In this document: positions 1-64,000 of the stretch, piece after piece
Numbering within the stretch: position 1 is the stretch's first letter
Layout: the number at the start of each line of letters is the position of its first letter
Assembly: GCA_017883385.1 (NCBI GenBank)
Contig: JADGNQ010000015.1
Coordinates: 1 to 64,000, forward strand
Direction of reading: 5' to 3'
Source: Candidatus Sulfotelmatobacter sp.
Lineage (GTDB): Bacteria; Acidobacteriota; Terriglobia; Terriglobales; Acidobacteriaceae
DNA: 64,000 nucleotides
Translations under genes and position numbers: made by a program
Notes under the pieces: generated by a model
What the model saw: the letters and a program-made list of their open reading frames with translations, nothing else
What the model was told of the DNA's origin: nothing
Database searches by the model: none

Positions 1-40
1 AATCAGTAGGTTGAAGGTTCGATTCCTTCTGCGCGCACCA
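1..40 (+). tRNA. tRNA gene, 3' part only (possibly tRNA-Arg)
   Basis: The window opens inside a tRNA gene. The T arm is visible as stem GAAGG (13-17), loop TTCGATT and stem CCTTC (25-29). The acceptor strand TGCGCGC follows (30-36), then A and an encoded CCA (38-40). A 5-nt variable loop (8-12) and the 3' side of the anticodon stem (TCAGT, 3-7) precede it. The anticodon lies outside the window. The AATCAG sequence resembles tRNA-Arg(UCU), but that identity is only a guess. Confidence 0.85.
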
Positions 41-61
41 TCTTTGCAAGCACTTGCCGGG

Positions 62-303
62 GTTGTCGCCATTTGCAGGCAGCGGCGGCCGCCAACAATT
101 TCTTTTCTGCTTCATCGTCAAGCCCGAGTGAGCGTCCGTATTCCTTCATCAGTTTCAGTTTCGGAGCATGGCGAATCAGTGTCCACTCCTCCGCCTTGTG
201 CAGCATCCTTACTTAACGTTCTCAGCGTGCAATTGGCATTCGAAGACGTGCCGGAGAACCTCAATGTCTCGACAACGTCACTCGTGACCTGATCCAATCG
301 CAT
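62..303 (-). pseudogene. Tyrosine recombinase (phage-type integrase) remnant, frameshifted and truncated
   Basis: Two adjacent minus-strand frames join into one typical stretch of a tyrosine recombinase: the end of the core-binding domain (VETLRFSGTSSNANCTLRTL, about 303-214), then MLHKAEEWTLIRHAPKLKLM and KEYGRSLGLDDEAEKKLLAA (206 to about 75). I recognise this as the linker into the catalytic domain of integrases common in soil bacteria. One extra base around 207-213 breaks the frame. The catalytic domain with its R...HxxR...Y residues is missing, because the fragment runs straight into the tRNA 3' end. Family placement is from memory of conserved sequence, not a search. A remnant beside a tRNA fits a decayed integrative element that used this tRNA as attachment site. 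Confidence 0.65.
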
Positions 304-461
304 ATAACAGCCACACGTGTTGTCGACAGTTGAGTGCTGTCCATAGCATCACAAGTCCGAGTGGCAGTGTGGCACGCACGTCTAGCTGCGTGGAGGGTGG
401 GGCAACCGGCGGAGTCAGAGTCAGATTCCGGGATTACCCCACACCTACATCGACAGGCGGA

Positions 462-1421
462 TCAGTAAGTGAGCGTTAGCTGCTTTGGCAGTGATCCGCC
501 GTAGCCGCATTGTGGAGTCAATCCAGAGGATAGATTGGTTACGGACCAGGCCGGATTGGCGATCTTGGCAAACTTGTAGTTGTAGAGGCCCAAGTCATGG
601 AACGAGATCGAGCCATTGGCGGGGTAGTCGCCACACTGCGCGATGTTATAGACCTCCAGCGCGCCAGCAAAGGCCCAATTGAAGGTCTGCCCCTGGCTTG
701 AGGTATTGATCAACTGAGAGAACTTGCCCGACGTCGTATCCCAGGTAACGATGTCCCATGTGGGGCACGACAGTGTTCCCGCAGCACACGTGTCGAACAT
801 ATAGCCGAGGATCGTATCTCCTGCAGTGACTGGCTGCGGCGGGGCCTCAAAAACAGTGCCGCTCGCGCAGCAATTCCAACTGGCGATACCCCAGGCTGAG
901 GCATAATCGGAGTTCCACCCCAAGACAGGCTGAATGATCGTCACAATATCCTTGTAGTCTTCCATGCCAGGGAACAGGTACACGGTCTGGCCGTCGTTGG
1001 TGCTCGGCGCCGGCGGGACGGTCCAGTAGGCATACAGATAGCCATAGGACGCAGTCGTGGTGGTGCTCGCATATTCAACCCAGGCATGGCCGATCGTGGG
1101 CTCCTTCACGGCCCGCTCATCCCCGGTTATCTTTTCTCCGTCGGCTTTGTAGTGTGGATAGGCGCACACATGGATATTGTCGAAGGCTCCATTCGCGTGC
1201 CGGATCGCGTTTTGATCTTGCCGCACTTCATCCCCCTTCGCCAGGTGCGTGACGCAGCTTGAATGGAAGTAACCGAATGGCGTGATGACATAATCTGCCG
1301 GAACTGCCGCTGGGCGCCTTGGTCCAGCGGGCATTTGAGCTTGGGCTGCGGTCAGGCCAGCAACAAGCAGAGTGATGGCAATGAGAAGTCGTGAGTACGT
1401 TGAGATACAGATACGGAACAT
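462..1421 (-). CDS. Secreted protein of unknown function (possible G1-peptidase-like fold)
   Basis: A 319-residue exported protein. The chosen ATG (1421) is preceded by AGGAGAG at good spacing. An upstream in-frame ATG at 1457 would put 12 polar residues before the signal peptide and is less likely. Residues 1-28 form a signal peptide ending near AAQAQ. The mature part is rich in aromatic residues, Thr, Ser and Cys. Its middle (AYWTVPP, then NDGQTVYLFPGME, then IIQPVLGW) loosely recalls the beta-sandwich of eqolisin-type glutamic peptidases (G1), which also have WxVP and Gln-containing strands. No catalytic Gln/Glu pair can be assigned with confidence, so the function stays open. It is apparently monocistronic. 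Confidence 0.8.
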   Translation of the reverse strand: MFRICISTYSRLLIAITLLVAGLTAAQAQMPAGPRRPAAVPADYVITPFGYFHSSCVTHLAKGDEVRQDQNAIRHANGAFDNIHVCAYPHYKADGEKITGDERAVKEPTIGHAWVEYASTTTTASYGYLYAYWTVPPAPSTNDGQTVYLFPGMEDYKDIVTIIQPVLGWNSDYASAWGIASWNCCASGTVFEAPPQPVTAGDTILGYMFDTCAAGTLSCPTWDIVTWDTTSGKFSQLINTSSQGQTFNWAFAGALEVYNIAQCGDYPANGSISFHDLGLYNYKFAKIANPAWSVTNLSSGLTPQCGYGGSLPKQLTLTY

Positions 1422-1718
1422 CGTTTTACTCTCCTGTGGGGGATGGGGCTCTGGCACGCGGTGCTTGCCGAGGAGGGAGTTCGTCGAGCAAATTCGTCCG
1501 CCCCGTCCCGATCTAATAGTGGGGTGCCACGGGAATTCGTATCATGCATCGAGGAAATCAATCGGAATACTCAGCGACCGTTGCGACCGCCGATTTTGTC
1601 ACTGAGGAGCATCGACAACCGGACATCCCCCTTCGTTTCCGGCATTAGACGACGGAGAGCAACTGGAGAAGCATCGCCGTAGCACGCATTAACCACGCCG
1701 GAGGAGGGTTGAGTGCAT

Positions 1719-1829
1719 TCACAGTACGTACATCCGAAGCATCCACCAGACAAGGAATATCGCGACGATGGCCCCCGCGATGTGAATGATCCAGTCGCCA
1801 GCTGTTTTCGGCTTCCCAAAATTGAACAT
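1719..1829 (-). CDS. Small single-span membrane protein
   Basis: A 36-residue reading frame beginning MFNFGKPKTAGDW, followed by one strongly hydrophobic helix (about residues 14-30) and a short tail WWMLRMYVL. The composition is typical of small inner-membrane proteins and differs from the other random frames in this 620-bp gap between the secreted protein and the CRTAC1 gene. No clear Shine-Dalgarno sequence precedes the ATG. Function is unknown. It could still be a chance frame. Confidence 0.4.
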   Translation of the reverse strand: MFNFGKPKTAGDWIIHIAGAIVAIFLVWWMLRMYVL

Positions 1830-2042
1830 ACGGCAATGGTAGCAGGCCCCGCGCAGGTGGCGTAACATCGCCTCTCTAACAATGTCGGCGGTGTCATGTA
1901 CTTTTCGGGTACACCCAAAGGTCGTTCGCAATCATTATTCACAGGGAAGCCGCGTTCCACGGCTCTAACCGGATCTCCTTTTTGGCCCAACGAGCCGCTG
2001 ACATTGCCCCTATCCACTGTTTGGGTGAGCTTCCGGTGCCCG

Positions 2043-3770
2043 TTATTTCCATTTGCCTGCACCTTCGACAATCGTAATGTAACGGTCGATGGGGAGTTCG
2101 CCAATTCGCTCGATCTTGCCGCTGGGTTGCGGCCACTGAATCTCCAACCAGTCGAGCTTCGTCCGTTTCCCAAGGCCCAACACGATGCGCGGGTCATGAG
2201 AAGACAGAAAACTGCCTCCGCCGACCTTCATTCGCTGCTGCTTCAGATCTCCGGACTGATAAGTTATCCGTGCGCCAATGGCATCGGCATTCGACTTTGT
2301 CCCGACAAGATTGATTCCGAGCCAATGGTTCTGACTTCCCACCGCGTTGCGTAAGAGAACCGGGGCACCGTCGTTGACCGATACAAGGACATCGATTGCG
2401 CCGTCGTTGTCGAAGTCCCCAATTGCCATGCCCCGAGCCGATAACGGCTTGCTGAATGCGGGACCGCTCTGCGCACTGACATTCTGCAAGCTCTTGCCAG
2501 TGTTGTGAAAGAGCATGAGCGGCTCCTGATACTTCACCTGACTATGCAAGCTTTCGATCAGGTCGTCAGGATTACCGTTGGCGAGAAACAGGTCCAGATT
2601 ACCGTCGTTGTCGTAATCGAAAAACTTAAGCCCCCACCCGCTCATGAGCCGTGTCGCCATTCCGATTCCGGTAGGGCCGGCCTGATCGTCAAAGGTCTCA
2701 TCGTGATTGTTCTGGTAAATGGAGAAACGTTCCAGATCGATGTTGGCGACGAACAGGTCCATCCATCCGTCCTGGTTGAAGTCGGCGGAATCGAGTCCCA
2801 TGCCGGAGCGAGCCCGACCGTCGCCGCTGTAGGCCACTCCTGCATAGGTGGCATTTTCTTCGAATCGCCCCTTTCCGCGATTCATGAAAACGAAGTTAGG
2901 TACGGTGTCATTGCTGACAAACAGGTCCAGTTGACCGTCATTATTAAGGTCGGTAGCGACCACGCCCCATGCCTTTCCCAGAGAATTGGCGATGCCGGAG
3001 GTTTTGCTGACGTCGGTGAACGTTCCGTCGCCGTTATTGTGAAACAGCCAACTGGGCATGGGCTTGTAGAGGCGAGGAATGCAGTACCCGTGTTTGCCCT
3101 CTTCGCCAGGGCCGCAAGACTTATTTATGGTTTTGGAGAACTCTACAAATTGGCAGACAAACAGATCGAGCTTGCCGTCATTGTCGTAGTCGAACCAGAC
3201 AGCACTGGATGACCATCCCGGCGCGGCCACGCCGGCTTTCTCCGTCACATCGGTGAACGTTCCATCGCCGTTATTGTGATAGAGGATGCTTTTTCCATAC
3301 TGCGTGACATAGATGTCAGCGAAGCCATCGCCGTCGTAGTCGCCAACGGCTACTCCCTGGCCGTATCCGCCTCCGGGTACTCGAGCCTTTTCAGTGACGT
3401 CGGTAAAAGTGCCGTCACGGTTATTGCGATACAGCGCATTCCGCAAAGGCGGAGTGGGATCATAGAAATCGCACTTCCCGCTGTTGACGAGGTAAATGTC
3501 CATCCAGCCGTCATTATCGTAATCAAGGAAGGCGCAGCCCGGCCCGGTGGTTTCAGGAAGAAATCTCTCCGGGGATCTTCCCGAGGTGTGCGTCCAGCGG
3601 ATGCGGCTCTTGTCCGCGGGGATCTCTTCAAATGGATAGATAGTATCCGGCGTCGCGCGCAGAAAAGGCGGCAATCCGCTGATCGCGGCAGCTCCTACCA
3701 CATTCCTTAGGAACTGGCGGCGGGAAGAACGGTACTGGATACGGTTTGGCTGTGCAGAGGGCCTGTTCAC
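2043..3770 (-). CDS. Tat-exported CRTAC1-family protein (VCBS/FG-GAP repeats plus ASPIC/UnbV domain)
   Basis: A 575-residue protein with a twin-arginine signal ([17 protein letters not shown], residues 16-32), so it is probably exported folded. The body is a run of VCBS/FG-GAP repeats with calcium-binding motifs of the DxDxDGxxD kind ([54 protein letters not shown]), expected to form a seven-bladed propeller. The last about 90 residues (from [20 protein letters not shown]) are the ASPIC/UnbV domain. It is the last gene of an apparent operon behind the TPR protein (32-bp gap) and the TonB receptor. The start is a GTG. Family members are usually annotated only as CRTAC1-like, and the ligand is unknown. 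Confidence 0.92.
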
Positions 3771-3802
3771 TGCTTCTCGTGTGTATAGGAGATCGGTGTT
3801 GG

Positions 3803-4768
3803 CTAGTTGGGATTTTGCGGCTCGGCGGTCTGCTGTTCTTGTCCCGCATCGCCTTTCTGCGTCATTCTACGGTGAATCTCGAATTCCTTATCTGCCTCTT
3901 CTTTGCGTCCGGCGCGTGTCAGCGCAGTCGCAAGATTATAATGCGCGCCTGGATTCCGGGGCTCCAGCTTGACCGCAGTCTGCAGCGGGGGAATGGCTTC
4001 AGAAAATTGCTTGGCTGACAACAAGGCGGTGCCGAGCCCGAGAAATGCATCTCCAAAGCCAGCGTCCAATTCGGTAGCGCGAGAGAAATGTTTAATGGCT
4101 TCGGGCCATTGACTGTCCTCGCGCGCCAACTCTCCCAGCACGTACTCTGCGCCAGCGTTGGACGGATCGATCTCAAGTTCCTGTTGGAATTCCTTTTTCG
4201 CGTCTTCCGCGGCCGTCGGTCCGGGATCGGGCTTGGAGAGCAGCAACCGGCCAAGAAGGAAATGAATTCCGGGGAGTTGCGGATTCTTTTGGAGAACGGA
4301 TTTGTACTCCTTTTCCGCTTCCTCCCATTTTCCCTGTGCCTCGAGAGCTTCCGCATTCAGCTTGTGCGCTTCAGCGGAGTTCGGCGCCGTCATTGCCAGT
4401 TGCTGCGCGGCCCTGGTCGAGAGATCAGAAAAAGTGTGCACGGAAAGAGCGAGAACTTCCGGATCGCTAGGGAATTCGTGGTTTAAACCGCGCAGGAAGT
4501 CAACCGCCGCGTCCGTTTGATTGGTCAACATCGCACACCGTACTCCGGCAAAGCCTGCGGTGCGCTTCACGGTTTTGTCGACGATTCGTTGGGACGCTCT
4601 TTTGAGCGCTGGTACTGCCTCTTCACAACGACCGTTTTGGGCAAGTTTGATGGCCCGCTGCGCGTTCAATGCAGGGTCACTCACGGGAACTGGTCTTGTT
4701 GTTTGCCCGAATGCCTCGGCCAGAGCGACGAAGGCAAGAACAAGAACCGAGTAGCGTTGTCGGAACAT
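3803..4768 (-). CDS. Secreted TPR-repeat protein
   Basis: A 321-residue protein with a signal peptide ([21 protein letters not shown]) and tetratricopeptide repeats over most of the mature chain, clearest in the C-terminal half ([70 protein letters not shown]). The ATG at 4768 is preferred over a GTG at 4816: the upstream option would place a 28-bp perfect palindrome inside the coding sequence and add polar residues before the signal peptide. It lies between the TonB receptor and the Tat-exported CRTAC1 gene on the same strand, so a scaffold role for that envelope assembly is likely. Substrate and partners are not visible. Confidence 0.88.
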
Positions 4769-4770
4769 AG

Positions 4771-4802
4771 AAAAGGGGCAGATGTTCGCGAACATCTGCC
4801 CC
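4771..4802 (-). terminator. Perfect 28-bp palindrome with T-run, between TonB-receptor and TPR genes
   Basis: GGGGCAGATGTTCG is followed directly by its exact reverse complement (4775-4802). On the transcribed strand four T residues follow. It sits 15 bp after the receptor stop codon and ends just upstream of the TPR start. This fits an intrinsic terminator or attenuator that lowers expression of the two downstream genes, or a hairpin that stabilises the receptor mRNA. A protein operator is the alternative. Confidence 0.6.
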
Positions 4803-4817
4803 ATGATACCAGCCACG

Positions 4818-7800
4818 TCAGTAATACAACTTGAGCGAGAATTGGATCACTCGTGGGTCGGAAGAAGTATTGACCAGCCCCAGGGTGTCCCCCAGCGAGG
4901 TCGCCGGGGTATTCAGGTTCACGCGGTTGAATGCATTCAGGAAGTCGCTGCGGAACTGAAGCTTTACATTTTCCGTGAAGAGGAAGTTCTTTTGTAAGCT
5001 CAGGTCGACGTCGCCATACCCCGGTCCCCGAACTGGACCCTGGGCTGGACAGTTGCCGAAAGTTCCCACGGCCGCGGAGTAGGGTGTGGGATCGAACCAC
5101 TGGTAGCCGAGATACTTACCGGTAGAATCCACCACCGCTCTTCTGCCAAAGACTCGTCCCGCACCGGGTCCACAATTTGGACGCAGTCCCCGCGAATTGG
5201 TGCCCGTGGAATCGGCGCCAAAATCATACAGCGCCAACGGGAAACCTGAGTGGATGGAAATAATCGGAGCAATGGACCAGCCCCCGGCAATTGCGTCTAC
5301 CGCACGATTCATATCGTGGCCAAATCGCTTGCCGCGACCGAATGGAATGTCGTAGATCGCGTAGCTGCTGAGCACATGCTTGGCGTCGAAGAAGCAGTCT
5401 GCCCAATCGGCTCTGGGATTGTAAAGATTCTGATAGTACGGATTCGCCGGGGATGCTTGCGCTCCCCAGTTGCCGTAATATCCGCTGTTATCAGTCCTGC
5501 AGCGGGAGAAGGTATACGCTACCTGGTACTGCAAGCCGCTCGAGTAACGCTTCTGAAAAACCGTTTGCAGCGCGTGGTAGTTCATACTGCCCACTGACGC
5601 TGTGCCGGAGATTTGAGAGATATCGGACTGGAACGCCGGATTCCCGGAGAAGTAGACGCTGGGCGCCGTTGAACCGTCCGGAAGCAACTGCCGCTGCAGG
5701 TAGGGCATGGGGACCATCAAGTGCGTCCCGTGCTGCCCCACATAACCGGCCTGGATAGTATTCGTACCGAACTGGTGCTGCACCGTCCCGTTCCACTGCT
5801 GCGTGATGGCAGGCTGGACATGAGGATCCCAAACGCGGACTAGAGATCCGGCAAACGGATCGCTGGCCGCACCTACCGGGACCAATCCCTGATCCGTAGT
5901 CGTTAACGGGACCGGGATGTTGTTGTATTGCTGCAAGGTTTCGGCTGGGGTGAACGGCGGATTGATGGGCAGGCGCAGATTTGTTCCCGTGCCTTCCATA
6001 TAGGAAGAGATACTGTAGGCGCTGCGGAATACCGTTTTGCCACCCAACATCGCAGGGGTCCAGGCGAGGCCGATGCGGGGCTGGAAATCCTTTAATCCGT
6101 AGGTACCATTGTAGAGGCCGCGGCTGCCTTGCTTGCAAGTCACCGGGGCGGTACCAACATCTACCTTCGAACAATTTGGAGCGATCAACTGCCCTGAGAT
6201 GAGATCGAAGTTGCCCTGTCTGTCATGGATCTCGACCCAAGGCGTGTGAGCTTCGTAACGCAGCCCAAGATTGACGGTGAGATTGTTGGTCGCTCTCCAG
6301 TCGTCCTGGACATAACCGGCAAAAATGGTGGAGCGCTGGCCCCACTCTCCGCCGGAGATGCCCTTGCCATAAGCGGAGGGCAGACCCAGGTAGAAATCGG
6401 CACCGCCGTAGCCACCCACGGCCGGAGTTTCATTCGTCGGATCCGACGACGTGAACGCGCCGTTGAAAGCTATGGCTCCGAGCGCTCCACTGTTGCCGGT
6501 GTAGAACGTGTTGATGCGGTCCCTCCAGTACTCAAAGCCTACGTGGAACACATGGCGGTTGTGAGTCAAGACCACCGCATCGGAAGCCTGAATCACCGCG
6601 TCCTGGAATCTCTGTTGGCCCCCGGTGCTGCCCACATTGGTGAGGACGCCGGTGCCGAGCGAACTGGGCGTTCCACCATTGAAACCTAGAGCAAGCAACC
6701 CTGGCCCGCCGGCGTTGGCGTTTGCGATTCCTAGCTGCGTGCCAAGGTCGCCTAGGGTGCCGGCGAACTGAGTGCCATTGTGCAGTACGACGTGGTTGAC
6801 CCCGAAGCGAAGATCATTCAGCGTATTCGAACTAAAGGTATGGCTCCAGTCGACGACATAGTTCTCAATCGGAGCGTCTGAAAAGCCCGTGCCCAGCAAG
6901 GCAAACGAATTGACCGTGGGATTGTGTTGCTTGGCATGCGAATAACGGCCGAAGAAATGATCATTGGTATTCGCGTTAAAGTCGATTTTTATGTCGTACT
7001 GACTGGTGTTGACCAGTCCGGCTTGGGTATAGCTGGCATTATTCTGTGTCCCTAAACCGTTCGCAGCCGGATAGAGCGAAGAATTAAACAGATTCTGCGC
7101 AACTGCGTCGATGGGCTCGGTAATTCTGTTGTTCAGAAAGGCCGGATTCCCGTCAACCAGAGGATCGTGGAGTTGGTGCGACGGATTGTCGCAGAGGCCC
7201 GCAGTAAATCCTTCGGGGCAGATGTCTCCAAAGTCCCCCCCTCGCTCGGCTGCCGTGAACACGCTGATCTGATTGGTCGTCGAAGGGTGGTCAAAGCGTT
7301 GTGCCTGATAGTCGAAGAAGAAGAACAGCTTGTTCTTGATTATGGGGCCGCCGACAGTTCCGCCGAACATGTTCCAGCGCAGTTTAGCCCTGGGACTTCC
7401 GTTAAATCTGTTTTCCCAGGAGTTCGAGTTGAGCTTGTCATTGCGGAAGAACTCCCACAGATCACCGTGGAAGCCGTTGGTGCCAGACTTGATCGTAGTG
7501 CTCACGATGCCGCCCTGATAATTTCCGAACTCGGCGGAGGCATTTTGCGTAATGAGATTGAATTCCTGAATAGCATCCGGCGCCGGAGTAAAGCCAACCA
7601 GGTTGTCCGACACCTGGTTATTGTCCATGCCGTCGAGGATGAAATTGTTGGCCTGTTCCCGGTTGCCGTTGATATACGGCCGTCCCCCGTTTGCGGTATT
7701 GTCGCCGTTGTTAAAGCTCGAGGGATTGGGCGTCACCGCGCCGGGCGCGAGCAGAGTCAGTTGCACGTAATTTCGCGCGGCCAGGGGCAACTCCTCATTG

Positions 7801-8240
7801 GTCCTGGAATCGATGACCGTGTCCACCGAGGCGGATTCTGTCTTGAGGATCGGCGCGCCGCCAGTAACTTCCACACTTTCTGTTACCTTACCCACTTTCA
7901 TCTGAACGTCGATACGGGCGGTCTGGTTGAGTACCAGAGTCAGGGGAGGATGCACGGCGGTCTGAAATCCCGGCGACGTCACCTTGAGGGTGTAGGTGCC
8001 AACGGTCAGGCGAGTGAGGTTGTATGCACCCGCTTCATTCGTCTGTACATTGAACTCCGTGCCGTGATCGACATCGGTCACGGAGACCGCCGCTCCCTTA
8101 ATAGGCGCTCCACTTGAATCCACCACGGTTCCTACGATGGCGGCTGTTACTTCCTGGCTGAAGGCAGGTTGAACGGCGCTCATAAGCGCCATCAGAAGAA
8201 GCAGTACGCAGCAAGATGCAACTGACCGTCGACCCGTCAT
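4818..8240 (-). CDS. TonB-dependent receptor, Oar-type, with carboxypeptidase regulatory-like domain
   Basis: A 1140-residue outer-membrane protein. The ATG at 8240 has a strong AGGAGG 8 nt upstream. A signal peptide (MTGRRSVASCCVLLLLMALM, cleavage near AFSQ) is followed by a carboxypeptidase regulatory-like Ig domain (about 30-115: IVGTVVDSSGAPIKGAAVSV ... YNLTRLTVGTYTLKVTSPGF). A plug domain follows (about 120-250: ESVEVTGGAPILKTESASVD ... FILDGMDNNQV), then a long beta barrel ending in the aromatic strand FSLKLYY. This architecture is typical of the expanded receptor families of Acidobacteria, which are thought to take up oligosaccharides or other large nutrients. It is first in an operon with the TPR and CRTAC1 genes and divergent from a GntR regulator, which probably controls it. 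Confidence 0.93.
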   Translation of the reverse strand: MTGRRSVASCCVLLLLMALMSAVQPAFSQEVTAAIVGTVVDSSGAPIKGAAVSVTDVDHGTEFNVQTNEAGAYNLTRLTVGTYTLKVTSPGFQTAVHPPLTLVLNQTARIDVQMKVGKVTESVEVTGGAPILKTESASVDTVIDSRTNEELPLAARNYVQLTLLAPGAVTPNPSSFNNGDNTANGGRPYINGNREQANNFILDGMDNNQVSDNLVGFTPAPDAIQEFNLITQNASAEFGNYQGGIVSTTIKSGTNGFHGDLWEFFRNDKLNSNSWENRFNGSPRAKLRWNMFGGTVGGPIIKNKLFFFFDYQAQRFDHPSTTNQISVFTAAERGGDFGDICPEGFTAGLCDNPSHQLHDPLVDGNPAFLNNRITEPIDAVAQNLFNSSLYPAANGLGTQNNASYTQAGLVNTSQYDIKIDFNANTNDHFFGRYSHAKQHNPTVNSFALLGTGFSDAPIENYVVDWSHTFSSNTLNDLRFGVNHVVLHNGTQFAGTLGDLGTQLGIANANAGGPGLLALGFNGGTPSSLGTGVLTNVGSTGGQQRFQDAVIQASDAVVLTHNRHVFHVGFEYWRDRINTFYTGNSGALGAIAFNGAFTSSDPTNETPAVGGYGGADFYLGLPSAYGKGISGGEWGQRSTIFAGYVQDDWRATNNLTVNLGLRYEAHTPWVEIHDRQGNFDLISGQLIAPNCSKVDVGTAPVTCKQGSRGLYNGTYGLKDFQPRIGLAWTPAMLGGKTVFRSAYSISSYMEGTGTNLRLPINPPFTPAETLQQYNNIPVPLTTTDQGLVPVGAASDPFAGSLVRVWDPHVQPAITQQWNGTVQHQFGTNTIQAGYVGQHGTHLMVPMPYLQRQLLPDGSTAPSVYFSGNPAFQSDISQISGTASVGSMNYHALQTVFQKRYSSGLQYQVAYTFSRCRTDNSGYYGNWGAQASPANPYYQNLYNPRADWADCFFDAKHVLSSYAIYDIPFGRGKRFGHDMNRAVDAIAGGWSIAPIISIHSGFPLALYDFGADSTGTNSRGLRPNCGPGAGRVFGRRAVVDSTGKYLGYQWFDPTPYSAAVGTFGNCPAQGPVRGPGYGDVDLSLQKNFLFTENVKLQFRSDFLNAFNRVNLNTPATSLGDTLGLVNTSSDPRVIQFSLKLYY

Positions 8241-8318
8241 CACAGAACCTCCTCTTGTGCAGTTGTCCCCGACATCGTTGTGGCGATACACTTCGCCCCA
8301 CAAAACTGTATGGCGTCA

Positions 8319-8331
8319 TGCTATATAGCAC
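8319..8331. promoter_or_regulatory. Candidate GntR operator, receptor side
   Basis: TGCTATATAGCA is a perfect 12-bp palindrome (8319-8330), followed by C. The 12-mer GCTATATAGCAC (8320-8331) recurs with one difference 329 bp away, in front of the GntR gene. It overlaps the -10 box of the receptor promoter. GntR/HutC repressors commonly bind short palindromes of this kind. The assignment is inference from position and symmetry. Confidence 0.45.
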
Positions 8332-8349
8332 ATCGCTCGCCTAGGTCAA
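8322..8349 (-). promoter_or_regulatory. Predicted sigma70-like promoter of the TonB-receptor operon
   Basis: On the minus strand TTGACC (8349-8344) is followed after 16 nt by TATATA (8327-8322), a plausible -35/-10 pair about 80 nt before the receptor start codon. The -10 hexamer lies inside the palindrome TGCTATATAGCA, so a repressor bound there would block transcription. Confidence 0.5.
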
Positions 8350-8648
8350 GAAAAAAATGCAGCAGGTAGTACTTTTCTTTTAGGGCGAATGGTCTATTCC
8401 GGACGCCTCCCTTTCCGCCGTCTGGCTCGGTGTCTATGAAAAATAGAACGAAGGTAGGGCTTCAAGTACCCGCGGCATTCAAGAATTTGCTACTCAGTAT
8501 TAGAGAATTCGCTGCTCGACCCGAATGGCGCCAGCCCGGCCTGTTTTTGCAAGGTCTTGCCAGCGACCTGCCATGGGGCTTTGCCACGAGTTGGTCTCAT
8601 TGCCGAGGGCTTGAGTTTGCAAATAGACGCTTCATAATTTCATATTGA

Positions 8649-8660
8649 GCTATGTAGCAC
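8649..8660. promoter_or_regulatory. Candidate GntR operator, regulator side
   Basis: GCTATGTAGCAC matches the receptor-side motif at 11 of 12 positions and lies 37 bp before the regulator start codon. The pair suggests autoregulation together with control of the divergent receptor operon. Confidence 0.45.
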
Positions 8661-8695
8661 TCCTGTAGTATGGTGCACGTGCCCAATGGAGTGCT
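8656..8695 (+). promoter_or_regulatory. Inverted repeat that would sequester the GntR ribosome binding site
   Basis: AGCACTCC (8656-8663) is the exact complement of GGAGTGCT (8688-8695), with a 24-nt loop. The right arm contains the GGAG Shine-Dalgarno element just before the ATG at 8697. If it lies in the mRNA leader, the hairpin could limit translation. It may instead be chance or part of an operator. Confidence 0.3.
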
Positions 8696-8696
8696 C

Positions 8697-9419
8697 ATGC
8701 GAGAATCCCCGGGAAACGGGCTGCCAGCGTACAAGAGAATTCAGGGTGCGATCCTAAAACGGCTCGAATCCGGGCAATTGAAGCCCGGAGATGCAGTCAA
8801 CTCTGAACGGGAACTGGCGAAGATTCATCGGGTTAGTCTCATGACAGCCCGCCACGCCTTGGCGGGGCTTGAGCGCGAAGGCATGGTCGTACGTCGTCGG
8901 GGGGCAGGTACCTTCGTAGCTCCACCAAAAATCCATTTCAACAAACTGATGAGCTACACCGAGCAAATGTCGGGCCGGAGCCTGTCGGTTTCCTCGAAAT
9001 TGCTGTTTCTCGGCATGATTGATACCGAGCAGGAAATTGCGGCGCGCCTTGCTCTGCCGGCCACCAGCCGGCTAATTAAGGTCGAACGCCTGCGCCTGGG
9101 CGCGAATGAACCGTTTGCGATAGAGACCTGTTACTTGTCGGTCGATGACTTCGTCGGCCTAACCGAAGCGCCATTGGACCGAGTTTCCCTTTTTTCCATC
9201 CTGGAACACGATTACGGACTGGAAATTGCACACGCGGACGAGGAAATCGATGCCACAACCGCCGATCCCCATACCGCTCGCCTTCTGGGTATTGCGACCG
9301 GCGCACCAGTCCTCCGAATTCGCCAAGTGATCTATTCGACAAAGGGTAAGACTGCGCTCTATGTGTTGGGTCTCTACCGCTCGGATCGGCATACTCTTTT
9401 GATCCGAAGGTTTCGCTAG
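8697..9419 (+). CDS. GntR family transcriptional regulator (HutC subfamily)
   Basis: A 240-residue regulator. An N-terminal winged helix-turn-helix occupies about residues 10-75 (LPAYKRIQGAILKRLESGQL, SERELAKIHRVSLMTARHAL, GMVVRRRGAGTFV). A UTRA ligand-binding domain (about 90-235) follows, as in HutC, FarR and NagR. The ATG at 8697 has GGAG at good spacing; an in-frame ATG at 8670 lacks one. It is transcribed away from the TonB-receptor operon, and the intergenic palindromes suggest it represses both. The effector cannot be read from sequence, although UTRA domains often bind sugars, phosphosugars or organic acids. Confidence 0.9.
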   Translation: MRESPGNGLPAYKRIQGAILKRLESGQLKPGDAVNSERELAKIHRVSLMTARHALAGLEREGMVVRRRGAGTFVAPPKIHFNKLMSYTEQMSGRSLSVSSKLLFLGMIDTEQEIAARLALPATSRLIKVERLRLGANEPFAIETCYLSVDDFVGLTEAPLDRVSLFSILEHDYGLEIAHADEEIDATTADPHTARLLGIATGAPVLRIRQVIYSTKGKTALYVLGLYRSDRHTLLIRRFR

Positions 9420-9475
9420 GAAGACGCCCGTGCACTTTGACGGTGTGAGCATCTGGAGGCTGATTGTTCCAAGCC

Positions 9476-11227
9476 TCACCGCTGTTTGCGCACGAATTGC
9501 TGCAGTTGAAGCTGGTCTTTTCCTTCCTCGATCAAGTAGAACGTATCGGCCTCGACATTACGGAAAACCTGCCGTTGCCCGCTGGGCCATTCGATTTCGA
9601 CGGTTTCTGCACGCTTTGTCTTGCCGAGGCCGAAATTTGCACGCAAGTCGCTTTGTGAAAGATAGCTTCCTCCCCCGGCAATCTCGCGGATTTGCGATAG
9701 CGGGCCGGCAGCTATGCGAATGCGGGCTCCCATCGCGTCGCGATTGCTCTTTGTTCCTACCAGTCTGAAATTGAGGAAGTGGTTACCGTTGCCGCCGCCG
9801 TTGTGCAACAGAAGTGGCGAATCTCCGTTGTTCGCCACAACCGCATCCACAAATCCATCGTTGTCGAAATCCGCAAAGGCGACTCCCCGACCTACGTAGG
9901 GGGTTGCAAAGCCGGTACCGGACAACTTGCTGACCTCAGTAAACCTGCCGTTTCCTTCATTGTGGAACAAAGAATTGAGCTGCCTATAGTGAGTTCCCGG
10001 CGTGGCCTGCTCCACCTCGGGATAGACATGGCCGTTGGCGATGAAAATATCCAGCCAACCATCGTCGTCATAATCGAAGAAGCCGCCGCCGAAACTGAGC
10101 ACCTCGCGCGTCAGCCGGGTGATGCCGGCTTGATCGCTGACCTCGTCAAGAAATCCTTTGCCCTCGTTGTGCCAAAGATGATCGGAGGACCGTTGAAAGT
10201 CTGAGATGTATAGGTCGAGCCGCCCGTCGTTGTCATAGTCTCCAAGGGAGATGCACATCGCGGCCATGGACTTTCCCTGGGCGGCTAGAGCCATTCCACT
10301 GACCAGTCCAATTTCCTTGAACGTGCCGTTCCGTTCGTTGTGGTAGAGATAGGCATTCAGGCCATCGTTGGCGACGAACAAATCAGGCCATCCGTCGTCG
10401 TCGTAGTCGGCGGACGCGACCGAGAGATTCTTGCCTTCGGGCTGGTAGATCTTGGCTGCGGCGGTCACGTTGGTGAAGGTACCATCGTGATTATTGTGAT
10501 AGAGCGCGTCCAGGCTGCCGCGATACGCGCTCGGCGCGCAGCTGCTGAGCATGTCCCCCAACTGGCAGTAACGTTTGTCGCCTAAAGTGACGTAGCTCCC
10601 GACGTAGAGATCGAGCCAGCCATCGCGGTCATAGTCAAAAAATGTCGCTCCAGAATGAAATGCGCCCGATTCAGTACCAGCTACGCCAGACTTGTCTGTG
10701 ATGTCAGTAAAGGTTCCATTTCCATTGTTGCGATACAGAACATTGCGACCGTATTGCGTCACAAAAAGATCGGGGAAGCCGTCATTGTTGAAATCTCCCC
10801 ACACGCAACCGAGCCCGTATCCGGTTCCGGGTACACCGGCTTTTTCAGTGACATCGGTGAAAGTGCCGTCCCCGTTGTTGCGATAGAGCGCATTGCTGAC
10901 CGAAATGCCCCGATTGTAGAGATCAAGCCCATTCACGAAATAAATATCCTGCCAGCCGTCACCGTCGAAATCGGCGACGCAGACTCCCGGACCAAACTCC
11001 TCGCGATTAATCGAGATGCCCTTATTCCCCTTGAAGTGCACAAACTTGATGCCAGCCGCGGCAGTTACGTTTGTGAACTCGATCGGACCTGGTCGCGCGT
11101 CTTGTGCGCAGAGCGCTGGGATGAAGCTTGAAATTTTGACTACTAAGACAAGGAGGAGCGTCCGGACGAAAGGTTTGGTGACTGGCGAGGGCCGATGGCG
11201 CCGACCTCCTGGTGAATTCGGAATCAT
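9476..11227 (-). CDS. Secreted CRTAC1-family protein (VCBS/FG-GAP plus ASPIC/UnbV)
   Basis: A 583-residue protein with a Sec signal peptide (VRTLLLVLVVKISSFIPALCAQ) instead of the Tat signal of its neighbour at 2043-3770. VCBS repeats carry DFDGDGWQD, DFNNDGFPD, DYDRDGWLD, DYDDDGWPD, DYDNDGRLD, DYDDDGWLD and DFDNDGFVD motifs. The C-terminal ASPIC/UnbV domain begins near NHFLNFRLVGTKSNRDAMGA. It is convergent with the GntR gene (56-bp gap) and apparently transcribed alone. It is a clear paralogue of the other CRTAC1 proteins in the window. Role unknown; extracellular calcium-stabilised propeller by family knowledge. Confidence 0.92.
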   Translation of the reverse strand: MIPNSPGGRRHRPSPVTKPFVRTLLLVLVVKISSFIPALCAQDARPGPIEFTNVTAAAGIKFVHFKGNKGISINREEFGPGVCVADFDGDGWQDIYFVNGLDLYNRGISVSNALYRNNGDGTFTDVTEKAGVPGTGYGLGCVWGDFNNDGFPDLFVTQYGRNVLYRNNGNGTFTDITDKSGVAGTESGAFHSGATFFDYDRDGWLDLYVGSYVTLGDKRYCQLGDMLSSCAPSAYRGSLDALYHNNHDGTFTNVTAAAKIYQPEGKNLSVASADYDDDGWPDLFVANDGLNAYLYHNERNGTFKEIGLVSGMALAAQGKSMAAMCISLGDYDNDGRLDLYISDFQRSSDHLWHNEGKGFLDEVSDQAGITRLTREVLSFGGGFFDYDDDGWLDIFIANGHVYPEVEQATPGTHYRQLNSLFHNEGNGRFTEVSKLSGTGFATPYVGRGVAFADFDNDGFVDAVVANNGDSPLLLHNGGGNGNHFLNFRLVGTKSNRDAMGARIRIAAGPLSQIREIAGGGSYLSQSDLRANFGLGKTKRAETVEIEWPSGQRQVFRNVEADTFYLIEEGKDQLQLQQFVRKQR

Positions 11228-11575
11228 TGTGGTTCCACGGTAACCGAAGATGGTCAGCCTCGAATTCTTTTTGACCAGTTTGGGAGGGCGTGGGACAACT
11301 GGCGAGAATGTTACGGGGATGAAGGGAGAAGGTCAACGCGCGGTGAAGCGTCTACACTCGGCCGCAAGAGTCAGTGGCGCATTACGAATGGAGCCGATAC
11401 TGATCTCGGCGAGTTCTACTGGTTCGGAGCACTCCGCACCGTCGTGAGCGATGGAATGGATCCGGGTGCTCACGGGATAGCACCGCCGCAATACTGCGAG
11501 GGTGGTCACTAGTCGGAAGTTTGCTGTTCACCTCGTCACGAGGCGGGCCATCGGCCCAGACGTGAGTTGCAGCAA
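11228..11575. other. Intergenic region without recognisable genes
   Basis: These 348 bp lie upstream of the second CRTAC1 gene. Short frames exist but none has a ribosome binding site, a coherent hydrophobic pattern or a recognisable sequence. It presumably contains the CRTAC1 promoter, which I could not locate. Confidence 0.6.
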
Positions 11576-11728
11576 CTACACATTTTTCGGGGACGACTTC
11601 TGAGATTCACTTACCTTCGCCGCATCCGACAGTTTCCTCAGAACGGCCATGGTTCGTGCGGTGTAGTCTACACGCTTCGCAGACTTGGGGCGTCTTTTGC
11701 GTTTGGTGACCGTATCATGTTTTGACAA
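11576..11728 (-). CDS. Small basic hypothetical protein
   Basis: A 50-residue frame from a TTG start with AGGAGA 6-7 nt upstream, which decides the start. The product (SKHDTVTKRKRRPKSAKRVD ... VLRKLSDAAKVSESQKSSPK) is highly basic in its first half and Ser/Lys-rich at the end. It has no recognised domain. A nucleic-acid-binding role would fit the composition but is a guess. Confidence 0.4.
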   Translation of the reverse strand: MSKHDTVTKRKRRPKSAKRVDYTARTMAVLRKLSDAAKVSESQKSSPKNV

Positions 11729-11898
11729 TGGCTTCTCCTGTTGTTGCGTGGGTATCTGACGACTCTCGCGGCAAAAGGCCACTCTAGCTCGAAGCCGCGC
11801 TCAAGAATGCTCACTTTTGCACAGGGTGCTCCAGGTCGTCCTTGGGCAGCCACGCTGAGTATTTTGGATTCCGACCGAGCCAAACACTGCCATAGAAC

Positions 11899-12141
11899 TC
11901 ATCGAACTGACGAGTCTTCGCCCTCGTCAAGATCGTCTGCGGTATTTTTCGCGACAAGGCCGAGCACAAGACTCGCGAGTGCAATAGCGATGCCCAACAT
12001 TTCAGCCAGTATTCGGTCGGCCTTGGTAAACGCGCTGATTGCCGTTCCTCCGACCCAAAATGTCAAACCCGCGACCGCAAACAACAACCAGGCTACGCCA
12101 CGCAGCAGAGACTTCAAGGCTGATCGGCTTGCGGCGGTCAT
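11899..12141 (-). CDS. Small membrane protein, two predicted helices
   Basis: An 80-residue protein with a basic N-terminus (MTAASRSALKSLLRG), a hydrophobic helix (about 15-36), a short polar stretch, a second hydrophobic helix (about 45-63) and an acidic tail (DDLDEGEDSSVR). Charge and hydrophobicity are arranged as in a real inner-membrane protein. The Shine-Dalgarno sequence is weak. It lies 140 bp downstream of the hybrid kinase on the same strand and could be cotranscribed. No family recognised. Confidence 0.5.
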   Translation of the reverse strand: MTAASRSALKSLLRGVAWLLFAVAGLTFWVGGTAISAFTKADRILAEMLGIAIALASLVLGLVAKNTADDLDEGEDSSVR

Positions 12142-12281
12142 AAGAATCGGGGCCTAGAAAACGCCGGCAGCAACGAGAGTAGCACCAAACGGCTGTAAAG
12201 ACCGCCATTTGCTCATTGTCGGGTTCTGAGCACATGGTCGAGCTTTGTGCTAGCAAGAGATGGAAGCCCGACGAGCCATTC

Positions 12282-15200
12282 TTATTGGCCCGCTCCGCCT
12301 TTGGCGGCCAGAGCCTTCTCCGGCGTCGCGCCATTCGCCCTTTTCATGGAGTCGATGACTGCCAAGATTTCTGCTTCCAGCGCGGCAAATGAGTCGGCAG
12401 CGCAGTGAAGGTCACCTGCTCGGCCCATCTCCTCAAGCTCGCGAGCTTTCTGGGACGCCGCTGGAACCCGCAGATAGCCCAATTCTCCCTTGAGGCTATG
12501 GGCTATCCTCTCGACCTTCTTCGAATCTTTTCGCGATATAGACTGTCGCATCGCTTCCAGATTCTTAGGAGTTTCAGCGAGGAATATCTCAACGATTTCG
12601 CGCAAGAGCTGCTTATCGCCACCCAGTCCATCCAGGACTTCCCCGGAGTCCCAACCGAAAGGGCTTGTTGGAAAAGCATTGCTGCTGTTCGTCTCCGGGT
12701 CTGCAGGACCAGTATTCATCAGACCTTTCACCACGCTGGCAATCGCTTCTTCCAATTCCTTCCGGTTGATAGGCTTTGAGACGTAGCCATTCATTCCGCC
12801 TTCCAGGCAGCGCTCTTTGTCCCCTTTCATCGCAAGAGCAGTCATGGCAATGATTGGCATTTGTGGGTGTCCGGGCAACTCGGATTCTCGAATCTTTCTC
12901 GTGGCTGTTAGTCCGTCCATTCGGGGCATCTGGATGTCCATAAGCACGAGATCGAAGGTTAGTTGGGCAAGCAAGGAGAGCGCCTCCTGCCCGTCGTTTG
13001 CGATGACCACAGAATGCCCCATTTTCTCCAAAGTACGGACGGCAACCGTTTGGTTCACACGGTTGTCCTCGGCCACGAGAATGCGCAAGGCCCTGACCCG
13101 TGCCACTGGATCCCGTTGCGCCGCAGTGGCAGGCTGAGCGCTGAGACCCTTTTCGCCGAGCGCTTTTCCAATCGCAACCTGCAACTCCAATTTGCGAACC
13201 GGCTTGAGAAGGTAAGACGTAACCCCCAGCTCTCTGCAACGATCCATGTCTTCCCGATGTCCCGCGGATGTCAGCATAATGATGGCGGTCGCGGATAACT
13301 CGGGCAGGCTTCGGATCTTCTCAATCAAACCAAGGCCGTCCAGGTTGGGCATATGCATGTCGGTCAAAAGCACGTGGTAGGGATGACCCGACGTCCGTGC
13401 CGACACGAGCTCTGCTAATGCCTCCTCCCCGCTCTCGACCGACCGGGCCAGCATCTCCCAGCGCGTCAACATGTCCTGCAAGATCCTGCGATTGGTGGCA
13501 TTGTCATCCACGATGAGAACCCTGGTACCACGTAATGCTTCGTAAGGCACCATCGATTTGGGCTCCGCTTTGTGAGCAACGGAATCTAACCGGGCCGTGA
13601 AGTGGAATTGGCTCCCGCATCCCACCTCACTCTCGAACCAGATCTTTCCTCCCATCATCGATACCAGCCGTGCAGAAATGGTGAGTCCCAGCCCCGTTCC
13701 GCCATACTTGCGGGTGGTTGACGCGTCGGCCTGAGCAAATGGGTTGAAAATCGCCTCGTGCTTGTCGGGAGCAATACCGATGCCGGTGTCGGCAATGGTA
13801 AAGAGTACATCTTGAGACTCACTTTCTTCTTCTTTGGCTGTCAGTTCAACGCGGAGGACTACTTCGCCCACAGAGGTGAACTTGATCGCATTGCCGACTA
13901 AGTTAACGACAACCTGGCGCAGCCTCATGGCGTCTCCGCGGACAGTTTCAGCCATGTCCGAGGCGATGTCGCACAAGAGCTCGACCCCTTTTTCATCCGC
14001 ACGCAAGGCCAGAGACCTCAGAGCTTCTTCCAAACAGTTGCGCAGGTTGAAGTCGGTAACCTCTAAATCCAGCTTCCCAGCTTCGATCTTGGAAAAATCA
14101 AGGATGTCGTTGATGACTGTGAGCAGAGACTCGGCCGACGACTGGATGGTCTCAAGGTACTCACGTTGCTGCGGCTCGGGATGCGAGTCGAGAGCCAAGT
14201 CGGTCATGCCAATCACACCGTTTAGAGGGGTACGGATCTCATGGCTCATGTTTGCCAGAAACTCACTCTTGGCAGCATTAGCGGCTTCGGCTAACTTTCT
14301 TGCTTTCACCAACTCCTGTTCTGCCTGTTTGTGCTCGGTAATATCACGGAAGGTCCAAATCCGACCGTAGTGTGTGCCATTCTTATCGTTGACGGGAGCA
14401 GAATAGCGGTCCAGAGTCCTTCCGTCCTTCAGTTCGATTTCGTCGCGGCTGGTCTCGCCACGATGATCGTCGAGGTATTGAACCTGAGCCAGAAACGACT
14501 CCGGATCGACAGTGAGCGAAACGACATGAGCGAGCATCATCCGATCGCCGCTCTCGGCGAAGACCTCGGGGGGGATTCTGAGCAGGTCTACCAATCGTTG
14601 GTTCTGCAGGATCCTTTGACCGGACTCGCCCACGACCAAGAGGCCGTCCAGAGTCGAATTTGCCTGCGCCTCCAGAAATGCCGTTTTGGACAGGAGTTCA
14701 GCCTCGGACCGTTTGCGTTCGGTAATGTCTTGGGCAATCCCGCAGACAGCTGTGGTAGTGCCATTTGCGTTTCGTTCGGGTTCGCCGCGGGCCAGGATCC
14801 ATCCCTCGGTGCCGTCGAAACGTACGATCTCCAACTCAAGTTCGTAGGCCACCCCTGTGCGCAGTGCCTCGTCAAGACCAGCCGTCAGCCGTGTCCAACT
14901 GTCCGCCGTGAACATGCGCATCTGCTCCGAGAGCGAGGGGGCCGGAAGAGAAGGATCGAGGGCAAACGTTCGGTACAACTCGTCGGACCAGATAACCCGT
15001 TCTGTCTTCGGATCCAGCGTCCAACTGCCCAGGTGAGCGACCCGCTGTGCCTGTTTCAGTCCTGCCTCGCTCAAGCGCAACTGCTGTATAGACCGCTTGT
15101 GTTCCGTGACCACCGCTCCCAGGCAGAGACCCGTCAACCCCAACGCCATCATGGCGAGTTGCATCCGGGGTAGCGATCCGCTGTGTGCGTGAGTGGCCCA

Positions 15201-16139
15201 CGCTGCGAATGTCATTCCGACACCAATCGCGAACGTGGTCAAGGCTGCTCCTGGTAGACCGCGCCGGACGGCAGCCCAGATGACGGGAATGAAGAGGAGA
15301 TAAAGAGGCTGATACGGCACTGCCGGTGCATAACCGAACACGAGCCAGATCGCGAGTACAACCGTTGCAGATTGTGCGGCGATTTCGAAGGCATCGACTG
15401 CGGAAAGCCGATCGCGCCAGGCGGCGAACAGGAGAAACTTGTTCCCCGACCGTAACCACGTTCGCACCAGCGGAGCCACATATATCAGCAGAAAAGGCGT
15501 AAAGGCGATGATCGCAAGCGCATCGCTGGCCCACCACTCAACCATCGTCCTGAAAGCATCGGATCGGTTGATCCGGCCGTCTCCCAGAACCGTCAGCATT
15601 CCCGACAGAGCGCTGAAGATCGCCGCGACGAGGGAAATTACAATGTATCGTCTGACATCGCGCGAAGTCCTGAGACGTGGATCGATGCGCCATCGCCCTC
15701 TGAGCATCTCTGCTGCGCCAACGTAACCCAGGTATATCGCGATCGACCCCGGCACCCCACACCAGGAAAGTAACGGCCGGTGGTAGTTGATTACGGCGGC
15801 GGCAAGGCTGGAGATGAATACCGCGGGCAGATACCGCCTTCCTCCCCATAACAGTAAAGCGAGCGTCAAACCAACCGGCAGGTACCAGGGCGGCGCCCCC
15901 TCCCACGCCTGAGATGCTGTCGATGACCCGTCCGAGATCAGGAATGCGGCTAAGAAAAGTATCCCAAGCAGCAATTGTCGATGAATCGGAGCACCAAACC
16001 AGCTGTACTTGGGACCGTCGGTCGTACTTGGTGATGATTGGTTCAGCTCAGAGATTTGCTCGGTTCGATGCGAACCCGCCGGTTTGCAGTGGGGGTCATC
16101 CTTGCCAGATTGGTATAGCTGTCCGTTGTTCAAGGTCAT
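12282..16139 (-). CDS. Hybrid sensor histidine kinase: MASE1-PAS-PAS-HisKA-HATPase-REC-REC-HPt
   Basis: A 1285-residue membrane phosphorelay kinase. A MASE1-like region with multiple membrane helices covers about 50-345. Two PAS/PAC domains follow (about 360-475 and 485-605, the first ending GIAQDITERKR). HisKA has the phosphoacceptor His633 in MSHEIRTPLN. The HATPase carries NAIKF (about 750-754), DTGIGIA (784-790) and GTGLGLT (814-820). The two receiver domains have phosphoacceptors Asp927 (LLTDMHMP) and Asp1068 (LMDIQMP). The C-terminal HPt domain has His1214 (IAHSLKGELG). All key residues are present, so a complete internal relay His-Asp-His is possible. An AGGT element precedes the ATG. 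No separate output regulator lies next to it, so it probably signals to a distant response regulator. The ligand is unknown. Confidence 0.94.
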   Translation of the reverse strand: MTLNNGQLYQSGKDDPHCKPAGSHRTEQISELNQSSPSTTDGPKYSWFGAPIHRQLLLGILFLAAFLISDGSSTASQAWEGAPPWYLPVGLTLALLLWGGRRYLPAVFISSLAAAVINYHRPLLSWCGVPGSIAIYLGYVGAAEMLRGRWRIDPRLRTSRDVRRYIVISLVAAIFSALSGMLTVLGDGRINRSDAFRTMVEWWASDALAIIAFTPFLLIYVAPLVRTWLRSGNKFLLFAAWRDRLSAVDAFEIAAQSATVVLAIWLVFGYAPAVPYQPLYLLFIPVIWAAVRRGLPGAALTTFAIGVGMTFAAWATHAHSGSLPRMQLAMMALGLTGLCLGAVVTEHKRSIQQLRLSEAGLKQAQRVAHLGSWTLDPKTERVIWSDELYRTFALDPSLPAPSLSEQMRMFTADSWTRLTAGLDEALRTGVAYELELEIVRFDGTEGWILARGEPERNANGTTTAVCGIAQDITERKRSEAELLSKTAFLEAQANSTLDGLLVVGESGQRILQNQRLVDLLRIPPEVFAESGDRMMLAHVVSLTVDPESFLAQVQYLDDHRGETSRDEIELKDGRTLDRYSAPVNDKNGTHYGRIWTFRDITEHKQAEQELVKARKLAEAANAAKSEFLANMSHEIRTPLNGVIGMTDLALDSHPEPQQREYLETIQSSAESLLTVINDILDFSKIEAGKLDLEVTDFNLRNCLEEALRSLALRADEKGVELLCDIASDMAETVRGDAMRLRQVVVNLVGNAIKFTSVGEVVLRVELTAKEEESESQDVLFTIADTGIGIAPDKHEAIFNPFAQADASTTRKYGGTGLGLTISARLVSMMGGKIWFESEVGCGSQFHFTARLDSVAHKAEPKSMVPYEALRGTRVLIVDDNATNRRILQDMLTRWEMLARSVESGEEALAELVSARTSGHPYHVLLTDMHMPNLDGLGLIEKIRSLPELSATAIIMLTSAGHREDMDRCRELGVTSYLLKPVRKLELQVAIGKALGEKGLSAQPATAAQRDPVARVRALRILVAEDNRVNQTVAVRTLEKMGHSVVIANDGQEALSLLAQLTFDLVLMDIQMPRMDGLTATRKIRESELPGHPQMPIIAMTALAMKGDKERCLEGGMNGYVSKPINRKELEEAIASVVKGLMNTGPADPETNSSNAFPTSPFGWDSGEVLDGLGGDKQLLREIVEIFLAETPKNLEAMRQSISRKDSKKVERIAHSLKGELGYLRVPAASQKARELEEMGRAGDLHCAADSFAALEAEILAVIDSMKRANGATPEKALAAKGGAGQ

Positions 16140-16579
16140 AGGACCTCACGTTGTCCTTGCCCCACCTGACGGTGGCATGCATTCGATGAGATTGACTCCA
16201 AGCGCTACCAAAGAACTCCGGCGCAACTGGCACCCGGTTATCCGGTTGTTCATCGCGATGGGACGCTCGACTCCACTTCCGGTTTTGTTCCCAAATGCCC
16301 AATGAGAACCAACAGGAACCCGCCCGGCGCGGTCCAAAAAATGTGGCGCGGATGGCTTTTCTGGAAATGATAAGTATGTTGCAATTGGACCACCTTAGCG
16401 CCCAACCCAGTGGATCTCTATGATTTAAAGGCGATTAGGGGTAGATTGCAGCAGCATGTCACAGGAGTACGATTCCAGGAACTGGAAAGCACGTGGGGAA
16501 TCCGATCGACTCGCAGGGCGATGCTGACAGGGAACACCGAATATCGATCCTCGGGTGGCACGAGGATGGATCGCTGAGG
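16140..16579. other. Intergenic region, upstream of hybrid kinase
   Basis: 440 bp with no convincing gene. A hairpin ATCCTCG/CGAGGAT (16547-16567) lies just after the stop codon of the SIS gene on the minus strand. It has no T-run, so it may be a weak terminator or mRNA end structure. The kinase promoter should lie near 16150-16250, but no clear hexamers were found. Confidence 0.5.
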
Positions 16580-17683
16580 CTACTCGGCCATAATTCCGTA
16601 CTGAAAACGCGGGGCCAGTTTTGCGCCACAGCGTTCGGCAATCGCAAGGGTCAGTGCCTGCGGAACGATGAGTGAAGTGATGCCTTCCCAGGGTTCCGGC
16701 ACAGCGGCGATTTTCACCGGCATCAATCTCTCGGAAGGCTGCTGTTCTTCGGTTCCAACGAGAATGACTTTACCTCCGCGCGCGTGGCAGTCGTGGGCCA
16801 GCTTCACTCCCAGTTCCGCCGCTCGTCCCAACGCTAGAATGACGGCGACGTGCGACTCATTTACGTCGAGTATGGGCCCGTGACGGAACCCGCCCCCGGA
16901 GTGAGGAGATGCACGCTGGCCCGTCATCTCGCGAATACACAGAGCGCCCATGATGGCGCCGCCATACGCTGGCCCTCGCCCAATCACCTCAATGTTCACC
17001 GCTCCACGACAGAATCCTTCCAGTTCGCTGCGCAGATCAAATACTCGATTGAGGGCGGCAGAATACATCGCCATTGTGCGCTCTGCATCCTCGTGCCATG
17101 CACGCCCCAGGATATGGGAGGCGAGCACGACGCATGCCGCAGTCGCGTTGGTGTAGGTCTTGGTGGCGTTGCCATACTCCGGCCCGGCCAGGATCGGAAG
17201 CCTAATCTGGGCTGACCGCCAGCAGGTGCTCTTTTCGTTATTGCAGAGTAGAGCGACCGGTTTCTGTAATTCTTCCTGACACAGTTGCACAAGTTCCGCG
17301 CTCTCCCCGGAAGTGGTTAGGAGGACGGAGGCGGCGGACTGGTTCCATACTTCGCGCGCGTAGTGCAGCCACTCGCTGGCATCAACAGCAAAAGAAGACC
17401 GTCCGTGTGACTGCAGGAAAGAGGCACCGGTAAGGGAAGAGCAATGGGAAGCTCCCATCCCGATAAACAATATCGGACCCGGAGAAAGCGACATCTGTCG
17501 CAGTCGATCCATTTCGTCCGTGATCGATTTGTCCTCTTTGTAGGCGCGGAGCAATTGAGCGAGGTGTTCCGGTTGTTCCCGGCATTCCATTTCGTAGATC
17601 GACGTCATGCTCCGCGTGAGCATTTCCGCCGACGGCTCAATTCCAGCGATCCAGCGCAATTCCTGGTTCTTTTGGTCTCCCAT
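16580..17683 (-). CDS. SIS-domain sugar isomerase/deaminase-like protein
   Basis: A 367-residue cytoplasmic protein with two SIS (sugar isomerase) domains in the manner of the GlmS isomerase half, AgaS and FrlB. The N-terminal SIS has ILFIGMGASHCSSLTGASFL and LLTTSGESAELVQL (substrate phosphate loop). The second SIS starts near VNIEVIGRGPAYGGAIMGAL, with the GlmS-like stretch GFRHGPILDVNE. The ATG at 17683 has AGGGGGA just upstream. It is divergent from the sugar porter and next to ROK regulators, so action on an imported amino-sugar or fructosamine phosphate is likely. The exact substrate cannot be told. Confidence 0.85.
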   Translation of the reverse strand: MGDQKNQELRWIAGIEPSAEMLTRSMTSIYEMECREQPEHLAQLLRAYKEDKSITDEMDRLRQMSLSPGPILFIGMGASHCSSLTGASFLQSHGRSSFAVDASEWLHYAREVWNQSAASVLLTTSGESAELVQLCQEELQKPVALLCNNEKSTCWRSAQIRLPILAGPEYGNATKTYTNATAACVVLASHILGRAWHEDAERTMAMYSAALNRVFDLRSELEGFCRGAVNIEVIGRGPAYGGAIMGALCIREMTGQRASPHSGGGFRHGPILDVNESHVAVILALGRAAELGVKLAHDCHARGGKVILVGTEEQQPSERLMPVKIAAVPEPWEGITSLIVPQALTLAIAERCGAKLAPRFQYGIMAE

Positions 17684-17730
17684 AGTCCCCCTTGGCGGAA
17701 CGGGCGCCAAGTATTGCGTTATGTTTTTAA

Positions 17731-17751
17731 TGAATGATTATAAACTATTCA
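17731..17751. promoter_or_regulatory. Inverted repeat in the divergent SIS/sugar-porter promoter region
   Basis: TGAAT and ATTCA are separated by 11 nt in an AT-rich stretch. On the minus strand a consensus TATAAT (17742-17737) lies inside it, suitable as -10 box for the SIS gene, with only a weak -35. The position between two divergent sugar genes suits an operator, perhaps for one of the nearby ROK regulators. Inference from symmetry and position only. Confidence 0.35.
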
Positions 17752-17775
17752 GTATCATGGTTCTGAGGTGAACGC

Positions 17776-19155
17776 GTGCCTGACCCGGTTTCCGCCGCAC
17801 TTCCTGCTCCACTTCCCAAGGTGAATCGTGGTTTCATCCTTCGCATCTCATCGATCGCCGCACTGGGCGGTGTGCTCTACGGCTATGACATGGGCATCAT
17901 TGCCGCCGCTGCGCTCTTCGTCAAACGCACCTTCGCGCTTTCGACGCTGATGGAGGAACTGGTCGTCAGCGTTGTGCTTATCGGAGCGATGATCGGAGCT
18001 CTGGTGGGAGGGGTGGTCGCCGATCGTATTGGCCGTCGCGCTACACTGGTATGGGCGGCAGGCATCTTCATTGTGGGCTCGTTGCTGGCGCCTCTGTCTG
18101 CCAACGTCTTGGTGCTGATCGTGGCTCGCGCGATCATTGGCATCGGAATCGGTTTCACCTCTGTGACCGCCCCCGTATACGTTTCCGAACTGGCTCCGCC
18201 ACAGTCGCGGGGTATGCTGATCGGGCTTTATCAATTCGCGTTGACGTTAGGGATTGCGCTGGCAAATCTCGTGGGCTACTGGCTTGCCACGCAACAGGCA
18301 TGGAGACTGATGTTCGGCATCGCTGTAGTGCCGACGATCTTCTTTCTCGTCGTAGTTCTTACCGTTCCCGAAAGCCCGCGCTGGCTGTTTGCGCACGCCC
18401 GTCCGAAAGAAGCCGAGGCCGTGCTGCACAGCTATACAGATGCCCTCGGGGTGCAACAATTTCTCGCCGATATTGAAGAAGGACTCAAGACGCCCATGGA
18501 GCAGAGTTGGAGCGCGCTTTGGAGTCCGGCGGTGCGGGGCGCGCTCTTCATCGCGGTCGGGCTGACTGTGCTGCAGCAGGTTACCGGCATCAATACCATC
18601 ATCTACTACGGGCCTCAAATCTTTGAGCTGGCAGGAAGCGCTTCGCATGCCAGCGCTATCTTCGCGACCCTGCTCGTTTCCGTAGTGAACGTTATTGCGA
18701 CGGTAGTGGGGATCGCGCTGGTCGACCGGGTCGGGCGTAAGCCGTTGCTCTATGCCGGCGTTAGCGGCATGACCATTGCGCTTTTCGCACTTTCTTTCGC
18801 GTTTAGTCACACAGTGGCGCTGGGCTCGTCACTAGGCGCGGTGGCAATTGCTTGTCTTATGGTCTACATCGCGTGTTTCGCGTTCAGCCTTGGAGCGATT
18901 GCGTGGATTCTGGTAGCGGAAGTTTTTCCTTTGCGCGTCCGCGGGCGCGGCGTCGCGGCCGGAACACTGTTTTCGGGTATCGCCAACTTTGCCGTCTCGC
19001 TGACATTTTTGTCCCTGATCAATGCCCTCGGTAGTGCTGGCACTTTTGCCATCTATGGAACGCTCAGCATAGTAACGCTTGTTTTCGTTCGATTCGTTGT
19101 ACCCGAAACATGCGGCCGCAATCTTGAGAGCATCAGTGCTCCTAAGCAGGTGTGA
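17776..19155 (+). CDS. MFS sugar porter (SP family, XylE/GalP-like)
   Basis: A 459-residue inner-membrane transporter with 12 predicted helices. It shows sugar-porter signatures: GYDMGIIAAA in helix 1, GGVVADRIGRR after helix 2, PESPRWLFAH after helix 6, QQVTGINTIIYYGPQIF in helix 7, DRVGRKPLLYAG, and the C-terminal VPETCGRNLE. The start is GTG with GAGGTGA upstream. By family it is a proton-coupled monosaccharide importer. Its divergent partner is an SIS-domain isomerase and its downstream neighbour a ROK regulator, so the three plausibly handle the same sugar. Confidence 0.93.
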   Translation: MPDPVSAALPAPLPKVNRGFILRISSIAALGGVLYGYDMGIIAAAALFVKRTFALSTLMEELVVSVVLIGAMIGALVGGVVADRIGRRATLVWAAGIFIVGSLLAPLSANVLVLIVARAIIGIGIGFTSVTAPVYVSELAPPQSRGMLIGLYQFALTLGIALANLVGYWLATQQAWRLMFGIAVVPTIFFLVVVLTVPESPRWLFAHARPKEAEAVLHSYTDALGVQQFLADIEEGLKTPMEQSWSALWSPAVRGALFIAVGLTVLQQVTGINTIIYYGPQIFELAGSASHASAIFATLLVSVVNVIATVVGIALVDRVGRKPLLYAGVSGMTIALFALSFAFSHTVALGSSLGAVAIACLMVYIACFAFSLGAIAWILVAEVFPLRVRGRGVAAGTLFSGIANFAVSLTFLSLINALGSAGTFAIYGTLSIVTLVFVRFVVPETCGRNLESISAPKQV

Positions 19156-19200
19156 ACCAAGCCGTGGCAGGAAAGGGGATTCTGCCAGAAAAGGCTTAGG
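19141..19200. terminator. Nested hairpin between convergent sugar-porter and ROK genes
   Basis: An outer stem CCTAAGC (19141-19147)/GCTTAGG (19194-19200) encloses an inner stem TGGCAG (19165-19170)/CTGCCA (19182-19187). It spans the stop codon of the porter and the 52-bp gap to the convergent ROK gene. It lacks a T-run, so a bidirectional transcription barrier is plausible but not certain. Confidence 0.4.
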
Positions 19201-19207
19201 GGCAGAC

Positions 19208-20425
19208 CTACAACTTCAGACCGACGCCCGCTTCTACTTTGTTCAGCGCCAGGCGAATCGCGCCAATCAGCTGTGCATCCTGCCCTAGACTGCTGATGAT
19301 CAGCTTTGGCCGAACCGGTTCGTTGTACTGCTGCAGAAAGCGCTGCGTAGCGTCACGTAGGGGTACACTCATGCCGACTCCCCCACCCAGCACGAACAGG
19401 GAACTGTTCAGCACAAGGGAGATGTTGTAGACCGCATAGGCCAGAACTTGCGCCGACCGATTCAGTACGCTCGCCGCCCGCATATCTCCGGCATGCGCAA
19501 GTTCGAAGATTTCCGTTGCGGTGAGGTCGCGGTTCAACGGAACGCCCGGTCCTTCACAGAGACGCAGCCACTGTTGCCGGATGCCATCGCCGCCGATTGT
19601 ACTTTCAAGGGATCCGGGTGCGCCCCGCTCGGCGGCCTTCTCTGGTGTGCCCGGAACATGCATGTAGCCGACCTCACCCGCGGTCCAATCGATGCCATGA
19701 ATCAGCTTGCCGTTGGCGAAGACGCCAGCGGCAATTCCGGTTCCAATGGCAAGAAACACAAAATTCGGGACGCCGCGCGCGGCACCCAGCCAGTTCTCTC
19801 CGATGGCTGCGACCCTTACATCATTTTCCAGCGCGGCCGGAATGTGAAAAGCCGATTCCAGCAAACTCCGGAGAGGAACGTTCCGCCATCCCCTTAGATA
19901 CGAAGTTGCAACCACGACGCCAGAGTCCACGTCGGTAATGCCGGGCGCGCCGGCAGCGATAGCTAGCAGGGAACGGCGCGGTACAGACGTCTGCTGCAGT
20001 AAAAACGTCACTCCTTTGCGGACTTGTTCGATGACCATATCGGGAGAAGAGGTTCGTTTGGTGGATGCGGACCACTTGCCCAGGACGGTGCCTTTCATGT
20101 CGGCCAGAGCGATCCGCAAGTTGCTTCCGCCGATGTCCAAGCCAATAACGTATCCATAGCGTGCGTTGATGCGCAGGGAACCGGACCGCCGACCGGCGGC
20201 GGAGTTGCCCTGGCCCAACTCTTCGACCAGACCCTTCTTCTCCAGGAATGAGATCGCCGCCGACAGCCGGGCCGGCGAGAGTCCGCAGTCCCGCCTCAAG
20301 GCCGCACGTGACTCGAAATCCTGTTCGCGCAGTGTTTGCAGCACTTCGCAAGCATCTATTTGCGTCAGCAAACGACCCTGCTTTGCTCTTTGCGTCGAAG
20401 AGAGGACTGATGACGTCTTGACCAT
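19208..20425 (-). CDS. ROK family transcriptional regulator
   Basis: A 405-residue protein with an N-terminal winged helix (about 20-85: LQTLREQDFESRAALRRDCG, LSPARLSAAISFLEKKGLVE) and a ROK sugar-kinase-like domain (about 90-395). The phosphate-binding motif GLDIGGSNLR and the sugar-contacting ALENDVRVAA and WTAGEVGYMH are present. The zinc motif CxCGxxGCxE of the family is replaced by ERGAPGSLEST, without cysteines, so the usual structural zinc is probably absent. Most wHTH-ROK proteins are sugar-responsive repressors such as Mlc, NagC and XylR. Its place next to the sugar porter suggests that is its target. Confidence 0.9.
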   Translation of the reverse strand: MVKTSSVLSSTQRAKQGRLLTQIDACEVLQTLREQDFESRAALRRDCGLSPARLSAAISFLEKKGLVEELGQGNSAAGRRSGSLRINARYGYVIGLDIGGSNLRIALADMKGTVLGKWSASTKRTSSPDMVIEQVRKGVTFLLQQTSVPRRSLLAIAAGAPGITDVDSGVVVATSYLRGWRNVPLRSLLESAFHIPAALENDVRVAAIGENWLGAARGVPNFVFLAIGTGIAAGVFANGKLIHGIDWTAGEVGYMHVPGTPEKAAERGAPGSLESTIGGDGIRQQWLRLCEGPGVPLNRDLTATEIFELAHAGDMRAASVLNRSAQVLAYAVYNISLVLNSSLFVLGGGVGMSVPLRDATQRFLQQYNEPVRPKLIISSLGQDAQLIGAIRLALNKVEAGVGLKL

Positions 20426-20458
20426 GGCTGAACCAGCGATTCACAATCTAATGTATTG

Positions 20459-20469
20459 TTCATTATGAA
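20459..20469. promoter_or_regulatory. Short palindrome upstream of the first ROK gene
   Basis: TTCAT-T-ATGAA lies 34 bp before the start codon of the ROK gene and downstream of the second ROK gene. It could be an autoregulatory operator. Short and AT-rich, so chance cannot be excluded. Confidence 0.25.
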
Positions 20470-20514
20470 GTCGGCCGTCCATAACTACTTGAATTGGTGG
20501 TTGCTCCAAGGGGA

Positions 20515-21720
20515 TCAGCTTGCGGGACTCTTGGCTTGCAGCAAGCCAAGAACGGCAGGCTCGAGCGCAGTACAAATCGCTCCCCACAACACCGCGGACG
20601 AACCGAGCGCGCCCAATCTGACGCGCACGACCGCGAACTCACTTCCCTGTAGCAGGCTCTCTACTTCCTGCTGCAGAAGGGGATGATTGCCCACCTCGCC
20701 ACCAAGCAAAATAACGCTCGGGTTGAGGATGAGCGCCAAGTCCAGGACAATGTCCGCCAAAATAGTGGCTCGCTGCTTTAGGAGCTGCCGGGCTTGGGCA
20801 TTGCCCGCAGCCGCAAGGTCGAAAACATCGGCAGCGTGATTCGCCTTCGGACGTGTCCCAGGACCTTTGGTTGCACGCCAGCTCTTCAGGATTCCGGGAG
20901 CGCCCAGCAACTTCTCGAGCTTTCCGTATTTATGGATCGTGGGATGCTCCCTCGAGATGTTGGGCACTCGCAGATATCCAATCTCTCCGGCCGACCATTG
21001 GGATCCGCGATGCAGGCTGCCTCCGACGAAGATGCCGGCACCGACACCCTCGCCGATGGTGATGAAGACGAAGTCCTTTTCCCCTTGCGCTGCTCCGCGA
21101 TAGTATTCACCCTGCGCGGCCAGGTTGGTATCGTTTTCGACAACCACATGGCATTTGAACTCGCCGCCCAGCATGGCTCCGAGAGGTACATTGCTCCAAT
21201 CCTGAAGAGCGCTAAGCGCGACCACGATCCCATCGTCAACATTCACGATAGCGGGAACTCCCACGACAAGCCCCAGCAATTGCCCTTCCGGTTGCTTCTG
21301 CGCGCACAGCAACGCCCGCAGCTCCTTGCCTATCCGTGCGCAGACTGCGGCTGGCGTCGATGAGCTTCTCTCGAGAGGACGTCGTCCTCTTGCAAGTTCG
21401 CGCCCGTCCAAGTCGGCAAGAAGAAACTGAAGAGAGTCAGGGCCGACTTCCACCCCAGCGACACAGCCTCTCTCAGCCCTGAAACGCAGAATGTCGGGCG
21501 GTCTCCCACCGGTTGAGTCTCCCTCGCCAACGGGCTGGACCAGCCCCGCCGACGCGAGATGCGCTACTACATTTGTTACCGAAGGTGCGCTCAATCCGGA
21601 TGCCCGAACGAGATCGGCCTTCGAGCATGGCCCTGTTTCGCGTAGAAGCTTCAGCAGGATTTGAGCATTTGTCTGCCGGATCAGAGGAGGCCTTCCGACT
21701 AAAACGCGTTCCTTCGTCAC
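20515..21720 (-). CDS. ROK family transcriptional regulator, degenerate kinase motif
   Basis: A 401-residue paralogue of the neighbouring ROK protein. The winged helix covers about 15-75 (NAQILLKLLRETGPCSKADL, SAPSVTNVVAHLASAGLVQP). In the ROK domain the ATP motif DxGGT is changed to VEVGPDSLQ, so kinase activity is unlikely. The sugar-binding VENDTNLAAQGE and WSAGEIGYLR remain, and the zinc cysteines are missing (HPTIHKYGKLEKLLGAPG). It starts with GTG. The 89-bp gap to the first ROK gene on the same strand allows cotranscription. It is divergent from the ThuA/GH116 cluster (333-bp gap) and is the natural candidate to regulate it. Confidence 0.9.
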   Translation of the reverse strand: MTKERVLVGRPPLIRQTNAQILLKLLRETGPCSKADLVRASGLSAPSVTNVVAHLASAGLVQPVGEGDSTGGRPPDILRFRAERGCVAGVEVGPDSLQFLLADLDGRELARGRRPLERSSSTPAAVCARIGKELRALLCAQKQPEGQLLGLVVGVPAIVNVDDGIVVALSALQDWSNVPLGAMLGGEFKCHVVVENDTNLAAQGEYYRGAAQGEKDFVFITIGEGVGAGIFVGGSLHRGSQWSAGEIGYLRVPNISREHPTIHKYGKLEKLLGAPGILKSWRATKGPGTRPKANHAADVFDLAAAGNAQARQLLKQRATILADIVLDLALILNPSVILLGGEVGNHPLLQQEVESLLQGSEFAVVRVRLGALGSSAVLWGAICTALEPAVLGLLQAKSPAS

Positions 21721-22053
21721 TGTGAGATCCCCGGCAATGCTTTGATCGATGGTCTAGAGAGAATGTGGGTCTTCATTTGAGACACTCGACCGAGACGCTC
21801 TTCGATTGCTGCGAAGCTATCTGGCAGAGCGCCGTCGACGGGCGCGTCGCTCACCAAGTTTCAAGGCCTAATGGGCGACTGAACATCTACCCTCCGAGAC
21901 ATTGTAATGCTTCCTAAGTATGGTTGGCGTACAATGTGCAAGCTGGTTCCAGGGTAGGAAATGGTTGCACGAGCCAGCACCGAATCGCTGCGGTTGGGAC
22001 TTTAGCCCGCAGCCTCGCAGCGGCACTTCGTAAATTGCAAAGATGGAGACCGA
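21721..22053. other. Divergent intergenic region between ROK regulator and ThuA cluster
   Basis: 333 bp with no convincing gene. It must contain promoters for the ROK gene and for the ThuA-GH116 cluster, but no strong -35/-10 pair or palindrome stood out. Confidence 0.6.
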
Positions 22054-22851
22054 ATGCGCTTCTCGCGATTGGTTTCGTGGTTTCATTCTTATCGTTGCTG
22101 TTGGGGAGTCGCTCTTCTGTTGGTCTTCTTCGCAAGCGGAAGCATGGCGCAGAACTCCAACCCCAGGTTCAAAGTAATAGCTCTGGCGGAGGCAGGTGGG
22201 ATCCATCGACCGTTTGTCGATGCCGCGAAAGTGTGGCTGCAGAAGCTGGCGGCCGACAACAAGTTTTCTGTTGACTACATCGAGAACACCGACAAGATTG
22301 ACGATGCATTCCTGTCTCGCTACCAATTGTTCATCCAACTGAACTATCCTCCCTACGGCTGGACCCCAACCGCTGTGGCGGCATTCATCAAATACATCGA
22401 GGAAGGCCGAAGGGGATGGATAGGATTCCATCACGCGACGTTGCTGGGAGAATTTGACGGAACCCAGATGTGGCCATGGTTCTCCCAATTCATGGGAGGA
22501 ATCAGATTCACCGACTACATTGCGAAATTCGCCACCGCGACCGTCGTCGTGGAAGATCCGTCGCACGCAGTGATGAAGAATGTGGGTGGCTCTTTCACGG
22601 TCGATCAGGAGGAGTGGTACACCTACGACAAGTCTCCGCGCGCGAACGTTCGCGTCTTGGCTCGGGTGAATGAAGCCACGTATACGCCAGACTCTCCCAA
22701 AAAGATGGGAGACCATCCGGTGATCTGGACAAACGAGCACTACAAGGCGAGGAATGTCTATATTTTCATGGGACACCATCCCGAACTGTTTGAGAACTCC
22801 GCGTTCACAAAAATTGTCAGCAATTCGATCTTCTGGGCGGCTGGCCAATGA
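22054..22851 (+). CDS. Secreted ThuA-domain protein
   Basis: A 265-residue exported protein. The basic start MRFSRLVSWFHSYRCCW and the hydrophobic core GVALLLVFFASGSMAQ form a signal peptide. The mature part is one ThuA domain (class I glutamine-amidotransferase-like fold): FKVIALAEAGGIHRPFV, IEEGRRGWIGFHHATLLGEF, WPWFSQFMGG, VVVEDPSHAVMKN, GDHPVIWTN and VYIFMGHHPELF. ThuA was named from trehalose use in rhizobia and belongs to a 3-keto-sugar pathway there. The enzymatic role of secreted ThuA proteins is not settled. The stop codon overlaps the next start (ATGA), so the two are translationally coupled. Confidence 0.88.
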   Translation: MRFSRLVSWFHSYRCCWGVALLLVFFASGSMAQNSNPRFKVIALAEAGGIHRPFVDAAKVWLQKLAADNKFSVDYIENTDKIDDAFLSRYQLFIQLNYPPYGWTPTAVAAFIKYIEEGRRGWIGFHHATLLGEFDGTQMWPWFSQFMGGIRFTDYIAKFATATVVVEDPSHAVMKNVGGSFTVDQEEWYTYDKSPRANVRVLARVNEATYTPDSPKKMGDHPVIWTNEHYKARNVYIFMGHHPELFENSAFTKIVSNSIFWAAGQ

Positions 22852-24641
22852 AGATCTATGTTCTTATGTTCGTGTGTTTGCTAGTTCTGGGCATCGCTAC
22901 GCCGAGCGTCGCTCAACGACAACGGTTCAAGGTGCTCGCCTTTTACTCCACGAACGTTGAGCCCGACCATGTGCAGTTTGCTGAGACCGCGCTGAAATTC
23001 TTTGCCGCGCGCGCGGCCAACGACAACTTTACATTTGACTCGACGACCAACTGGGAACACCTGAACGACGCCTATTTGAGAGGGTACCAACTGGTTGTTT
23101 GGCTCGACGACTCGCCCACCAATGCAGAGCAAAGGCAAGCGTTTCAACGCTACATGGAAAATGGCGGCGCATGGCTGGGCTTTCACGCCTCCGGATATAA
23201 CGACAAAGACACGCACTGGCCGTGGTTCGTCGATTTCCTGGGGGGCGCGGTGTTTCACATTAATAGTTGGCCGCCATTGCCCGCAAAGCTCGTCATCGAT
23301 GACCGGGCTCATCCAGTCGCAAGGGGCATTCCCGACTCCTACGAATCGCCCGCCAACGAGTGGTACGTTTGGAAACCGAGTCCACGCCTCAACAAGGATG
23401 TGCGAGTCCTGGCCACACTCGATCCTTCCAATTATCCGCTTGGTCTGAAGGACGTTCTCACCGGTGGCGATCTCCCCGTTGTATGGACAAACACAAAATA
23501 CAAAATGATTTACATGAATGTCGGGCACGGAGACAAGATCTTCACCAGCCCAATTCAGAATAAGGTCATCGAGAACGCGGCAAATTGGCTTGGCCTAGGA
23601 TCCGCTGGGGCGGCCTTTTCGCCACCGAGCGGAATGGAAATCAGTCCTCACGGGATTGTGCTAAATCTCAAGACCCACAGAGCCTACGCGGTGAATACCG
23701 CCACTGGCGATGTGACCGTGGTAGACAGCTCTGGCCATTCCCCTTCCAAGATAAAGGTGGGAGCCGATCCCGAAGCGATCGCGATCAACCCGATCACTAA
23801 CAGGATCTATGTGGCCAACTCGGGAAGTGGCAATGTAAGCGTGATCGATGGGGCAACTGACCAGGTCGTTGCAACGGTTAATGTGGGAGATCTTCCCTAC
23901 GCGATCGTAGTGAACCCTGTCACCAACAAGGTGTATATCTCAAAGACTTTCAGCAATAGCATGACGGTCATTGACGGAACAACCAACGCGGCGAGCACTT
24001 TGAAAGTTGGTGTGCAGGCAGATGCGCTTGCCGTGAATCCAGCTACCAACCGCCTTTACCTGATTAGCTACGAGAGTAACAGCGTGACGGTGATCGATGG
24101 CGCGGACGATAGCACAACCACGGTCGCTGCAGGCACCCATCTTTGGGGAATCGCGGTGGATTCCGCGACGAGCAAGATATATCTGACCAACACAGGCAGC
24201 TCGAATCTCACGGTGCTTGATGGGAGAACGAATGCCACGACGCTGGTGGATACCGGAGACATTCCGTGCGCCCTCGCTGTGGACTCTTCTAATGGCCGGG
24301 TCTATGCCGTGAACTATGCAAGCAATAGCGTGACGGTGATTGATGGCGCCACCAATTCAATCATTGCGACCATAAGCGTGGGAGTTCGCCCTCAGGCTAT
24401 CGCCGTCGACCCAGGCGCGCACAGAGTATTTGTCGCGAATACCCACGACAACACTGTGACTGTGATCGAAGGTGCGAGTAATTCAGTGACCGCCACAGTA
24501 AAGGCTGGTGACGGGCCCTATGCAATTGCTGTCGATAGCGCAAGCAACAAGATCTTTGTGAACAGCCTGGCCTGGCCGAGCCTGACGGTCATCGATGGGC
24601 GAATGCTGACAGTATCTACCGCTGCGGGATCAACGCCGTAA
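22848..24641 (+). CDS. Secreted ThuA domain fused to a YVTN beta-propeller
   Basis: A 597-residue exported protein in two parts. After a signal peptide (MKIYVLMFVCLLVLGIATPS) comes a ThuA domain (about 20-250: YMENGGAWLGFHASGYND, WPWFVDFLGGAVFH, LPVVWTNTKYKMIYMNVGHG). From about residue 265 come repeated YVTN units (NRIYVANSGSGNVSVIDG, NKVYISKTFSNSMTVIDG, GRVYAVNYASNSVTVIDG, HRVFVANTHDNTVTVIEG), about 43 residues apart, forming a seven-bladed propeller. It overlaps the preceding ThuA gene by 4 bp and is followed after 13 bp by a third. YVTN propellers usually mediate protein or ligand contacts outside the cell. The fusion suggests the ThuA activity is delivered to a surface or polymer. Confidence 0.9.
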   Translation: MKIYVLMFVCLLVLGIATPSVAQRQRFKVLAFYSTNVEPDHVQFAETALKFFAARAANDNFTFDSTTNWEHLNDAYLRGYQLVVWLDDSPTNAEQRQAFQRYMENGGAWLGFHASGYNDKDTHWPWFVDFLGGAVFHINSWPPLPAKLVIDDRAHPVARGIPDSYESPANEWYVWKPSPRLNKDVRVLATLDPSNYPLGLKDVLTGGDLPVVWTNTKYKMIYMNVGHGDKIFTSPIQNKVIENAANWLGLGSAGAAFSPPSGMEISPHGIVLNLKTHRAYAVNTATGDVTVVDSSGHSPSKIKVGADPEAIAINPITNRIYVANSGSGNVSVIDGATDQVVATVNVGDLPYAIVVNPVTNKVYISKTFSNSMTVIDGTTNAASTLKVGVQADALAVNPATNRLYLISYESNSVTVIDGADDSTTTVAAGTHLWGIAVDSATSKIYLTNTGSSNLTVLDGRTNATTLVDTGDIPCALAVDSSNGRVYAVNYASNSVTVIDGATNSIIATISVGVRPQAIAVDPGAHRVFVANTHDNTVTVIEGASNSVTATVKAGDGPYAIAVDSASNKIFVNSLAWPSLTVIDGRMLTVSTAAGSTP

Positions 24642-24654
24642 AGGACCGCTACTT

Positions 24655-25473
24655 ATGAAGAATGTGCGTTGGGGTGCCGTGCTTATCCTGTTGACGTGTT
24701 GCAGTTTCTGCGCAGGCCAGGCCCAGAATCTCCAGAAGAAGCATCTCTTGGTACTGGGAGAGGAAAAAGGATATCGTCACGAATCCGTTTCCCACGCACT
24801 GGCCACGATCGAACGTCTGGGAGAGAAGAGCGGATTGTGGGATACCACCATCCGCACCGATACAGAAGTGCTCACCAAGAAGAAACTGGAATACAACGCC
24901 AAAACCCTGAATGACTTCGACGCCGTGCTTTTCTTCACCGGTGGCGAATTGCAGATGGACTCGCAACAGAAGGCAGATCTTCTTTCGTTCGTCCATGACG
25001 ACGGCAAGGGATTCATCGGCGTTCACAGCGCCACCATCACCTTTACCGAGTGGCCGGAATACGGCGAGATGATCGGCGGTTACTTCGACGAGCATCCGTG
25101 GGGAACGTTCGACGCCCCTATCGTCGTGGAAGATCCACTGTTTCCCGGGATGCAGCAGTGGGGCGCGTCCTTCGTTCTGAAAGACGAGATCTACCAGATC
25201 AGAAACTATTCTCGCGACAAAGTGCGGGTATTGATGCGTCTCGATGCCAGCAAGCTCGACTTGTCGAAGTCCACAGTCCATCGCACCGATCGGGATTTTG
25301 CGGTGACTTGGGCGAAGATGTACGGCAAGGGACGCGTCTATTATTCAACCCTCGGTCACCCCAGGGACAACTGGGACGACCCCCGGCTGCAAGAGATGTA
25401 CACGGAAGCGATCAAATGGGCGATGGGATTGGTGAATGCAGATGTTACGTCACGGCCGCTCTCACCCAAATGA
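24655..25473 (+). CDS. Secreted ThuA-domain protein
   Basis: A 272-residue exported protein with a signal peptide (VLILLTCCSFCAGQAQ) and one ThuA domain: KKHLLVLGEEKGYRHESVSH, FDAVLFFTGGELQMD, GKGFIGVHSATITFTEWPEY, GEMIGGYFDEHPWGTFDAPI, VVEDPLFPGMQQW, AVTWAKMYGKGRVYYSTLGH. It is closer to the classic ThuA pattern (GVHSA, GHPRDNWDDP) than its two upstream neighbours, so the three are not simple recent duplicates. AAGGA precedes the ATG. It lies inside the operon between the ThuA-YVTN and thioredoxin genes. Confidence 0.88.
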   Translation: MKNVRWGAVLILLTCCSFCAGQAQNLQKKHLLVLGEEKGYRHESVSHALATIERLGEKSGLWDTTIRTDTEVLTKKKLEYNAKTLNDFDAVLFFTGGELQMDSQQKADLLSFVHDDGKGFIGVHSATITFTEWPEYGEMIGGYFDEHPWGTFDAPIVVEDPLFPGMQQWGASFVLKDEIYQIRNYSRDKVRVLMRLDASKLDLSKSTVHRTDRDFAVTWAKMYGKGRVYYSTLGHPRDNWDDPRLQEMYTEAIKWAMGLVNADVTSRPLSPK

Positions 25474-25513
25474 CTTGCTGTGTCACGAGAGCTGTCTTTC
25501 CAGGAGATAGACG

Positions 25514-26641
25514 ATGTGGAGGAGTTTCGCGGTTCTAATCCTTGCGGTGACTGCGTGGTCACAAGAGACGCATCCTATTCTCGCACTCGGTTCGGTGGCG
25601 CCGAACTTCGAACTTCCCGGCGTCGATGGAGCGATTCATAGGCTCGCGGATTATTCTTCCAGTCCAGTCCTTGTCGTGGTGTTCACCTGCAATCACTGTC
25701 CAATCGCGCAGATGTATGAGCGTCGCATCATGCAGCTTGCCGCCGACTACAAGGGGCGCGGCGTCGCAGTGGTTGCCATTCAACCGAACGATCCGAAGGC
25801 GATCAGGATCGACGAACTGGATTCCTCGGACATCAGCGACAGTCTCGAAGAGATGAAGATTCGGGCGGATTACAAAGGTCTGACGTACCCATATCTTTAC
25901 GATGGTGAAACGCAGTCGGTAACGGAAGCATATGGTCCGCAGGCGACGCCCCACGTATTTATCTTCGATCACGATCGCCGTCTTCGCTACGAAGGCCACA
26001 TGGACGACAGCTATCGGACTGAATTGGTGAAGACTCACGAAGCCCGCGATGCCATTGATGCGCTCCTCGCGCATCGGGAAGTGGCGGTGAAGCACTCCGG
26101 GGTGTTTGGCTGTTCGACCAAGTGGAAAGAGAAGCAGACCGCGCGTTTGGAGGCTCTTCGGAAGATTGAATCTCAACCTGTGGCGCTGGACATGGCTTCG
26201 GCGGCCGACTTGAGGGCGTTGCGGGCGAATCCAACGGGCAAAACCTTGCTGGTGAGTTTTTGGGCAACGTGGTGTGGCTCATGCCTGCATGAGTTCCCTG
26301 ATTTCGAGGACACGCTCCGAATGTATGGTGTGCGCGATCTGGAGTTGGTGACGGTCGCGGCCAACATGCCAGACGAAAGAAGCACTGTGCTGCGTGTGCT
26401 GCAGAAGATGCACGCTACGAGTCGAAATCTGCTGTTCGCTTCCAGCGATACCGCTGCGTTGCAGGCCGCCTTCGATCCTGGTTGGCAGTCAGCCGTGCCG
26501 TATACGGTCCTGATCGCGCCGGATGGGAAGGTTCTGTATCAGAAACAAGGCTCGGTCGACATGTTGGAACTGAGAAGAACCATCCTGGCGAACTTGCCCT
26601 CGGACTATGAGGGTTTCAATAAGTACTGGTTGGGACAGTGA
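25514..26641 (+). CDS. Exported protein with two thioredoxin-fold domains
   Basis: A 375-residue protein with a short signal peptide (MWRSFAVLILAVTAWSQ). The first domain (about 20-185) is an AhpC/TSA-redoxin-like fold with Cys59-Asn-His-Cys62 and the cis-proline region QATPHVFIFD. The second (about 230-365) is TlpA-like with WATWCGSC (Cys254, Cys257) and cis-proline SAVPYTVLIAPDG. Both CxxC pairs are intact. Expected role: thiol-disulfide exchange in the periplasm. A strong AGGAGAT precedes the start, 40 bp after the third ThuA gene. Its place between ThuA and GH116 genes suggests folding or redox support for those secreted enzymes. Confidence 0.88.
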   Translation: MWRSFAVLILAVTAWSQETHPILALGSVAPNFELPGVDGAIHRLADYSSSPVLVVVFTCNHCPIAQMYERRIMQLAADYKGRGVAVVAIQPNDPKAIRIDELDSSDISDSLEEMKIRADYKGLTYPYLYDGETQSVTEAYGPQATPHVFIFDHDRRLRYEGHMDDSYRTELVKTHEARDAIDALLAHREVAVKHSGVFGCSTKWKEKQTARLEALRKIESQPVALDMASAADLRALRANPTGKTLLVSFWATWCGSCLHEFPDFEDTLRMYGVRDLELVTVAANMPDERSTVLRVLQKMHATSRNLLFASSDTAALQAAFDPGWQSAVPYTVLIAPDGKVLYQKQGSVDMLELRRTILANLPSDYEGFNKYWLGQ

Positions 26642-26756
26642 GTTCTTCATCGGTCCGAATAAGTTCATCACCGTCTTAAATTGTTTTCCTTGGTTGTTGG
26701 AATTGATTCTGACTTTATGTTCGGCTGCACCCTGAGCCGACGGTCTACGGAGACAT

Positions 26757-29204
26757 ATGAAACGGAATTATCGCTTGTGCCTGGCGATGCTCATCCTTGT
26801 GCTAGGGGCGATGTCCTCAGTTTGGGCCGGAGACGTGATCCCGGCAGCTGCGTGGCGACGTCCGATCGGCCTGCCGCTCGACAAACCAGGAGTCACGCGG
26901 ATCCCTGGAAATATCGACGACGGGTTCTGGCAAGGCGCGCCAGTAGGCGGGTTTGGCTCTGGAACTTTCTCGCGCACCTACCGGGGAGATTTCGCCCGCT
27001 GGCATATGAAAGCGGGAGTCCACAAGTACGCGCCCGTGTACGCCAATCAGTTTGCGATGTTTCAGCAGTCCGATGGCGAGTCTCAAGGCACGGCTCAGGC
27101 CTTGATGACCGATCATCCACCAGTTGGGACTCTCGCAAGCTGGCAATGGAACTACCCCGTGGGCGCTGGGGAATATGCCGCGCTGTATCCGAAGGCGTGG
27201 TACGACTACAAATGGAACAAGTTTCCGGCACATGTCGTGCTTGAACAGTTTTCTCCGGTTCTGCCCAACAACTATCGCGAGTCGAGTTATCCGGTCGCGG
27301 TATATCGCTGGCACGCGGACAATCCCACCAGGCACGTGGTGACAGTCTCCCTCCTTCTTTCTTGGACGAACATGGCTGGTTGGTTTCGCACCTTCACCCG
27401 CGATTTCCAGGGCGCTCCTAACCAGGGGAACCACAATGAATTTGTAAGCGAGAAGGTGGATGCTGGAACCATGAAAGGGATCGTCTTCGATCGCAACCGG
27501 GCGAGTGCCGCTCCGCGTGAAGTAGATGGTCAATTCGCAATTGCTACCCTGGAATCGCCAGGCGTTGAGGTGAGCTACCAGACTACTTTTCCAGCCGACG
27601 GCGATGGCAAGGTCATTTGGACGCATTTCGCCAAAGATGGCCGACTGGCCAACAGCGATGTCTCCTGGGTGAGCGACGGCGAGAAGTTAGCCGGGGCGGT
27701 CGCCGTGCGCTTCACTCTACAGCCGGGAGAAAAGAAAGTGATTCCGATGGTCATCGCCTGGGACTTTCCGGTCGTGGAATTCGGAGAAGGGCGACAATGG
27801 AACCGCCGCTACACGGACTTTTATGGAGCCAGCGGCAGCAATGCCTGGGCAATCGCGCGCGACGGCTTGCGCAACGCCACGGCATGGAGCGACGCCATCG
27901 ATGCCTGGCAGGCTCGCTACGTGAACGATGAGGGCAAGCCTTTGTGGTATCGAGGCATGCTCTTCAACGAACTCTACACGCTGACCGATGGAGGATCGTT
28001 CTGGGGCCGCCCCGTCGGATCCGACAGCAAGGCTCCGCCTTCCTTTGCGTTACTGGAATGTTTTGACTACGCCTACTACGGAACATTGGATGTGCGTTTC
28101 TATGCCTCTATGCCGCTGCTCAAGTTCTGGCCGGAAATCGACAAGCAGGTGCTGCGCGAGTTCGCCGACACGGTTCCTCGGGAGTGGCCGGAAAAAGGAC
28201 AGTGGGTCTGGAAGTCGCAGCAGACGGACGAGCCCAGCTTGCACATGCGAAAGAAGAAAGGCGCTGTGCCCCATGATCTCGGCGTGCCCGAGGGAGATCC
28301 GTTTTTCGCAGTGAACGAACCGGGCTGGCAGGATACGAACGATTGGAAAGACTTGAATTCAAAATTCATATTGATGGTTTATCGCGACTACGTTCTGACG
28401 GGCAGCAAAGACACGGCCTTCCTGCGCGAGATGTGGCCTGCTGTGCAGCAGGCCCTGGCCTATCTGCGGCAATTCGATCACGGGGGCGGAATTCCTGAAA
28501 ATGGCGGCTATCCCGATCAGACATATGATTCCTGGGTTGTGCGAGGAGTGAGCGCCTATTGCGGCGGATTGTGGCTGGCGGCATTACGCGCCACCGAAGA
28601 AATGGCGCGGACACTTCAGGAGAACGAGGCGGCCACGGAGTATCACCGGCTGTTTCTGAAAGCGCAGAAGACCTACATTGACAAGCTGTGGAACGGCGAA
28701 TATTTTCGCTACGACACCGGTAGCGAATATCGCGACAGCGTCCAAGCGGATCAGTTGGCGGGGCAATGGTATGCCAACATGACAGGCCTTGGCGATTTGG
28801 TGCCGCACGAGATGCAACTCGCAGCATCCAGAAAAATATTTGCCTTCAACGTCATGAAATTTGGCAATGGTGAGATGGGGGCCGCGAACGGCATGGCCGC
28901 GGACGGCTCAATCATTCGCGATAACGAGCAAGCTCCGGAGGTTTGGGTGGGAACCAGTTTTGGCTTCGCCGCCCTCCTGCTGAGCGAGGGGATGCGAGAC
29001 GAAGGTTACCGCACGGCCAGGGGTTTGTACCATGTGATCTATGAGAGCAAAGGATATTGGTTCCGCACTCCGGAGGCCTGGGATGTGAATGGAAACTTCC
29101 GGGCCTCGATGTACATGCGTCCCGCCGCCGTGTGGGCAATGGAAATGATCCCGCAGCCTCGCGCTCAAAGCCAGGAGGCCGCGTCGCCTATTCCGCGCAA
29201 TTAG
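26757..29204 (+). CDS. GH116 glycosidase (glucosylceramidase/beta-glucosidase family), secreted
   Basis: An 815-residue exported enzyme (signal peptide MKRNYRLCLAMLILVLGAMS, cleavage near VWAG). The N-terminal beta-sandwich (about 30-380, with GGFGSGTFSRTYRGDFARWH) and C-terminal (alpha/alpha)6 barrel match GH116, the family of human GBA2 and TxGH116. Conserved active-site stretches are LLECFDYAYYGTLDVRFYAS (Glu434 the likely nucleophile) and DQTYDSWVVRGVSAYCGGLW (Asp587 or Asp591 the likely acid/base). A retaining beta-glucosidase or beta-xylosidase is expected; the natural substrate is unknown. GGAG lies before the ATG, 115 bp after the thioredoxin gene. It closes the ThuA cluster. Confidence 0.92.
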   Translation: MKRNYRLCLAMLILVLGAMSSVWAGDVIPAAAWRRPIGLPLDKPGVTRIPGNIDDGFWQGAPVGGFGSGTFSRTYRGDFARWHMKAGVHKYAPVYANQFAMFQQSDGESQGTAQALMTDHPPVGTLASWQWNYPVGAGEYAALYPKAWYDYKWNKFPAHVVLEQFSPVLPNNYRESSYPVAVYRWHADNPTRHVVTVSLLLSWTNMAGWFRTFTRDFQGAPNQGNHNEFVSEKVDAGTMKGIVFDRNRASAAPREVDGQFAIATLESPGVEVSYQTTFPADGDGKVIWTHFAKDGRLANSDVSWVSDGEKLAGAVAVRFTLQPGEKKVIPMVIAWDFPVVEFGEGRQWNRRYTDFYGASGSNAWAIARDGLRNATAWSDAIDAWQARYVNDEGKPLWYRGMLFNELYTLTDGGSFWGRPVGSDSKAPPSFALLECFDYAYYGTLDVRFYASMPLLKFWPEIDKQVLREFADTVPREWPEKGQWVWKSQQTDEPSLHMRKKKGAVPHDLGVPEGDPFFAVNEPGWQDTNDWKDLNSKFILMVYRDYVLTGSKDTAFLREMWPAVQQALAYLRQFDHGGGIPENGGYPDQTYDSWVVRGVSAYCGGLWLAALRATEEMARTLQENEAATEYHRLFLKAQKTYIDKLWNGEYFRYDTGSEYRDSVQADQLAGQWYANMTGLGDLVPHEMQLAASRKIFAFNVMKFGNGEMGAANGMAADGSIIRDNEQAPEVWVGTSFGFAALLLSEGMRDEGYRTARGLYHVIYESKGYWFRTPEAWDVNGNFRASMYMRPAAVWAMEMIPQPRAQSQEAASPIPRN

Positions 29205-29396
29205 CATAAACAGATCAATCCACGCAGCTTAATATGGGGCGCTGGAATTGGGCTTACCCCATAGCGACCGGCCTGTGCCGACGGCGAGGCTAGCCGCGGG
29301 ATGCAGGCGGCCTGTTCCTGGCTCACGTTTGCCCCTTCATGCTCCCATCATCTCTTGCCTCCAGCGTGCCAGAAAAATTTGATGCCGAGGCCAATC

Positions 29397-29906
29397 TCAG
29401 GGAATGTAAGTTGAGAACGTATAGTCCTGGTCTTTTTGCGGCGTGTGGCAGGTGAAGCAAGCCTGGACGGCATGGGCGGCGTCGGGGACGAGTGGCTTCG
29501 AGACGTCGCCCCCAGCCCACACTTGGAATCCCCATCCGCCGGTCGCCGAGTACTTCTTCGCATCTTTCACCATCACCGTCACCGCTTTCTTGTTGCCCTC
29601 GACGTAAGACCCATCCTTCACCGAGAATTCGTGAACATCGTCCGCGAAGACCGTTCCGTCGGGATACGGAAGCGGGCCGCCCTTTTTCAGCGTCGGCAGT
29701 CCCTTCGCATTGACGTAGATCATGTGCATGCCACCGATTTGCCCGAAAATCGGGCTGTCCTTGGTTACGATCATGGAATTCACCGCAAACCAATCCCGGA
29801 ATCCATTTGGGAATGGAACATCATCGGCAACGGGTTTCGCCGACATGGCGCCGAACGATATCAAGATTCCTGCCAGGCCCAAAATACCCACGAGTTTGCG
29901 TTGCAT
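29397..29906 (-). CDS. Cytochrome P460 family protein
   Basis: A 169-residue exported heme protein. GGAGGT stands 7 nt before the ATG. After a signal peptide (about 1-23) comes a cytochrome P460 beta-fold with FPNGFRDW near its start and the single heme-attachment site CFTCH (Cys150, Cys153, His154) followed by the family's typical TPQKDQDYTFS. P460 proteins are periplasmic c-type cytochromes. In nitrifiers some oxidise hydroxylamine, and in other bacteria the role is unclear. The catalytic heme-lysine crosslink cannot be judged here. It is monocistronic, between the GH116 gene and the alpha/beta hydrolase. Confidence 0.88.
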   Translation of the reverse strand: MQRKLVGILGLAGILISFGAMSAKPVADDVPFPNGFRDWFAVNSMIVTKDSPIFGQIGGMHMIYVNAKGLPTLKKGGPLPYPDGTVFADDVHEFSVKDGSYVEGNKKAVTVMVKDAKKYSATGGWGFQVWAGGDVSKPLVPDAAHAVQACFTCHTPQKDQDYTFSTYIP

Positions 29907-29964
29907 CGGTCTACCTCCGGAGCGAGATTGTGACGGGTCAACTTACACCTGGTCTGCTTCTTGC

Positions 29965-30008
29965 AAAAAAAACTGCCGGCACATAAGCCTGGACGCAAAT
30001 GTGCCGGC
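29965..30008 (-). terminator. Rho-independent terminator after the alpha/beta hydrolase
   Basis: On the minus strand the stem GCCGGCACAT pairs perfectly with ATGTGCCGGC across a 14-nt loop (forward arms 29975-29984 and 29999-30008). It is followed one base after CAG by eight T residues (29972-29965). It lies 11 bp after the hydrolase stop codon. A textbook intrinsic terminator. Confidence 0.9.
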
Positions 30009-30019
30009 TTGGGTCTGAA

Positions 30020-30862
30020 TCATGCCGCTGCTTCTACTCGGTTCTGCTCGATGAACGCTAGCAGATCGGCATTGATCTGGTCCGCGTTGGTGGTGGGCAT
30101 TCCGTGCGGGAAACCCGGATACACCTTAAGCGTCGCACCTTTGACAAGCTTCGAGGACTGCAGGGCCGCCGCGCCGATAGGCACGATCTGGTCATCGTCG
30201 CCATGAAGAATGAGAGTGGGCACGTCGAACTTCTTCAAATCTTCGGTGAAGTCCGTCTCAGAGAAGGCCTTGATGCAGTCGTAGCCAGCCTTCATCCCGC
30301 CCATCATCCCTTGAAGCCACCACTTCTCCCGGATGCCTTCCGAGATCTTGGCGCCCGGCCGGTTGTAGCCGTAGAACGGGAGGGTAATATCCTTGTAAAA
30401 CTGCGGCCGATTTTTCGTATATTGGGCTCGCAGGTCGTCGAACACCTCGATCGGTGCGCCCGCAGGATTCTTGTCCGTCTTCACCATGAGCGGCGGTACC
30501 GCGCTGATCAGCACAGCCATAGCAACACGGCTCGAGCCATGCCGCCCAATGTAACGAGCAACTTCTCCGCCGCCGGTGGAGTGGCCAACGTGAATCGCGT
30601 CCTTCAGGTCGAGCTTTTCCGTCAGGGCCGCGAGATCATCGGCATAAGTGTCCATATCGTTGCCGTCCCAGGTCTGGGTGGAACGTCCGTGTCCTCGCCG
30701 GTCGGCGGCGATGACTCGGTAGCCACGCTGACCGAAGTACAACATCTGCCCGTCCCAGTCGTCCGCGGTGAGCGGCCAGCCGTGACTGAACACTATGGGC
30801 TGGCCCTTTCCCCAGTCCTTGTAGTAAATCTGCGTTCCGTCTTTCGTCGTGATTGTAGGCAT
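30020..30862 (-). CDS. Alpha/beta hydrolase, non-heme chloroperoxidase-like
   Basis: A 280-residue cytoplasmic hydrolase. The ATG at 30862 has AGGAGA upstream and the product starts directly with the typical [20 protein letters not shown]. The oxyanion region [10 protein letters not shown], nucleophile elbow VGHSTGGGE (Ser95), acid region [12 protein letters not shown] and C-terminal His in YPGFPHGMP complete the triad. Such proteins are annotated as cofactor-free haloperoxidases, but esterase or lactonase activity is more likely in vivo. It is 28 bp downstream of the FMN-binding protein gene on the same strand and followed by a strong terminator, so the two form an operon. Confidence 0.9.
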
Positions 30863-30890
30863 GACATCTTCTCCTTCGGTGTGATTTGAG

Positions 30891-31535
30891 TTAAGGATTT
30901 CCCTTCTTCTTGCCCAGTTGCGAGATCTGTTTCCGGAGTTTCTCATTCTCTTGCTCCAACTCGCGCATTCTATTTTCGGCGGGAGCGACTGCCTCTCGAA
31001 TTTCTTCCTCCGTGTAGCGAGGAACGATGTGTTGCTGGCAATTCCAATCGAAGGCTTCGATTCTTATCACGTATACTCTCTCGGTAAATGCCTTGTACCC
31101 TGGGTCCCGAACCTTCTCGACCCACTCTCGAGCTTGTTCTCCTTCGAAAATCTCAACCCGGCCCAGAATTTTGAGACGCAGCTGTCTTGGATAATCGACC
31201 AGGATGAGCGCTACCCGATTGTCGGTCATCAGGTTGCCGGTACTGACGTATTGCTTGTTCCCGCGAAAGTCGGCGAAAGCGACGGTTCTTGCGTCGATCA
31301 CCTTCAGAAAACCTTTCGGGCCGCCCCGGTGCTGAACGTAAGGCCAACCGGTCGAGCCCAGGGTCGCCATATAGAAGGTGTCGCGTTCGCCGATGAACTC
31401 CGACTCCTGCGGGCCAAGCCGGGCCGGCGACGACTCGGATCCCTCAAGCCTCGCGTATTGCCGACGGCTGCCGTACCGCTCTTGCAAGGCCTTCACGGCC
31501 GGCGTGAACACCAACGATCCAAAGTTCTGGGACAT
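30891..31535 (-). CDS. Pyridoxamine 5'-phosphate oxidase-like FMN-binding protein
   Basis: A 214-residue protein with a split-barrel flavin-binding core (about 40-175: [75 protein letters not shown]). This pattern is typical of the PPOX superfamily that uses FMN or F420. The last 30-35 residues ([20 protein letters not shown]) form a coiled coil, which should promote oligomerisation. The start has a GAGAG element. It is cotranscribed with the downstream hydrolase. Substrate unknown; oxidative stress or xenobiotic reduction are common suggestions for the group. Confidence 0.85.
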
Positions 31536-31591
31536 AGGCTCTCACTTTGGCTTCGAGCCGGCCCAGCGCCGGCCCGAAGCTCGTCCGACGT

Positions 31592-31710
31592 CTATGCCGC
31601 TTTGGATTGCCGCTTGAGGAAGAAAGATTCGATATGACTTGCTACTTCTTCCCCGTGTGTCTCTAGCGCAAAATGGCCCGTCCGTATCCAGAGCATAAAG
31701 CAGGTCATTT
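31592..31710 (-). pseudogene. C-terminal remnant of a second alpha/beta hydrolase
   Basis: The frame ending at 31592 reads LWIRTGHFALETHGEEVASH, then IESFFLKRQSKAA and a stop. TGHFALETH...I..FF is the characteristic C-terminus of alpha/beta hydrolases, carrying the catalytic His. Nothing upstream belongs to such an enzyme: the frame runs into the divergent phosphatase gene. It is best read as the last 30-40 codons of a deleted hydrolase gene that once preceded the FMN-binding protein. Confidence 0.5.
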
Positions 31711-31741
31711 CGGCGCCTCCGGCTCTGACCATGCGTGAAAG

Positions 31742-32848
31742 ATGATATCTTACGGAATTCCTCCTATGGCGGCACTCCAGCGCGACCCCGATATTGACGA
31801 GTATCTCCGCAAGAGACTGATGCCGGTGGAAGGCGCGATACCCCACCTGGCCGGGGTAGACATGTTCGGCAACTCCATCCCGGTGGGAAATGTGGGAGGC
31901 GATCTTTTTGAGTACATCAATTTTCAGCAGCGGTACAACATCGACGCACGCATCGCAGGAGCTCTCAGGCTGTCCAGGGATTACCTGGACCCCCTTCCCC
32001 ACGGTCACACCCTGCGAAATTCGGTTGATGATCATGTGCAGTGGCTGGAGTCCAGACCCGGCTTTGACCCAGCGAAAGCTGCAGAGTACAGAGAAGCAAA
32101 GAGCTCAGAGCAACTGAGAATCGCCGAAGATCTGCACCAGCTCTACACCACAGCCGGGGTGCTGTTGGTGGATTCGCAAGGTCACGGGATTATTTCCGCA
32201 AAGATTGCATCCACCGTGCACGATACCTTTCATGCGTTCATACTTTCGGAACTCGATCAGAACGGGAAAATTACGCCAGCGCTGTTTGAGAAGATCAATC
32301 TCAGGCTGGCGCAGTCCGTGACCGCGCGGAATGCCCTGGGGCGGGATTCGAATGACAGTTCTCGCGAAATCGCGACCATGATATACGGTGAGCTGCGGCC
32401 CAACGGGAACTTCCGTTTTGTGAACTTCGGTCATCCGCCTCCCCTGATATTTTCGGCAGAATACAGAAAATTCATGGAGATCGATAAAGACCACATGGTG
32501 CGTTTTCCTCCCCTGGGGCTCGAGATTCCAGAGGACCACCCTGACCGGAACAAGTATTTTTCAATGAAGCTCAGGAAAAGGCTGGTGAATGCTTCGGACG
32601 TGGCGGAAATTACTCTGATGAGCCCAGGAGACATTCTTTTCCTATATACAGATGGGGTCTACGACGGCAGCGATGAACAAGACCGCCGACAGATTGAGCG
32701 AGTGATCGGTGAGCACAAAGACGAGCCGGCAAAAGGAATCTGTAACGCAATCCTCGCGTACGCGTTGCAACAAGATGAGCACCTGCGGCAGATTGGGGAA
32801 CAGGATCGGATCGACGACAAGACCGCGTTTATCATCAAGCACGGCTGA
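31742..32848 (+). CDS. SpoIIE/RsbU-type PP2C-like serine phosphatase
   Basis: A 368-residue cytoplasmic protein with a PP2C-like phosphatase domain: GGDLFEYINF for the first metal site, VLLVDSQGHGIISAKIASTV for the second, FRFVNFGHPPPLIF, then GDILFLYTDGVYDGSDEQ and DDKTAFIIKHG near the C-terminus. Such phosphatases act on anti-sigma antagonists or other Ser-phosphorylated regulators. No sensor domain is present, only an insertion of about 100 residues between the first and second metal motifs (RYNIDARIAGAL to LHQLYTTA). Start choice is uncertain: an ATG at 31766 is also possible. No partner anti-sigma genes are adjacent. Confidence 0.85.
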   Translation: MISYGIPPMAALQRDPDIDEYLRKRLMPVEGAIPHLAGVDMFGNSIPVGNVGGDLFEYINFQQRYNIDARIAGALRLSRDYLDPLPHGHTLRNSVDDHVQWLESRPGFDPAKAAEYREAKSSEQLRIAEDLHQLYTTAGVLLVDSQGHGIISAKIASTVHDTFHAFILSELDQNGKITPALFEKINLRLAQSVTARNALGRDSNDSSREIATMIYGELRPNGNFRFVNFGHPPPLIFSAEYRKFMEIDKDHMVRFPPLGLEIPEDHPDRNKYFSMKLRKRLVNASDVAEITLMSPGDILFLYTDGVYDGSDEQDRRQIERVIGEHKDEPAKGICNAILAYALQQDEHLRQIGEQDRIDDKTAFIIKHG

Positions 32849-32934
32849 GGTTTCTCCGGCCAACCAAATCGTAGGGTCCCGATTCACCGTGGCTGCTCTT
32901 GGGGACAGGGATTTCCCGGTGGTAGACTGCGCAT

Positions 32935-33411
32935 ATGCCAAATAAGAAACCTAAGAAGAAGCCCGCCAAACTGAAGAGAACTGCTGCCAAGAAGGGGAAA
33001 CTGGCAGTCAACAAGACGCTCCGGAAAAACCTGGCCAAAAAGAAGGCAGCCCCGAAGAAGAAAAGGGCGGCAGTGAAAGCCAAAGCACCCGTCAAGAAGA
33101 AACCCAGTGCGAAGACCGTCGCTGTGAGTCGAAAACGGGCTCGGGCGGCAGGTCGGAGCGTTGATTCGGAAGCATTCACACTCCAAGGACGACGCCCAGT
33201 GGCGGCGGGGCAATCCGGCGATTTGCAGGGACTATCGAACGTCGAAGGTGCGGATTCGGAGAGCGTAGACGAGTTGATCGAAGAAGGAAACGCGTTCGAA
33301 GCCGACGTTGTAACCGGCGTGGAAAGCGCTCAGAACGATGACGAGAAGGAAGTGCACACGCACGAAGTACCAGAAGACGATGTTCCAGGGGAATATCTGG
33401 ACAAAGACTGA
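32935..33411 (+). CDS. Histone H1-like basic tail joined to an acidic domain
   Basis: A 158-residue protein of two opposite halves. Residues 1-75 are almost only Lys, Ala, Pro and Arg (KKPKKKPAKLKRTAAKKGK), like the C-terminal tails of bacterial H1-like proteins such as Hc1 or AlgP. Residues 85-158 are acidic and ordered (GLSNVEGADSESVDELIEEG, NAFEADVVTGVES, HTHEVPEDDVPGEYLDKD). I recognise this acidic part as a small conserved unit of unknown function in related genomes; that is memory, not a search. The basic half should bind DNA or RNA nonspecifically. It stands alone, 86 bp after the phosphatase gene. Confidence 0.8.
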   Translation: MPNKKPKKKPAKLKRTAAKKGKLAVNKTLRKNLAKKKAAPKKKRAAVKAKAPVKKKPSAKTVAVSRKRARAAGRSVDSEAFTLQGRRPVAAGQSGDLQGLSNVEGADSESVDELIEEGNAFEADVVTGVESAQNDDEKEVHTHEVPEDDVPGEYLDKD

Positions 33412-33630
33412 CGGAACGGTCCGGTTGAACTGACATCCGTCGAAATCGGTAGGCCGCTCGCCCCGAGCCAAAGCGACCGCGTTGCCAGCGACCTGGAATC
33501 GGTACAGTAACAAGTTACTGGTCATCCTACTGTTTCATGGTTGGCCTTCTGCGCTGTGCGCAGTGCACCTCCGTGACCTGCCTGGGAGAGTGGGCGTCGA
33601 CGTATTCTCGGTTATCAAGTGAGAACCCCT

Positions 33631-34059
33631 ATGGCCCTCCCCCAGCGGCAAGAACGGCGAGAATTTCGTTATCCGTTGCACCTTCCGGTGGTAGTCAAAA
33701 TGGCGCGCAAGGAAATGCACGCCCGGTCCGAGAATATAAGTCTCGGTGGCATTCTTCTGTCGAGCGCCTTTCTGATCCCCGAGGGCACTACGGTGGAGGT
33801 AGCGGTTGGAGTGGACCACACGCCCGACCACGGCATTCTCTTGAATGCTCGCGGCACGGTTCTGCGCGTGCACCCGATGGCCACCGGAGACTTCGCCTTA
33901 GCCATCAGACTGGACCGTTCCTTCGAACTGCCACTTCCGCATCGAGAATTGCGGCACAGTGCCACAGCGCGTGCTCCCCGGGTCCACGATCTAGAGAGGA
34001 ATGAACCGATCGTCTATGGTGGTGCGTGCAGCGCCGTGGCCTGGCATACTGAGACATAG
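33631..34059 (+). CDS. PilZ-domain protein
   Basis: A 142-residue protein whose first about 100 residues form a PilZ domain. The c-di-GMP motif RxxxR is visible as RREFR near the N-terminus and the NxSxxG motif as NISLGG. Both key elements are present, so c-di-GMP binding is likely. The tail (after RLDRSFELPLPHREL) is polar and unstructured. A GTG at 33619 is an alternative start. Single-domain PilZ proteins often regulate motility or exopolysaccharide output, and no such genes are nearby. Confidence 0.85.
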   Translation: MALPQRQERREFRYPLHLPVVVKMARKEMHARSENISLGGILLSSAFLIPEGTTVEVAVGVDHTPDHGILLNARGTVLRVHPMATGDFALAIRLDRSFELPLPHRELRHSATARAPRVHDLERNEPIVYGGACSAVAWHTET

Positions 34060-34174
34060 CCGAGTCGAGACTCGCCAAGACGCTGCGCCGGTTCTTATCA
34101 CTCTCATCCAGCTAAGACGGCTCGGATATAATCGGTGAATTCTGCCGTCTACGCGAACCCGGCTTGGCCTGTGG

Positions 34175-35908
34175 ATGGGTTTACTCCTGGCGACGATGGC
34201 GCCCGCCCAAACTGCACCTGCTAAGCCTCAAGCCGCGCAGTCCCAAGTTCCGCAGACGCAGCTCTCCCCACTCCACGTCCCGCAGTTTGAAGACATCGCC
34301 GAGAAAGCGGGTTTAACCGTTTCCCACATCGCTTCACCAGAGAAGAAGTACGTTGTCGAATCAATGAGCGGCGGAGTCGGCCTGATTGACTGCGATAACG
34401 ACGGCAAGCTCGACATCATCACGGTCAACGGGTCGACCGTCGAGCGCTACAAGCAGGGTGGAGATTTGTTGGTTACGCTCTACCACCAGGATGCGGACCT
34501 GAAGTTTACCGACATCACCAAAGCAGCCGGGCTTACGCGCAAGGGGTGGGGCATGGGCGTCGCCGTCGCGGACTACGACAATGACGGACTGCAGGACATA
34601 TACGTCACCGGATTCGGCGGCAATGCGCTCTATCACAATCTCGGCAATTGCAAGTTCGAAGACGTGACCGAGAAGGCCGGAGTCGCCGGCGGGGGCTTCA
34701 GCACAGGCGCGGCCTGGGCCGACTACGATCACGATGGCCGTGTCGATCTCTTCGTCTCGCGCTACGTGCACGTCGAGATCGACAAACTGCCCGAGTTCGG
34801 CAACGATCCGCGCTTCTGCCGCTTCAAAGGAATCTTGGTGCAGTGCGGTCCGTGGGGCATGCCGGGCGAATCTGACTTGCTGTTTCACAACAAGGGCGAC
34901 GGCACGTTCGAGGAAGTTTCCAAGAAGGCCGGGGTCGACGACCCGCATCACTATTACGGTTTGGGCGCGACCTGGGGCGACTACGACAACGACGGATGGC
35001 CGGATCTCTACGTAGCCAATGATGCCGGGCCGAATTTTCTCTACCACAACAAGCACGACGGCACGTTTGAGGACGTCGGGCTGCTCTCTGGCGTGTCCCT
35101 GAGCGGCGATGGCATGCAGCAAGGTTCGATGGGCGTGGCTTGGGGAGACTATTTGCACGAAGGACGGTTGTCGGTGCTGGTCACCAATTTTACGGAGCAA
35201 GGTTCCACGCTCTATCACAACCTGGGGGGCGACAGCTTCGCCGATGTGAGCGTGCGCTCCAGGATAAACAGGCCCACGTATCCGCTCGTGAGTTGGGGCA
35301 CTTCCTTCTTTGATATGGACAACGACGGATGGCAGGATGTCTTCATCGACAGCGGCCACGTCTACCCGCAGGTCGACACCATCCCCGGAGGCGCAGCATA
35401 CCGGGAGCCTCTGGTGCTGTTTCGCAACCATCGCGACGGGACTTTTGAAGATGTTTCCTCGGCTCTGGCGGCGCTGCCCCTGAAATCGAGGCGGGGCGCG
35501 GCTTTCGGCGACATCAACAATGACGGCAACGTTGATATTGTGGTTCTGAACGTGGGCGAGCCGCCTTCACTCCTGCTGAACCACAATGACAGCCCGAATC
35601 ATCGCGTGCTATTCAAGCTGATTGGATCGAAGAGCAACAAGGCGGCGATCGGCGCGCGGGTCACCGTCAAAGCCGGTCCGCTCGTGCAGTTCGACGAAGT
35701 GCGCGGCGGGGCAGGCTACATTTCACAGAACGATCTGCGGCTGCATTTCGGTTTGGGGTCGAACGACAAGATGAGTGAGGTGAGCATCCGCTGGCCGAAC
35801 GGCGAAACCGAAACCTTGCGAGATGTAGCGGCGGATTTCATTTACACGATAACCGAAGGCGCAGGAATCCAGCAGAAAGTGGCGCTGCCCGCTTTGCCGC
35901 AACCTTGA
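34175..35908 (+). CDS. Secreted CRTAC1-family protein (VCBS/FG-GAP plus ASPIC/UnbV)
   Basis: A 577-residue protein with VCBS repeats (DCDNDGKLD, DYDNDGLQD, DYDHDGRVD, DYDNDGWPD, DMDNDGWQD, DINNDGNVD) and an ASPIC/UnbV domain at the end (from NHRVLFKLIGSKSNKAAIGA to IRWPNGETETLRD). The assigned ATG leaves a short signal peptide (MGLLLATMAPAQ). The same frame is open for nine more codons (ILPSTRTRLGLW), which would give a normal basic start, but no ATG, GTG or TTG is available there. So the true start may be a rare codon (ATT or CTG) or the short signal may suffice. It is monocistronic, followed by a palindromic repeat. Confidence 0.9.
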   Translation: MGLLLATMAPAQTAPAKPQAAQSQVPQTQLSPLHVPQFEDIAEKAGLTVSHIASPEKKYVVESMSGGVGLIDCDNDGKLDIITVNGSTVERYKQGGDLLVTLYHQDADLKFTDITKAAGLTRKGWGMGVAVADYDNDGLQDIYVTGFGGNALYHNLGNCKFEDVTEKAGVAGGGFSTGAAWADYDHDGRVDLFVSRYVHVEIDKLPEFGNDPRFCRFKGILVQCGPWGMPGESDLLFHNKGDGTFEEVSKKAGVDDPHHYYGLGATWGDYDNDGWPDLYVANDAGPNFLYHNKHDGTFEDVGLLSGVSLSGDGMQQGSMGVAWGDYLHEGRLSVLVTNFTEQGSTLYHNLGGDSFADVSVRSRINRPTYPLVSWGTSFFDMDNDGWQDVFIDSGHVYPQVDTIPGGAAYREPLVLFRNHRDGTFEDVSSALAALPLKSRRGAAFGDINNDGNVDIVVLNVGEPPSLLLNHNDSPNHRVLFKLIGSKSNKAAIGARVTVKAGPLVQFDEVRGGAGYISQNDLRLHFGLGSNDKMSEVSIRWPNGETETLRDVAADFIYTITEGAGIQQKVALPALPQP

Positions 35909-35942
35909 GATTAACTTCAGCTCACGGACTGTCATCACGCAC

Positions 35943-35971
35943 TGTCATCCTTCGCTTCGCTCAGGATGACA
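35943..35971. repeat. Compact palindromic repeat (CATCCT-family), likely bidirectional terminator
   Basis: TGTCATCCT and AGGATGACA (9-bp perfect arms) enclose TCGCTTCGCTC. It sits in the 81-bp gap between the convergent CRTAC1 and sugar-porter genes. The core is the same as in the repeats at 37874-37973 and 47438-47523, here reduced to a single hairpin. Confidence 0.75.
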
Positions 35972-35989
35972 ACATATAGACTCGGGCGC

Positions 35990-37315
35990 TTATTCGATCC
36001 CCAGTTGTTTCTGGATCTGCTCCAGCGGCACACCCTTCGTCTCCGGCACCATTGTCTTCACCCAAACGAGTTGTAGAACCATCATGCCGGCAAAAAACGA
36101 GAACACGTAACCAGGCGGGAAAGCCGAGACCATCTTCGGGAAGAACGTCGTGAGCGCGGCGGCGAAGATCCAGTGCGTGAAGCTGCCCAGGGTCTGACCT
36201 TCCGCACGATGACGATTGGGGAATATTTCGGAGATAAAGACCCAAATGACTGCTCCCTGCCCGATCGCGTGAGCAGCGATGAAGCCGAAGATGCAAACCG
36301 GCACAATTGAGAAATGCTCTGTAAAGAAGGCCCACGCGACGAGACCAAGCGAGGTAATGTAGCCGAACGACCCAATATAGAGTAGGGTGCGCCGGCCCAG
36401 CCGGTCAATCAGCCAGAGACCGACAAAGGTGAAAACGAGGTTGGTGACCCCAATCCCCACGGATTGCAACAGCGCGGCTTTCGCGCCCAGGCCGGTTAGT
36501 TCGAAGATGCGGGGCGCAAAGTACAGAATCGCATTGATGCCGGAGAGTTGGTTGAAGAAGGCAATCAGGATTGCGAGCAAGATCGGTTTGCTGAGACGCT
36601 TCGTCCAGAAATGTCCCGACGATACTTCCTCCGAGGATGCGGCGATAATCGCGTCGGCGTCGGCTGCAATTTCGGCGCTCGAAGCATCAGGTTCGATGCG
36701 TTGCAGCACTTGCATCCCGGCCTCGCGGTCGCCCTTCCGGCTGAGCAGCCAGCGCGGGCTTTCGGGAAGTCCGAAGCAGAACACGGCGTAGAGCAACGAC
36801 GGAAACGCGGCCACGCCCAGCATCCAGCGCCAGGCGTTTTCGCCGATGCCAGCCAGCAGCGCGTTCGAGACGAATGCGATCAGGATGCCGAAAACAATGT
36901 TGAACTGGAACATGCCGGCCAGGCGGCCGCGATGTTTCGGCGGTGCGATCTCCGAGATGTACATCGGGGCCACCACGGTGGAGATGCCGATGCCCAACCC
37001 GCCGATGACGCGGGCCGCGATGAACATGGAGACGTTGGTTGCCAAACCTGAGCCGACCGCGCCGATAAAGTAAAGAACGCCGATCCAAAGCAACGTGGCT
37101 TTGCGTCCGAACCGATCAGCTGGCCAGCCCCCGAGCAGGGAACCGACGACGGTGCCGTAAAGCGCCGAGGCCATGGCGATACCGTGCAGTCCGGGACTCA
37201 GGCCCCAAAGCGATTGAATAGTTTTTTCGGCGCCGGAAATAACGACCGTGTCGAAGCCGAAAAGAAATCCGGCCAGTGCCGACGTGAGCGACCAGAAAAA
37301 GATGCGACCATTCAT
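35990..37315 (-). CDS. MFS sugar porter (SP family)
   Basis: A 441-residue inner-membrane transporter with 12 predicted helices and sugar-porter signatures: GFDTVVISGAEK in helix 1, GGWPADRFGRKATL, PESPRWLLSRKGDRE in the central loop, NQLSGINAILYFAPRIF in helix 7, DRLGRRTLLYIG, and PETKGVPLEQIQ at the end. The ATG at 37315 (MNGRIFFWS) starts just before helix 1; a TTG at 37339 would add eight residues. By family a proton-coupled sugar importer. It differs clearly from the porter at 17776-19155. No regulator or catabolic gene is adjacent; the next gene upstream on its strand is a rhodanese. Confidence 0.9.
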   Translation of the reverse strand: MNGRIFFWSLTSALAGFLFGFDTVVISGAEKTIQSLWGLSPGLHGIAMASALYGTVVGSLLGGWPADRFGRKATLLWIGVLYFIGAVGSGLATNVSMFIAARVIGGLGIGISTVVAPMYISEIAPPKHRGRLAGMFQFNIVFGILIAFVSNALLAGIGENAWRWMLGVAAFPSLLYAVFCFGLPESPRWLLSRKGDREAGMQVLQRIEPDASSAEIAADADAIIAASSEEVSSGHFWTKRLSKPILLAILIAFFNQLSGINAILYFAPRIFELTGLGAKAALLQSVGIGVTNLVFTFVGLWLIDRLGRRTLLYIGSFGYITSLGLVAWAFFTEHFSIVPVCIFGFIAAHAIGQGAVIWVFISEIFPNRHRAEGQTLGSFTHWIFAAALTTFFPKMVSAFPPGYVFSFFAGMMVLQLVWVKTMVPETKGVPLEQIQKQLGIE

Positions 37316-37381
37316 AAGTGGGTAGACAGTGCTTACCAAAATGTCGGTGCAATGACGAGAACTGAGAACTGAGAACTGCTC

Positions 37382-37759
37382 TCACCCCTTGGTCAGTGGA
37401 TAACTCTTGTCGCGCCAGTCGCGAATTCCGCCGTCCATCGAAATGACGCTTGTGTAGCCCATCTTCTGCAGATTGTCGGCTGCCAGCGCGGAGCGGAAGC
37501 CGCCGCCACAATAAAGGATCAGTTCCGTGTTGAGTTCCGGCACACGGGCTTCGATATCGCGCTCGATGACCCCCTTACCCAGATGGATGGCACTGGGAAG
37601 ATGGTCTTTGGCGTACTCGCTTTCCTCTCGAACATCAATGAGTACGAAGTTGTCGCCGCGATCCATCCTGGCTTTCACTTCGTCGACGTTGGTCTCGCGC
37701 ACGCGGGTCTTGGCGTCGTCCACAATCTTCAGAAAGCGGGGAGGATGCTGGTGGGCCAT
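37382..37759 (-). CDS. Rhodanese-like sulfurtransferase
   Basis: A 125-residue single-domain rhodanese. AAGGAG stands 5 nt before the ATG at 37759. The domain runs through FVLIDVREESEYAKDHLPSA, IHLGKGVIERDIE and the active-site loop LYCGGGFRSALAA, with Cys84 as the sulfur-carrying residue, and ends with MDGGIRDWRDKSYPLTKG. Six-residue active loops such as this bind sulfur rather than phosphate substrates. Cytoplasmic, no signal peptide. It precedes the sugar porter on the same strand (66-bp gap) without an obvious functional link. Confidence 0.9.
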   Translation of the reverse strand: MAHQHPPRFLKIVDDAKTRVRETNVDEVKARMDRGDNFVLIDVREESEYAKDHLPSAIHLGKGVIERDIEARVPELNTELILYCGGGFRSALAADNLQKMGYTSVISMDGGIRDWRDKSYPLTKG

Positions 37760-37873
37760 CGGGGCTCCTTGATTCTTCGGCGATGAACATCCTACCAAGT
37801 GCCGCGGGACTATGCATGGTTATTCACCCACTGTGGAGGGCCGACTTGAGAATCCGAACCTGCCACTCCACAA

Positions 37874-37973
37874 TTTGTCATCCCGAGCAAAGCGAGGGAC
37901 CTGGGTCTTGGCTCGCGCCCTGACAGATGCTTGCACCGCAGGCAAACACCCAGCTGTTGCTCGGGATGACAAA
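37874..37973. repeat. 100-bp palindromic interspersed repeat (CATCCT-family)
   Basis: Perfect 17-bp arms, TTTGTCATCCCGAGCAA (37874-37890) and its reverse complement (37957-37973), flank 66 bp. It lies between the divergent rhodanese and pseudouridine-synthase genes. The left arm and the following AGCGAGGGACCT match the element inserted in the gene at 45055-48687. Confidence 0.85.
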
Positions 37974-38030
37974 GCGTATTCAGGAGTTCAGTACCTTCGT
38001 AGTTGATCCGACTTCAGTTAGCATGAACGC

Positions 38031-38789
38031 GTGCCATCCCAGGCAGCAACCCGGCGAATTGGCCTCGCTCGCGCTCTCTCCAAGCTGGGATACTGCTCGC
38101 GCTCCCAAGCTGCGGAGATGATTCTCACCGGCCGCGTGCGGTTGAACGGAGGCGTCCAACGGGACCCTGAGACGCCGGTCCATCTTGAGAAGGACCGCAT
38201 CGTCGTGGATGATCGTGCCATCCAACGGCCACCGAAGGTCTATCTCATGATGAACAAGCCGCGCGGCCTGGTCACGACGGCCTCCGATGAGAAGGGCCGC
38301 GAGACCATATACGCCGTGCTCGCGAAGAGCGGCGAATCGCCGTGGGTCGCTCCCGTGGGGCGACTGGACAAAGCCAGCGAGGGCCTGCTCCTGCTGACGA
38401 ATGATTCGGAATGGGGTGCACGAGTCGCCGCGCCCGGGACTCACTTGGGAAAAACCTATCACGTTCAAGTCAGCGCGGTGGCGGATGAGAAAATCACGCG
38501 AGCACTGGTGCAGGGCGTGAGAAATGCAGATGGAAACTTGCTGCGAGCCAAGCGAGCCAGCCTGCTGCGCTCAGGAGAAAAGAACTGCTGGCTTGAGATT
38601 GTCCTCGACGAAGGCAAGAATCGTCAGATTCGCCGCATGCTGGCTGCACTCGAGGTCGAAGTGCTCAGGCTGGTGCGCGTTGCGGTCGGGCCGCTGCGAT
38701 TGGGAGACTTAGCCAAGGGCGCATTTCGTGCCTTGACCGCCGAAGAGAAGCTCGCGCTGGATCACGCCATGCGAGGCAGGAGATCATGA
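38031..38789 (+). CDS. RNA pseudouridine synthase (RsuA/RluB/RluE/RluF family)
   Basis: A 252-residue cytoplasmic enzyme that converts uridine to pseudouridine in rRNA. It has an N-terminal S4 RNA-binding domain (about 10-65: LARALSKLGYCSRSQAAEMI, TGRVRLNGG) and a catalytic domain with MMNKPRGLVTT, the active-site Asp113 in GRLDKASEGLLLLTND, and the KNRQIRRML motif. The start is GTG. Exact target (16S or 23S site) cannot be decided from sequence. Its stop overlaps the amidase start (ATGA), so the two are coupled, an arrangement without obvious functional logic. Confidence 0.9.
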   Translation: MPSQAATRRIGLARALSKLGYCSRSQAAEMILTGRVRLNGGVQRDPETPVHLEKDRIVVDDRAIQRPPKVYLMMNKPRGLVTTASDEKGRETIYAVLAKSGESPWVAPVGRLDKASEGLLLLTNDSEWGARVAAPGTHLGKTYHVQVSAVADEKITRALVQGVRNADGNLLRAKRASLLRSGEKNCWLEIVLDEGKNRQIRRMLAALEVEVLRLVRVAVGPLRLGDLAKGAFRALTAEEKLALDHAMRGRRS

Positions 38790-40213
38790 GCGATCTGACT
38801 TTCCTTTCGGCGGTGACAATGGCGCGGCAAATCCGCGACAGCAAGATTTCTCCGGTGGAACTCGCCGAAGCCCATCTGGCGAAGATCGATCGACTGAATC
38901 CGAAGTTGAACGCATTCGTGCACGTCGACGCGGAGCGGGTTCGCCGCGAGGCCCGCGACGCCGAAGTTGCGGTGACGAGTAGAAAGCCGCTCGGCCCGTT
39001 GCACGGTGTTCCTATCAGCATCAAGGCTTCTCTGGAAGTTGCGGGGCTGCGCTGCGAAGCGGGCACCCTTCTGCGCGCTGGCTATGTTGCGACGCAGGAC
39101 GCGCCTCTGGTGGCGCGACTCCGCGACGCGGGCGCGATTGTGCTGGGCGTGACCAACACCCCGGAACTGCTCATGGCGTGGGAAACCGACAACTTGCTAT
39201 ACGGGCGCACCAACAGCCCATGGGATCTCGATCGCACACCCGGCGGTTCCAGCGGCGGCGAGGCCGCGGCGATCGCGGCCGGAATGTCGGCGGGTGGCGT
39301 GGGCAGCGATGGCGGCGGTTCGATCCGCGTGCCCGCCCATTTCAGCGGTATCTGCGGGCTCAAACCCACGCCGGGGCGCGTTCCAGCGACCGGCCACTTT
39401 CCGGCATCTGGTGGGCCGTTCGCGTTGATCGGCGTTGTTGGCCCCATGGCGCGCACCGTCACCGATCTGAAGGCCTTGTTCGAAGTCATCCAAGGCCCGG
39501 ACGATGGCGACACCTGCGCCGCACCTGTGCCCATGAGATGGCCGAATGATGGCGAACTCAGGAACCTGCGTATCGGTTATTTCGAGGACGACGGCCGCAC
39601 CCCCGTGACTCCCGAGATTCGCGTCGCGGTACGCGCCGCCGCGGAAGCCTTGCGGAGCGCCGGATTTCAAGTTGAGCCGTTTCGTCCAGAAGGCCTCGAG
39701 GAAGCGCGCGTGCTGTGGAAGAAATTCTTCGTCGCCGCTGGTGGAATGCTGATTAGCCCCATGTTCCTCGGACGCGAGGCCGACCTGAGCCCAATCTTGA
39801 AACAGTTTCTAGAATGGTCGGGAGCAGAACCGGCGCTCACCGGCGACTCGCTGCTGGACGCATGGATTCGCCGCGATGTGTTGCGGGCCAAGTTTCTGGC
39901 GCAGATGCAGAACTATCCCATCCTGCTGTGCCCGGCGGCGGCGATTCCGGCCTTTCGCCACGGCGAGCGCAGCTGGAACATTGATGGCAAGACGGTCGAG
40001 TATTTCGATGCCTGGAGTTATACCGAGTGGTTCAATCTGCTGGGCAATCCCGCCGCCGTGGTGCCCGTGAGCCATTGCGCTTCTGGTGAATCGGAAGGCC
40101 TGCCCATCGGCGTGCAGATTGTCGGGCGACCATGGGAAGAAGAGCAAGTGCTGGCTGTCGCCGCAGCGCTGGAAAATGAATGCAAAGCATGGAAGATCCC
40201 GCCGAACAGCTGA
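38786..40213 (+). CDS. Amidase signature family enzyme
   Basis: A 475-residue cytoplasmic amidase. The Ser-cisSer-Lys triad is complete: Lys80 (GVPISIKASLEV), cis-Ser155 (GGSSGGEAAA) and nucleophile Ser179 (GSDGGGSIRVPA). The overall pattern (PLHGVPISIK, GATNTPEL-like GVTNTPELL, GLKPTPGRVP, GPMARTVTDL) is that of general amidases rather than GatA; gatB and gatC are absent. It hydrolyses amide bonds of an unknown substrate. The start overlaps the pseudouridine synthase stop by 4 bp. Confidence 0.9.
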   Translation: MSDLTFLSAVTMARQIRDSKISPVELAEAHLAKIDRLNPKLNAFVHVDAERVRREARDAEVAVTSRKPLGPLHGVPISIKASLEVAGLRCEAGTLLRAGYVATQDAPLVARLRDAGAIVLGVTNTPELLMAWETDNLLYGRTNSPWDLDRTPGGSSGGEAAAIAAGMSAGGVGSDGGGSIRVPAHFSGICGLKPTPGRVPATGHFPASGGPFALIGVVGPMARTVTDLKALFEVIQGPDDGDTCAAPVPMRWPNDGELRNLRIGYFEDDGRTPVTPEIRVAVRAAAEALRSAGFQVEPFRPEGLEEARVLWKKFFVAAGGMLISPMFLGREADLSPILKQFLEWSGAEPALTGDSLLDAWIRRDVLRAKFLAQMQNYPILLCPAAAIPAFRHGERSWNIDGKTVEYFDAWSYTEWFNLLGNPAAVVPVSHCASGESEGLPIGVQIVGRPWEEEQVLAVAAALENECKAWKIPPNS

Positions 40214-40345
40214 CCCCTAGCGGTCTTTGTGGTCGATAGTATTTTTGTATTATTCCGCCCGTAGTCGTGCCTGTATAACGTTATCTGCGCGGGATTTCAG
40301 CCACTGTGGGGCTGACGTCGCTCTACTCGCCTTAACTCGTTGCCC

Positions 40346-43225
40346 ATGCGGGAAATGCCAACATCTGGGGGATTTGTCGGTCGGGCCCTGTCGCGGCTGG
40401 TGGCATTGCTGGCTATTTCTGCCGCGTACCTCTACACCTTTCCGCAGCCGAACATCTTCTATGCGGGCGTGGTATTGCTGCATGCCGCCGGAGGGGTATT
40501 AGCGGCGATCCTGCTGGTCCCTGCGTTCATTCGGCTCATTCGCACCGGTAGCCTCTCCTCTCGCGCCGGCTGGATTCTGATCGCCGCCGGGGCGGTTCTG
40601 GGGCTGATTCTCATCAAGACCGGCACTCCGCGTACGGAGTGGAACAAGCTCTATCTTCACATTGTGATTTCGCTGGCGGGTGTTGGCCTGCTGATCGCTG
40701 GCTGGCTGGGCAATCGCCGCTACAGGGAGTCAAGCGCAGGTGCGGCCGTCATGCGTGCCGTCCTCTGCTTGGCCGTGCTTGCCGGCGTGGGCTATGGTGC
40801 CCGCTACGTTCGCGAGAGCTGGCAGACGCGCAATCGCATCGAGAATCCAACCATGCCGCCTGACAACATGAATGGCGAAGGCGATGGTCCCGAGGGCTCG
40901 TTCTTCCCCAGTTCGGCGCAGGTTTACGGCAAGCAGAAAATTCCCAGCAAGTTCTTCATGGAGTCCGACTCCTGCAAGCGCTGCCACGAAGATGTCTACA
41001 ACCAGTGGTTCAGTTCGGCGCACCATTTTTCGTCGTTCAACAATCAGTGGTATCGCAAGTCGATCGAGTACATGCAAGACACGGTCGGCACCACGCCTTC
41101 GAAATGGTGTGGCGGCTGCCACGATCCCGCGGTGCTGTACGCCGGGTTGATGGATACGCCGATCAAGCAGATCGTGCACCGGCCTGAGGCGCAGGCTGGA
41201 CTGGGCTGCATGATGTGCCACTCCATCGCCAACGTGAAGAGCACGATGGGGCAGGGCGATTTTTATCTGGAGTATCCCAAGCTGCACGAACTGGCGGCTA
41301 CGCAGAATCCGGTGGCGCGCGCGCTGCATGATTTTCTGATCAAGCTGAATCCCGAGCCGCACCGGCGCGTGTTCCTGAAGCCTTTCATGCGCGATCAAAC
41401 GGCGGAGTTCTGCTCTTCCTGTCACAAGGTACACCTCGATGTGCCGGTGAACAATTACCGCTGGTTCCGCGGCTTCAACGAATACGACAACTGGCAGGCC
41501 AGCGGCGTTTCCGGGCAGGGAGCGCGCTCGTTCTACTATCCGCCCAAGCCGCAGCAGTGCGCCGATTGCCACATGCCCGCGGCCGCGTCGAAGGACTCCG
41601 GCAACATCAACGGATTCGTGCACTCGCATCGTTTCCCCGGCGCCAACACCGCCCTGCCCACCGCGAACGAGGACGCGCCCCAGCTCAAGCTGACGGAAGA
41701 CTTCTTGAAAAGTGGCGCACTCACGGTCGACATTTTCGCGCTGTCTCCGGCGCAGGCTCCACTCAAGCCCGGGGCTGGCACGCAGTCGGAACTCTCCACG
41801 ACCTTCGCCGTGGGAGAGGAAGCCGAGAGCAAGATGACGGCCGAGACTGGTGGCGAAACCGCCCCGGTTACGGCTCCGCTAAACCGCGTGCAGCCCGCGC
41901 TGCGTCGCGGCGACATCGTGCGCGTGGACGTGGTGGTGCGCACGAAGAAGGTCGGCCACTTTTTCCCCGGCGGCACGGTCGACGCCTACGACACCTGGCT
42001 CGAACTCAAGGGCACTGACGACAAGGGCCAGACCATCTTCTGGAGCGGCAAGGTTGAGGACAACGGGCATGGGCCGGTCGAGAAAGGGGCCCACTTCTAC
42101 CGTTCGCTGCAGATCGACGCGCACGGCAATCCCATCAACAAGCGGAATGCGTGGGCTACGCGGGCCGTGGTGTATGTGCGTCTGATCCCGCCGGGAGCGG
42201 CCGACACGGTGCACTATCGCATGCTGGTGCCGGAAAACTCCGGCAACAAGATCACACTGCATGCGCGGCTTTGTTACCGGAAGTTCGCGTGGTATGGAAC
42301 GCAGGAGGCTTTCGTTGGGCAGCCCGACCCCGCCGCGCCCAATGCGGTTTCGCCGGACTACGACGACCGTCCGACCGTTTTCACGGCGTCGCTCAGCGGA
42401 GTGTCTGCGAAAGAAGAAAAGATTCCAGACCTGCCCATTGTCACCGTCGCCGAGGACGAAGTCACGCTTCCGGTGGTGGCGCGCAATGCGCCCGGGGTCG
42501 AACCGAAGACAATCGTCCGCAAGGAAGAATGGCAGCGCTGGAACGACTATGGAATTGGGTTGTTTCTGCAGGGGGACTTGAAGGGCGCTGCCGCGGCTTT
42601 CCAAAAGGTAACCGAGGCGGACCCGAACAATCCTGACGGCTGGGTCAACATTGGCCGCTGCGCGGTGCAGGAAGGCGACATGGCGCGTGCCCGTACGGTG
42701 CTGGAGAAAGCGCTGTTGCTGAATCCGAATCTTGCGCGGACGAATTTCTTTTACGCCAAGGTCCTGCGCTCGGACGGCAACTACGACGGTGCGGCCGACC
42801 GACTGCGAAAAGTGCTGACGCAGTACCCGCGTGACCGGGTTGCACTCAACGATCTGGGGCGCGTGCTCTTCCTGCAGCGCAAATACGATGACGCGGTGAA
42901 GGTTCTTCAGTCGGTCCTGGCCATTGATCCCGAGGACTTGCAGGCGCACTACAACCTGATGCTGTGTTACAACGGCTTGGGCAACGAGAAGTTAGCCAAG
43001 GAGCATCAGGCGCGGTATATGCGCTTCAAGGCGGATGAGTCGTCGCAGGCGGTCACCGGCCCTTACCGCCAGCTTCATCCCGAAGACAACAACGAGCGGC
43101 AACAGGTGCATGAGCACGTCTCGGTAGCGCTGCCGGTAATCAAAACAGCCCATTTGGGGACAGCCGCCTCGGCTGTCCGGCCGGGCAAAGCCCGTCCAGT
43201 TGTCTCTGCCGGAGCCTCCAAGTAA
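40346..43225 (+). CDS. Membrane-anchored pentaheme cytochrome c with C-terminal TPR repeats
   Basis: A 959-residue protein. The N-terminal about 165 residues contain four or five hydrophobic helices, so it is membrane-anchored. A cytochrome domain follows with five CxxCH sites, CKRCH, CGGCH, CMMCH, CSSCH and CADCH, at about residues 210, 255, 288, 356 and 405. A beta-rich region (about 500-700) precedes TPR repeats (about 725-900: YGIGLFLQGDLKGAAAAFQK, VNIGRCAVQEGDMARARTVL, NDLGRVLFLQRKYDDAVKVL). The last about 25 residues come from a palindromic repeat. An upstream TTG (40340) is possible. First gene of an operon with two CRTAC1 proteins; electron transfer in the envelope is inferred. Confidence 0.9.
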   Translation: MREMPTSGGFVGRALSRLVALLAISAAYLYTFPQPNIFYAGVVLLHAAGGVLAAILLVPAFIRLIRTGSLSSRAGWILIAAGAVLGLILIKTGTPRTEWNKLYLHIVISLAGVGLLIAGWLGNRRYRESSAGAAVMRAVLCLAVLAGVGYGARYVRESWQTRNRIENPTMPPDNMNGEGDGPEGSFFPSSAQVYGKQKIPSKFFMESDSCKRCHEDVYNQWFSSAHHFSSFNNQWYRKSIEYMQDTVGTTPSKWCGGCHDPAVLYAGLMDTPIKQIVHRPEAQAGLGCMMCHSIANVKSTMGQGDFYLEYPKLHELAATQNPVARALHDFLIKLNPEPHRRVFLKPFMRDQTAEFCSSCHKVHLDVPVNNYRWFRGFNEYDNWQASGVSGQGARSFYYPPKPQQCADCHMPAAASKDSGNINGFVHSHRFPGANTALPTANEDAPQLKLTEDFLKSGALTVDIFALSPAQAPLKPGAGTQSELSTTFAVGEEAESKMTAETGGETAPVTAPLNRVQPALRRGDIVRVDVVVRTKKVGHFFPGGTVDAYDTWLELKGTDDKGQTIFWSGKVEDNGHGPVEKGAHFYRSLQIDAHGNPINKRNAWATRAVVYVRLIPPGAADTVHYRMLVPENSGNKITLHARLCYRKFAWYGTQEAFVGQPDPAAPNAVSPDYDDRPTVFTASLSGVSAKEEKIPDLPIVTVAEDEVTLPVVARNAPGVEPKTIVRKEEWQRWNDYGIGLFLQGDLKGAAAAFQKVTEADPNNPDGWVNIGRCAVQEGDMARARTVLEKALLLNPNLARTNFFYAKVLRSDGNYDGAADRLRKVLTQYPRDRVALNDLGRVLFLQRKYDDAVKVLQSVLAIDPEDLQAHYNLMLCYNGLGNEKLAKEHQARYMRFKADESSQAVTGPYRQLHPEDNNERQQVHEHVSVALPVIKTAHLGTAASAVRPGKARPVVSAGASK
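43156..43198 (+). repeat. Double-hairpin repeat forming the C-terminus of the cytochrome-TPR protein
   Basis: Two consecutive hairpins, GGACAGCC/GGCTGTCC (43158-43178) and CGGGC-AAA-GCCCG (43182-43194), lie inside the reading frame just before the stop at 43223. They encode the tail LGTAASAVRPGKARP. This paired hairpin is of a kind I recall as an intergenic repeat in Acidobacteria; not verified. Confidence 0.6.
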
Positions 43226-44988
43226 TGGTTCTTCAAAGCGGAAAATCCACCACAGAGTCACAGAGACACAGAGGAGAACACAAATCTTCTTTCTTCGTTC
43301 TTCTTCTCTGTGGCTCTGTGTCTCTGTGGTTAATGATTTTGCCGAGCCACGCCCAGCAGATTCACTTCCGCGACATCACCACCCAGGCCGGAATCCACTT
43401 CAACCACAACAACGGCGCTTTCGGGAAGAAGTGGCTGCCCGAAACCATGGGCCCCGGGTGCGCCTTCATCGACTACGACAACGACGGATATCCCGACATC
43501 CTACTGATCAACGGCGATGACTTTCCCGGACACCCTCACACCGGCGCTACCACTTTGAAGCTTTACCATAACAATCACGACGGCACCTTCACCGACGTGA
43601 CGCGCAAAGCAGGCCTGGCGGTGCCTATGTTCGGATTCGGTGTCGCCGTGGGGGACTATGACAACGACGGCTACGACGATCTCTTCGTGACTGCGCTGGG
43701 TCAGAGTCATCTCTTCCACAACAACGGCAACGGCACGTTCACCGATGTCACCAAGGCCGCTGGAATGTGGGGCCCGAGCGAGTTCTCGACCAGCGCCGCC
43801 TGGGTCGACTACGACCGCGACGGGAAGCTCGATCTCGTGATCGCGAACTATGTGCAGTGGTCCGAACAGGGCGATCTCTATTGCACGCTCGACGGTGCGC
43901 ACAAGTCCTATTGCACGCCGGAGTCATACAAAGGCACGTCCGTGCGACTGTGGCATAACCTGGGCAACGGTAAGTTTGAAGACGCAACGCAGAAAGCCGG
44001 ACTTGGCGATCCAACCTCGAAGAGTCTGGGTATCGCGATTCTCGACTCCAATGGCGATGGCTGGCCCGACATCCTGATCGCCAACGATACGCAGCCCAAC
44101 AAACTCTACCTGAACAAGAAGGATGGAACGTTCGAAGAACGAGGCGTCGCGGCCGGCATCGGTTTCAGCGAGGACGGCATCGCGCGTGCCGGCATGGGCG
44201 CCGACGCCGCCGACTACGACCGCAGCGGGCACGCCAGTGTTCTCATCAGCAACTTCGCCAATCAGATGGTGTCGCTCTATCACAATGAAGGAAACGGTTT
44301 GTTTGTGGATGAAGCCCCGCAGTCCGAAGTCGGACGGGCGACCCTGATCACGCTGGGATTTGGCTGCTTCTTCTTCGACTACGACAACGATGGCTGGCAG
44401 GATATCTTCGTCGCCGACGGACACATCGAAGATCAGATTGAGCGCGTACAGAAACGCGTGAGCTACGCCGAGCCTCCGCATCTGTTCCGCAATCTCGGTG
44501 GCGGCAAGTTCAGCGAAGTTACGGCGCAAATGGGCAGCGCCTTTGGCACGCCGAAAGTGGCGCGGGCGGCGGCTTACGGCGACATCGATAACGACGGCTT
44601 CCTGGATGTTCTGCTCACAACCAACGCTGGTCCGGCCTACTTGTTCCACAACGAGGGTGGTTCGAACCACAGCCTGCGCCTCAAGCTAGTGGGCACGAAA
44701 TCGAATCGCGACGGCATTGGCGCGGTCGTCCGCGTGGCGGCCGGAAGCGACAAGCAGTGGAAGATGCTGCGCTCGGGGTCGAGTTATCTGGCGCAGAGCG
44801 AACTGGTGCTGACTTTTGGACTGGGCTCGCAAACCAAAGCCGACACGGTTGAGATTCAGTGGCCCAGCGGGCAGGTGGACAAGCTTGCGAACGTTAACGC
44901 CGGAGAGACCGTTACGGTGCAGGAAGGCAAGGGAATCGTGAACACTCGCGCCTACGCCGCGCCGCACGCATACGCAGCGTCGAAATAG
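43225..44988 (+). CDS. Secreted CRTAC1-family protein with repeat-derived signal peptide
   Basis: A 587-residue protein whose ATG overlaps the preceding TAA by one base (TAATG), so translation is coupled. The signal peptide (hydrophobic core FFVLLLCGSVSLWLMI, cleavage near SHAQ) is encoded by a palindromic DNA repeat (43250-43329). The mature part has VCBS repeats (DYDNDGYPD, DYDNDGYDD, DYDRDGKLD, DSNGDGWPD, DYDNDGWQD, DIDNDGFLD) and an ASPIC/UnbV domain (from NHSLRLKLVGTKSNRDGIGA). Second gene of the pentaheme operon. A surface partner of the cytochrome-TPR protein is plausible. Confidence 0.92.
   Translation: MVLQSGKSTTESQRHRGEHKSSFFVLLLCGSVSLWLMILPSHAQQIHFRDITTQAGIHFNHNNGAFGKKWLPETMGPGCAFIDYDNDGYPDILLINGDDFPGHPHTGATTLKLYHNNHDGTFTDVTRKAGLAVPMFGFGVAVGDYDNDGYDDLFVTALGQSHLFHNNGNGTFTDVTKAAGMWGPSEFSTSAAWVDYDRDGKLDLVIANYVQWSEQGDLYCTLDGAHKSYCTPESYKGTSVRLWHNLGNGKFEDATQKAGLGDPTSKSLGIAILDSNGDGWPDILIANDTQPNKLYLNKKDGTFEERGVAAGIGFSEDGIARAGMGADAADYDRSGHASVLISNFANQMVSLYHNEGNGLFVDEAPQSEVGRATLITLGFGCFFFDYDNDGWQDIFVADGHIEDQIERVQKRVSYAEPPHLFRNLGGGKFSEVTAQMGSAFGTPKVARAAAYGDIDNDGFLDVLLTTNAGPAYLFHNEGGSNHSLRLKLVGTKSNRDGIGAVVRVAAGSDKQWKMLRSGSSYLAQSELVLTFGLGSQTKADTVEIQWPSGQVDKLANVNAGETVTVQEGKGIVNTRAYAAPHAYAASK
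43250..43329 (+). repeat. Palindromic CACAGAG repeat inside a signal-peptide coding region
   Basis: Arms 43250-43278 and 43301-43329 (29 bp each) are inverted repeats matching at 26 of 29 positions, each built from CCACAGAG-n-CACAGAG-n-CACAGAG. They lie wholly within codons 9-35 of the CRTAC1 gene. Single-arm relatives occur at 45013-45044 and, more weakly, at 63171-63187. Confidence 0.85.
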
Positions 44989-45012
44989 CCCGGGCGATGA
45001 CGTCCTGGGTTT

Positions 45013-45044
45013 CCTCTGTGTTCTCCGTGTCCTCTGTGGTTAAA
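45013..45044. repeat. Half copy of the CACAGAG repeat
   Basis: CCTCTGTGTTCTCCGTGTCC and the following TCTGTGGTTAAA correspond to the right arm of the repeat at 43250-43329. It fills most of the 66-bp gap between the two CRTAC1 genes, just before the ATG at 45055. Confidence 0.6.
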
Positions 45045-45054
45045 TCTTAAGCGA

Positions 45055-48000
45055 ATGACTCTCCGAATCTCAGTCGCTCTCACCGGCGTACTCCTCGCCG
45101 CTTTTGGCCTGTTCTCATCCGGTCCGCAATCCCAACCCAAAGTCAATCCCGTGGAAGCCGCGCGCTTGAACAATCTCGGAGTCGCTTATATGAACCAGCA
45201 GCTTTTCGAGAAGGGGTTGAAAGAGTTCCAGCAAGCTTCGGAGGCCGATCCCCGGTTGGCGATTGCCCGACTCAACGTTGGTGTCGCGTACCTGAACCTG
45301 CAGAAGGTGGACGAAGCCAAGGCCGCACTGGAAGCCGCGCTCAAGCAGGATCCGAAGAATCCGAACGCCTGGTACGGACTCGGTTTGCTGGCTAAGAATA
45401 CCGGCGACGCACCGGCGGCGATCGATGCGTTCAAGCGTGTGACCGAGATCGACGCAGACGACGCCGACACTTGGTATTTTCTGGGCACGGCCTATGTGCA
45501 GGCCAAGCAGTTTCCTCAAGCTATCGAGGCCTTCGAGCGCGCGTTGAAACTCAACCCGCTGCACGCCTCGGCCGAGTTCGGATTGTCGCGGGCGTACCAG
45601 CAATCCGCCGACGTGGACCACGCCCGCGAGCATCTGAAGAAATTCCAGTACATCACACAGAACAAGATTGGCGCGCCCATGAGCCTGGCCTACGGCGAGC
45701 AGGGCCAGTACTCGCGCGCGGTGGAGTCACCGAGCGCGGTGCTGAAAGCGCCGGCGCCGATCAAGGTGTGGTTTGTGGACGTGACAAAGGAAGCGGGATT
45801 GATCACGAGCGGCGCTCCGGGCGGGGCACGGGACATACCCTCAGCAGTCGGGTCGGGCGCATGCTTCCTGGACTATGACGGCGATGGCAAGATCGACATT
45901 CTCTTACCTGACAACGGCGCGCAAGCAGGGATGTCGCTCTATCGCAACCTGGGTAACGGGAAGTTTGAAGATGTGACCAAGAAGGCTGGTCTCGATCCGA
46001 CCGTGCACGCGATAGGGTGCACCGCGGGAGATTACGACAACGATGGCGCCACGGATCTTGCCGTGAGTTCTGTTTCTGGCGTGGTGTTGCTGCACAACGA
46101 GAAGAACGGCACCTTTAAAGATGTCACGAAGGACGCCGGGATGATTCCGAAGGCCGTCGCGAGTACGCCCGCGATTGGAGTGCCGCTCGGCATTACCTTC
46201 ATCGACTACGATCACGACGGCGACGTTGACGTTTACGTCACGAAAGCCCTGCCAGAAGGGGCGCTACAGTCGTCGGGGAAGATCTGGTCTGAACAGATGC
46301 CGCCGGTCGGATCCAACGTGATGTGGCGCAACAACGGGAATGGGACTTTCACGGAAGTCACATCCGAGGTCGGCCTGCTTGGGAACACTGCCAGCGTCGC
46401 GGCAGTTGGCACCGACTACAACAACGACCGCGCAGTGGACGTTGTTCTAACTGGCGGGCCAAAAGGAGCCACGGTATTTGAGAACCCCCGTGAAGGGATG
46501 TTTGCCATCCACGAAGTCTCGTCTGAGCGGATGCACGCACCAGCAGTCGGCGTTGCCGTTCTTGACTTCGATCATGATGGCTGGATGGACTTGGCTTTCA
46601 CGCATTGGGGGAACCCGGGCCTCACGCTTTGGCGTAACAATCACGCCAAGACCTTCGAGCAGGTGAAACTTCCCGAGACCAACTGGGTCCGCGCCTACGG
46701 CGTCGCCGCCTTCGACTACGACAACGACGGCTGGGTCGATCTCGTCGCGGTCGGCGAGACGAAAGATGGCAAAGGCGAAATCCGCCTCTTCCGCAATCTC
46801 GGGCCGGACGGCTTCAAGGACGTCACCACCGACGTTGGCCTCGACAAGATTCAGCTCAAAGATCCGCGCGCCATCATCACCGGCGACTACGACGGCGACG
46901 GCGCCACCGATCTGCTCATCACGCAGAATCACGGGCCTGCCGTGCTGTTGCGCAATGAAGGTGGCAACCAGAATCACTGGCTGCGGCTCTCGCTCAAGGG
47001 ACTGAACGACAACAAGTCGGCCATCGGCACCAAGGCTGAAGTCTTTTCCGGCGGCAACCGGCAGAAATTTGAAATCTATGGCTCGAATGGCTACCTCGGC
47101 CAGAGCTCGACCGACATCGTTGTTGGCCTGGGCGACTCCAAAGACGCCGACATCGTGCGCATGATGTGGCCGACGGGTGTGCTGCAAGACGAAATCCAGG
47201 TCGCCGGAGACAAGCAGCAAGACTTCCTCGAGATCGACCGCCGCGGTAGTTCGTGCCCCACGCTCTTCGTCTGGAATGGCGAGCGCTATGAGTTTGTCGC
47301 CGACATGCTAGGCGCGGGTGTGGTCGGCCACTGGATTGGGCCCGGCCAGCGCGACATTCCGCGGCCGGTTGAGTGGATCAAGGTTGATCGCAACATGATT
47401 CTGGAAAAAGATGGTCTCCACATTGCGAAATCATCATGTCATCCTGAGCGAAGCGAAGGACCTATGCAATTCGCAGCCAGTTGCACAGATCCTTCGCCGC
47501 AAAAAGCTGCGGCTCAGGATGATAAAGGCCTTGGGAACACGAGCAAGACTCTCAGCTTCCGCTTCATGGAACCGCTGGAGGAAGCCGTCTACCTCGATCA
47601 GGTACGGCTGCTGGCGGTGGATCATCCAGCGGATGTCGACGTCTATCCCAATGAGTATTTCGCGTCGAACCCGCCGTATCCTCCATTCAAGGTGGTGGTG
47701 AGCCGCGACGCGCGTCCACCGGCCGGAGCGTGGGACGAGCACGGTCACAACGTGCTGCCCGATCTGCTGGCGCACCGCTACTTCGGCGACTTTGCGCTGA
47801 CGCAGTTTCAGGGATTCGCCCAGCCGCACACCCTCACGCTCGATCTGGGTGAGCCTTACCATGGCGGACCGCTGTGGCTGTTGCTCCACGGCGAGGTCGA
47901 GTATTTTTCGGCGAACAGCATGTATGCCGCGTCGCAAGCGGGCGTGCAGGCTTTTGCTCCTTACATTGAGGCGCTTGGCTCTGACGGCAAATGGAGACGG

Positions 48001-48687
48001 GTGATCGACGACATGGGTTTTCCCGCCGGCGGCCCGCGCACCATGACGGCCGATCTCAGCGGCAAGCTGCCGCCGGGCACGCAGAAGATTCGCCTCACGA
48101 CCAATCTACAGGTTTATTGGGACAGCATCCTGATTGACCGCACGCCGCAGAAGTCGCGCGATCAAGCGCAGAATCCTCGTCTGACGCCGGTTCCGCTGGT
48201 CAGCGCCGATTTACGGTTCCACGGATATCCGCTGAAGATCGAAGGCAAGCCCGCGGGGAACGTGCAGTACGTCTACGAGAAGACGAGCGCCACCGGGCCT
48301 TACACCCGTCCCTTCGGCACCTACACGCGTTACGGCGACGTGCTCGCGCTGCTGACGGCAACCGACGACAAACTGGCCGTATTCGGATCGGGTGACGAAG
48401 TGCGGCTCGACTTCGATCCTTCGAATCTGCCGTCGCTGCCCAAGGGCTGGGTGCGGGATTATTTCTTCGCGGCCAACGGCTACGAAAAGGACATGGACTT
48501 CTACGCCGCCGAGGGAAATTTCGTCGCGCCTCTGCCGTTCTTGAGCATGGGTGAATATCCGTACACGCCGAAAAAGTCATTCCCGCTCGATGACGCGCAC
48601 GTGAATTATCTTCTTGAGTACAACACTCGGCACATGTCAGGGAATGAGCAGCGCGGGTATTGGTTCGACTACGGCGAGAATCGATAG
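45055..48687 (+). CDS. Large secreted TPR-CRTAC1 protein with an in-frame repeat insertion
   Basis: A 1210-residue exported protein. A signal peptide (about 1-25) is followed by TPR repeats (about 35-205: LNNLGVAYMNQQLFEKGLKE, YGLGLLAKNTGDAPAAIDAF, YFLGTAYVQAKQFPQAIEAF). VCBS repeats follow (about 245-640: DYDGDGKID, DYDNDGATD, DYDHDGDVD, DFDHDGWMD, DYDNDGWVD, DYDGDGATD), then an ASPIC/UnbV domain (about 640-720) and a C-terminal region of about 480 residues starting CPTLFVWNGERYEFVADMLG, of unknown function. About residues 795-823 (KSSCHPERSEGP ... AAAQDDKG) are encoded by a palindromic interspersed repeat that keeps the frame open. Third gene of the pentaheme cytochrome operon, 66 bp after the second. 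Confidence 0.9.
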   Translation: MTLRISVALTGVLLAAFGLFSSGPQSQPKVNPVEAARLNNLGVAYMNQQLFEKGLKEFQQASEADPRLAIARLNVGVAYLNLQKVDEAKAALEAALKQDPKNPNAWYGLGLLAKNTGDAPAAIDAFKRVTEIDADDADTWYFLGTAYVQAKQFPQAIEAFERALKLNPLHASAEFGLSRAYQQSADVDHAREHLKKFQYITQNKIGAPMSLAYGEQGQYSRAVESPSAVLKAPAPIKVWFVDVTKEAGLITSGAPGGARDIPSAVGSGACFLDYDGDGKIDILLPDNGAQAGMSLYRNLGNGKFEDVTKKAGLDPTVHAIGCTAGDYDNDGATDLAVSSVSGVVLLHNEKNGTFKDVTKDAGMIPKAVASTPAIGVPLGITFIDYDHDGDVDVYVTKALPEGALQSSGKIWSEQMPPVGSNVMWRNNGNGTFTEVTSEVGLLGNTASVAAVGTDYNNDRAVDVVLTGGPKGATVFENPREGMFAIHEVSSERMHAPAVGVAVLDFDHDGWMDLAFTHWGNPGLTLWRNNHAKTFEQVKLPETNWVRAYGVAAFDYDNDGWVDLVAVGETKDGKGEIRLFRNLGPDGFKDVTTDVGLDKIQLKDPRAIITGDYDGDGATDLLITQNHGPAVLLRNEGGNQNHWLRLSLKGLNDNKSAIGTKAEVFSGGNRQKFEIYGSNGYLGQSSTDIVVGLGDSKDADIVRMMWPTGVLQDEIQVAGDKQQDFLEIDRRGSSCPTLFVWNGERYEFVADMLGAGVVGHWIGPGQRDIPRPVEWIKVDRNMILEKDGLHIAKSSCHPERSEGPMQFAASCTDPSPQKAAAQDDKGLGNTSKTLSFRFMEPLEEAVYLDQVRLLAVDHPADVDVYPNEYFASNPPYPPFKVVVSRDARPPAGAWDEHGHNVLPDLLAHRYFGDFALTQFQGFAQPHTLTLDLGEPYHGGPLWLLLHGEVEYFSANSMYAASQAGVQAFAPYIEALGSDGKWRRVIDDMGFPAGGPRTMTADLSGKLPPGTQKIRLTTNLQVYWDSILIDRTPQKSRDQAQNPRLTPVPLVSADLRFHGYPLKIEGKPAGNVQYVYEKTSATGPYTRPFGTYTRYGDVLALLTATDDKLAVFGSGDEVRLDFDPSNLPSLPKGWVRDYFFAANGYEKDMDFYAAEGNFVAPLPFLSMGEYPYTPKKSFPLDDAHVNYLLEYNTRHMSGNEQRGYWFDYGENR
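47438..47523 (+). repeat. CATCCT-family palindromic repeat inserted in frame in a coding sequence
   Basis: TCATCCTGAG (47439-47448) and CTCAGGATGA (47513-47522) are perfect inverted repeats flanking about 64 bp. The left part GAGCGAAGCGAAGGACCT matches the intergenic copy at 37874-37973. Translated in the gene's frame it gives CHPERSEGP. Confidence 0.85.
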
Positions 48688-48769
48688 GGACGTCGCCAAA
48701 GACCAAGCGTCTACGGAAACGTTTTAATATTGACATTCTCGCCCCGTCCATAATCCAATAGCCGGGCCC

Positions 48770-50242
48770 ATGGAAAATACTCCTGCGTCCTCCTCTGCCG
48801 CCACCCGGCTCCGTCGCACCCTCACGCTTTGGGACCTGATCCTCTACGGAATCATCGTGATTCAGCCTGTGGCTCCCATGTCTGTGTTTGGCGTGCTCAG
48901 CGACAGCGGTCACGGACACGTCGTCACCACACTCCTCATCGCAATGGTAGCCATGCTGTTTACTGCCTTCAGTTATGGGCGTATGGCGCGGGCGTATCCA
49001 AGCGCTGGTTCCGCCTTCACCTATGTTGGGCAAGAGATCAATCCGGCCCTTGGTTATGTCACGGGCTGGAGTATGGTCATGGACTACATCCTCAACCCGA
49101 TGATCTGCATTATCTGGTGCAGCCAGCAGGCGTTTGTGTTTGCGCCAGCGATTCCTTACTGGGGTTGGGCTCTCATTTTCGGAGCGGTGTTCACGTTCCT
49201 GAATCTTCAGGGCATTAAGACTTCGGCTCGCGTCAACACCTTACTTGCGGCGGGAATGGGTGCGGTGGTAGCGGTGTTCTTCATGGTGGCCGTCCGCTAC
49301 GTCGGCAGTCATCCGCACGATGGCACGTCATTCTTTACTCGTCCATTCTATGATCCGCAGCTTTGGAACTCGAAAGCGGTGCTGGCCGCTACTTCAATCG
49401 CGGTGCTGAGCTACATCGGATTCGACGGCATTTCCACGCTCTCGGAGGAAGCGGAGAATCCGCGCCGCAACATTCTGCTGGCGACGGTTCTGACCTGCTT
49501 TGTCATCGGCATACTGTCGGCCCTCGAGGTCTACGCGGCACAATTGATTTGGCCCGCAACCCAACCCTTCCCCAATAGCGACACGGCGTTTACGTTTGTC
49601 GCCGGCCGAGCGTGGAAGCCAATGTTCGCCATCGTTGGCTTCACTTTGCTGGTAGCAAATTTCGGCTCTGGTATGGGGGCGCAGATTGGCGCGGCCAGGC
49701 TTCTCTATGGCATGGGACGCAGCAAGGCTCTGCCACAGGCTTTCTTTGGAAAGGTCGATCCCAAGCGGCACGTGCCGCGCAACAATGTCCTCTTTGTCGG
49801 AGCCATAGCTCTGCTTGGAGCATTGCTGGTGAGTTTCGGTTTGTTTAGCTATGGATTGGGCGCGGAGATGCTCAACTTTGGAGCGCTCATCGCCTTCATG
49901 GGCGTGAACCTCGCTGCGTTTGTTCGGTATTATGTCCGCGATGGAAAGCAGAGCGCCGTGCCACCGCTGCTGCTTACAGTGTTGGTGATCGCGTTGGTTC
50001 TGTGGCCGGGTTCGAACTGGACCGTACTGGCTGCGGCGGGAACGGCTTTGGCCATCCTTGCCATATGGACGCCCCCGCTCGCAGGATTCACCATTTGTTT
50101 TTTCCTTTGGAAAAATCTGAGTTGGAAAGCCTGGCTCGTTGGCGGAATCTGGATGGCCGTCGGCATTGCTTTTGGAGCCTGGAAGACGCGCGGCTTCCGC
50201 GGCGACTTGGTGAACTTCGACCTCCCCTCCGAAGAAGAGTGA
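48770..50242 (+). CDS. APC-family amino acid permease
   Basis: A 490-residue inner-membrane protein with about 12 predicted helices and amino acid-polyamine-organocation family features: a start after TLTLWDLILYGIIVIQPVAP, YPSAGSAFTYVGQEINPALG in helix 3, GFDGISTLSEEAENPRRNIL in the helix 6 region, and a C-terminal extension with two hydrophobic segments. By family it imports or exchanges amino acids or amines. The substrate cannot be named. It lies 82 bp after the TPR-CRTAC1 gene and is convergent with an AraC regulator across a 4-bp gap. Confidence 0.9.
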   Translation: MENTPASSSAATRLRRTLTLWDLILYGIIVIQPVAPMSVFGVLSDSGHGHVVTTLLIAMVAMLFTAFSYGRMARAYPSAGSAFTYVGQEINPALGYVTGWSMVMDYILNPMICIIWCSQQAFVFAPAIPYWGWALIFGAVFTFLNLQGIKTSARVNTLLAAGMGAVVAVFFMVAVRYVGSHPHDGTSFFTRPFYDPQLWNSKAVLAATSIAVLSYIGFDGISTLSEEAENPRRNILLATVLTCFVIGILSALEVYAAQLIWPATQPFPNSDTAFTFVAGRAWKPMFAIVGFTLLVANFGSGMGAQIGAARLLYGMGRSKALPQAFFGKVDPKRHVPRNNVLFVGAIALLGALLVSFGLFSYGLGAEMLNFGALIAFMGVNLAAFVRYYVRDGKQSAVPPLLLTVLVIALVLWPGSNWTVLAAAGTALAILAIWTPPLAGFTICFFLWKNLSWKAWLVGGIWMAVGIAFGAWKTRGFRGDLVNFDLPSEEE

Positions 50243-50246
50243 CAAT

Positions 50247-51032
50247 TTAGGTTTGCCGCGGAAGGGTTGCAAAATAGCGTTTGGGTGTAGTGCCCAGCGC
50301 TTTTCTGAACATGGCAATGAACGCGCTGGGCGTGCTGTAGCCGGCTTCGGCGGCGGCATGGGAGATCTTCTCTCCGGCGGCCAGCAGTTGCAGAGACCGC
50401 ATCAGCCGCAGCTGTTGGCGCCACTTTCCCAGTGACAGGCGTGTCTCCTGCTGGAACAATCTCTCAATCGTCCGCTTGCTTGCCCCGGCCTGCCGGCAGG
50501 CTTCCTCCAAAGAGCACGAGTCTCCCGGATCGCTCTGCAGAGTTGCGGCCACACGCGCAGCCCGCGGATCCGACACGCTCGGCAGTTGCAGCGGAACCGC
50601 CTGTACGGTTTCGAGTTGGTCGAGGAATACGTCAATCAGATGCGCCTGGACCTTCGATCGCCTGCTCAACCTCTCATGCGTGCACAAGTGCAGGATTAAC
50701 TGCTGCAGAAAGGGTGAAACGTTCACCACGCAGCACGCGCGCGGAAGGCTCTGCACCATGCGCGCCCGCAGGTAGATCGTCCGCATGGAAACCGCCCCGG
50801 AAATGACGATGCTGTGCGGCGTGGTGGCCGGTATCCAGACGGCGCGTTGAGCCGGGACGACCCAGATTCCGACGCTGGTTTGCACGGCCATGACTCCTTG
50901 AGATGCATAGACGAGCTGATCCTCAGGGTGGGAGTGCTCGGGGATGACGTGGCCGTGGCGAAGTTCGAAGGATAGAGCCGTCACGGGTGAGGGCAGCGGC
51001 GGACATCGGTGGACGGCATGTCGTATTTTCAC
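50247..51032 (-). CDS. AraC family regulator with N-terminal cupin domain
   Basis: A 261-residue regulator from a GTG at 51032 with GAGAA upstream. A longer start at 51119 would leave only about 20 bp to the divergent gene, with no room for promoters, so the shorter start is preferred. The N-terminal half is a cupin-like sensor (HGHVIPEHSHPEDQLVYASQ, GVMAVQTSVGIWVVPAQRAV, WIPATTPHSIVISG), typical of the NimR/YdeO-like subgroup. The C-terminal half holds two helix-turn-helix motifs (SLEEACRQAGASKRTIERLF, then ISHAAAEAGYSTPSAFIAMF, RKALGTTPKRYF). These proteins usually repress a neighbouring efflux or metabolism gene. Possible targets are the convergent APC permease or the divergent VOC gene. 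Confidence 0.88.
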   Translation of the reverse strand: MKIRHAVHRCPPLPSPVTALSFELRHGHVIPEHSHPEDQLVYASQGVMAVQTSVGIWVVPAQRAVWIPATTPHSIVISGAVSMRTIYLRARMVQSLPRACCVVNVSPFLQQLILHLCTHERLSRRSKVQAHLIDVFLDQLETVQAVPLQLPSVSDPRAARVAATLQSDPGDSCSLEEACRQAGASKRTIERLFQQETRLSLGKWRQQLRLMRSLQLLAAGEKISHAAAEAGYSTPSAFIAMFRKALGTTPKRYFATLPRQT

Positions 51033-51140
51033 AGTGTCGTATTCTCGCTGTTCATTGTCAAAATAGCGTAATGACGAAATCCGCGCAATCGCATAGTCTT
51101 GCTTCCACGTCGGGGACATTGAGTCGACGAGGAGGCGGTG

Positions 51141-51515
51141 ATGCTAGGAACTACCAACATTGTCGCGTGTGTTCCGATCAAGGATGCGGAGAAGGCGCGG
51201 GTGTTTTACGAGGGCGTGCTGGGGTTGCGCTTCGTCAAGGATGACGGATTCGCCCTCGTGTTTGATGCGAACGGAATTATGGTGAGGGCGGCGAAGATGA
51301 AAGAGGTTACGCCCGTTCCGTTCACCGTGTTGGGGTGGCAAGTGACGAAGATCGAGGATATGGTGCGCGCGCTTCAGAAAAGAGGCGTACAGTTTGAAAT
51401 CTTCGGATTCTTCAAGCAGGACGAACTAGGGATCTGGACCGCGCCCACCGGAGACAAAGTGGCGTGGTTCAAGGATCCCGATGGGAACATCCTCTCGGTT
51501 TCCGAGCACGTTTGA
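51141..51515 (+). CDS. VOC-family (glyoxalase/dioxygenase-fold) protein
   Basis: A 124-residue cytoplasmic protein with one vicinal-oxygen-chelate domain: IVACVPIKDAEKARVFYEGV, LGLRFVKDDGFALVFDANGI, DKVAWFKDPDGNILSVSEHV. The strand pattern beta-alpha-beta-beta-beta occurs twice. A GGAGG sits before ATG 51141; the GTG immediately before it is a less likely start. Substrates in this family range from methylglyoxal adducts to antibiotics and cannot be assigned. It is divergent from the AraC regulator. Confidence 0.88.
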   Translation: MLGTTNIVACVPIKDAEKARVFYEGVLGLRFVKDDGFALVFDANGIMVRAAKMKEVTPVPFTVLGWQVTKIEDMVRALQKRGVQFEIFGFFKQDELGIWTAPTGDKVAWFKDPDGNILSVSEHV

Positions 51516-51605
51516 GGCGGGATCGGGGCTGCGCCCGGTTGCGGCGGGTCCTCCACATGGGCACGGGGAGCGTCCCAGCGTTTCAACGCCGGGTCAGTGG
51601 ACGGG

Positions 51606-51749
51606 AGACGGTTCCGTCCCGGAAGGACGGTTGAAATAGGCATAGGCTGTACGCGGGCGTTTTAGCCGTGCCTCCAGCACGGATCGCCCGCGCGCCGTCG
51701 CATCCCGCCAGTGAACTGGCGGGCTACTATCGGTGGTCCCTCCGGGACC
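51606..51749. repeat. Cluster of four tandem palindromes
   Basis: Between the VOC gene and the convergent GH2 gene are four hairpins in a row: CCGTCC/GGACGG (51614-51630); a nested pair GCGGGCG/CGCCCGC with inner CCGTG/CACGG (51653-51691); CCCGCCAGT/ACTGGCGGG (51704-51723); and GGTCCC/GGGACC (51735-51749). The arms are perfect and no coding frame is plausible. It resembles a mosaic of repetitive extragenic palindromes and may also end transcription from both sides. Confidence 0.75.
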
Positions 51750-51794
51750 GCGCCTAATCAACGACGCAATTCCCCGATTACACAATTACCCAAT

Positions 51795-54581
51795 TCACTC
51801 CACGTTCCAGCCGCTGACTTCGACTGCGGCCTTGGCTGCGCCCAACTCGCTGGCGCGATAGGTGGCGGTGACTTCGCGCTTCTCTCCGGGCATCAGGGAA
51901 ATGTAGTTGTCTTCCCAGACGACGGGGAGGATCTCATCCCCCTTGGGGCCTTTGTCGACTTTCAGGCGGACAAAGAAAGCGAGACTCTTGCTTGGGTTTT
52001 CGAGCGTCACGTGCGTGATCTCTTCTTCGCCCTTGCGCTCGTTGCGGTCGGTGACTCTCAGTTTGACTTTGGGCAGTTGCGACAAGGCGGTGAAGTCCGC
52101 GAAGGAAGCGGTTGGGGTCATCCACCAATTCGTTTTTGCCCAGTCGAGAGTCTCCGGCTTGGTGGAGAGCCAGTAGAGATTCGAGCCGACCAACTTGCCG
52201 GCGGAGTCTTCCAGGCGCAGAACCAGGAAATACGTGGGGCTCAGGCCGGGAACGTCGGGCATCGCGAATATTTTCGCGGTGCTGTCGGCGCCAGCGTCGA
52301 CCGCGTTCTCCTGCGTGAACTTCTCAGACCAGTCGAGGTTATAGACCTTGGTGGTGAGCTTCAATCCTGAAACGTCTTCGTACTGGCTGCTGACCACCCA
52401 GATCGAATGATCGTCATACCCGTAGACCGGATGCAGGGCTTCCATGGCGCGCTTGGCGCCGAAGTATCCGCCGCCGGGACGCAGGTAGTAGTCGTAGAGG
52501 TGCCAGATCATCGAGGGCCAGGCATTGTTGAGCATCCATTGAATGACGCCGGTGGATTGATATTTGTTGCGGCTGTAGGCCTCGTACATGGCGCGCACGC
52601 CTTCGTAGGTTTGCATCTGCGACTTCATGGCGAAGTCTTCCACGTTGTCGGACTTGCCGTAGCGGTTGGTGAGAGCCTCGGTGAAGACGCCGATGGTTTT
52701 GAATTCACCGCCGCCCGCGTGATAGTTCCAGGTGTCGTCGATGGGCCACATGTGATCTTTGCCCACCATGGCGCGGATGCTTTCGACTGGCGGCACGGCC
52801 GGTCCCATGCTGGTTTCGGTGTTGAAGCCGTAGGCGCCGCCGCAGCCTCCGGGGTTGCACTGCTTGCGGCCAGCCTGGCCTTCGGGAGTGTCGACCTCCC
52901 AATAGCTCGGAGCAACATATTCATACGGTCCGGTCATCTTGACGCCACTATCGCCGGTTACGCTGGTCTTCTTTCCAGTGGCTGACGAGACGACGGGATT
53001 GGGCCAGAACAAGTCTTTCTCGACGTCGAGGTACATCTGCTCCACGTCCGGCGGTGGAGCGTTATCGCTGCCATTCAGCCACATGACGAGGCTGGGATGG
53101 CTGCGCATGCGGTAGATCTGATCGCGCAGCGACTGCTTGGCGATTTCAAAGTCTTTCGGCTGCCAGCGCGGCCAGCGTTCCCAGAAATCGCAGCAGCACC
53201 AACCGGCCATGACGAGAATGCCTTGATGATCAGCAAGGTCGAAGAATTCCTGCGTTTCGAGCTTGCCTTCGAGGCGGATGGTGTTGAGTCCCATGTCGCG
53301 GACGTAACGGATTTCGTCCTGCAGACGTTGCGAGTTCTCCCGCATCATCAGGTCGGGCGTCCAACCGCCGCCGCGAATCAGAATGTTCTTGCCGTTGATG
53401 TGGAAGGCGCGTCCGCCCACGGAGTTAAAGTCGGAAGTGATCTCGCGAATGCCGAACTCGGTGGCCGAATGATCGCTAACGGTGCTGTTCGCCTCGAACT
53501 CCATGGTGAGCGGGTAGAGATTCGGCTTGCCCATTTGAATGGGCCACCACAGGTGCGGACTTGAGAAGACGAGTTGCGAAAACTTGTCGGGGGTGAAAGT
53601 GACGTCTTTGGCCTCGTTGGGCGCGAGTTCCACATCCTGTTCGAACTTGACGGCCTCGATCTGACCCTTGAGCGTGCCCTTTACCGGCTGATTGGTTCCG
53701 TTTTTCAGTTGGGCGGTGACGGTGAGCTGCGCGCTATCGTTCGTGGGCGGATTCAGTTTCGACACGACTGTGGGATAACGCAGCGCCACGGGGCCACTCG
53801 TAGCGAGGTAGACTTCGCGCCACAGTCCCATATTCTTGTCGGGAGGGGCGGGGTTCCAGTCCACGAAGGTGATGGCTAGGTCGTGATCGGTGGGGGCGAA
53901 GGCCTGCACCGCCAGGACGTTCTCCAGCCCGGGCTTAGCGGCGTCGGTCACATTGAATTCGTAAGTCCGCCACGCGCCAGCGACGTCGTCGGATTTCGCG
54001 ATCTGCTTTCCGTTGAGAAAGATGTTCGCACTGTAATTGATGCCATTGAACTTCAGCCAGATGGTCTTGCCCTTGTAAGAAGCGGGGACCGTGAACTGCT
54101 TGCGGTACCACCAGGAGACGGCATACGGGCTGTCGGGCGCCATGGCGATGTTAGAAAAATTTCCGCCGATGGGATAATTCATGCCCGGATAGTCGCGCAG
54201 GTTCATGCCAAAGAGAGGGTCGGCGAAGGTCTTGTCTTTGACCAGAGCGGCCACTACGGTCGTGGGAACGGTCGCTTCATGCCAGCCCTTGGGGGCGAAC
54301 TTCGGCGTCGAGATGGCTTCTCCCTTGGCGGTGACCTTGGCCGACGTTTGCAGCGACCAGCCGTCGCGCAGGGCCAGCTTGGCTTCCTCCGCGGGCTTTG
54401 CTTCTGCAGCCTTAGCCGCGCCGGCGGGCTTTGTTTCTGTGGCGCGCTTAGCTTCTTTAGTGGCTTTCGATTGAGCGGCGTCCTTGGCCTGCGAAATGTC
54501 TTGCGCGGGAAGAGATGAAGCCAGAAGGAATTGAGCCAGAACAACGAAGAGAGTGACTGTCCACCGCTTGCCTGAGTTCAT
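51795..54581 (-). CDS. GH2 family glycosidase (exo-beta-glucosaminidase/mannosidase-like), secreted
   Basis: A 928-residue exported enzyme. The ATG at 54581 has AGGAG 5-6 nt upstream. A signal peptide (TLFVVLAQFLLASSLPAQ) is followed by a low-complexity Ala/Lys/Glu linker (about 28-68). The sugar-binding domain (DNP-type, WYRKQFTVPASYKGKTIWLK), Ig-like domain, TIM barrel (FDLADHQGILVMAGWCCCDF, HPSLVMWLNGSDNAPPPDVE) and C-terminal Ig domain follow in GH2 order. WLNGSDNAPPPDVE resembles the acid/base region of CsxA-like exo-beta-D-glucosaminidases, and FNTETSMGPAVPP carries the probable nucleophile Glu. Substrate is inferred from these motifs only. Monocistronic. Confidence 0.88.
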   Translation of the reverse strand: MNSGKRWTVTLFVVLAQFLLASSLPAQDISQAKDAAQSKATKEAKRATETKPAGAAKAAEAKPAEEAKLALRDGWSLQTSAKVTAKGEAISTPKFAPKGWHEATVPTTVVAALVKDKTFADPLFGMNLRDYPGMNYPIGGNFSNIAMAPDSPYAVSWWYRKQFTVPASYKGKTIWLKFNGINYSANIFLNGKQIAKSDDVAGAWRTYEFNVTDAAKPGLENVLAVQAFAPTDHDLAITFVDWNPAPPDKNMGLWREVYLATSGPVALRYPTVVSKLNPPTNDSAQLTVTAQLKNGTNQPVKGTLKGQIEAVKFEQDVELAPNEAKDVTFTPDKFSQLVFSSPHLWWPIQMGKPNLYPLTMEFEANSTVSDHSATEFGIREITSDFNSVGGRAFHINGKNILIRGGGWTPDLMMRENSQRLQDEIRYVRDMGLNTIRLEGKLETQEFFDLADHQGILVMAGWCCCDFWERWPRWQPKDFEIAKQSLRDQIYRMRSHPSLVMWLNGSDNAPPPDVEQMYLDVEKDLFWPNPVVSSATGKKTSVTGDSGVKMTGPYEYVAPSYWEVDTPEGQAGRKQCNPGGCGGAYGFNTETSMGPAVPPVESIRAMVGKDHMWPIDDTWNYHAGGGEFKTIGVFTEALTNRYGKSDNVEDFAMKSQMQTYEGVRAMYEAYSRNKYQSTGVIQWMLNNAWPSMIWHLYDYYLRPGGGYFGAKRAMEALHPVYGYDDHSIWVVSSQYEDVSGLKLTTKVYNLDWSEKFTQENAVDAGADSTAKIFAMPDVPGLSPTYFLVLRLEDSAGKLVGSNLYWLSTKPETLDWAKTNWWMTPTASFADFTALSQLPKVKLRVTDRNERKGEEEITHVTLENPSKSLAFFVRLKVDKGPKGDEILPVVWEDNYISLMPGEKREVTATYRASELGAAKAAVEVSGWNVE

Positions 54582-54771
54582 GGTGCTCCTGTCGATTGCG
54601 GTTGGTACGGGTGGTGCATCGGGGGTCCGCAAAAATGCCCCGCCAGAATGGATAACACTTCTATTAATTCGTTTCAATAGCGGAGTTTCAAGAAACCACC
54701 GGTGTGCCATGCGGTTGGCTCCGGCTGGTTTATAATTGAAAATTCGGCTTTCCACTCTGGAGCGATAAGCG

Positions 54772-56757
54772 ATGATTCGATTTCTGCAAAAGTCCGGGCA
54801 GACCACGAAGTATGTTCTCGGCGGGTTGCTGCTCATAATCTGTGCCTCGATGGTCATTACGCTGATTCCCGGTGGTCTGGGCGGGGACGTATTCAGCAAC
54901 CAGCCCGGAAAGGGCATCGTCGCTAAGGTGGAAGGCGGAGACATTACCGCCGACGAGGTGCGCCAGACGGCGCGGCAGATGCTGCAACAGCAGATGCCGC
55001 AGGGCGGTCCCAACATGGGGATGCTGCTGCCTTTCTTCGCCCAGCGTGCGGCCGACCAACTGATTACCCGCCAGGCTCTGCTGTCGGAAGCCGCACACAT
55101 GGGCCTGCGCGTGACTCCGCAGGAGATTCAAGACGACTTGCAGCATGGCCGCTACGCGGCGACCTTCTTTCCTGGCGGCAACTTCATCGGACAGACGGAA
55201 TATGAAGACATGCTGCAGCGGGCCAATTTGACGCCGGTCAAGTTCGAAGAAGCTGTGGGCAACGACATTTTGATCAGCAAGCTGCAAGCCCTCATTTCGG
55301 GCAGCGCAAGCGTGAGCGAAGCGGAGATTCGTGACCTGTTCATCAAGCAGAACTCGAAGGTCAAGTTCGACTACGCGGTTCTGAAGCAGGACGATCTGCG
55401 CAAGGGTCTGCATCCCGCGGATGAAGAACTGAAGGCGTTCTACGAGGGCCACAAGGGAACCTACGCGAACTCGGTGCCGGAAAAGCGCAAGGTAAAGTAC
55501 GCGTTGGTCGAAACCGGCAAGTCAGAGGCTGGCGTCCAGATCACGCAGGACGATCTGCGGGCCTATTACGACCAGCATCGCGAGCAGTACCGCACACCGG
55601 AACAGGTGAAGGTGAGCCATATCCTGATCAAGACGCCGCTCCCTGGGCCTGATGGCAAAGTCGATGAAAAGGGCGTGGCGGAGGCTCAGCACCGGGCCGA
55701 GGACTTGCTGAAACAGTTGAAGGGCGGAGCCAAACTGGAAGATCTGGCGAAGAAATACTCGGAAGACCCGGGCAGCGGGAAGGCGGGGGGATCACTCGGT
55801 TGGCTCGGTAAGGGCCAGACGGTTCCCGAGTTTGAGAAAACGGCGTTCTCCCTTCCCAAGGGACAGATCAGCGATCTGGTAAAGAGCAGCTATGGGTTCC
55901 ACATTATTCGCGTCGACGACAAGCAGGACGCGCACATGAAGACGCTCGATGAAGTGAAGGCCGAGATCGAGCCGGTCCTGAAGCATCAGAAGGGGCAGCA
56001 GATCGCGCAGAAGCAGGCGGAAGATTTTTTGAAGCAAGCTCGGGCGCAGGGGTTGGATGCGGCTGCCGCGGCGCTTCATGTCCCGGTCATTACGACGGAC
56101 TTCTTTGGCCGCAAGGATATGCTTCCGGGGCTTGGGCCGGCCACGCAATTCATGGACGCGGTGTTCGCCGCGACGGAGAAGTCGCCGCCGGATGTGGCTC
56201 CGGCATCGCAGGGAATCGCGGTGTTTCAGTTGCTTGGGGTGAAGGCGGCCGCGACGCCGAGCTTTGAGGAGATTCGGAGCCGGGTGGAAGAAGAATTCAA
56301 GAACGAGCGCTCGAACCTGCTGCTCTCGCAGAAGGTCCAGGAGCTGTCGGACCGCGCCAAGGCTGAGCACGATCTGAAGCGCGCGGCGAAAGAAATGGGC
56401 GCGACGGTGAAGACCAGCGACTTCGTTCTGCCGGATGGTCAGGTTCCCGATGTGGGTTCCATGGCAGGCCAGGCGTCAGTAGCCTTCTCCATGAAAGCGG
56501 GAGAGATCAGCGGTCCTATCAATAGCGGCGCCAGCGGCGTGGTGATTGCGATGCTGGAGAATCAGAAGCCCTCCGACGCCGACTACTCCGCCAAGCGTGA
56601 CCAGATTCGCGACCAACTGATACAGGGCAAGCAGCAGGAACTATTCGGGCTTTTCATTTCCAGCCTGCGCGATCAGATGGAGAAATCGGGCAAGATCAAG
56701 ATTAACCAGGAAGAAATGAAGACGCTGACCCGGGCGGGAAGCGAACAGGGAATGTAG
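54772..56757 (+). CDS. PpiD/SurA-like periplasmic peptidyl-prolyl isomerase
   Basis: A 661-residue inner-membrane-anchored foldase. One N-terminal helix (about 14-35: YVLGGLLLIICASMVITLIP) anchors it, with the rest in the periplasm. A SurA-N-like chaperone region (about 45-240) precedes a parvulin domain (about 280-385: VKVSHILIKTPLPG, FEKTAFSLPKGQISDLVKSS, YGFHIIRVDDK). A second chaperone-like region reaches to the C-terminus. Size and order match PpiD. It should help fold outer-membrane and secreted proteins, fitting a genome rich in them. A GGAG lies about 10 nt before the ATG. MalQ follows after 10 bp. Confidence 0.9.
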   Translation: MIRFLQKSGQTTKYVLGGLLLIICASMVITLIPGGLGGDVFSNQPGKGIVAKVEGGDITADEVRQTARQMLQQQMPQGGPNMGMLLPFFAQRAADQLITRQALLSEAAHMGLRVTPQEIQDDLQHGRYAATFFPGGNFIGQTEYEDMLQRANLTPVKFEEAVGNDILISKLQALISGSASVSEAEIRDLFIKQNSKVKFDYAVLKQDDLRKGLHPADEELKAFYEGHKGTYANSVPEKRKVKYALVETGKSEAGVQITQDDLRAYYDQHREQYRTPEQVKVSHILIKTPLPGPDGKVDEKGVAEAQHRAEDLLKQLKGGAKLEDLAKKYSEDPGSGKAGGSLGWLGKGQTVPEFEKTAFSLPKGQISDLVKSSYGFHIIRVDDKQDAHMKTLDEVKAEIEPVLKHQKGQQIAQKQAEDFLKQARAQGLDAAAAALHVPVITTDFFGRKDMLPGLGPATQFMDAVFAATEKSPPDVAPASQGIAVFQLLGVKAAATPSFEEIRSRVEEEFKNERSNLLLSQKVQELSDRAKAEHDLKRAAKEMGATVKTSDFVLPDGQVPDVGSMAGQASVAFSMKAGEISGPINSGASGVVIAMLENQKPSDADYSAKRDQIRDQLIQGKQQELFGLFISSLRDQMEKSGKIKINQEEMKTLTRAGSEQGM

Positions 56758-56767
56758 CGGCGGTGAC

Positions 56768-58297
56768 ATGCCTTTTCCGCGCGCCGCAGGCATTCTGTTG
56801 CATCCCACGTCGTTGCCTTCCCGCGGCGGCGTTGGCGATTTTGGTCTCGCCGCATATCAGTTTGTAGATTTTCTTGCTTCGGCCCGCCAGGGCTTGTGGC
56901 AGGTTCTGCCCCTGGGCCCGCTCGGCTACGGCAACTCGCCTTATTCCTCGACCTCCGCGTTTGCAGGGAATCCGCTGCTGATCAGCCTCGAACGACTGGC
57001 GGAGCATGGCTGGATCGACCCGGCAAAGAGCGATGGATTCGCGGCCCCTTCCGGCCCTGTCGAATACGATCATGTTTTCTCGCAGAAGATGCCGCTGTTG
57101 TTTGAGGCGGCGCGGAACTTCCTGCGCTCGGGGTCCGCTGATGCGCTGCAGCGCTTCGAAAAATTCCGGACAGAGAATGCGTGGTGGTTGGATGATTTCG
57201 TCCTCTTCGACGCGCTCCGCGCCCGGCAGAAGCTCAAAAGCTGGAATCAGTGGCCACACGACCTCGCGCATCGAGAGCCGTCCGCTTTAGCGAAAGCTCG
57301 TGCGGAACTGGCATCCGACATCCAGATTCGCAGCGCGTTGCAGTTTGCTTTCTACGAGCAGTGGCGGGCACTGCGACGCTATTGCGCGGAGCGTGCGGTT
57401 CGCATCGTGGGCGACGTCGCAATCTTCATGAACCACGACAGCGCCGACGTGTGGGCGCAACGGGAGTTGTTTCGCCTGAACGCGAATCTGGAGCCGGAAG
57501 TCGTCGCTGGAGTGCCTCCGGATTTCTTCAGCAAGACCGGACAGCGCTGGGGGAACCCTCTCTACCGCTGGGATGTGATGAAGGAACGTGGCTATGAATG
57601 GTGGATTCAGCGGCTGCGCTGGTCCACGCAAAACTGCGACTACATCCGTCTCGACCACTTCCGCGGCTTCGATCAGTTCTGGGAGATTCCTGCGGGCGAC
57701 GCCACGGCGGTGAATGGTCGCTGGGTGGATGGCCCGCGGGACGATCTGTTTCTGAAACTGCGCGAGGCGCTTGGCGGGCTGCCGTTTTTCGCCGAGGATC
57801 TTGGCTACATTACTCCGGAAGTGCACGCGTTGCGGGAGAGGCTGCAGATTCCCGGCATGGCCGTCCTGCAATTCGGTTTCGGCGATGAAGGGGCGCACAT
57901 GTACCTGCCGCATCGCGCCGAAGGCAAAGTCATTTACACGGGTACCCACGACAACGACACCGTGGTGGGTTGGTGGCATTCCGGCGCAGCCGACCACGAA
58001 CGCCGGAATGCTGAGGCCTATGTGGGACGTTGCGAAGACGGCATCCATTGGGCGTTCATCCGCGCGGCAGTGTGCTCGCCCGCGAGCATGAGCATCATAC
58101 CCCTGCAAGACGTGCTGGGCTTGGGCAGCGAAGCCCGGATGAATACTCCGAGCCTGCATGGGGGCAACTGGAGATGGCGTTTTGACCAGCGGCAGCTCAC
58201 GAGCGAATTGCCCGCGAAACTGGCGCATCTCGCTGAACTGAGCGACCGTTTGCCCAAGCCATTCGCCACGCCGGCGCCTGAGACCTTTGCCGCGTGA
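56768..58297 (+). CDS. malQ: 4-alpha-glucanotransferase (amylomaltase, GH77)
   Basis: A 509-residue cytoplasmic enzyme that transfers alpha-1,4-glucan segments between maltodextrins. It starts with the typical RAAGILLHPTSLPSRGGVGD and carries GYGNSPYSSTSAFAGNPLLI. The three catalytic residues are in place: Asp296 (IRLDHFRGF, nucleophile), Glu343 (FFAEDLG, acid/base) and Asp395 (GTHDND, transition-state stabiliser). Length fits the short bacterial form without the extra N-terminal domain of E. coli MalQ. It follows the PpiD-like gene after 10 bp. No maltose transport genes are adjacent, so a role in glycogen turnover is more likely. Confidence 0.94.
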   Translation: MPFPRAAGILLHPTSLPSRGGVGDFGLAAYQFVDFLASARQGLWQVLPLGPLGYGNSPYSSTSAFAGNPLLISLERLAEHGWIDPAKSDGFAAPSGPVEYDHVFSQKMPLLFEAARNFLRSGSADALQRFEKFRTENAWWLDDFVLFDALRARQKLKSWNQWPHDLAHREPSALAKARAELASDIQIRSALQFAFYEQWRALRRYCAERAVRIVGDVAIFMNHDSADVWAQRELFRLNANLEPEVVAGVPPDFFSKTGQRWGNPLYRWDVMKERGYEWWIQRLRWSTQNCDYIRLDHFRGFDQFWEIPAGDATAVNGRWVDGPRDDLFLKLREALGGLPFFAEDLGYITPEVHALRERLQIPGMAVLQFGFGDEGAHMYLPHRAEGKVIYTGTHDNDTVVGWWHSGAADHERRNAEAYVGRCEDGIHWAFIRAAVCSPASMSIIPLQDVLGLGSEARMNTPSLHGGNWRWRFDQRQLTSELPAKLAHLAELSDRLPKPFATPAPETFAA

Positions 58298-58388
58298 CCT
58301 GTTAATTCTCAATTGTGAACAGATTGTTACTGACAGCGCGCTTTGCGCTTCCGCGCAGATCGTGTATAGAAAGTACGGGAGTACCGGT

Positions 58389-59834
58389 GTGAGCGAAGCC
58401 GTCATCAAAGCGACTATCGAACCGATCATCGAAGTCCTGGGGGTTGAGAAGTCGTATCCGCAGCCGGATGGCACGCGCATTCAGGTTGTGGGGCTCACCA
58501 ATCTCGCGATCGAGCCCGGGAAGATCATTGCGCTGCTGGGCCCGTCGGGCTGTGGGAAGTCCACGCTGCTGCGCATGCTGACCGGCCTTTCGCAACCTTC
58601 GTCGGGAACGCTCGTCTGGCACGGCAAGCCGCTCGACGGCCAGATGCCCAATGTGGCCATCGTCTTTCAAAGCTTCGCGCTGTTTCCTTGGCTCACGGTG
58701 CTGGAGAACGTGGAGGCTCCGCTGGAAGCGCGTGGCGTGCCGGCCGTGGAACGCCACAAACGCGCGCTGCGAACTCTCGACACGGTTGGTCTCGACGGAT
58801 TCGAGACGGCGTATCCCAAAGAACTTTCCGGCGGCATGAAGCAGCGCGTGGGATTCGCGCGCGCCCTGGTCGTCGAGCCGGAAGTGTTGTTCATGGACGA
58901 GCCCTTCTCGGCGCTCGATGTCCTGACCGCCGAAAACCTGCGCAGCGAACTGCTGGAGCTCTGGCTGAGCAAGAAGATGACGACCAGCGCCATCTTCATC
59001 GTCACCCACAACATTGAAGAGGCGGTGATGCTTGCCGATCGGGTGATCGTACTGGGAAGAAATCCGGCCCGCGTGCGTTCGGATTTTAATATCCGCTTGA
59101 AACATCCGCGCGATCGCAAGTCTGCCCGCTTTGTCGAGTTGGTCGATTACATCTACAAAGTCATGACCGAACCGGAGGTCGAGCATGCGTTGCCCGACGC
59201 CAATACCACGGCAGAAATAATTCTGCCGAAGGGTGGGCTGAGTGCGCTGACGAAGGATGCGCTGAAGAAACAGGAGGCGCCGGTTCGCACCGCGAGGTAC
59301 CAGATGCTGCCGCACGCTCGCGTGGGTGGAGTCGCGGGCCTGATGGAACTGCTGCATGATCGCGGCGGACGCGAGGACTTGTTCCGGCTGGCTGAGGAAC
59401 TGGTGATGAACGTGGAAGATCTGCTGCCGATTCTCGAGGCCTGTGTGTTGCTCGGCTTCGCATGGCTGAAGGAAGGCGATGTGCAGATTACGCCGCAGGG
59501 AGTAGTGTTTGCCGATGCCGATATTCAGCAGCGCAAAGTCCTGTTCCGGCAGGCCGCGCTGGAGCACGTGACCATCCTGAAACAGATTGACAGCATCCTG
59601 AAGCGGAAGTCGGATCACTCGATTGCGGACGAATTCTTTCACGACATCCTCGACGAGCATTTTGCCGAAGACGAAGTGCAGCGCCAGTTCGAGACCGCGA
59701 CGAACTGGGGTCGCTACGCCGAAATTTTTGACTATGACCGCGAGAAGGGTCGACTTGTGCAGACGGAGCCTCCGACGCCCGCAGACGCAACAGTCGTCGA
59801 GAATCACAATTCTGCCTTGCCCCCGAAATCCTAG
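58389..59834 (+). CDS. ABC transporter ATP-binding protein with C-terminal AAA-associated domain
   Basis: A 481-residue ATPase of the nitrate/sulfonate/taurine importer type. The GTG start at 58389 has GGGAG 6 nt upstream; an upstream ATG at 58287 would overlap malQ and add 34 residues unlike the family. The nucleotide-binding domain shows Walker A (GPSGCGKST), Q-loop (FQSFALFPW), signature (LSGGMKQRVGFARAL), Walker B (VLFMDEPFSALD) and the switch His (VTHNIEEAV). About 200 C-terminal residues (from VGGVAGLMELLHDRGGREDL) form the AAA-associated domain found on some of these ATPases. It is paired with the double permease 17 bp downstream. Confidence 0.92.
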   Translation: MSEAVIKATIEPIIEVLGVEKSYPQPDGTRIQVVGLTNLAIEPGKIIALLGPSGCGKSTLLRMLTGLSQPSSGTLVWHGKPLDGQMPNVAIVFQSFALFPWLTVLENVEAPLEARGVPAVERHKRALRTLDTVGLDGFETAYPKELSGGMKQRVGFARALVVEPEVLFMDEPFSALDVLTAENLRSELLELWLSKKMTTSAIFIVTHNIEEAVMLADRVIVLGRNPARVRSDFNIRLKHPRDRKSARFVELVDYIYKVMTEPEVEHALPDANTTAEIILPKGGLSALTKDALKKQEAPVRTARYQMLPHARVGGVAGLMELLHDRGGREDLFRLAEELVMNVEDLLPILEACVLLGFAWLKEGDVQITPQGVVFADADIQQRKVLFRQAALEHVTILKQIDSILKRKSDHSIADEFFHDILDEHFAEDEVQRQFETATNWGRYAEIFDYDREKGRLVQTEPPTPADATVVENHNSALPPKS

Positions 59835-59851
59835 CCGATGGGATTCGAACC

Positions 59852-61612
59852 ATGACGCACATGAAGAAATCACCCAGCCTGCGAGGGTTCTCGGCATATC
59901 GAATCTGGACACAACTGCCCAGCATCGAGATCTCGTACCTGCCCGACGTGCTCATGTTTGGGGCAGGGATCGCGCTGTTCTATGGCGTGCTGGTGGTAGG
60001 GCGCACGTGGCTGGGCCCGTTTACGCCCGAGGTGGAAATTTCGCGGAGCCCATTGGCACTGGCGGCCTACGCTGGCTATTCGTTATTGCGCATCACGATT
60101 GCGTACGTGCTGAGTCTTGCGTTCACTCTGATTTACGGATACGTGGCCGCGTACAACCCGCGGGCCGAGCGCTTCATGATTCCACTGCTCGATGTGCTGC
60201 AGTCGATCCCGGTGCTCAGTTTTCTTCCGGGCGTGATGCTGGCCATGGTGGCGCTGTTTCCCGGCAGGCAACTGGGCGTGGAAGCCGGCGCAATTTTGCT
60301 GATCTTTACCGGTCAAGTGTGGAACATGGCCTTCAGCTTCTACGCGTCGCTGAAGAGCATTCCGAAGGAAATGCGTGAGGCGGCGAAGATCTACGGTTTC
60401 AGTGGGTGGCAGCGGTTTGTCCAGATGGAACTGCCATTCTCGGCGATCGGACTGGTTTGGAACTCGATGATGTCGGTAGCGGGCGGCTGGTTTTTTCTGA
60501 TGGCCTGCGAGATGTTCGTGCTGGGCTCGCGCGACTTCCGGCTGCCCGGGCTGGGTTCGTACTTGCAAACCGCCGCCAGCGCGGGTGACACGCGGTCGAT
60601 CCTGTGGGGCATCGGCACCATGATTGCGGTGATCGTCCTGCTGGACCAGTTCATCTGGCGCCCGGTGATCGCATGGGCAGAGAAGTTCAAGGTGGAACAG
60701 GTCGAGAGCTCCGACGCCCCGCGCTCGTGGGTGCTCGACCTGATCCGCCATTCGCGCAGCCTGGCGCAGATTCGCAAGAAGACCGTGCGCCCGCTGAGCG
60801 AGCGCGTGATGCTCTATTTCGCTCAAGTTCGCGCTGACGACAAGACGGAGCAGCGCAGCGCGTGGAAGATTTGGCTCATGCGCCTGTTGGCCGTGGTGCT
60901 GCTGGTTGGGATAGGCTATGGAGTCGTGCGCGTCGCGATGATCCTTGCCGGGCTGCAGAGGGCGGGGCTACAGGAGGCCGGGATTGGTTTGGCCGCAACG
61001 TTTTTGCGGGTGAATCTGGCATTGCTGCTCGGTGCGTTGTGGACGATTCCGGCGGGCGTGGCGATCGGCTTCAACCCGCGGTTGGCGCGCATCGCGCAGC
61101 CGCTGGCACAGATTGCCGCATCAGTTCCGGCAACCGCTCTGTTCCCTGTAGTCTTGCTCTTGTTGATTCGCGTGGGTGGCGGGTTGGGGGTAGGCTCCAT
61201 CCTACTTCTGCTGCTCGGTACACAGTGGTACATCCTCTTCAACGTGATTGCAGGAGCGATTGCAATCCCAACGGATTTGAAGGAGTGTTGCTCGGTCTTC
61301 CGGATGCACGGTATCGAGCGCTGGAAGAAACTGATCCTGCCGGGAATTTTCCCGTATCTCGTCACGGGCATGGTAACGGCGTCTGGCGGCGCGTGGAACG
61401 CGAGCATCGTTGCCGAATACTTTCATTTCAAGGGGCACATCTACACAACTACCGGGCTGGGAGCGACCATCTCCCAGGCAACCGACGCCGGCAATTTCAA
61501 CCTGCTGCTGGCTGCCACGATGATGATGGCTGCGACAGTCGTAACGATTAATCGCCTGGTGTGGCGCAGGCTCTATGCGCTGGCCGAGACGCGATACCGC
61601 CTCGAGACTTAG
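59852..61612 (+). CDS. ABC transporter permease, two fused permease domains
   Basis: A 586-residue inner-membrane protein made of two tandem binding-protein-dependent permease domains. Each has its own cytoplasmic EAA-type loop: EAAKIYGFSGWQRFVQMELP in the first half, and ECCSVFRMHGIERWKKLILP in the second, where the usual EAA is altered to ECC. About 12 helices in total. The halves are only distantly similar, so this is an old fusion rather than a recent duplication. It forms a transporter with the ATPase encoded just upstream. No substrate-binding protein is encoded nearby, and the substrate is unknown. Confidence 0.9.
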   Translation: MTHMKKSPSLRGFSAYRIWTQLPSIEISYLPDVLMFGAGIALFYGVLVVGRTWLGPFTPEVEISRSPLALAAYAGYSLLRITIAYVLSLAFTLIYGYVAAYNPRAERFMIPLLDVLQSIPVLSFLPGVMLAMVALFPGRQLGVEAGAILLIFTGQVWNMAFSFYASLKSIPKEMREAAKIYGFSGWQRFVQMELPFSAIGLVWNSMMSVAGGWFFLMACEMFVLGSRDFRLPGLGSYLQTAASAGDTRSILWGIGTMIAVIVLLDQFIWRPVIAWAEKFKVEQVESSDAPRSWVLDLIRHSRSLAQIRKKTVRPLSERVMLYFAQVRADDKTEQRSAWKIWLMRLLAVVLLVGIGYGVVRVAMILAGLQRAGLQEAGIGLAATFLRVNLALLLGALWTIPAGVAIGFNPRLARIAQPLAQIAASVPATALFPVVLLLLIRVGGGLGVGSILLLLLGTQWYILFNVIAGAIAIPTDLKECCSVFRMHGIERWKKLILPGIFPYLVTGMVTASGGAWNASIVAEYFHFKGHIYTTTGLGATISQATDAGNFNLLLAATMMMAATVVTINRLVWRRLYALAETRYRLET

Positions 61613-61655
61613 CCCTTTGCATGCTGCGGTCGCGGTTTACCAGACTCGCGATGGC

Positions 61656-62150
61656 CTATTTCGCTGGCCGCAATTTGGTTGCTTCGGTAGGCAAAATGCA
61701 GGCTTGCGCGGAGTCTTTGAGCGCGTGGTCCAGTTGTCTTCCAAGATGCGCGAGTTCTTCTTGATTCATTAATTCCTGCAGGCGTTCAAAGAGCTGGCGC
61801 TCCTCTTTACGGATGTGAGCGGCAAACCGCTGTGCGGCCGCCGCCAACTCCGTTGCGGACATGTTGTGGTCTTCTGCCTTGGCGAACCTCTCGCGCAGGT
61901 CGACATGATCGGCCAACAGTCCCTCGACCAGCGGGACCAACTCCTTAAACCGGCGCGCCACCGGGAACAGTGCCTGCTCTTCCGCGGCGAAATGAATCCC
62001 GATCTCAGTTTGGAAGAGTTGCGTGATCTCCGTTTGCCATGCGGCGAGATCGGAGCCGGGGATCGGAGTTGCGCGATCAATCCGCACGCACAGCGCCAAG
62101 GCATGTTGGTGCTGGTGCGAGAGCGGGATCAGGTTCTTGTCACGCAGCAT
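61656..62150 (-). CDS. Hemerythrin HHE-domain protein
   Basis: A 164-residue cytoplasmic four-helix-bundle protein. Metal-ligand candidates are spread in the expected order: HQHQHAL near residue 12-16, HFAAEEQALFP, LLADHVDLRERF and HIRKEERQLFERL. This is the HHE pattern (H-HxxxE-H-HxxxE) of oxygen- or NO-binding and iron-homeostasis proteins. The ATG at 62150 with AGGGGC upstream is preferred. It follows the HAD phosphatase on the same strand after 37 bp, so they probably form an operon. Confidence 0.88.
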   Translation of the reverse strand: MLRDKNLIPLSHQHQHALALCVRIDRATPIPGSDLAAWQTEITQLFQTEIGIHFAAEEQALFPVARRFKELVPLVEGLLADHVDLRERFAKAEDHNMSATELAAAAQRFAAHIRKEERQLFERLQELMNQEELAHLGRQLDHALKDSAQACILPTEATKLRPAK

Positions 62151-62187
62151 GCGTTGTGCCCCTATTCGTCCGCGCACGCGAGGGTTT

Positions 62188-63021
62188 TCAGGCGGCGCCC
62201 TCGGTCTCAGACGGTTCGCCGGCAGCGGCGCGCAGGGTGAGCCAGTCGGTGCGCACGCGTTCCCACTCTTGAATCAACATACCATTCGCCTCAAAGAAAC
62301 TCCGGATGCGGTAGCGCTCCCATCCGGCGACTTCCTCGAGAATCGGCGCCAGCACGGCAAGAGCGCTGCTGCTGAGCACCGTGCGTTTCGCGATCTGTGA
62401 GACGCCCGGCGACTCAGAGACGGCAATCGTGAGGCCGTCGCGCGCGTTGATGTGCAGCATGACGTGGATGTCGGAACTGCCGTCGCCGGTGTAGATGACA
62501 TGATCTGGACCGGAGTTCTCCTTTTCGAGCAGCCGATCAAGAACTGCGACCTTGCCATAGCCCGCAGTGGCGCGGACGATCGTGTCAATCTCGCCCGACG
62601 GTTTGTAGCGAAACTCCGTGCCGAAGATGTGATCGGGCGGAACGATGTCCTCGAGCGCAGAAAGGATCACCTCGACCGGAGCGGCTGAGAGAACATAGAA
62701 ATCGAACTCGTGTCCGTCGATGCCGCCCTTCAGAATCTGGTACAGCAGCTTGATCTCGCCCTTCAGGCGGATGCGTTTTCCCACCTCGCGAAGGTGCTCT
62801 TTTCGGACTTTGGCCTTGAACTCCGGATCATGCAGCAGCAGGTAGGCAATCTCAGCGCCCTGCTGTACGAGGTTGATCTTCGCCATTCCCTTGGCCTTGC
62901 GCTCGAATTCCTCAGTAGGGATGCCCACGAGCTCGGCCAGCACGTAGCCGGAATCGTTGAAGGTAAGCGTCTGGTCAAAGTCGCTCGCGAAAATGTAACG
63001 TCTCAAAGGCTTGTCTGCCAT
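62188..63021 (-). CDS. HAD-superfamily phosphatase (SerB-like)
   Basis: A 277-residue cytoplasmic hydrolase. HAD motif I is [10 protein letters not shown] with nucleophile Asp14 and general acid Asp16, motif II YVLSAAP, and motif [14 protein letters not shown] with the metal-binding acids. The helical cap between motifs I and II (about 25-105) is of the C1 type seen in phosphoserine phosphatase-like enzymes. The last 60 residues (from [20 protein letters not shown]) are an extension not found in SerB. Substrate unknown. It leads a two-gene operon with hemerythrin. Confidence 0.85.
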
Positions 63022-63385
63022 ATAGCTATTCGATTCGCACTACCGTCCGACGCCCCATAAAAAGAATCGATTGCGATTATATGCTTGCCCGGTTAACTCG
63101 TTGTGAACAAAGCCTCGAGTTTTCTTACACTCGTAGATCTCGATCCATCGAACGCTTAGAACAACGAGGACCACAAAGGACACGAAGTTGCACGAAGGAA
63201 AACACAAGCTGGGGGCACAAGCTGTTGGAGCGCGCCTTTACTAAATTCGTAGGCGCGTCCAAAATAGAAAGTTCAGCAACGGAAGTCCGGTTCGCGATGG
63301 CCATCCTGTATGGTTGAGCTAGCCCAACTGGAGTTTCCGGCAGGTCGAAACGAGCCGGCAGGTCGAAACGAGAAAGAGGAGCCTC
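63022..63385. other. Intergenic region with a weak CACAGAG-type repeat half
   Basis: 364 bp between the divergent HAD gene and the small protein. It contains ACCACAAAGGACACGAAG near 63170-63187, a degenerate single arm of the repeat seen at 43250-43329. A tandem duplication CAGGTCGAAACGAG occurs twice near 63341-63370, just before the ribosome binding site of the next gene. No gene recognised. Confidence 0.6.
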
Positions 63386-63577
63386 ATGGTGGTAGCAACT
63401 GGTGAACTGATCCGGGCAATGAATTACGTGGACGACATCACCGCAACCTTGCGCCGGATGTGCCTCTACATACCCAGCATGAACACGGAGGAGCGGAAGC
63501 GATTGACAGAATATCTGCGCGTGGCGCGCAGCGCCGTCGATGCGGCGATCGCGGATTTGGAAAAGGCGGACAAATAG
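63386..63577 (+). CDS. Small conserved-looking helical protein
   Basis: A 63-residue protein with a strong GAGGAG 5 nt before its ATG, so it is very probably translated. It is predicted mostly helical (ELIRAMNYVDDITATLRRMC, EERKRLTEYLRVARSAVDAA) with an amphipathic pattern and no signal or membrane helix. No family recognised. It ends directly before the GTG of the 3-hydroxyacyl-CoA dehydrogenase gene, so the two are cotranscribed and probably translationally coupled. Confidence 0.75.
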   Translation: MVVATGELIRAMNYVDDITATLRRMCLYIPSMNTEERKRLTEYLRVARSAVDAAIADLEKADK

Positions 63578-64000
63578 GTGGGCGGCGTCCACACGATTGC
63601 TGTGATCGGCGCCGGCACCATGGGGCGCGGCATAGCACACGCAGCGGCGTTGGGCGGTTATCGCACCATCCTCGAAGATCTGCTGCCCGGAACTCTGCGC
63701 AAGGCCGAGACCGAAATCCGTGCCAATCTCGATAAGGCCGTGGAACTGGGTAAGGTCACCGCGCCCGATGCGGATTCCGCATTCCAGCGACTGGAATACG
63801 CGGGTTCGGTCGAGGAGGCCGCGCGCGAAGCCGACCTAGTCATTGAAGCGGTTCCGGAAGAGATGGAGTCGAAGATCGAGATCTTCACTCTGCTCGACAA
63901 AATCTGCCGGCCCACGACGATGCTGGCGTCGAATACGTCGTCACTCAGCGTTACCGAGATTGCCAGCGTAACCTACCGCGCGAAGAAGTGCGTGGGTATG
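63578..64000 (+). CDS. 3-hydroxyacyl-CoA dehydrogenase, N-terminal part (runs off the window)
   Basis: 141 codons are visible from a GTG that abuts the preceding stop codon. The Rossmann NAD-binding motif is VIGAGTMGRGIAHAAALGGY, followed by LEDLLPGTLRKAE, the typical LVIEAVPEEMESKIEIFTLL and the active-site region ASNTSSLSVTEIAS, where Ser and Asn contact the substrate. This is the short fatty-acid or butanoyl-type enzyme that oxidises (S)-3-hydroxyacyl-CoA. The catalytic His-Glu pair lies partly beyond the end. Beta-oxidation or 3-hydroxybutyryl-CoA metabolism is expected. Confidence 0.9.
   Translation, partial: MGGVHTIAVIGAGTMGRGIAHAAALGGYRTILEDLLPGTLRKAETEIRANLDKAVELGKVTAPDADSAFQRLEYAGSVEEAAREADLVIEAVPEEMESKIEIFTLLDKICRPTTMLASNTSSLSVTEIASVTYRAKKCVGM

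Follow-up and report, generated by a model that had tools for sequence, protein, structure and literature searches.

Unrelated palindromic repeat families lie in frame at the same loops of an acidobacterial TPR/FG-GAP/ASPIC protein gene

How can a mobile-looking palindromic repeat lie in the middle of a protein gene that remains unbroken, and is the position that it occupies special? This question is raised by a gene of the soil acidobacterium Candidatus Sulfotelmatobacter sp. that is located in the window, i.e. the whole stretch of 64,000 nt that was analysed, and that represents a natural test case for the tolerance of selfish DNA in proteins. The gene (positions 45055–48687, forward strand) has an open frame for 1210 aa and encodes TPR repeats, FG-GAP repeats, an UnbV_ASPIC domain, and a C-terminal beta-rich region. 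The start of the protein looks like a signal peptide by eye, and the protein is probably exported. A two-armed, REP-dimer-like palindrome of 86 nt, designated family A, occupies positions 47438–47523 (forward strand) and is read in frame as CHPERSEG...AAAQDD (codons 47437–47523). The original prediction had placed a palindrome here, and its coordinates proved to be exact to the base. The encoded peptide CHPERSEGPMQFAASCTDPSPQKAAAQDD (residues 795–823) lies between NMILEKDGLHI and TLSFRFMEPLEEAVYLDQVR, as had also been predicted. With limits set by eye, the first arm, GTCATCCTGAGCGAAGCGAAGGACCT, spans positions 47438–47463 (forward strand), and the second, inverted arm, with a longer internal hairpin GCCGC...GCGGC, spans positions 47487–47523 (reverse strand). 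The 86 nt are predicted to form one long hairpin structure with a minimum free energy of −45.3 kcal/mol. An Rfam search with positions 47000–48000 gave no match, and the string CHPERSEG was not found in the literature searched.

The repeat is dispersed, as predicted. Two further copies in the window lie outside of recognised genes, i.e. a related two-armed copy of the GTCATCCCGAGC subtype at 37874–37973 (forward strand) and a single-arm copy at 35943–35971 (reverse strand). A 23-nt arm sequence occurs three times in the window, exactly at 35948–35970 and 47438–47460 and with three mismatches at 37877–37899, versus no match in 100 shuffles of the window. A search of the 6.8-Mb genome that allowed up to three mismatches gave 72 matches for this arm (32 forward and 40 reverse) and none for the reversed pattern used as a control. 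The CGTC-type REP superfamily is characterised by an unpaired CGTC tag at one end and a stem of 8–9 bp with a loop of 4–5 nt. Family A differs from it in the tag, which is TGTC in 65 of the 72 arms (CGTC in three, other sequences in four). Its stem has 5 bp (ATCCT/AGGAT), followed by mismatches and a short inner stem. As in that superfamily, the stem starts with AT after the tag, and the tags lie outside in dimers (GTC-ATCCT...AGGAT). These stem features were determined by inspection of two-armed copies, which had been selected for having two arms and hence yield no rate.

For comparison, the insertion site was analysed in homologues, mostly from metagenome assemblies of Candidatus Sulfotelmatobacter and other Terriglobia. 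Of 84 different rows, ten without a readable site and one short row were dropped, leaving 73; three loci had no match. Site 1 (47392–47559, forward strand) comprises the repeat and hypervariable linkers and has 56 codons in the window. It is empty in 39 of the 73 homologues, with REKDGKLSF as the typical sequence, and most of the empty sites have 12 codons (xxIREKDGKLSF), so that about 44 residues are absent; homologues without the extra residues, for which the original prediction had proposed a check, do exist. Empty sites were found in 11 of 37 homologues within the genus and in 28 of 36 outside it, filled sites in 26 (including L097) and eight, respectively. Because the linkers beside the insert are hypervariable, empty and filled sites are not alignable base for base in a check for target-site duplications.

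The 34 longer sites contain repeats of family A (seven), family B (19), family C (six), or something else (two). All 32 fillings from the three repeat families are in frame, and no stop codon is present in the printed site 1 sequences. Family B is a REP-like hairpin of the form TCCCA-stem-loop-stem-TGGGGCACCC, often present as two inverted copies, and family C is a GACCTC-type repeat of the GACCTCAGACCTCGGACC type. The remaining two sites carry a GTAGGGGCGGG palindrome outside of the three families (L154) and six extra codons in which no repeat was seen (L097). In L120, B and A are adjacent. The family labels were assigned by eye; a script confirmed the B hairpin in 14 inserts, namely that of L120 and those of 13 of the 19 B rows. 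Alignments between representatives of the three families do not exceed chance, as 490–500 of 500 shuffles score as high. The unrelated repeats at the same position in other species had been missed by the original prediction, as had a second such site in the gene, and its reading of the element is, overall, partly supported.

Site 2 is located about 235 residues beyond site 1, after NLQVYWDSILIDRT. In the window it has 15 codons (48145–48189, forward strand), and no repeat was recognised there; in homologues outside the genus its length is 10–18 residues. It is expanded to 28–71 residues in 24 of the 68 homologues read, all 24 of the genus. By eye, most of the expanded copies hold palindromes other than those of site 1, i.e. 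family G, which begins with GTAGCGCCG, family F (CGCCCCGCTGG...CGGGATGAC), and a further type, GCGTCATCCTGAGCGCAGCC. In L114 and L117, a small hairpin (AAPPPAKAGG and AAPPPAEAGG, respectively) was seen by eye inside the loop of family F, i.e. one repeat is nested in another, in frame.

We favour, with a probability of about 0.7, the following explanation. A non-autonomous element of the REP-dimer type (REPIN-like) would have entered, in frame, a short turn of the TPR/FG-GAP/ASPIC protein. Three places would be hotspots, i.e. this turn, the loop at site 2, and one loop of UvrC (see below); unrelated palindromic families would have landed there in the various species, sometimes next to each other. 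Copies would arise genome-wide, and selection would purge those within genes unless they lie in a loop that can bulge with an open frame; the tolerated peptide would have roughly 13 to 70 residues. Tolerance of the peptide may thus be the reason for the existence of the hotspots, and an IS200/RAYT-type Y1 transposase may have mobilised the elements.

Copies in frame in other genes are few. A codon model, for which the window served as training data, called 33 of the 35 repeat copies of the host gene in frame; in 592 kb of the relatives’ loci, 15 copies outside of this gene were scored, and none was in frame (L163, flagged as elsewhere in this census, is the host gene itself). None of the 50 other scored family A copies in the window’s genome is truly in frame, and three at contig ends were left unscored. 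The genome map that had been proposed thus bore out the dispersal of the repeat and revealed no second in-frame case among these 50 copies. An earlier scoring, in which one of 59 elements of this genome was in frame (the copy at 47438), was replaced, as it had caught only eight of the 35 known in-frame copies. A two-armed A copy with a stop-free frame at 1501–1599 of L025 (window’s genome, contig C54) had been flagged as in frame and was rejected; its place is directly upstream of, and not within, a gene for a Y-family DNA polymerase.

Of 15 repeat-matching stretches from other genomes that were followed up, 13 contain an A arm, and in two of them the arm is in frame within coding sequence, in each case that of UvrC. 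The respective UvrC loop, between LPEF and FHPGEFFSALLKQLY, was read in 39 genus genomes and has 16 to 90 residues. Ten of these genomes contain both A arms and three contain one arm; a second palindrome, CATGTGGGGAC..., is present in 16, GAGACGTTGC as a third motif in six, and none of the three in eight, the categories being overlapping. With shuffled letters, the values per 39 loops are 0 for both A arms, 0.97 for CATGTGGGGAC, and 0.25 for GAGACGTTGC. The window’s genome has the third motif (L341 of the uvrC set L311–L350). Loops that hold several families are therefore present in at least two genes, the host gene being one of them. In addition, the gene for a protein with a C-terminal specificity domain of Type ISP contains an in-frame A copy (L351:1230, genome G015, contig C27). 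The claim that the repeats nearly avoid other frames was narrowed by the UvrC and Type ISP cases.

Families A, B, C, and G have dispersed copies. A search of 45 genus genomes with up to two mismatches found B in every genome, A arms in 44, G in 27, and C in 17, and the reversed controls for the four families gave no hit in these genomes, save one for C. Genomes with C at site 1 have more C copies (Mann-Whitney p 0.0017), and those with G at site 2 have more G copies (p 0.0004); both values are based on a small set of 37 genomes and are uncorrected for kinship. For A at site 1, the corresponding value is p 0.062 (37 genomes, uncorrected for kinship). In five genomes outside the genus with B at site 1, B-like matches are few, i.e. 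3 to 6 per genome, some of which are not hairpins, and in three of the five one match is site 1 itself, judged by letters and place. A rich donor pool of B outside the genus was thus not seen in the five genomes searched. As a side observation, family C hits occur at 7-nt steps, i.e. as tandem arrays, in the genus genomes G001 and G031 (146 and 94 hits, respectively), and 28 of the 45 genomes have none.

Matches to Y1 transposases are present in 43 of the 45 genus genomes. In the window’s genome, a Y1_Tnp gene (L032, contig C157, 1465–2043) is flanked by B copies at 1336 and 2062, i.e. it has REPs around a Y1 transposase gene, as is characteristic of REP/RAYT systems. A third B repeat inside this gene, at 1748, is in frame and reads GVPHFSRPLREVG. 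B was found in five of the 35 Y1 loci examined, which are the best matches and not all Y1 genes. A transposase for family A was sought and none was found: the best-matching 35 Y1 loci contain no A arm with up to three mismatches, and a 12-nt motif is present in four. Family A may be mobilised by a Y1 transposase of the IS200/RAYT type.

Alternatively, a transposing enzyme might recognise the DNA of these turns, so that insertions would occur at the same nucleotide and in a fixed orientation regardless of the tolerance of the protein. IS200/IS605 relatives insert site-specifically, and in ten of the 14 script-confirmed inserts, four of these ten being outside the genus, frame and orientation agree and the first nucleotide of the B repeat is exactly 24 nt downstream of the anchor. 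However, the insertions of A and C begin at other codons within the turn, and B-like sequence in reverse is present in L126 and L150 (both by eye). Site 2 and the UvrC loop also differ from site 1 in the surrounding sequence, and shared descent or an exchange of filled alleles would fix position and frame as well. For the common start nucleotide of B, shared descent, allele exchange, and targeting are indistinguishable; as an explanation of the whole pattern, sequence-specific targeting appears unlikely.

A second alternative is that the hairpin in the mRNA has been exapted and is what is kept, rather than the peptide, e.g. for slowing the ribosome between domains or for protection of the message, with the families as interchangeable sources of it. 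The silent sites are informative in this respect. Among the seven species with A at site 1, silent sites in the flanks are almost saturated (pS 0.66 and 0.63), whereas the A arms have a pS of 0.143 and a pN of 0.066. The middle part of the insert has values of 0.38 and 0.33, respectively. None of 785 windows of 20 codons from the rest of the gene has a pS as low as the arms (minimum 0.356), and neither has any of 5000 random sets. The first B repeat also has a low value (pS 0.364 versus 0.686; 0 of 777 windows as low). The effect is less exclusive for family F (pS 0.397; 4 of 860 windows as low) and for the eight CHPERSEG codons alone (pS 0.147; 5 of 818), which speaks against an exapted hairpin. 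According to these data, the A arms are held at the nucleic-acid level, or are refreshed by other copies of the repeat, or were acquired more than once. Tolerance of the peptide alone falls short of explaining the silent-site conservation of the arms.

The stems of B covary, with 22 cells showing two-sided changes, a number that none of 500 shuffles attained (slid controls, 0–4). Folding z values of −3 or lower were obtained for 17 of 34 fillings of site 1 and seven of 24 fillings of site 2, in comparison to one of 203 control windows. Nevertheless, the other 17 fillings of site 1 and 17 of site 2 miss this value and argue that the hairpin is not indispensable; L054, L147, and L169 have no clear excess of folding. 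In addition, many species live without any insert, and both the covariation and the conserved arms may stem from the repeat population or from gene conversion. Taken together, a selected mRNA hairpin as the explanation is rather improbable. A broader proposal, which we regard as speculative and unlikely, is that the loops are docks for interchangeable hairpins, recruited in frame repeatedly and in more than one gene, in which the DNA or RNA hairpin and not the peptide would be maintained by selection or conversion.

Could all fillings go back to one old insertion that has diverged beyond recognition? For family A, a single event is indeed suggested. All seven A inserts at site 1 have 86 nt and are 80–92% identical, in contrast to 55 different two-armed A copies from elsewhere (a part of all copies), which range from 50 to 124 nt and never have 86 nt. 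In comparison with this partial set, the best match of an A insert is the site 1 copy of another species in six of seven cases; for the exception, L114, a copy from elsewhere is slightly better (0.88 versus 0.87). The distances between the inserts track those of the flanks (Mantel r 0.55, p 0.013), with r 0.67 and p 0.0014 for the arms and r 0.34 and p 0.064 for the middle part. A single ancestral insertion of A would be the simplest reading of these sequences. The A insert looks old, since seven species share the 86-nt copy and the arms have a low pS, and the proposal of a recent insertion in the original prediction was rejected because the copy is common to the seven species. The position of B is also constant across genera. 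However, alignments among A, B, and C are not better than those of shuffled letters, each matches its own dispersed family, and B and A lie side by side in L120. One common origin of all fillings is therefore very improbable.

The history of the host gene is complex. Trees of the N-terminal part (66 of the 73 rows) and of the local region (69 rows) are in conflict, though many branches are weakly supported. In the whole-protein tree, for example, the neighbours of L096 and L098 are A carriers, and in the local tree they are empty homologues. The host gene thus looks mosaic, and the conflict is a sign of recombination between species. The trees require at least 23 (N-terminal part) and 21 (local) changes of the site 1 state, and at least 15 and 11 changes, respectively, between empty and filled. 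An assembly or gene-calling artefact has a negligible probability: the genomes are mostly fragmented metagenome assemblies, but the same insert with the same length and an open frame is present in seven genomes, with flanks that are near saturation at silent sites.

The hotspot explanation can be compared with known systems. In-frame REPs and Rickettsia palindromic elements (RPEs) are already known. According to the accessible part of the report on RPE-4/6/7, these palindromes are in frame in protein genes and were modelled in solvent-exposed regions, and the RPE group at roughly one locus can differ between orthologues; a single common origin was preferred by the authors, who left hotspots possible (PMC3767692). 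The likeness to RPEs that had been proposed for the element is well founded, and the ATGAC motif described there is also the end of family A. Compared with RPEs, as far as their description in that text goes, the sequences of the families at one turn have no relationship to each other, empty sites are abundant, and the phylum is different. The ambiguity between a hotspot and one diverged insertion is shifted towards hotspots here by the unrelated families, the empty sites, the second site, and the UvrC loop. GTAG and CGTC REPs, both single and as dimers, were described within genes, which often function in DNA repair, e.g. uvrA and uvrB, and recB of two Xanthomonas species has different REPs at about the same site (Di Nocera 2013; PMC3733652, accessible part). 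In contrast to that case of one gene and two species, several families, dozens of species, and two sites plus the UvrC loop are involved here. The two inverted REP-like arms and the B repeats around the Y1 transposase gene of L032 resemble the REPIN/RAYT systems in the descriptions available, and family A, which is presumed to be mobile, differs from them in having no linked transposase in the best 35 Y1 loci.

ERIC, Correia, and YPAL MITEs are non-autonomous palindromes that can be fused in frame to genes, and the available portions of the respective articles do not describe a single site that unrelated families occupied repeatedly (PMC2229807, PMC10969869). That unrelated families enter the same loops again and again, on such a scale, is regarded as new; a literature search of titles and the starts of abstracts, with most subscription journals outside its reach, yielded nothing that describes it. 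The dozens of species within one genus enable direct tests of how palindromes enter, persist in, and leave proteins, and of the role of the hairpin in the mRNA.

A structure model of residues 620–1210, built with 60 sequences (mean pLDDT 66.5), is compatible with the predicted surface loop. The insert is probably such a loop, modelled with a pLDDT of about 30–40, a value that the thin alignment may also have lowered, between strands 153–158 and 212–219 of the fragment. Site 2 is likewise placed between two strands (401–409 and 423–427 of the fragment). The fold search gave weak matches (a viral capsid as the best one, with E 7.7e-4 and probability 0.28, and CBM32 with E 1e-3 and probability 1.00), and hence no function is claimed for the host protein. 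Based on DNA repeat similarity, groups of FG-GAP-like repeats occur on both strands of the window at 2380–3535, 9830–10980, 34370–35545, and 43225–48687; the last group includes a gene for an FG-GAP/UnbV_ASPIC protein (43225–44988) directly upstream of the host gene.
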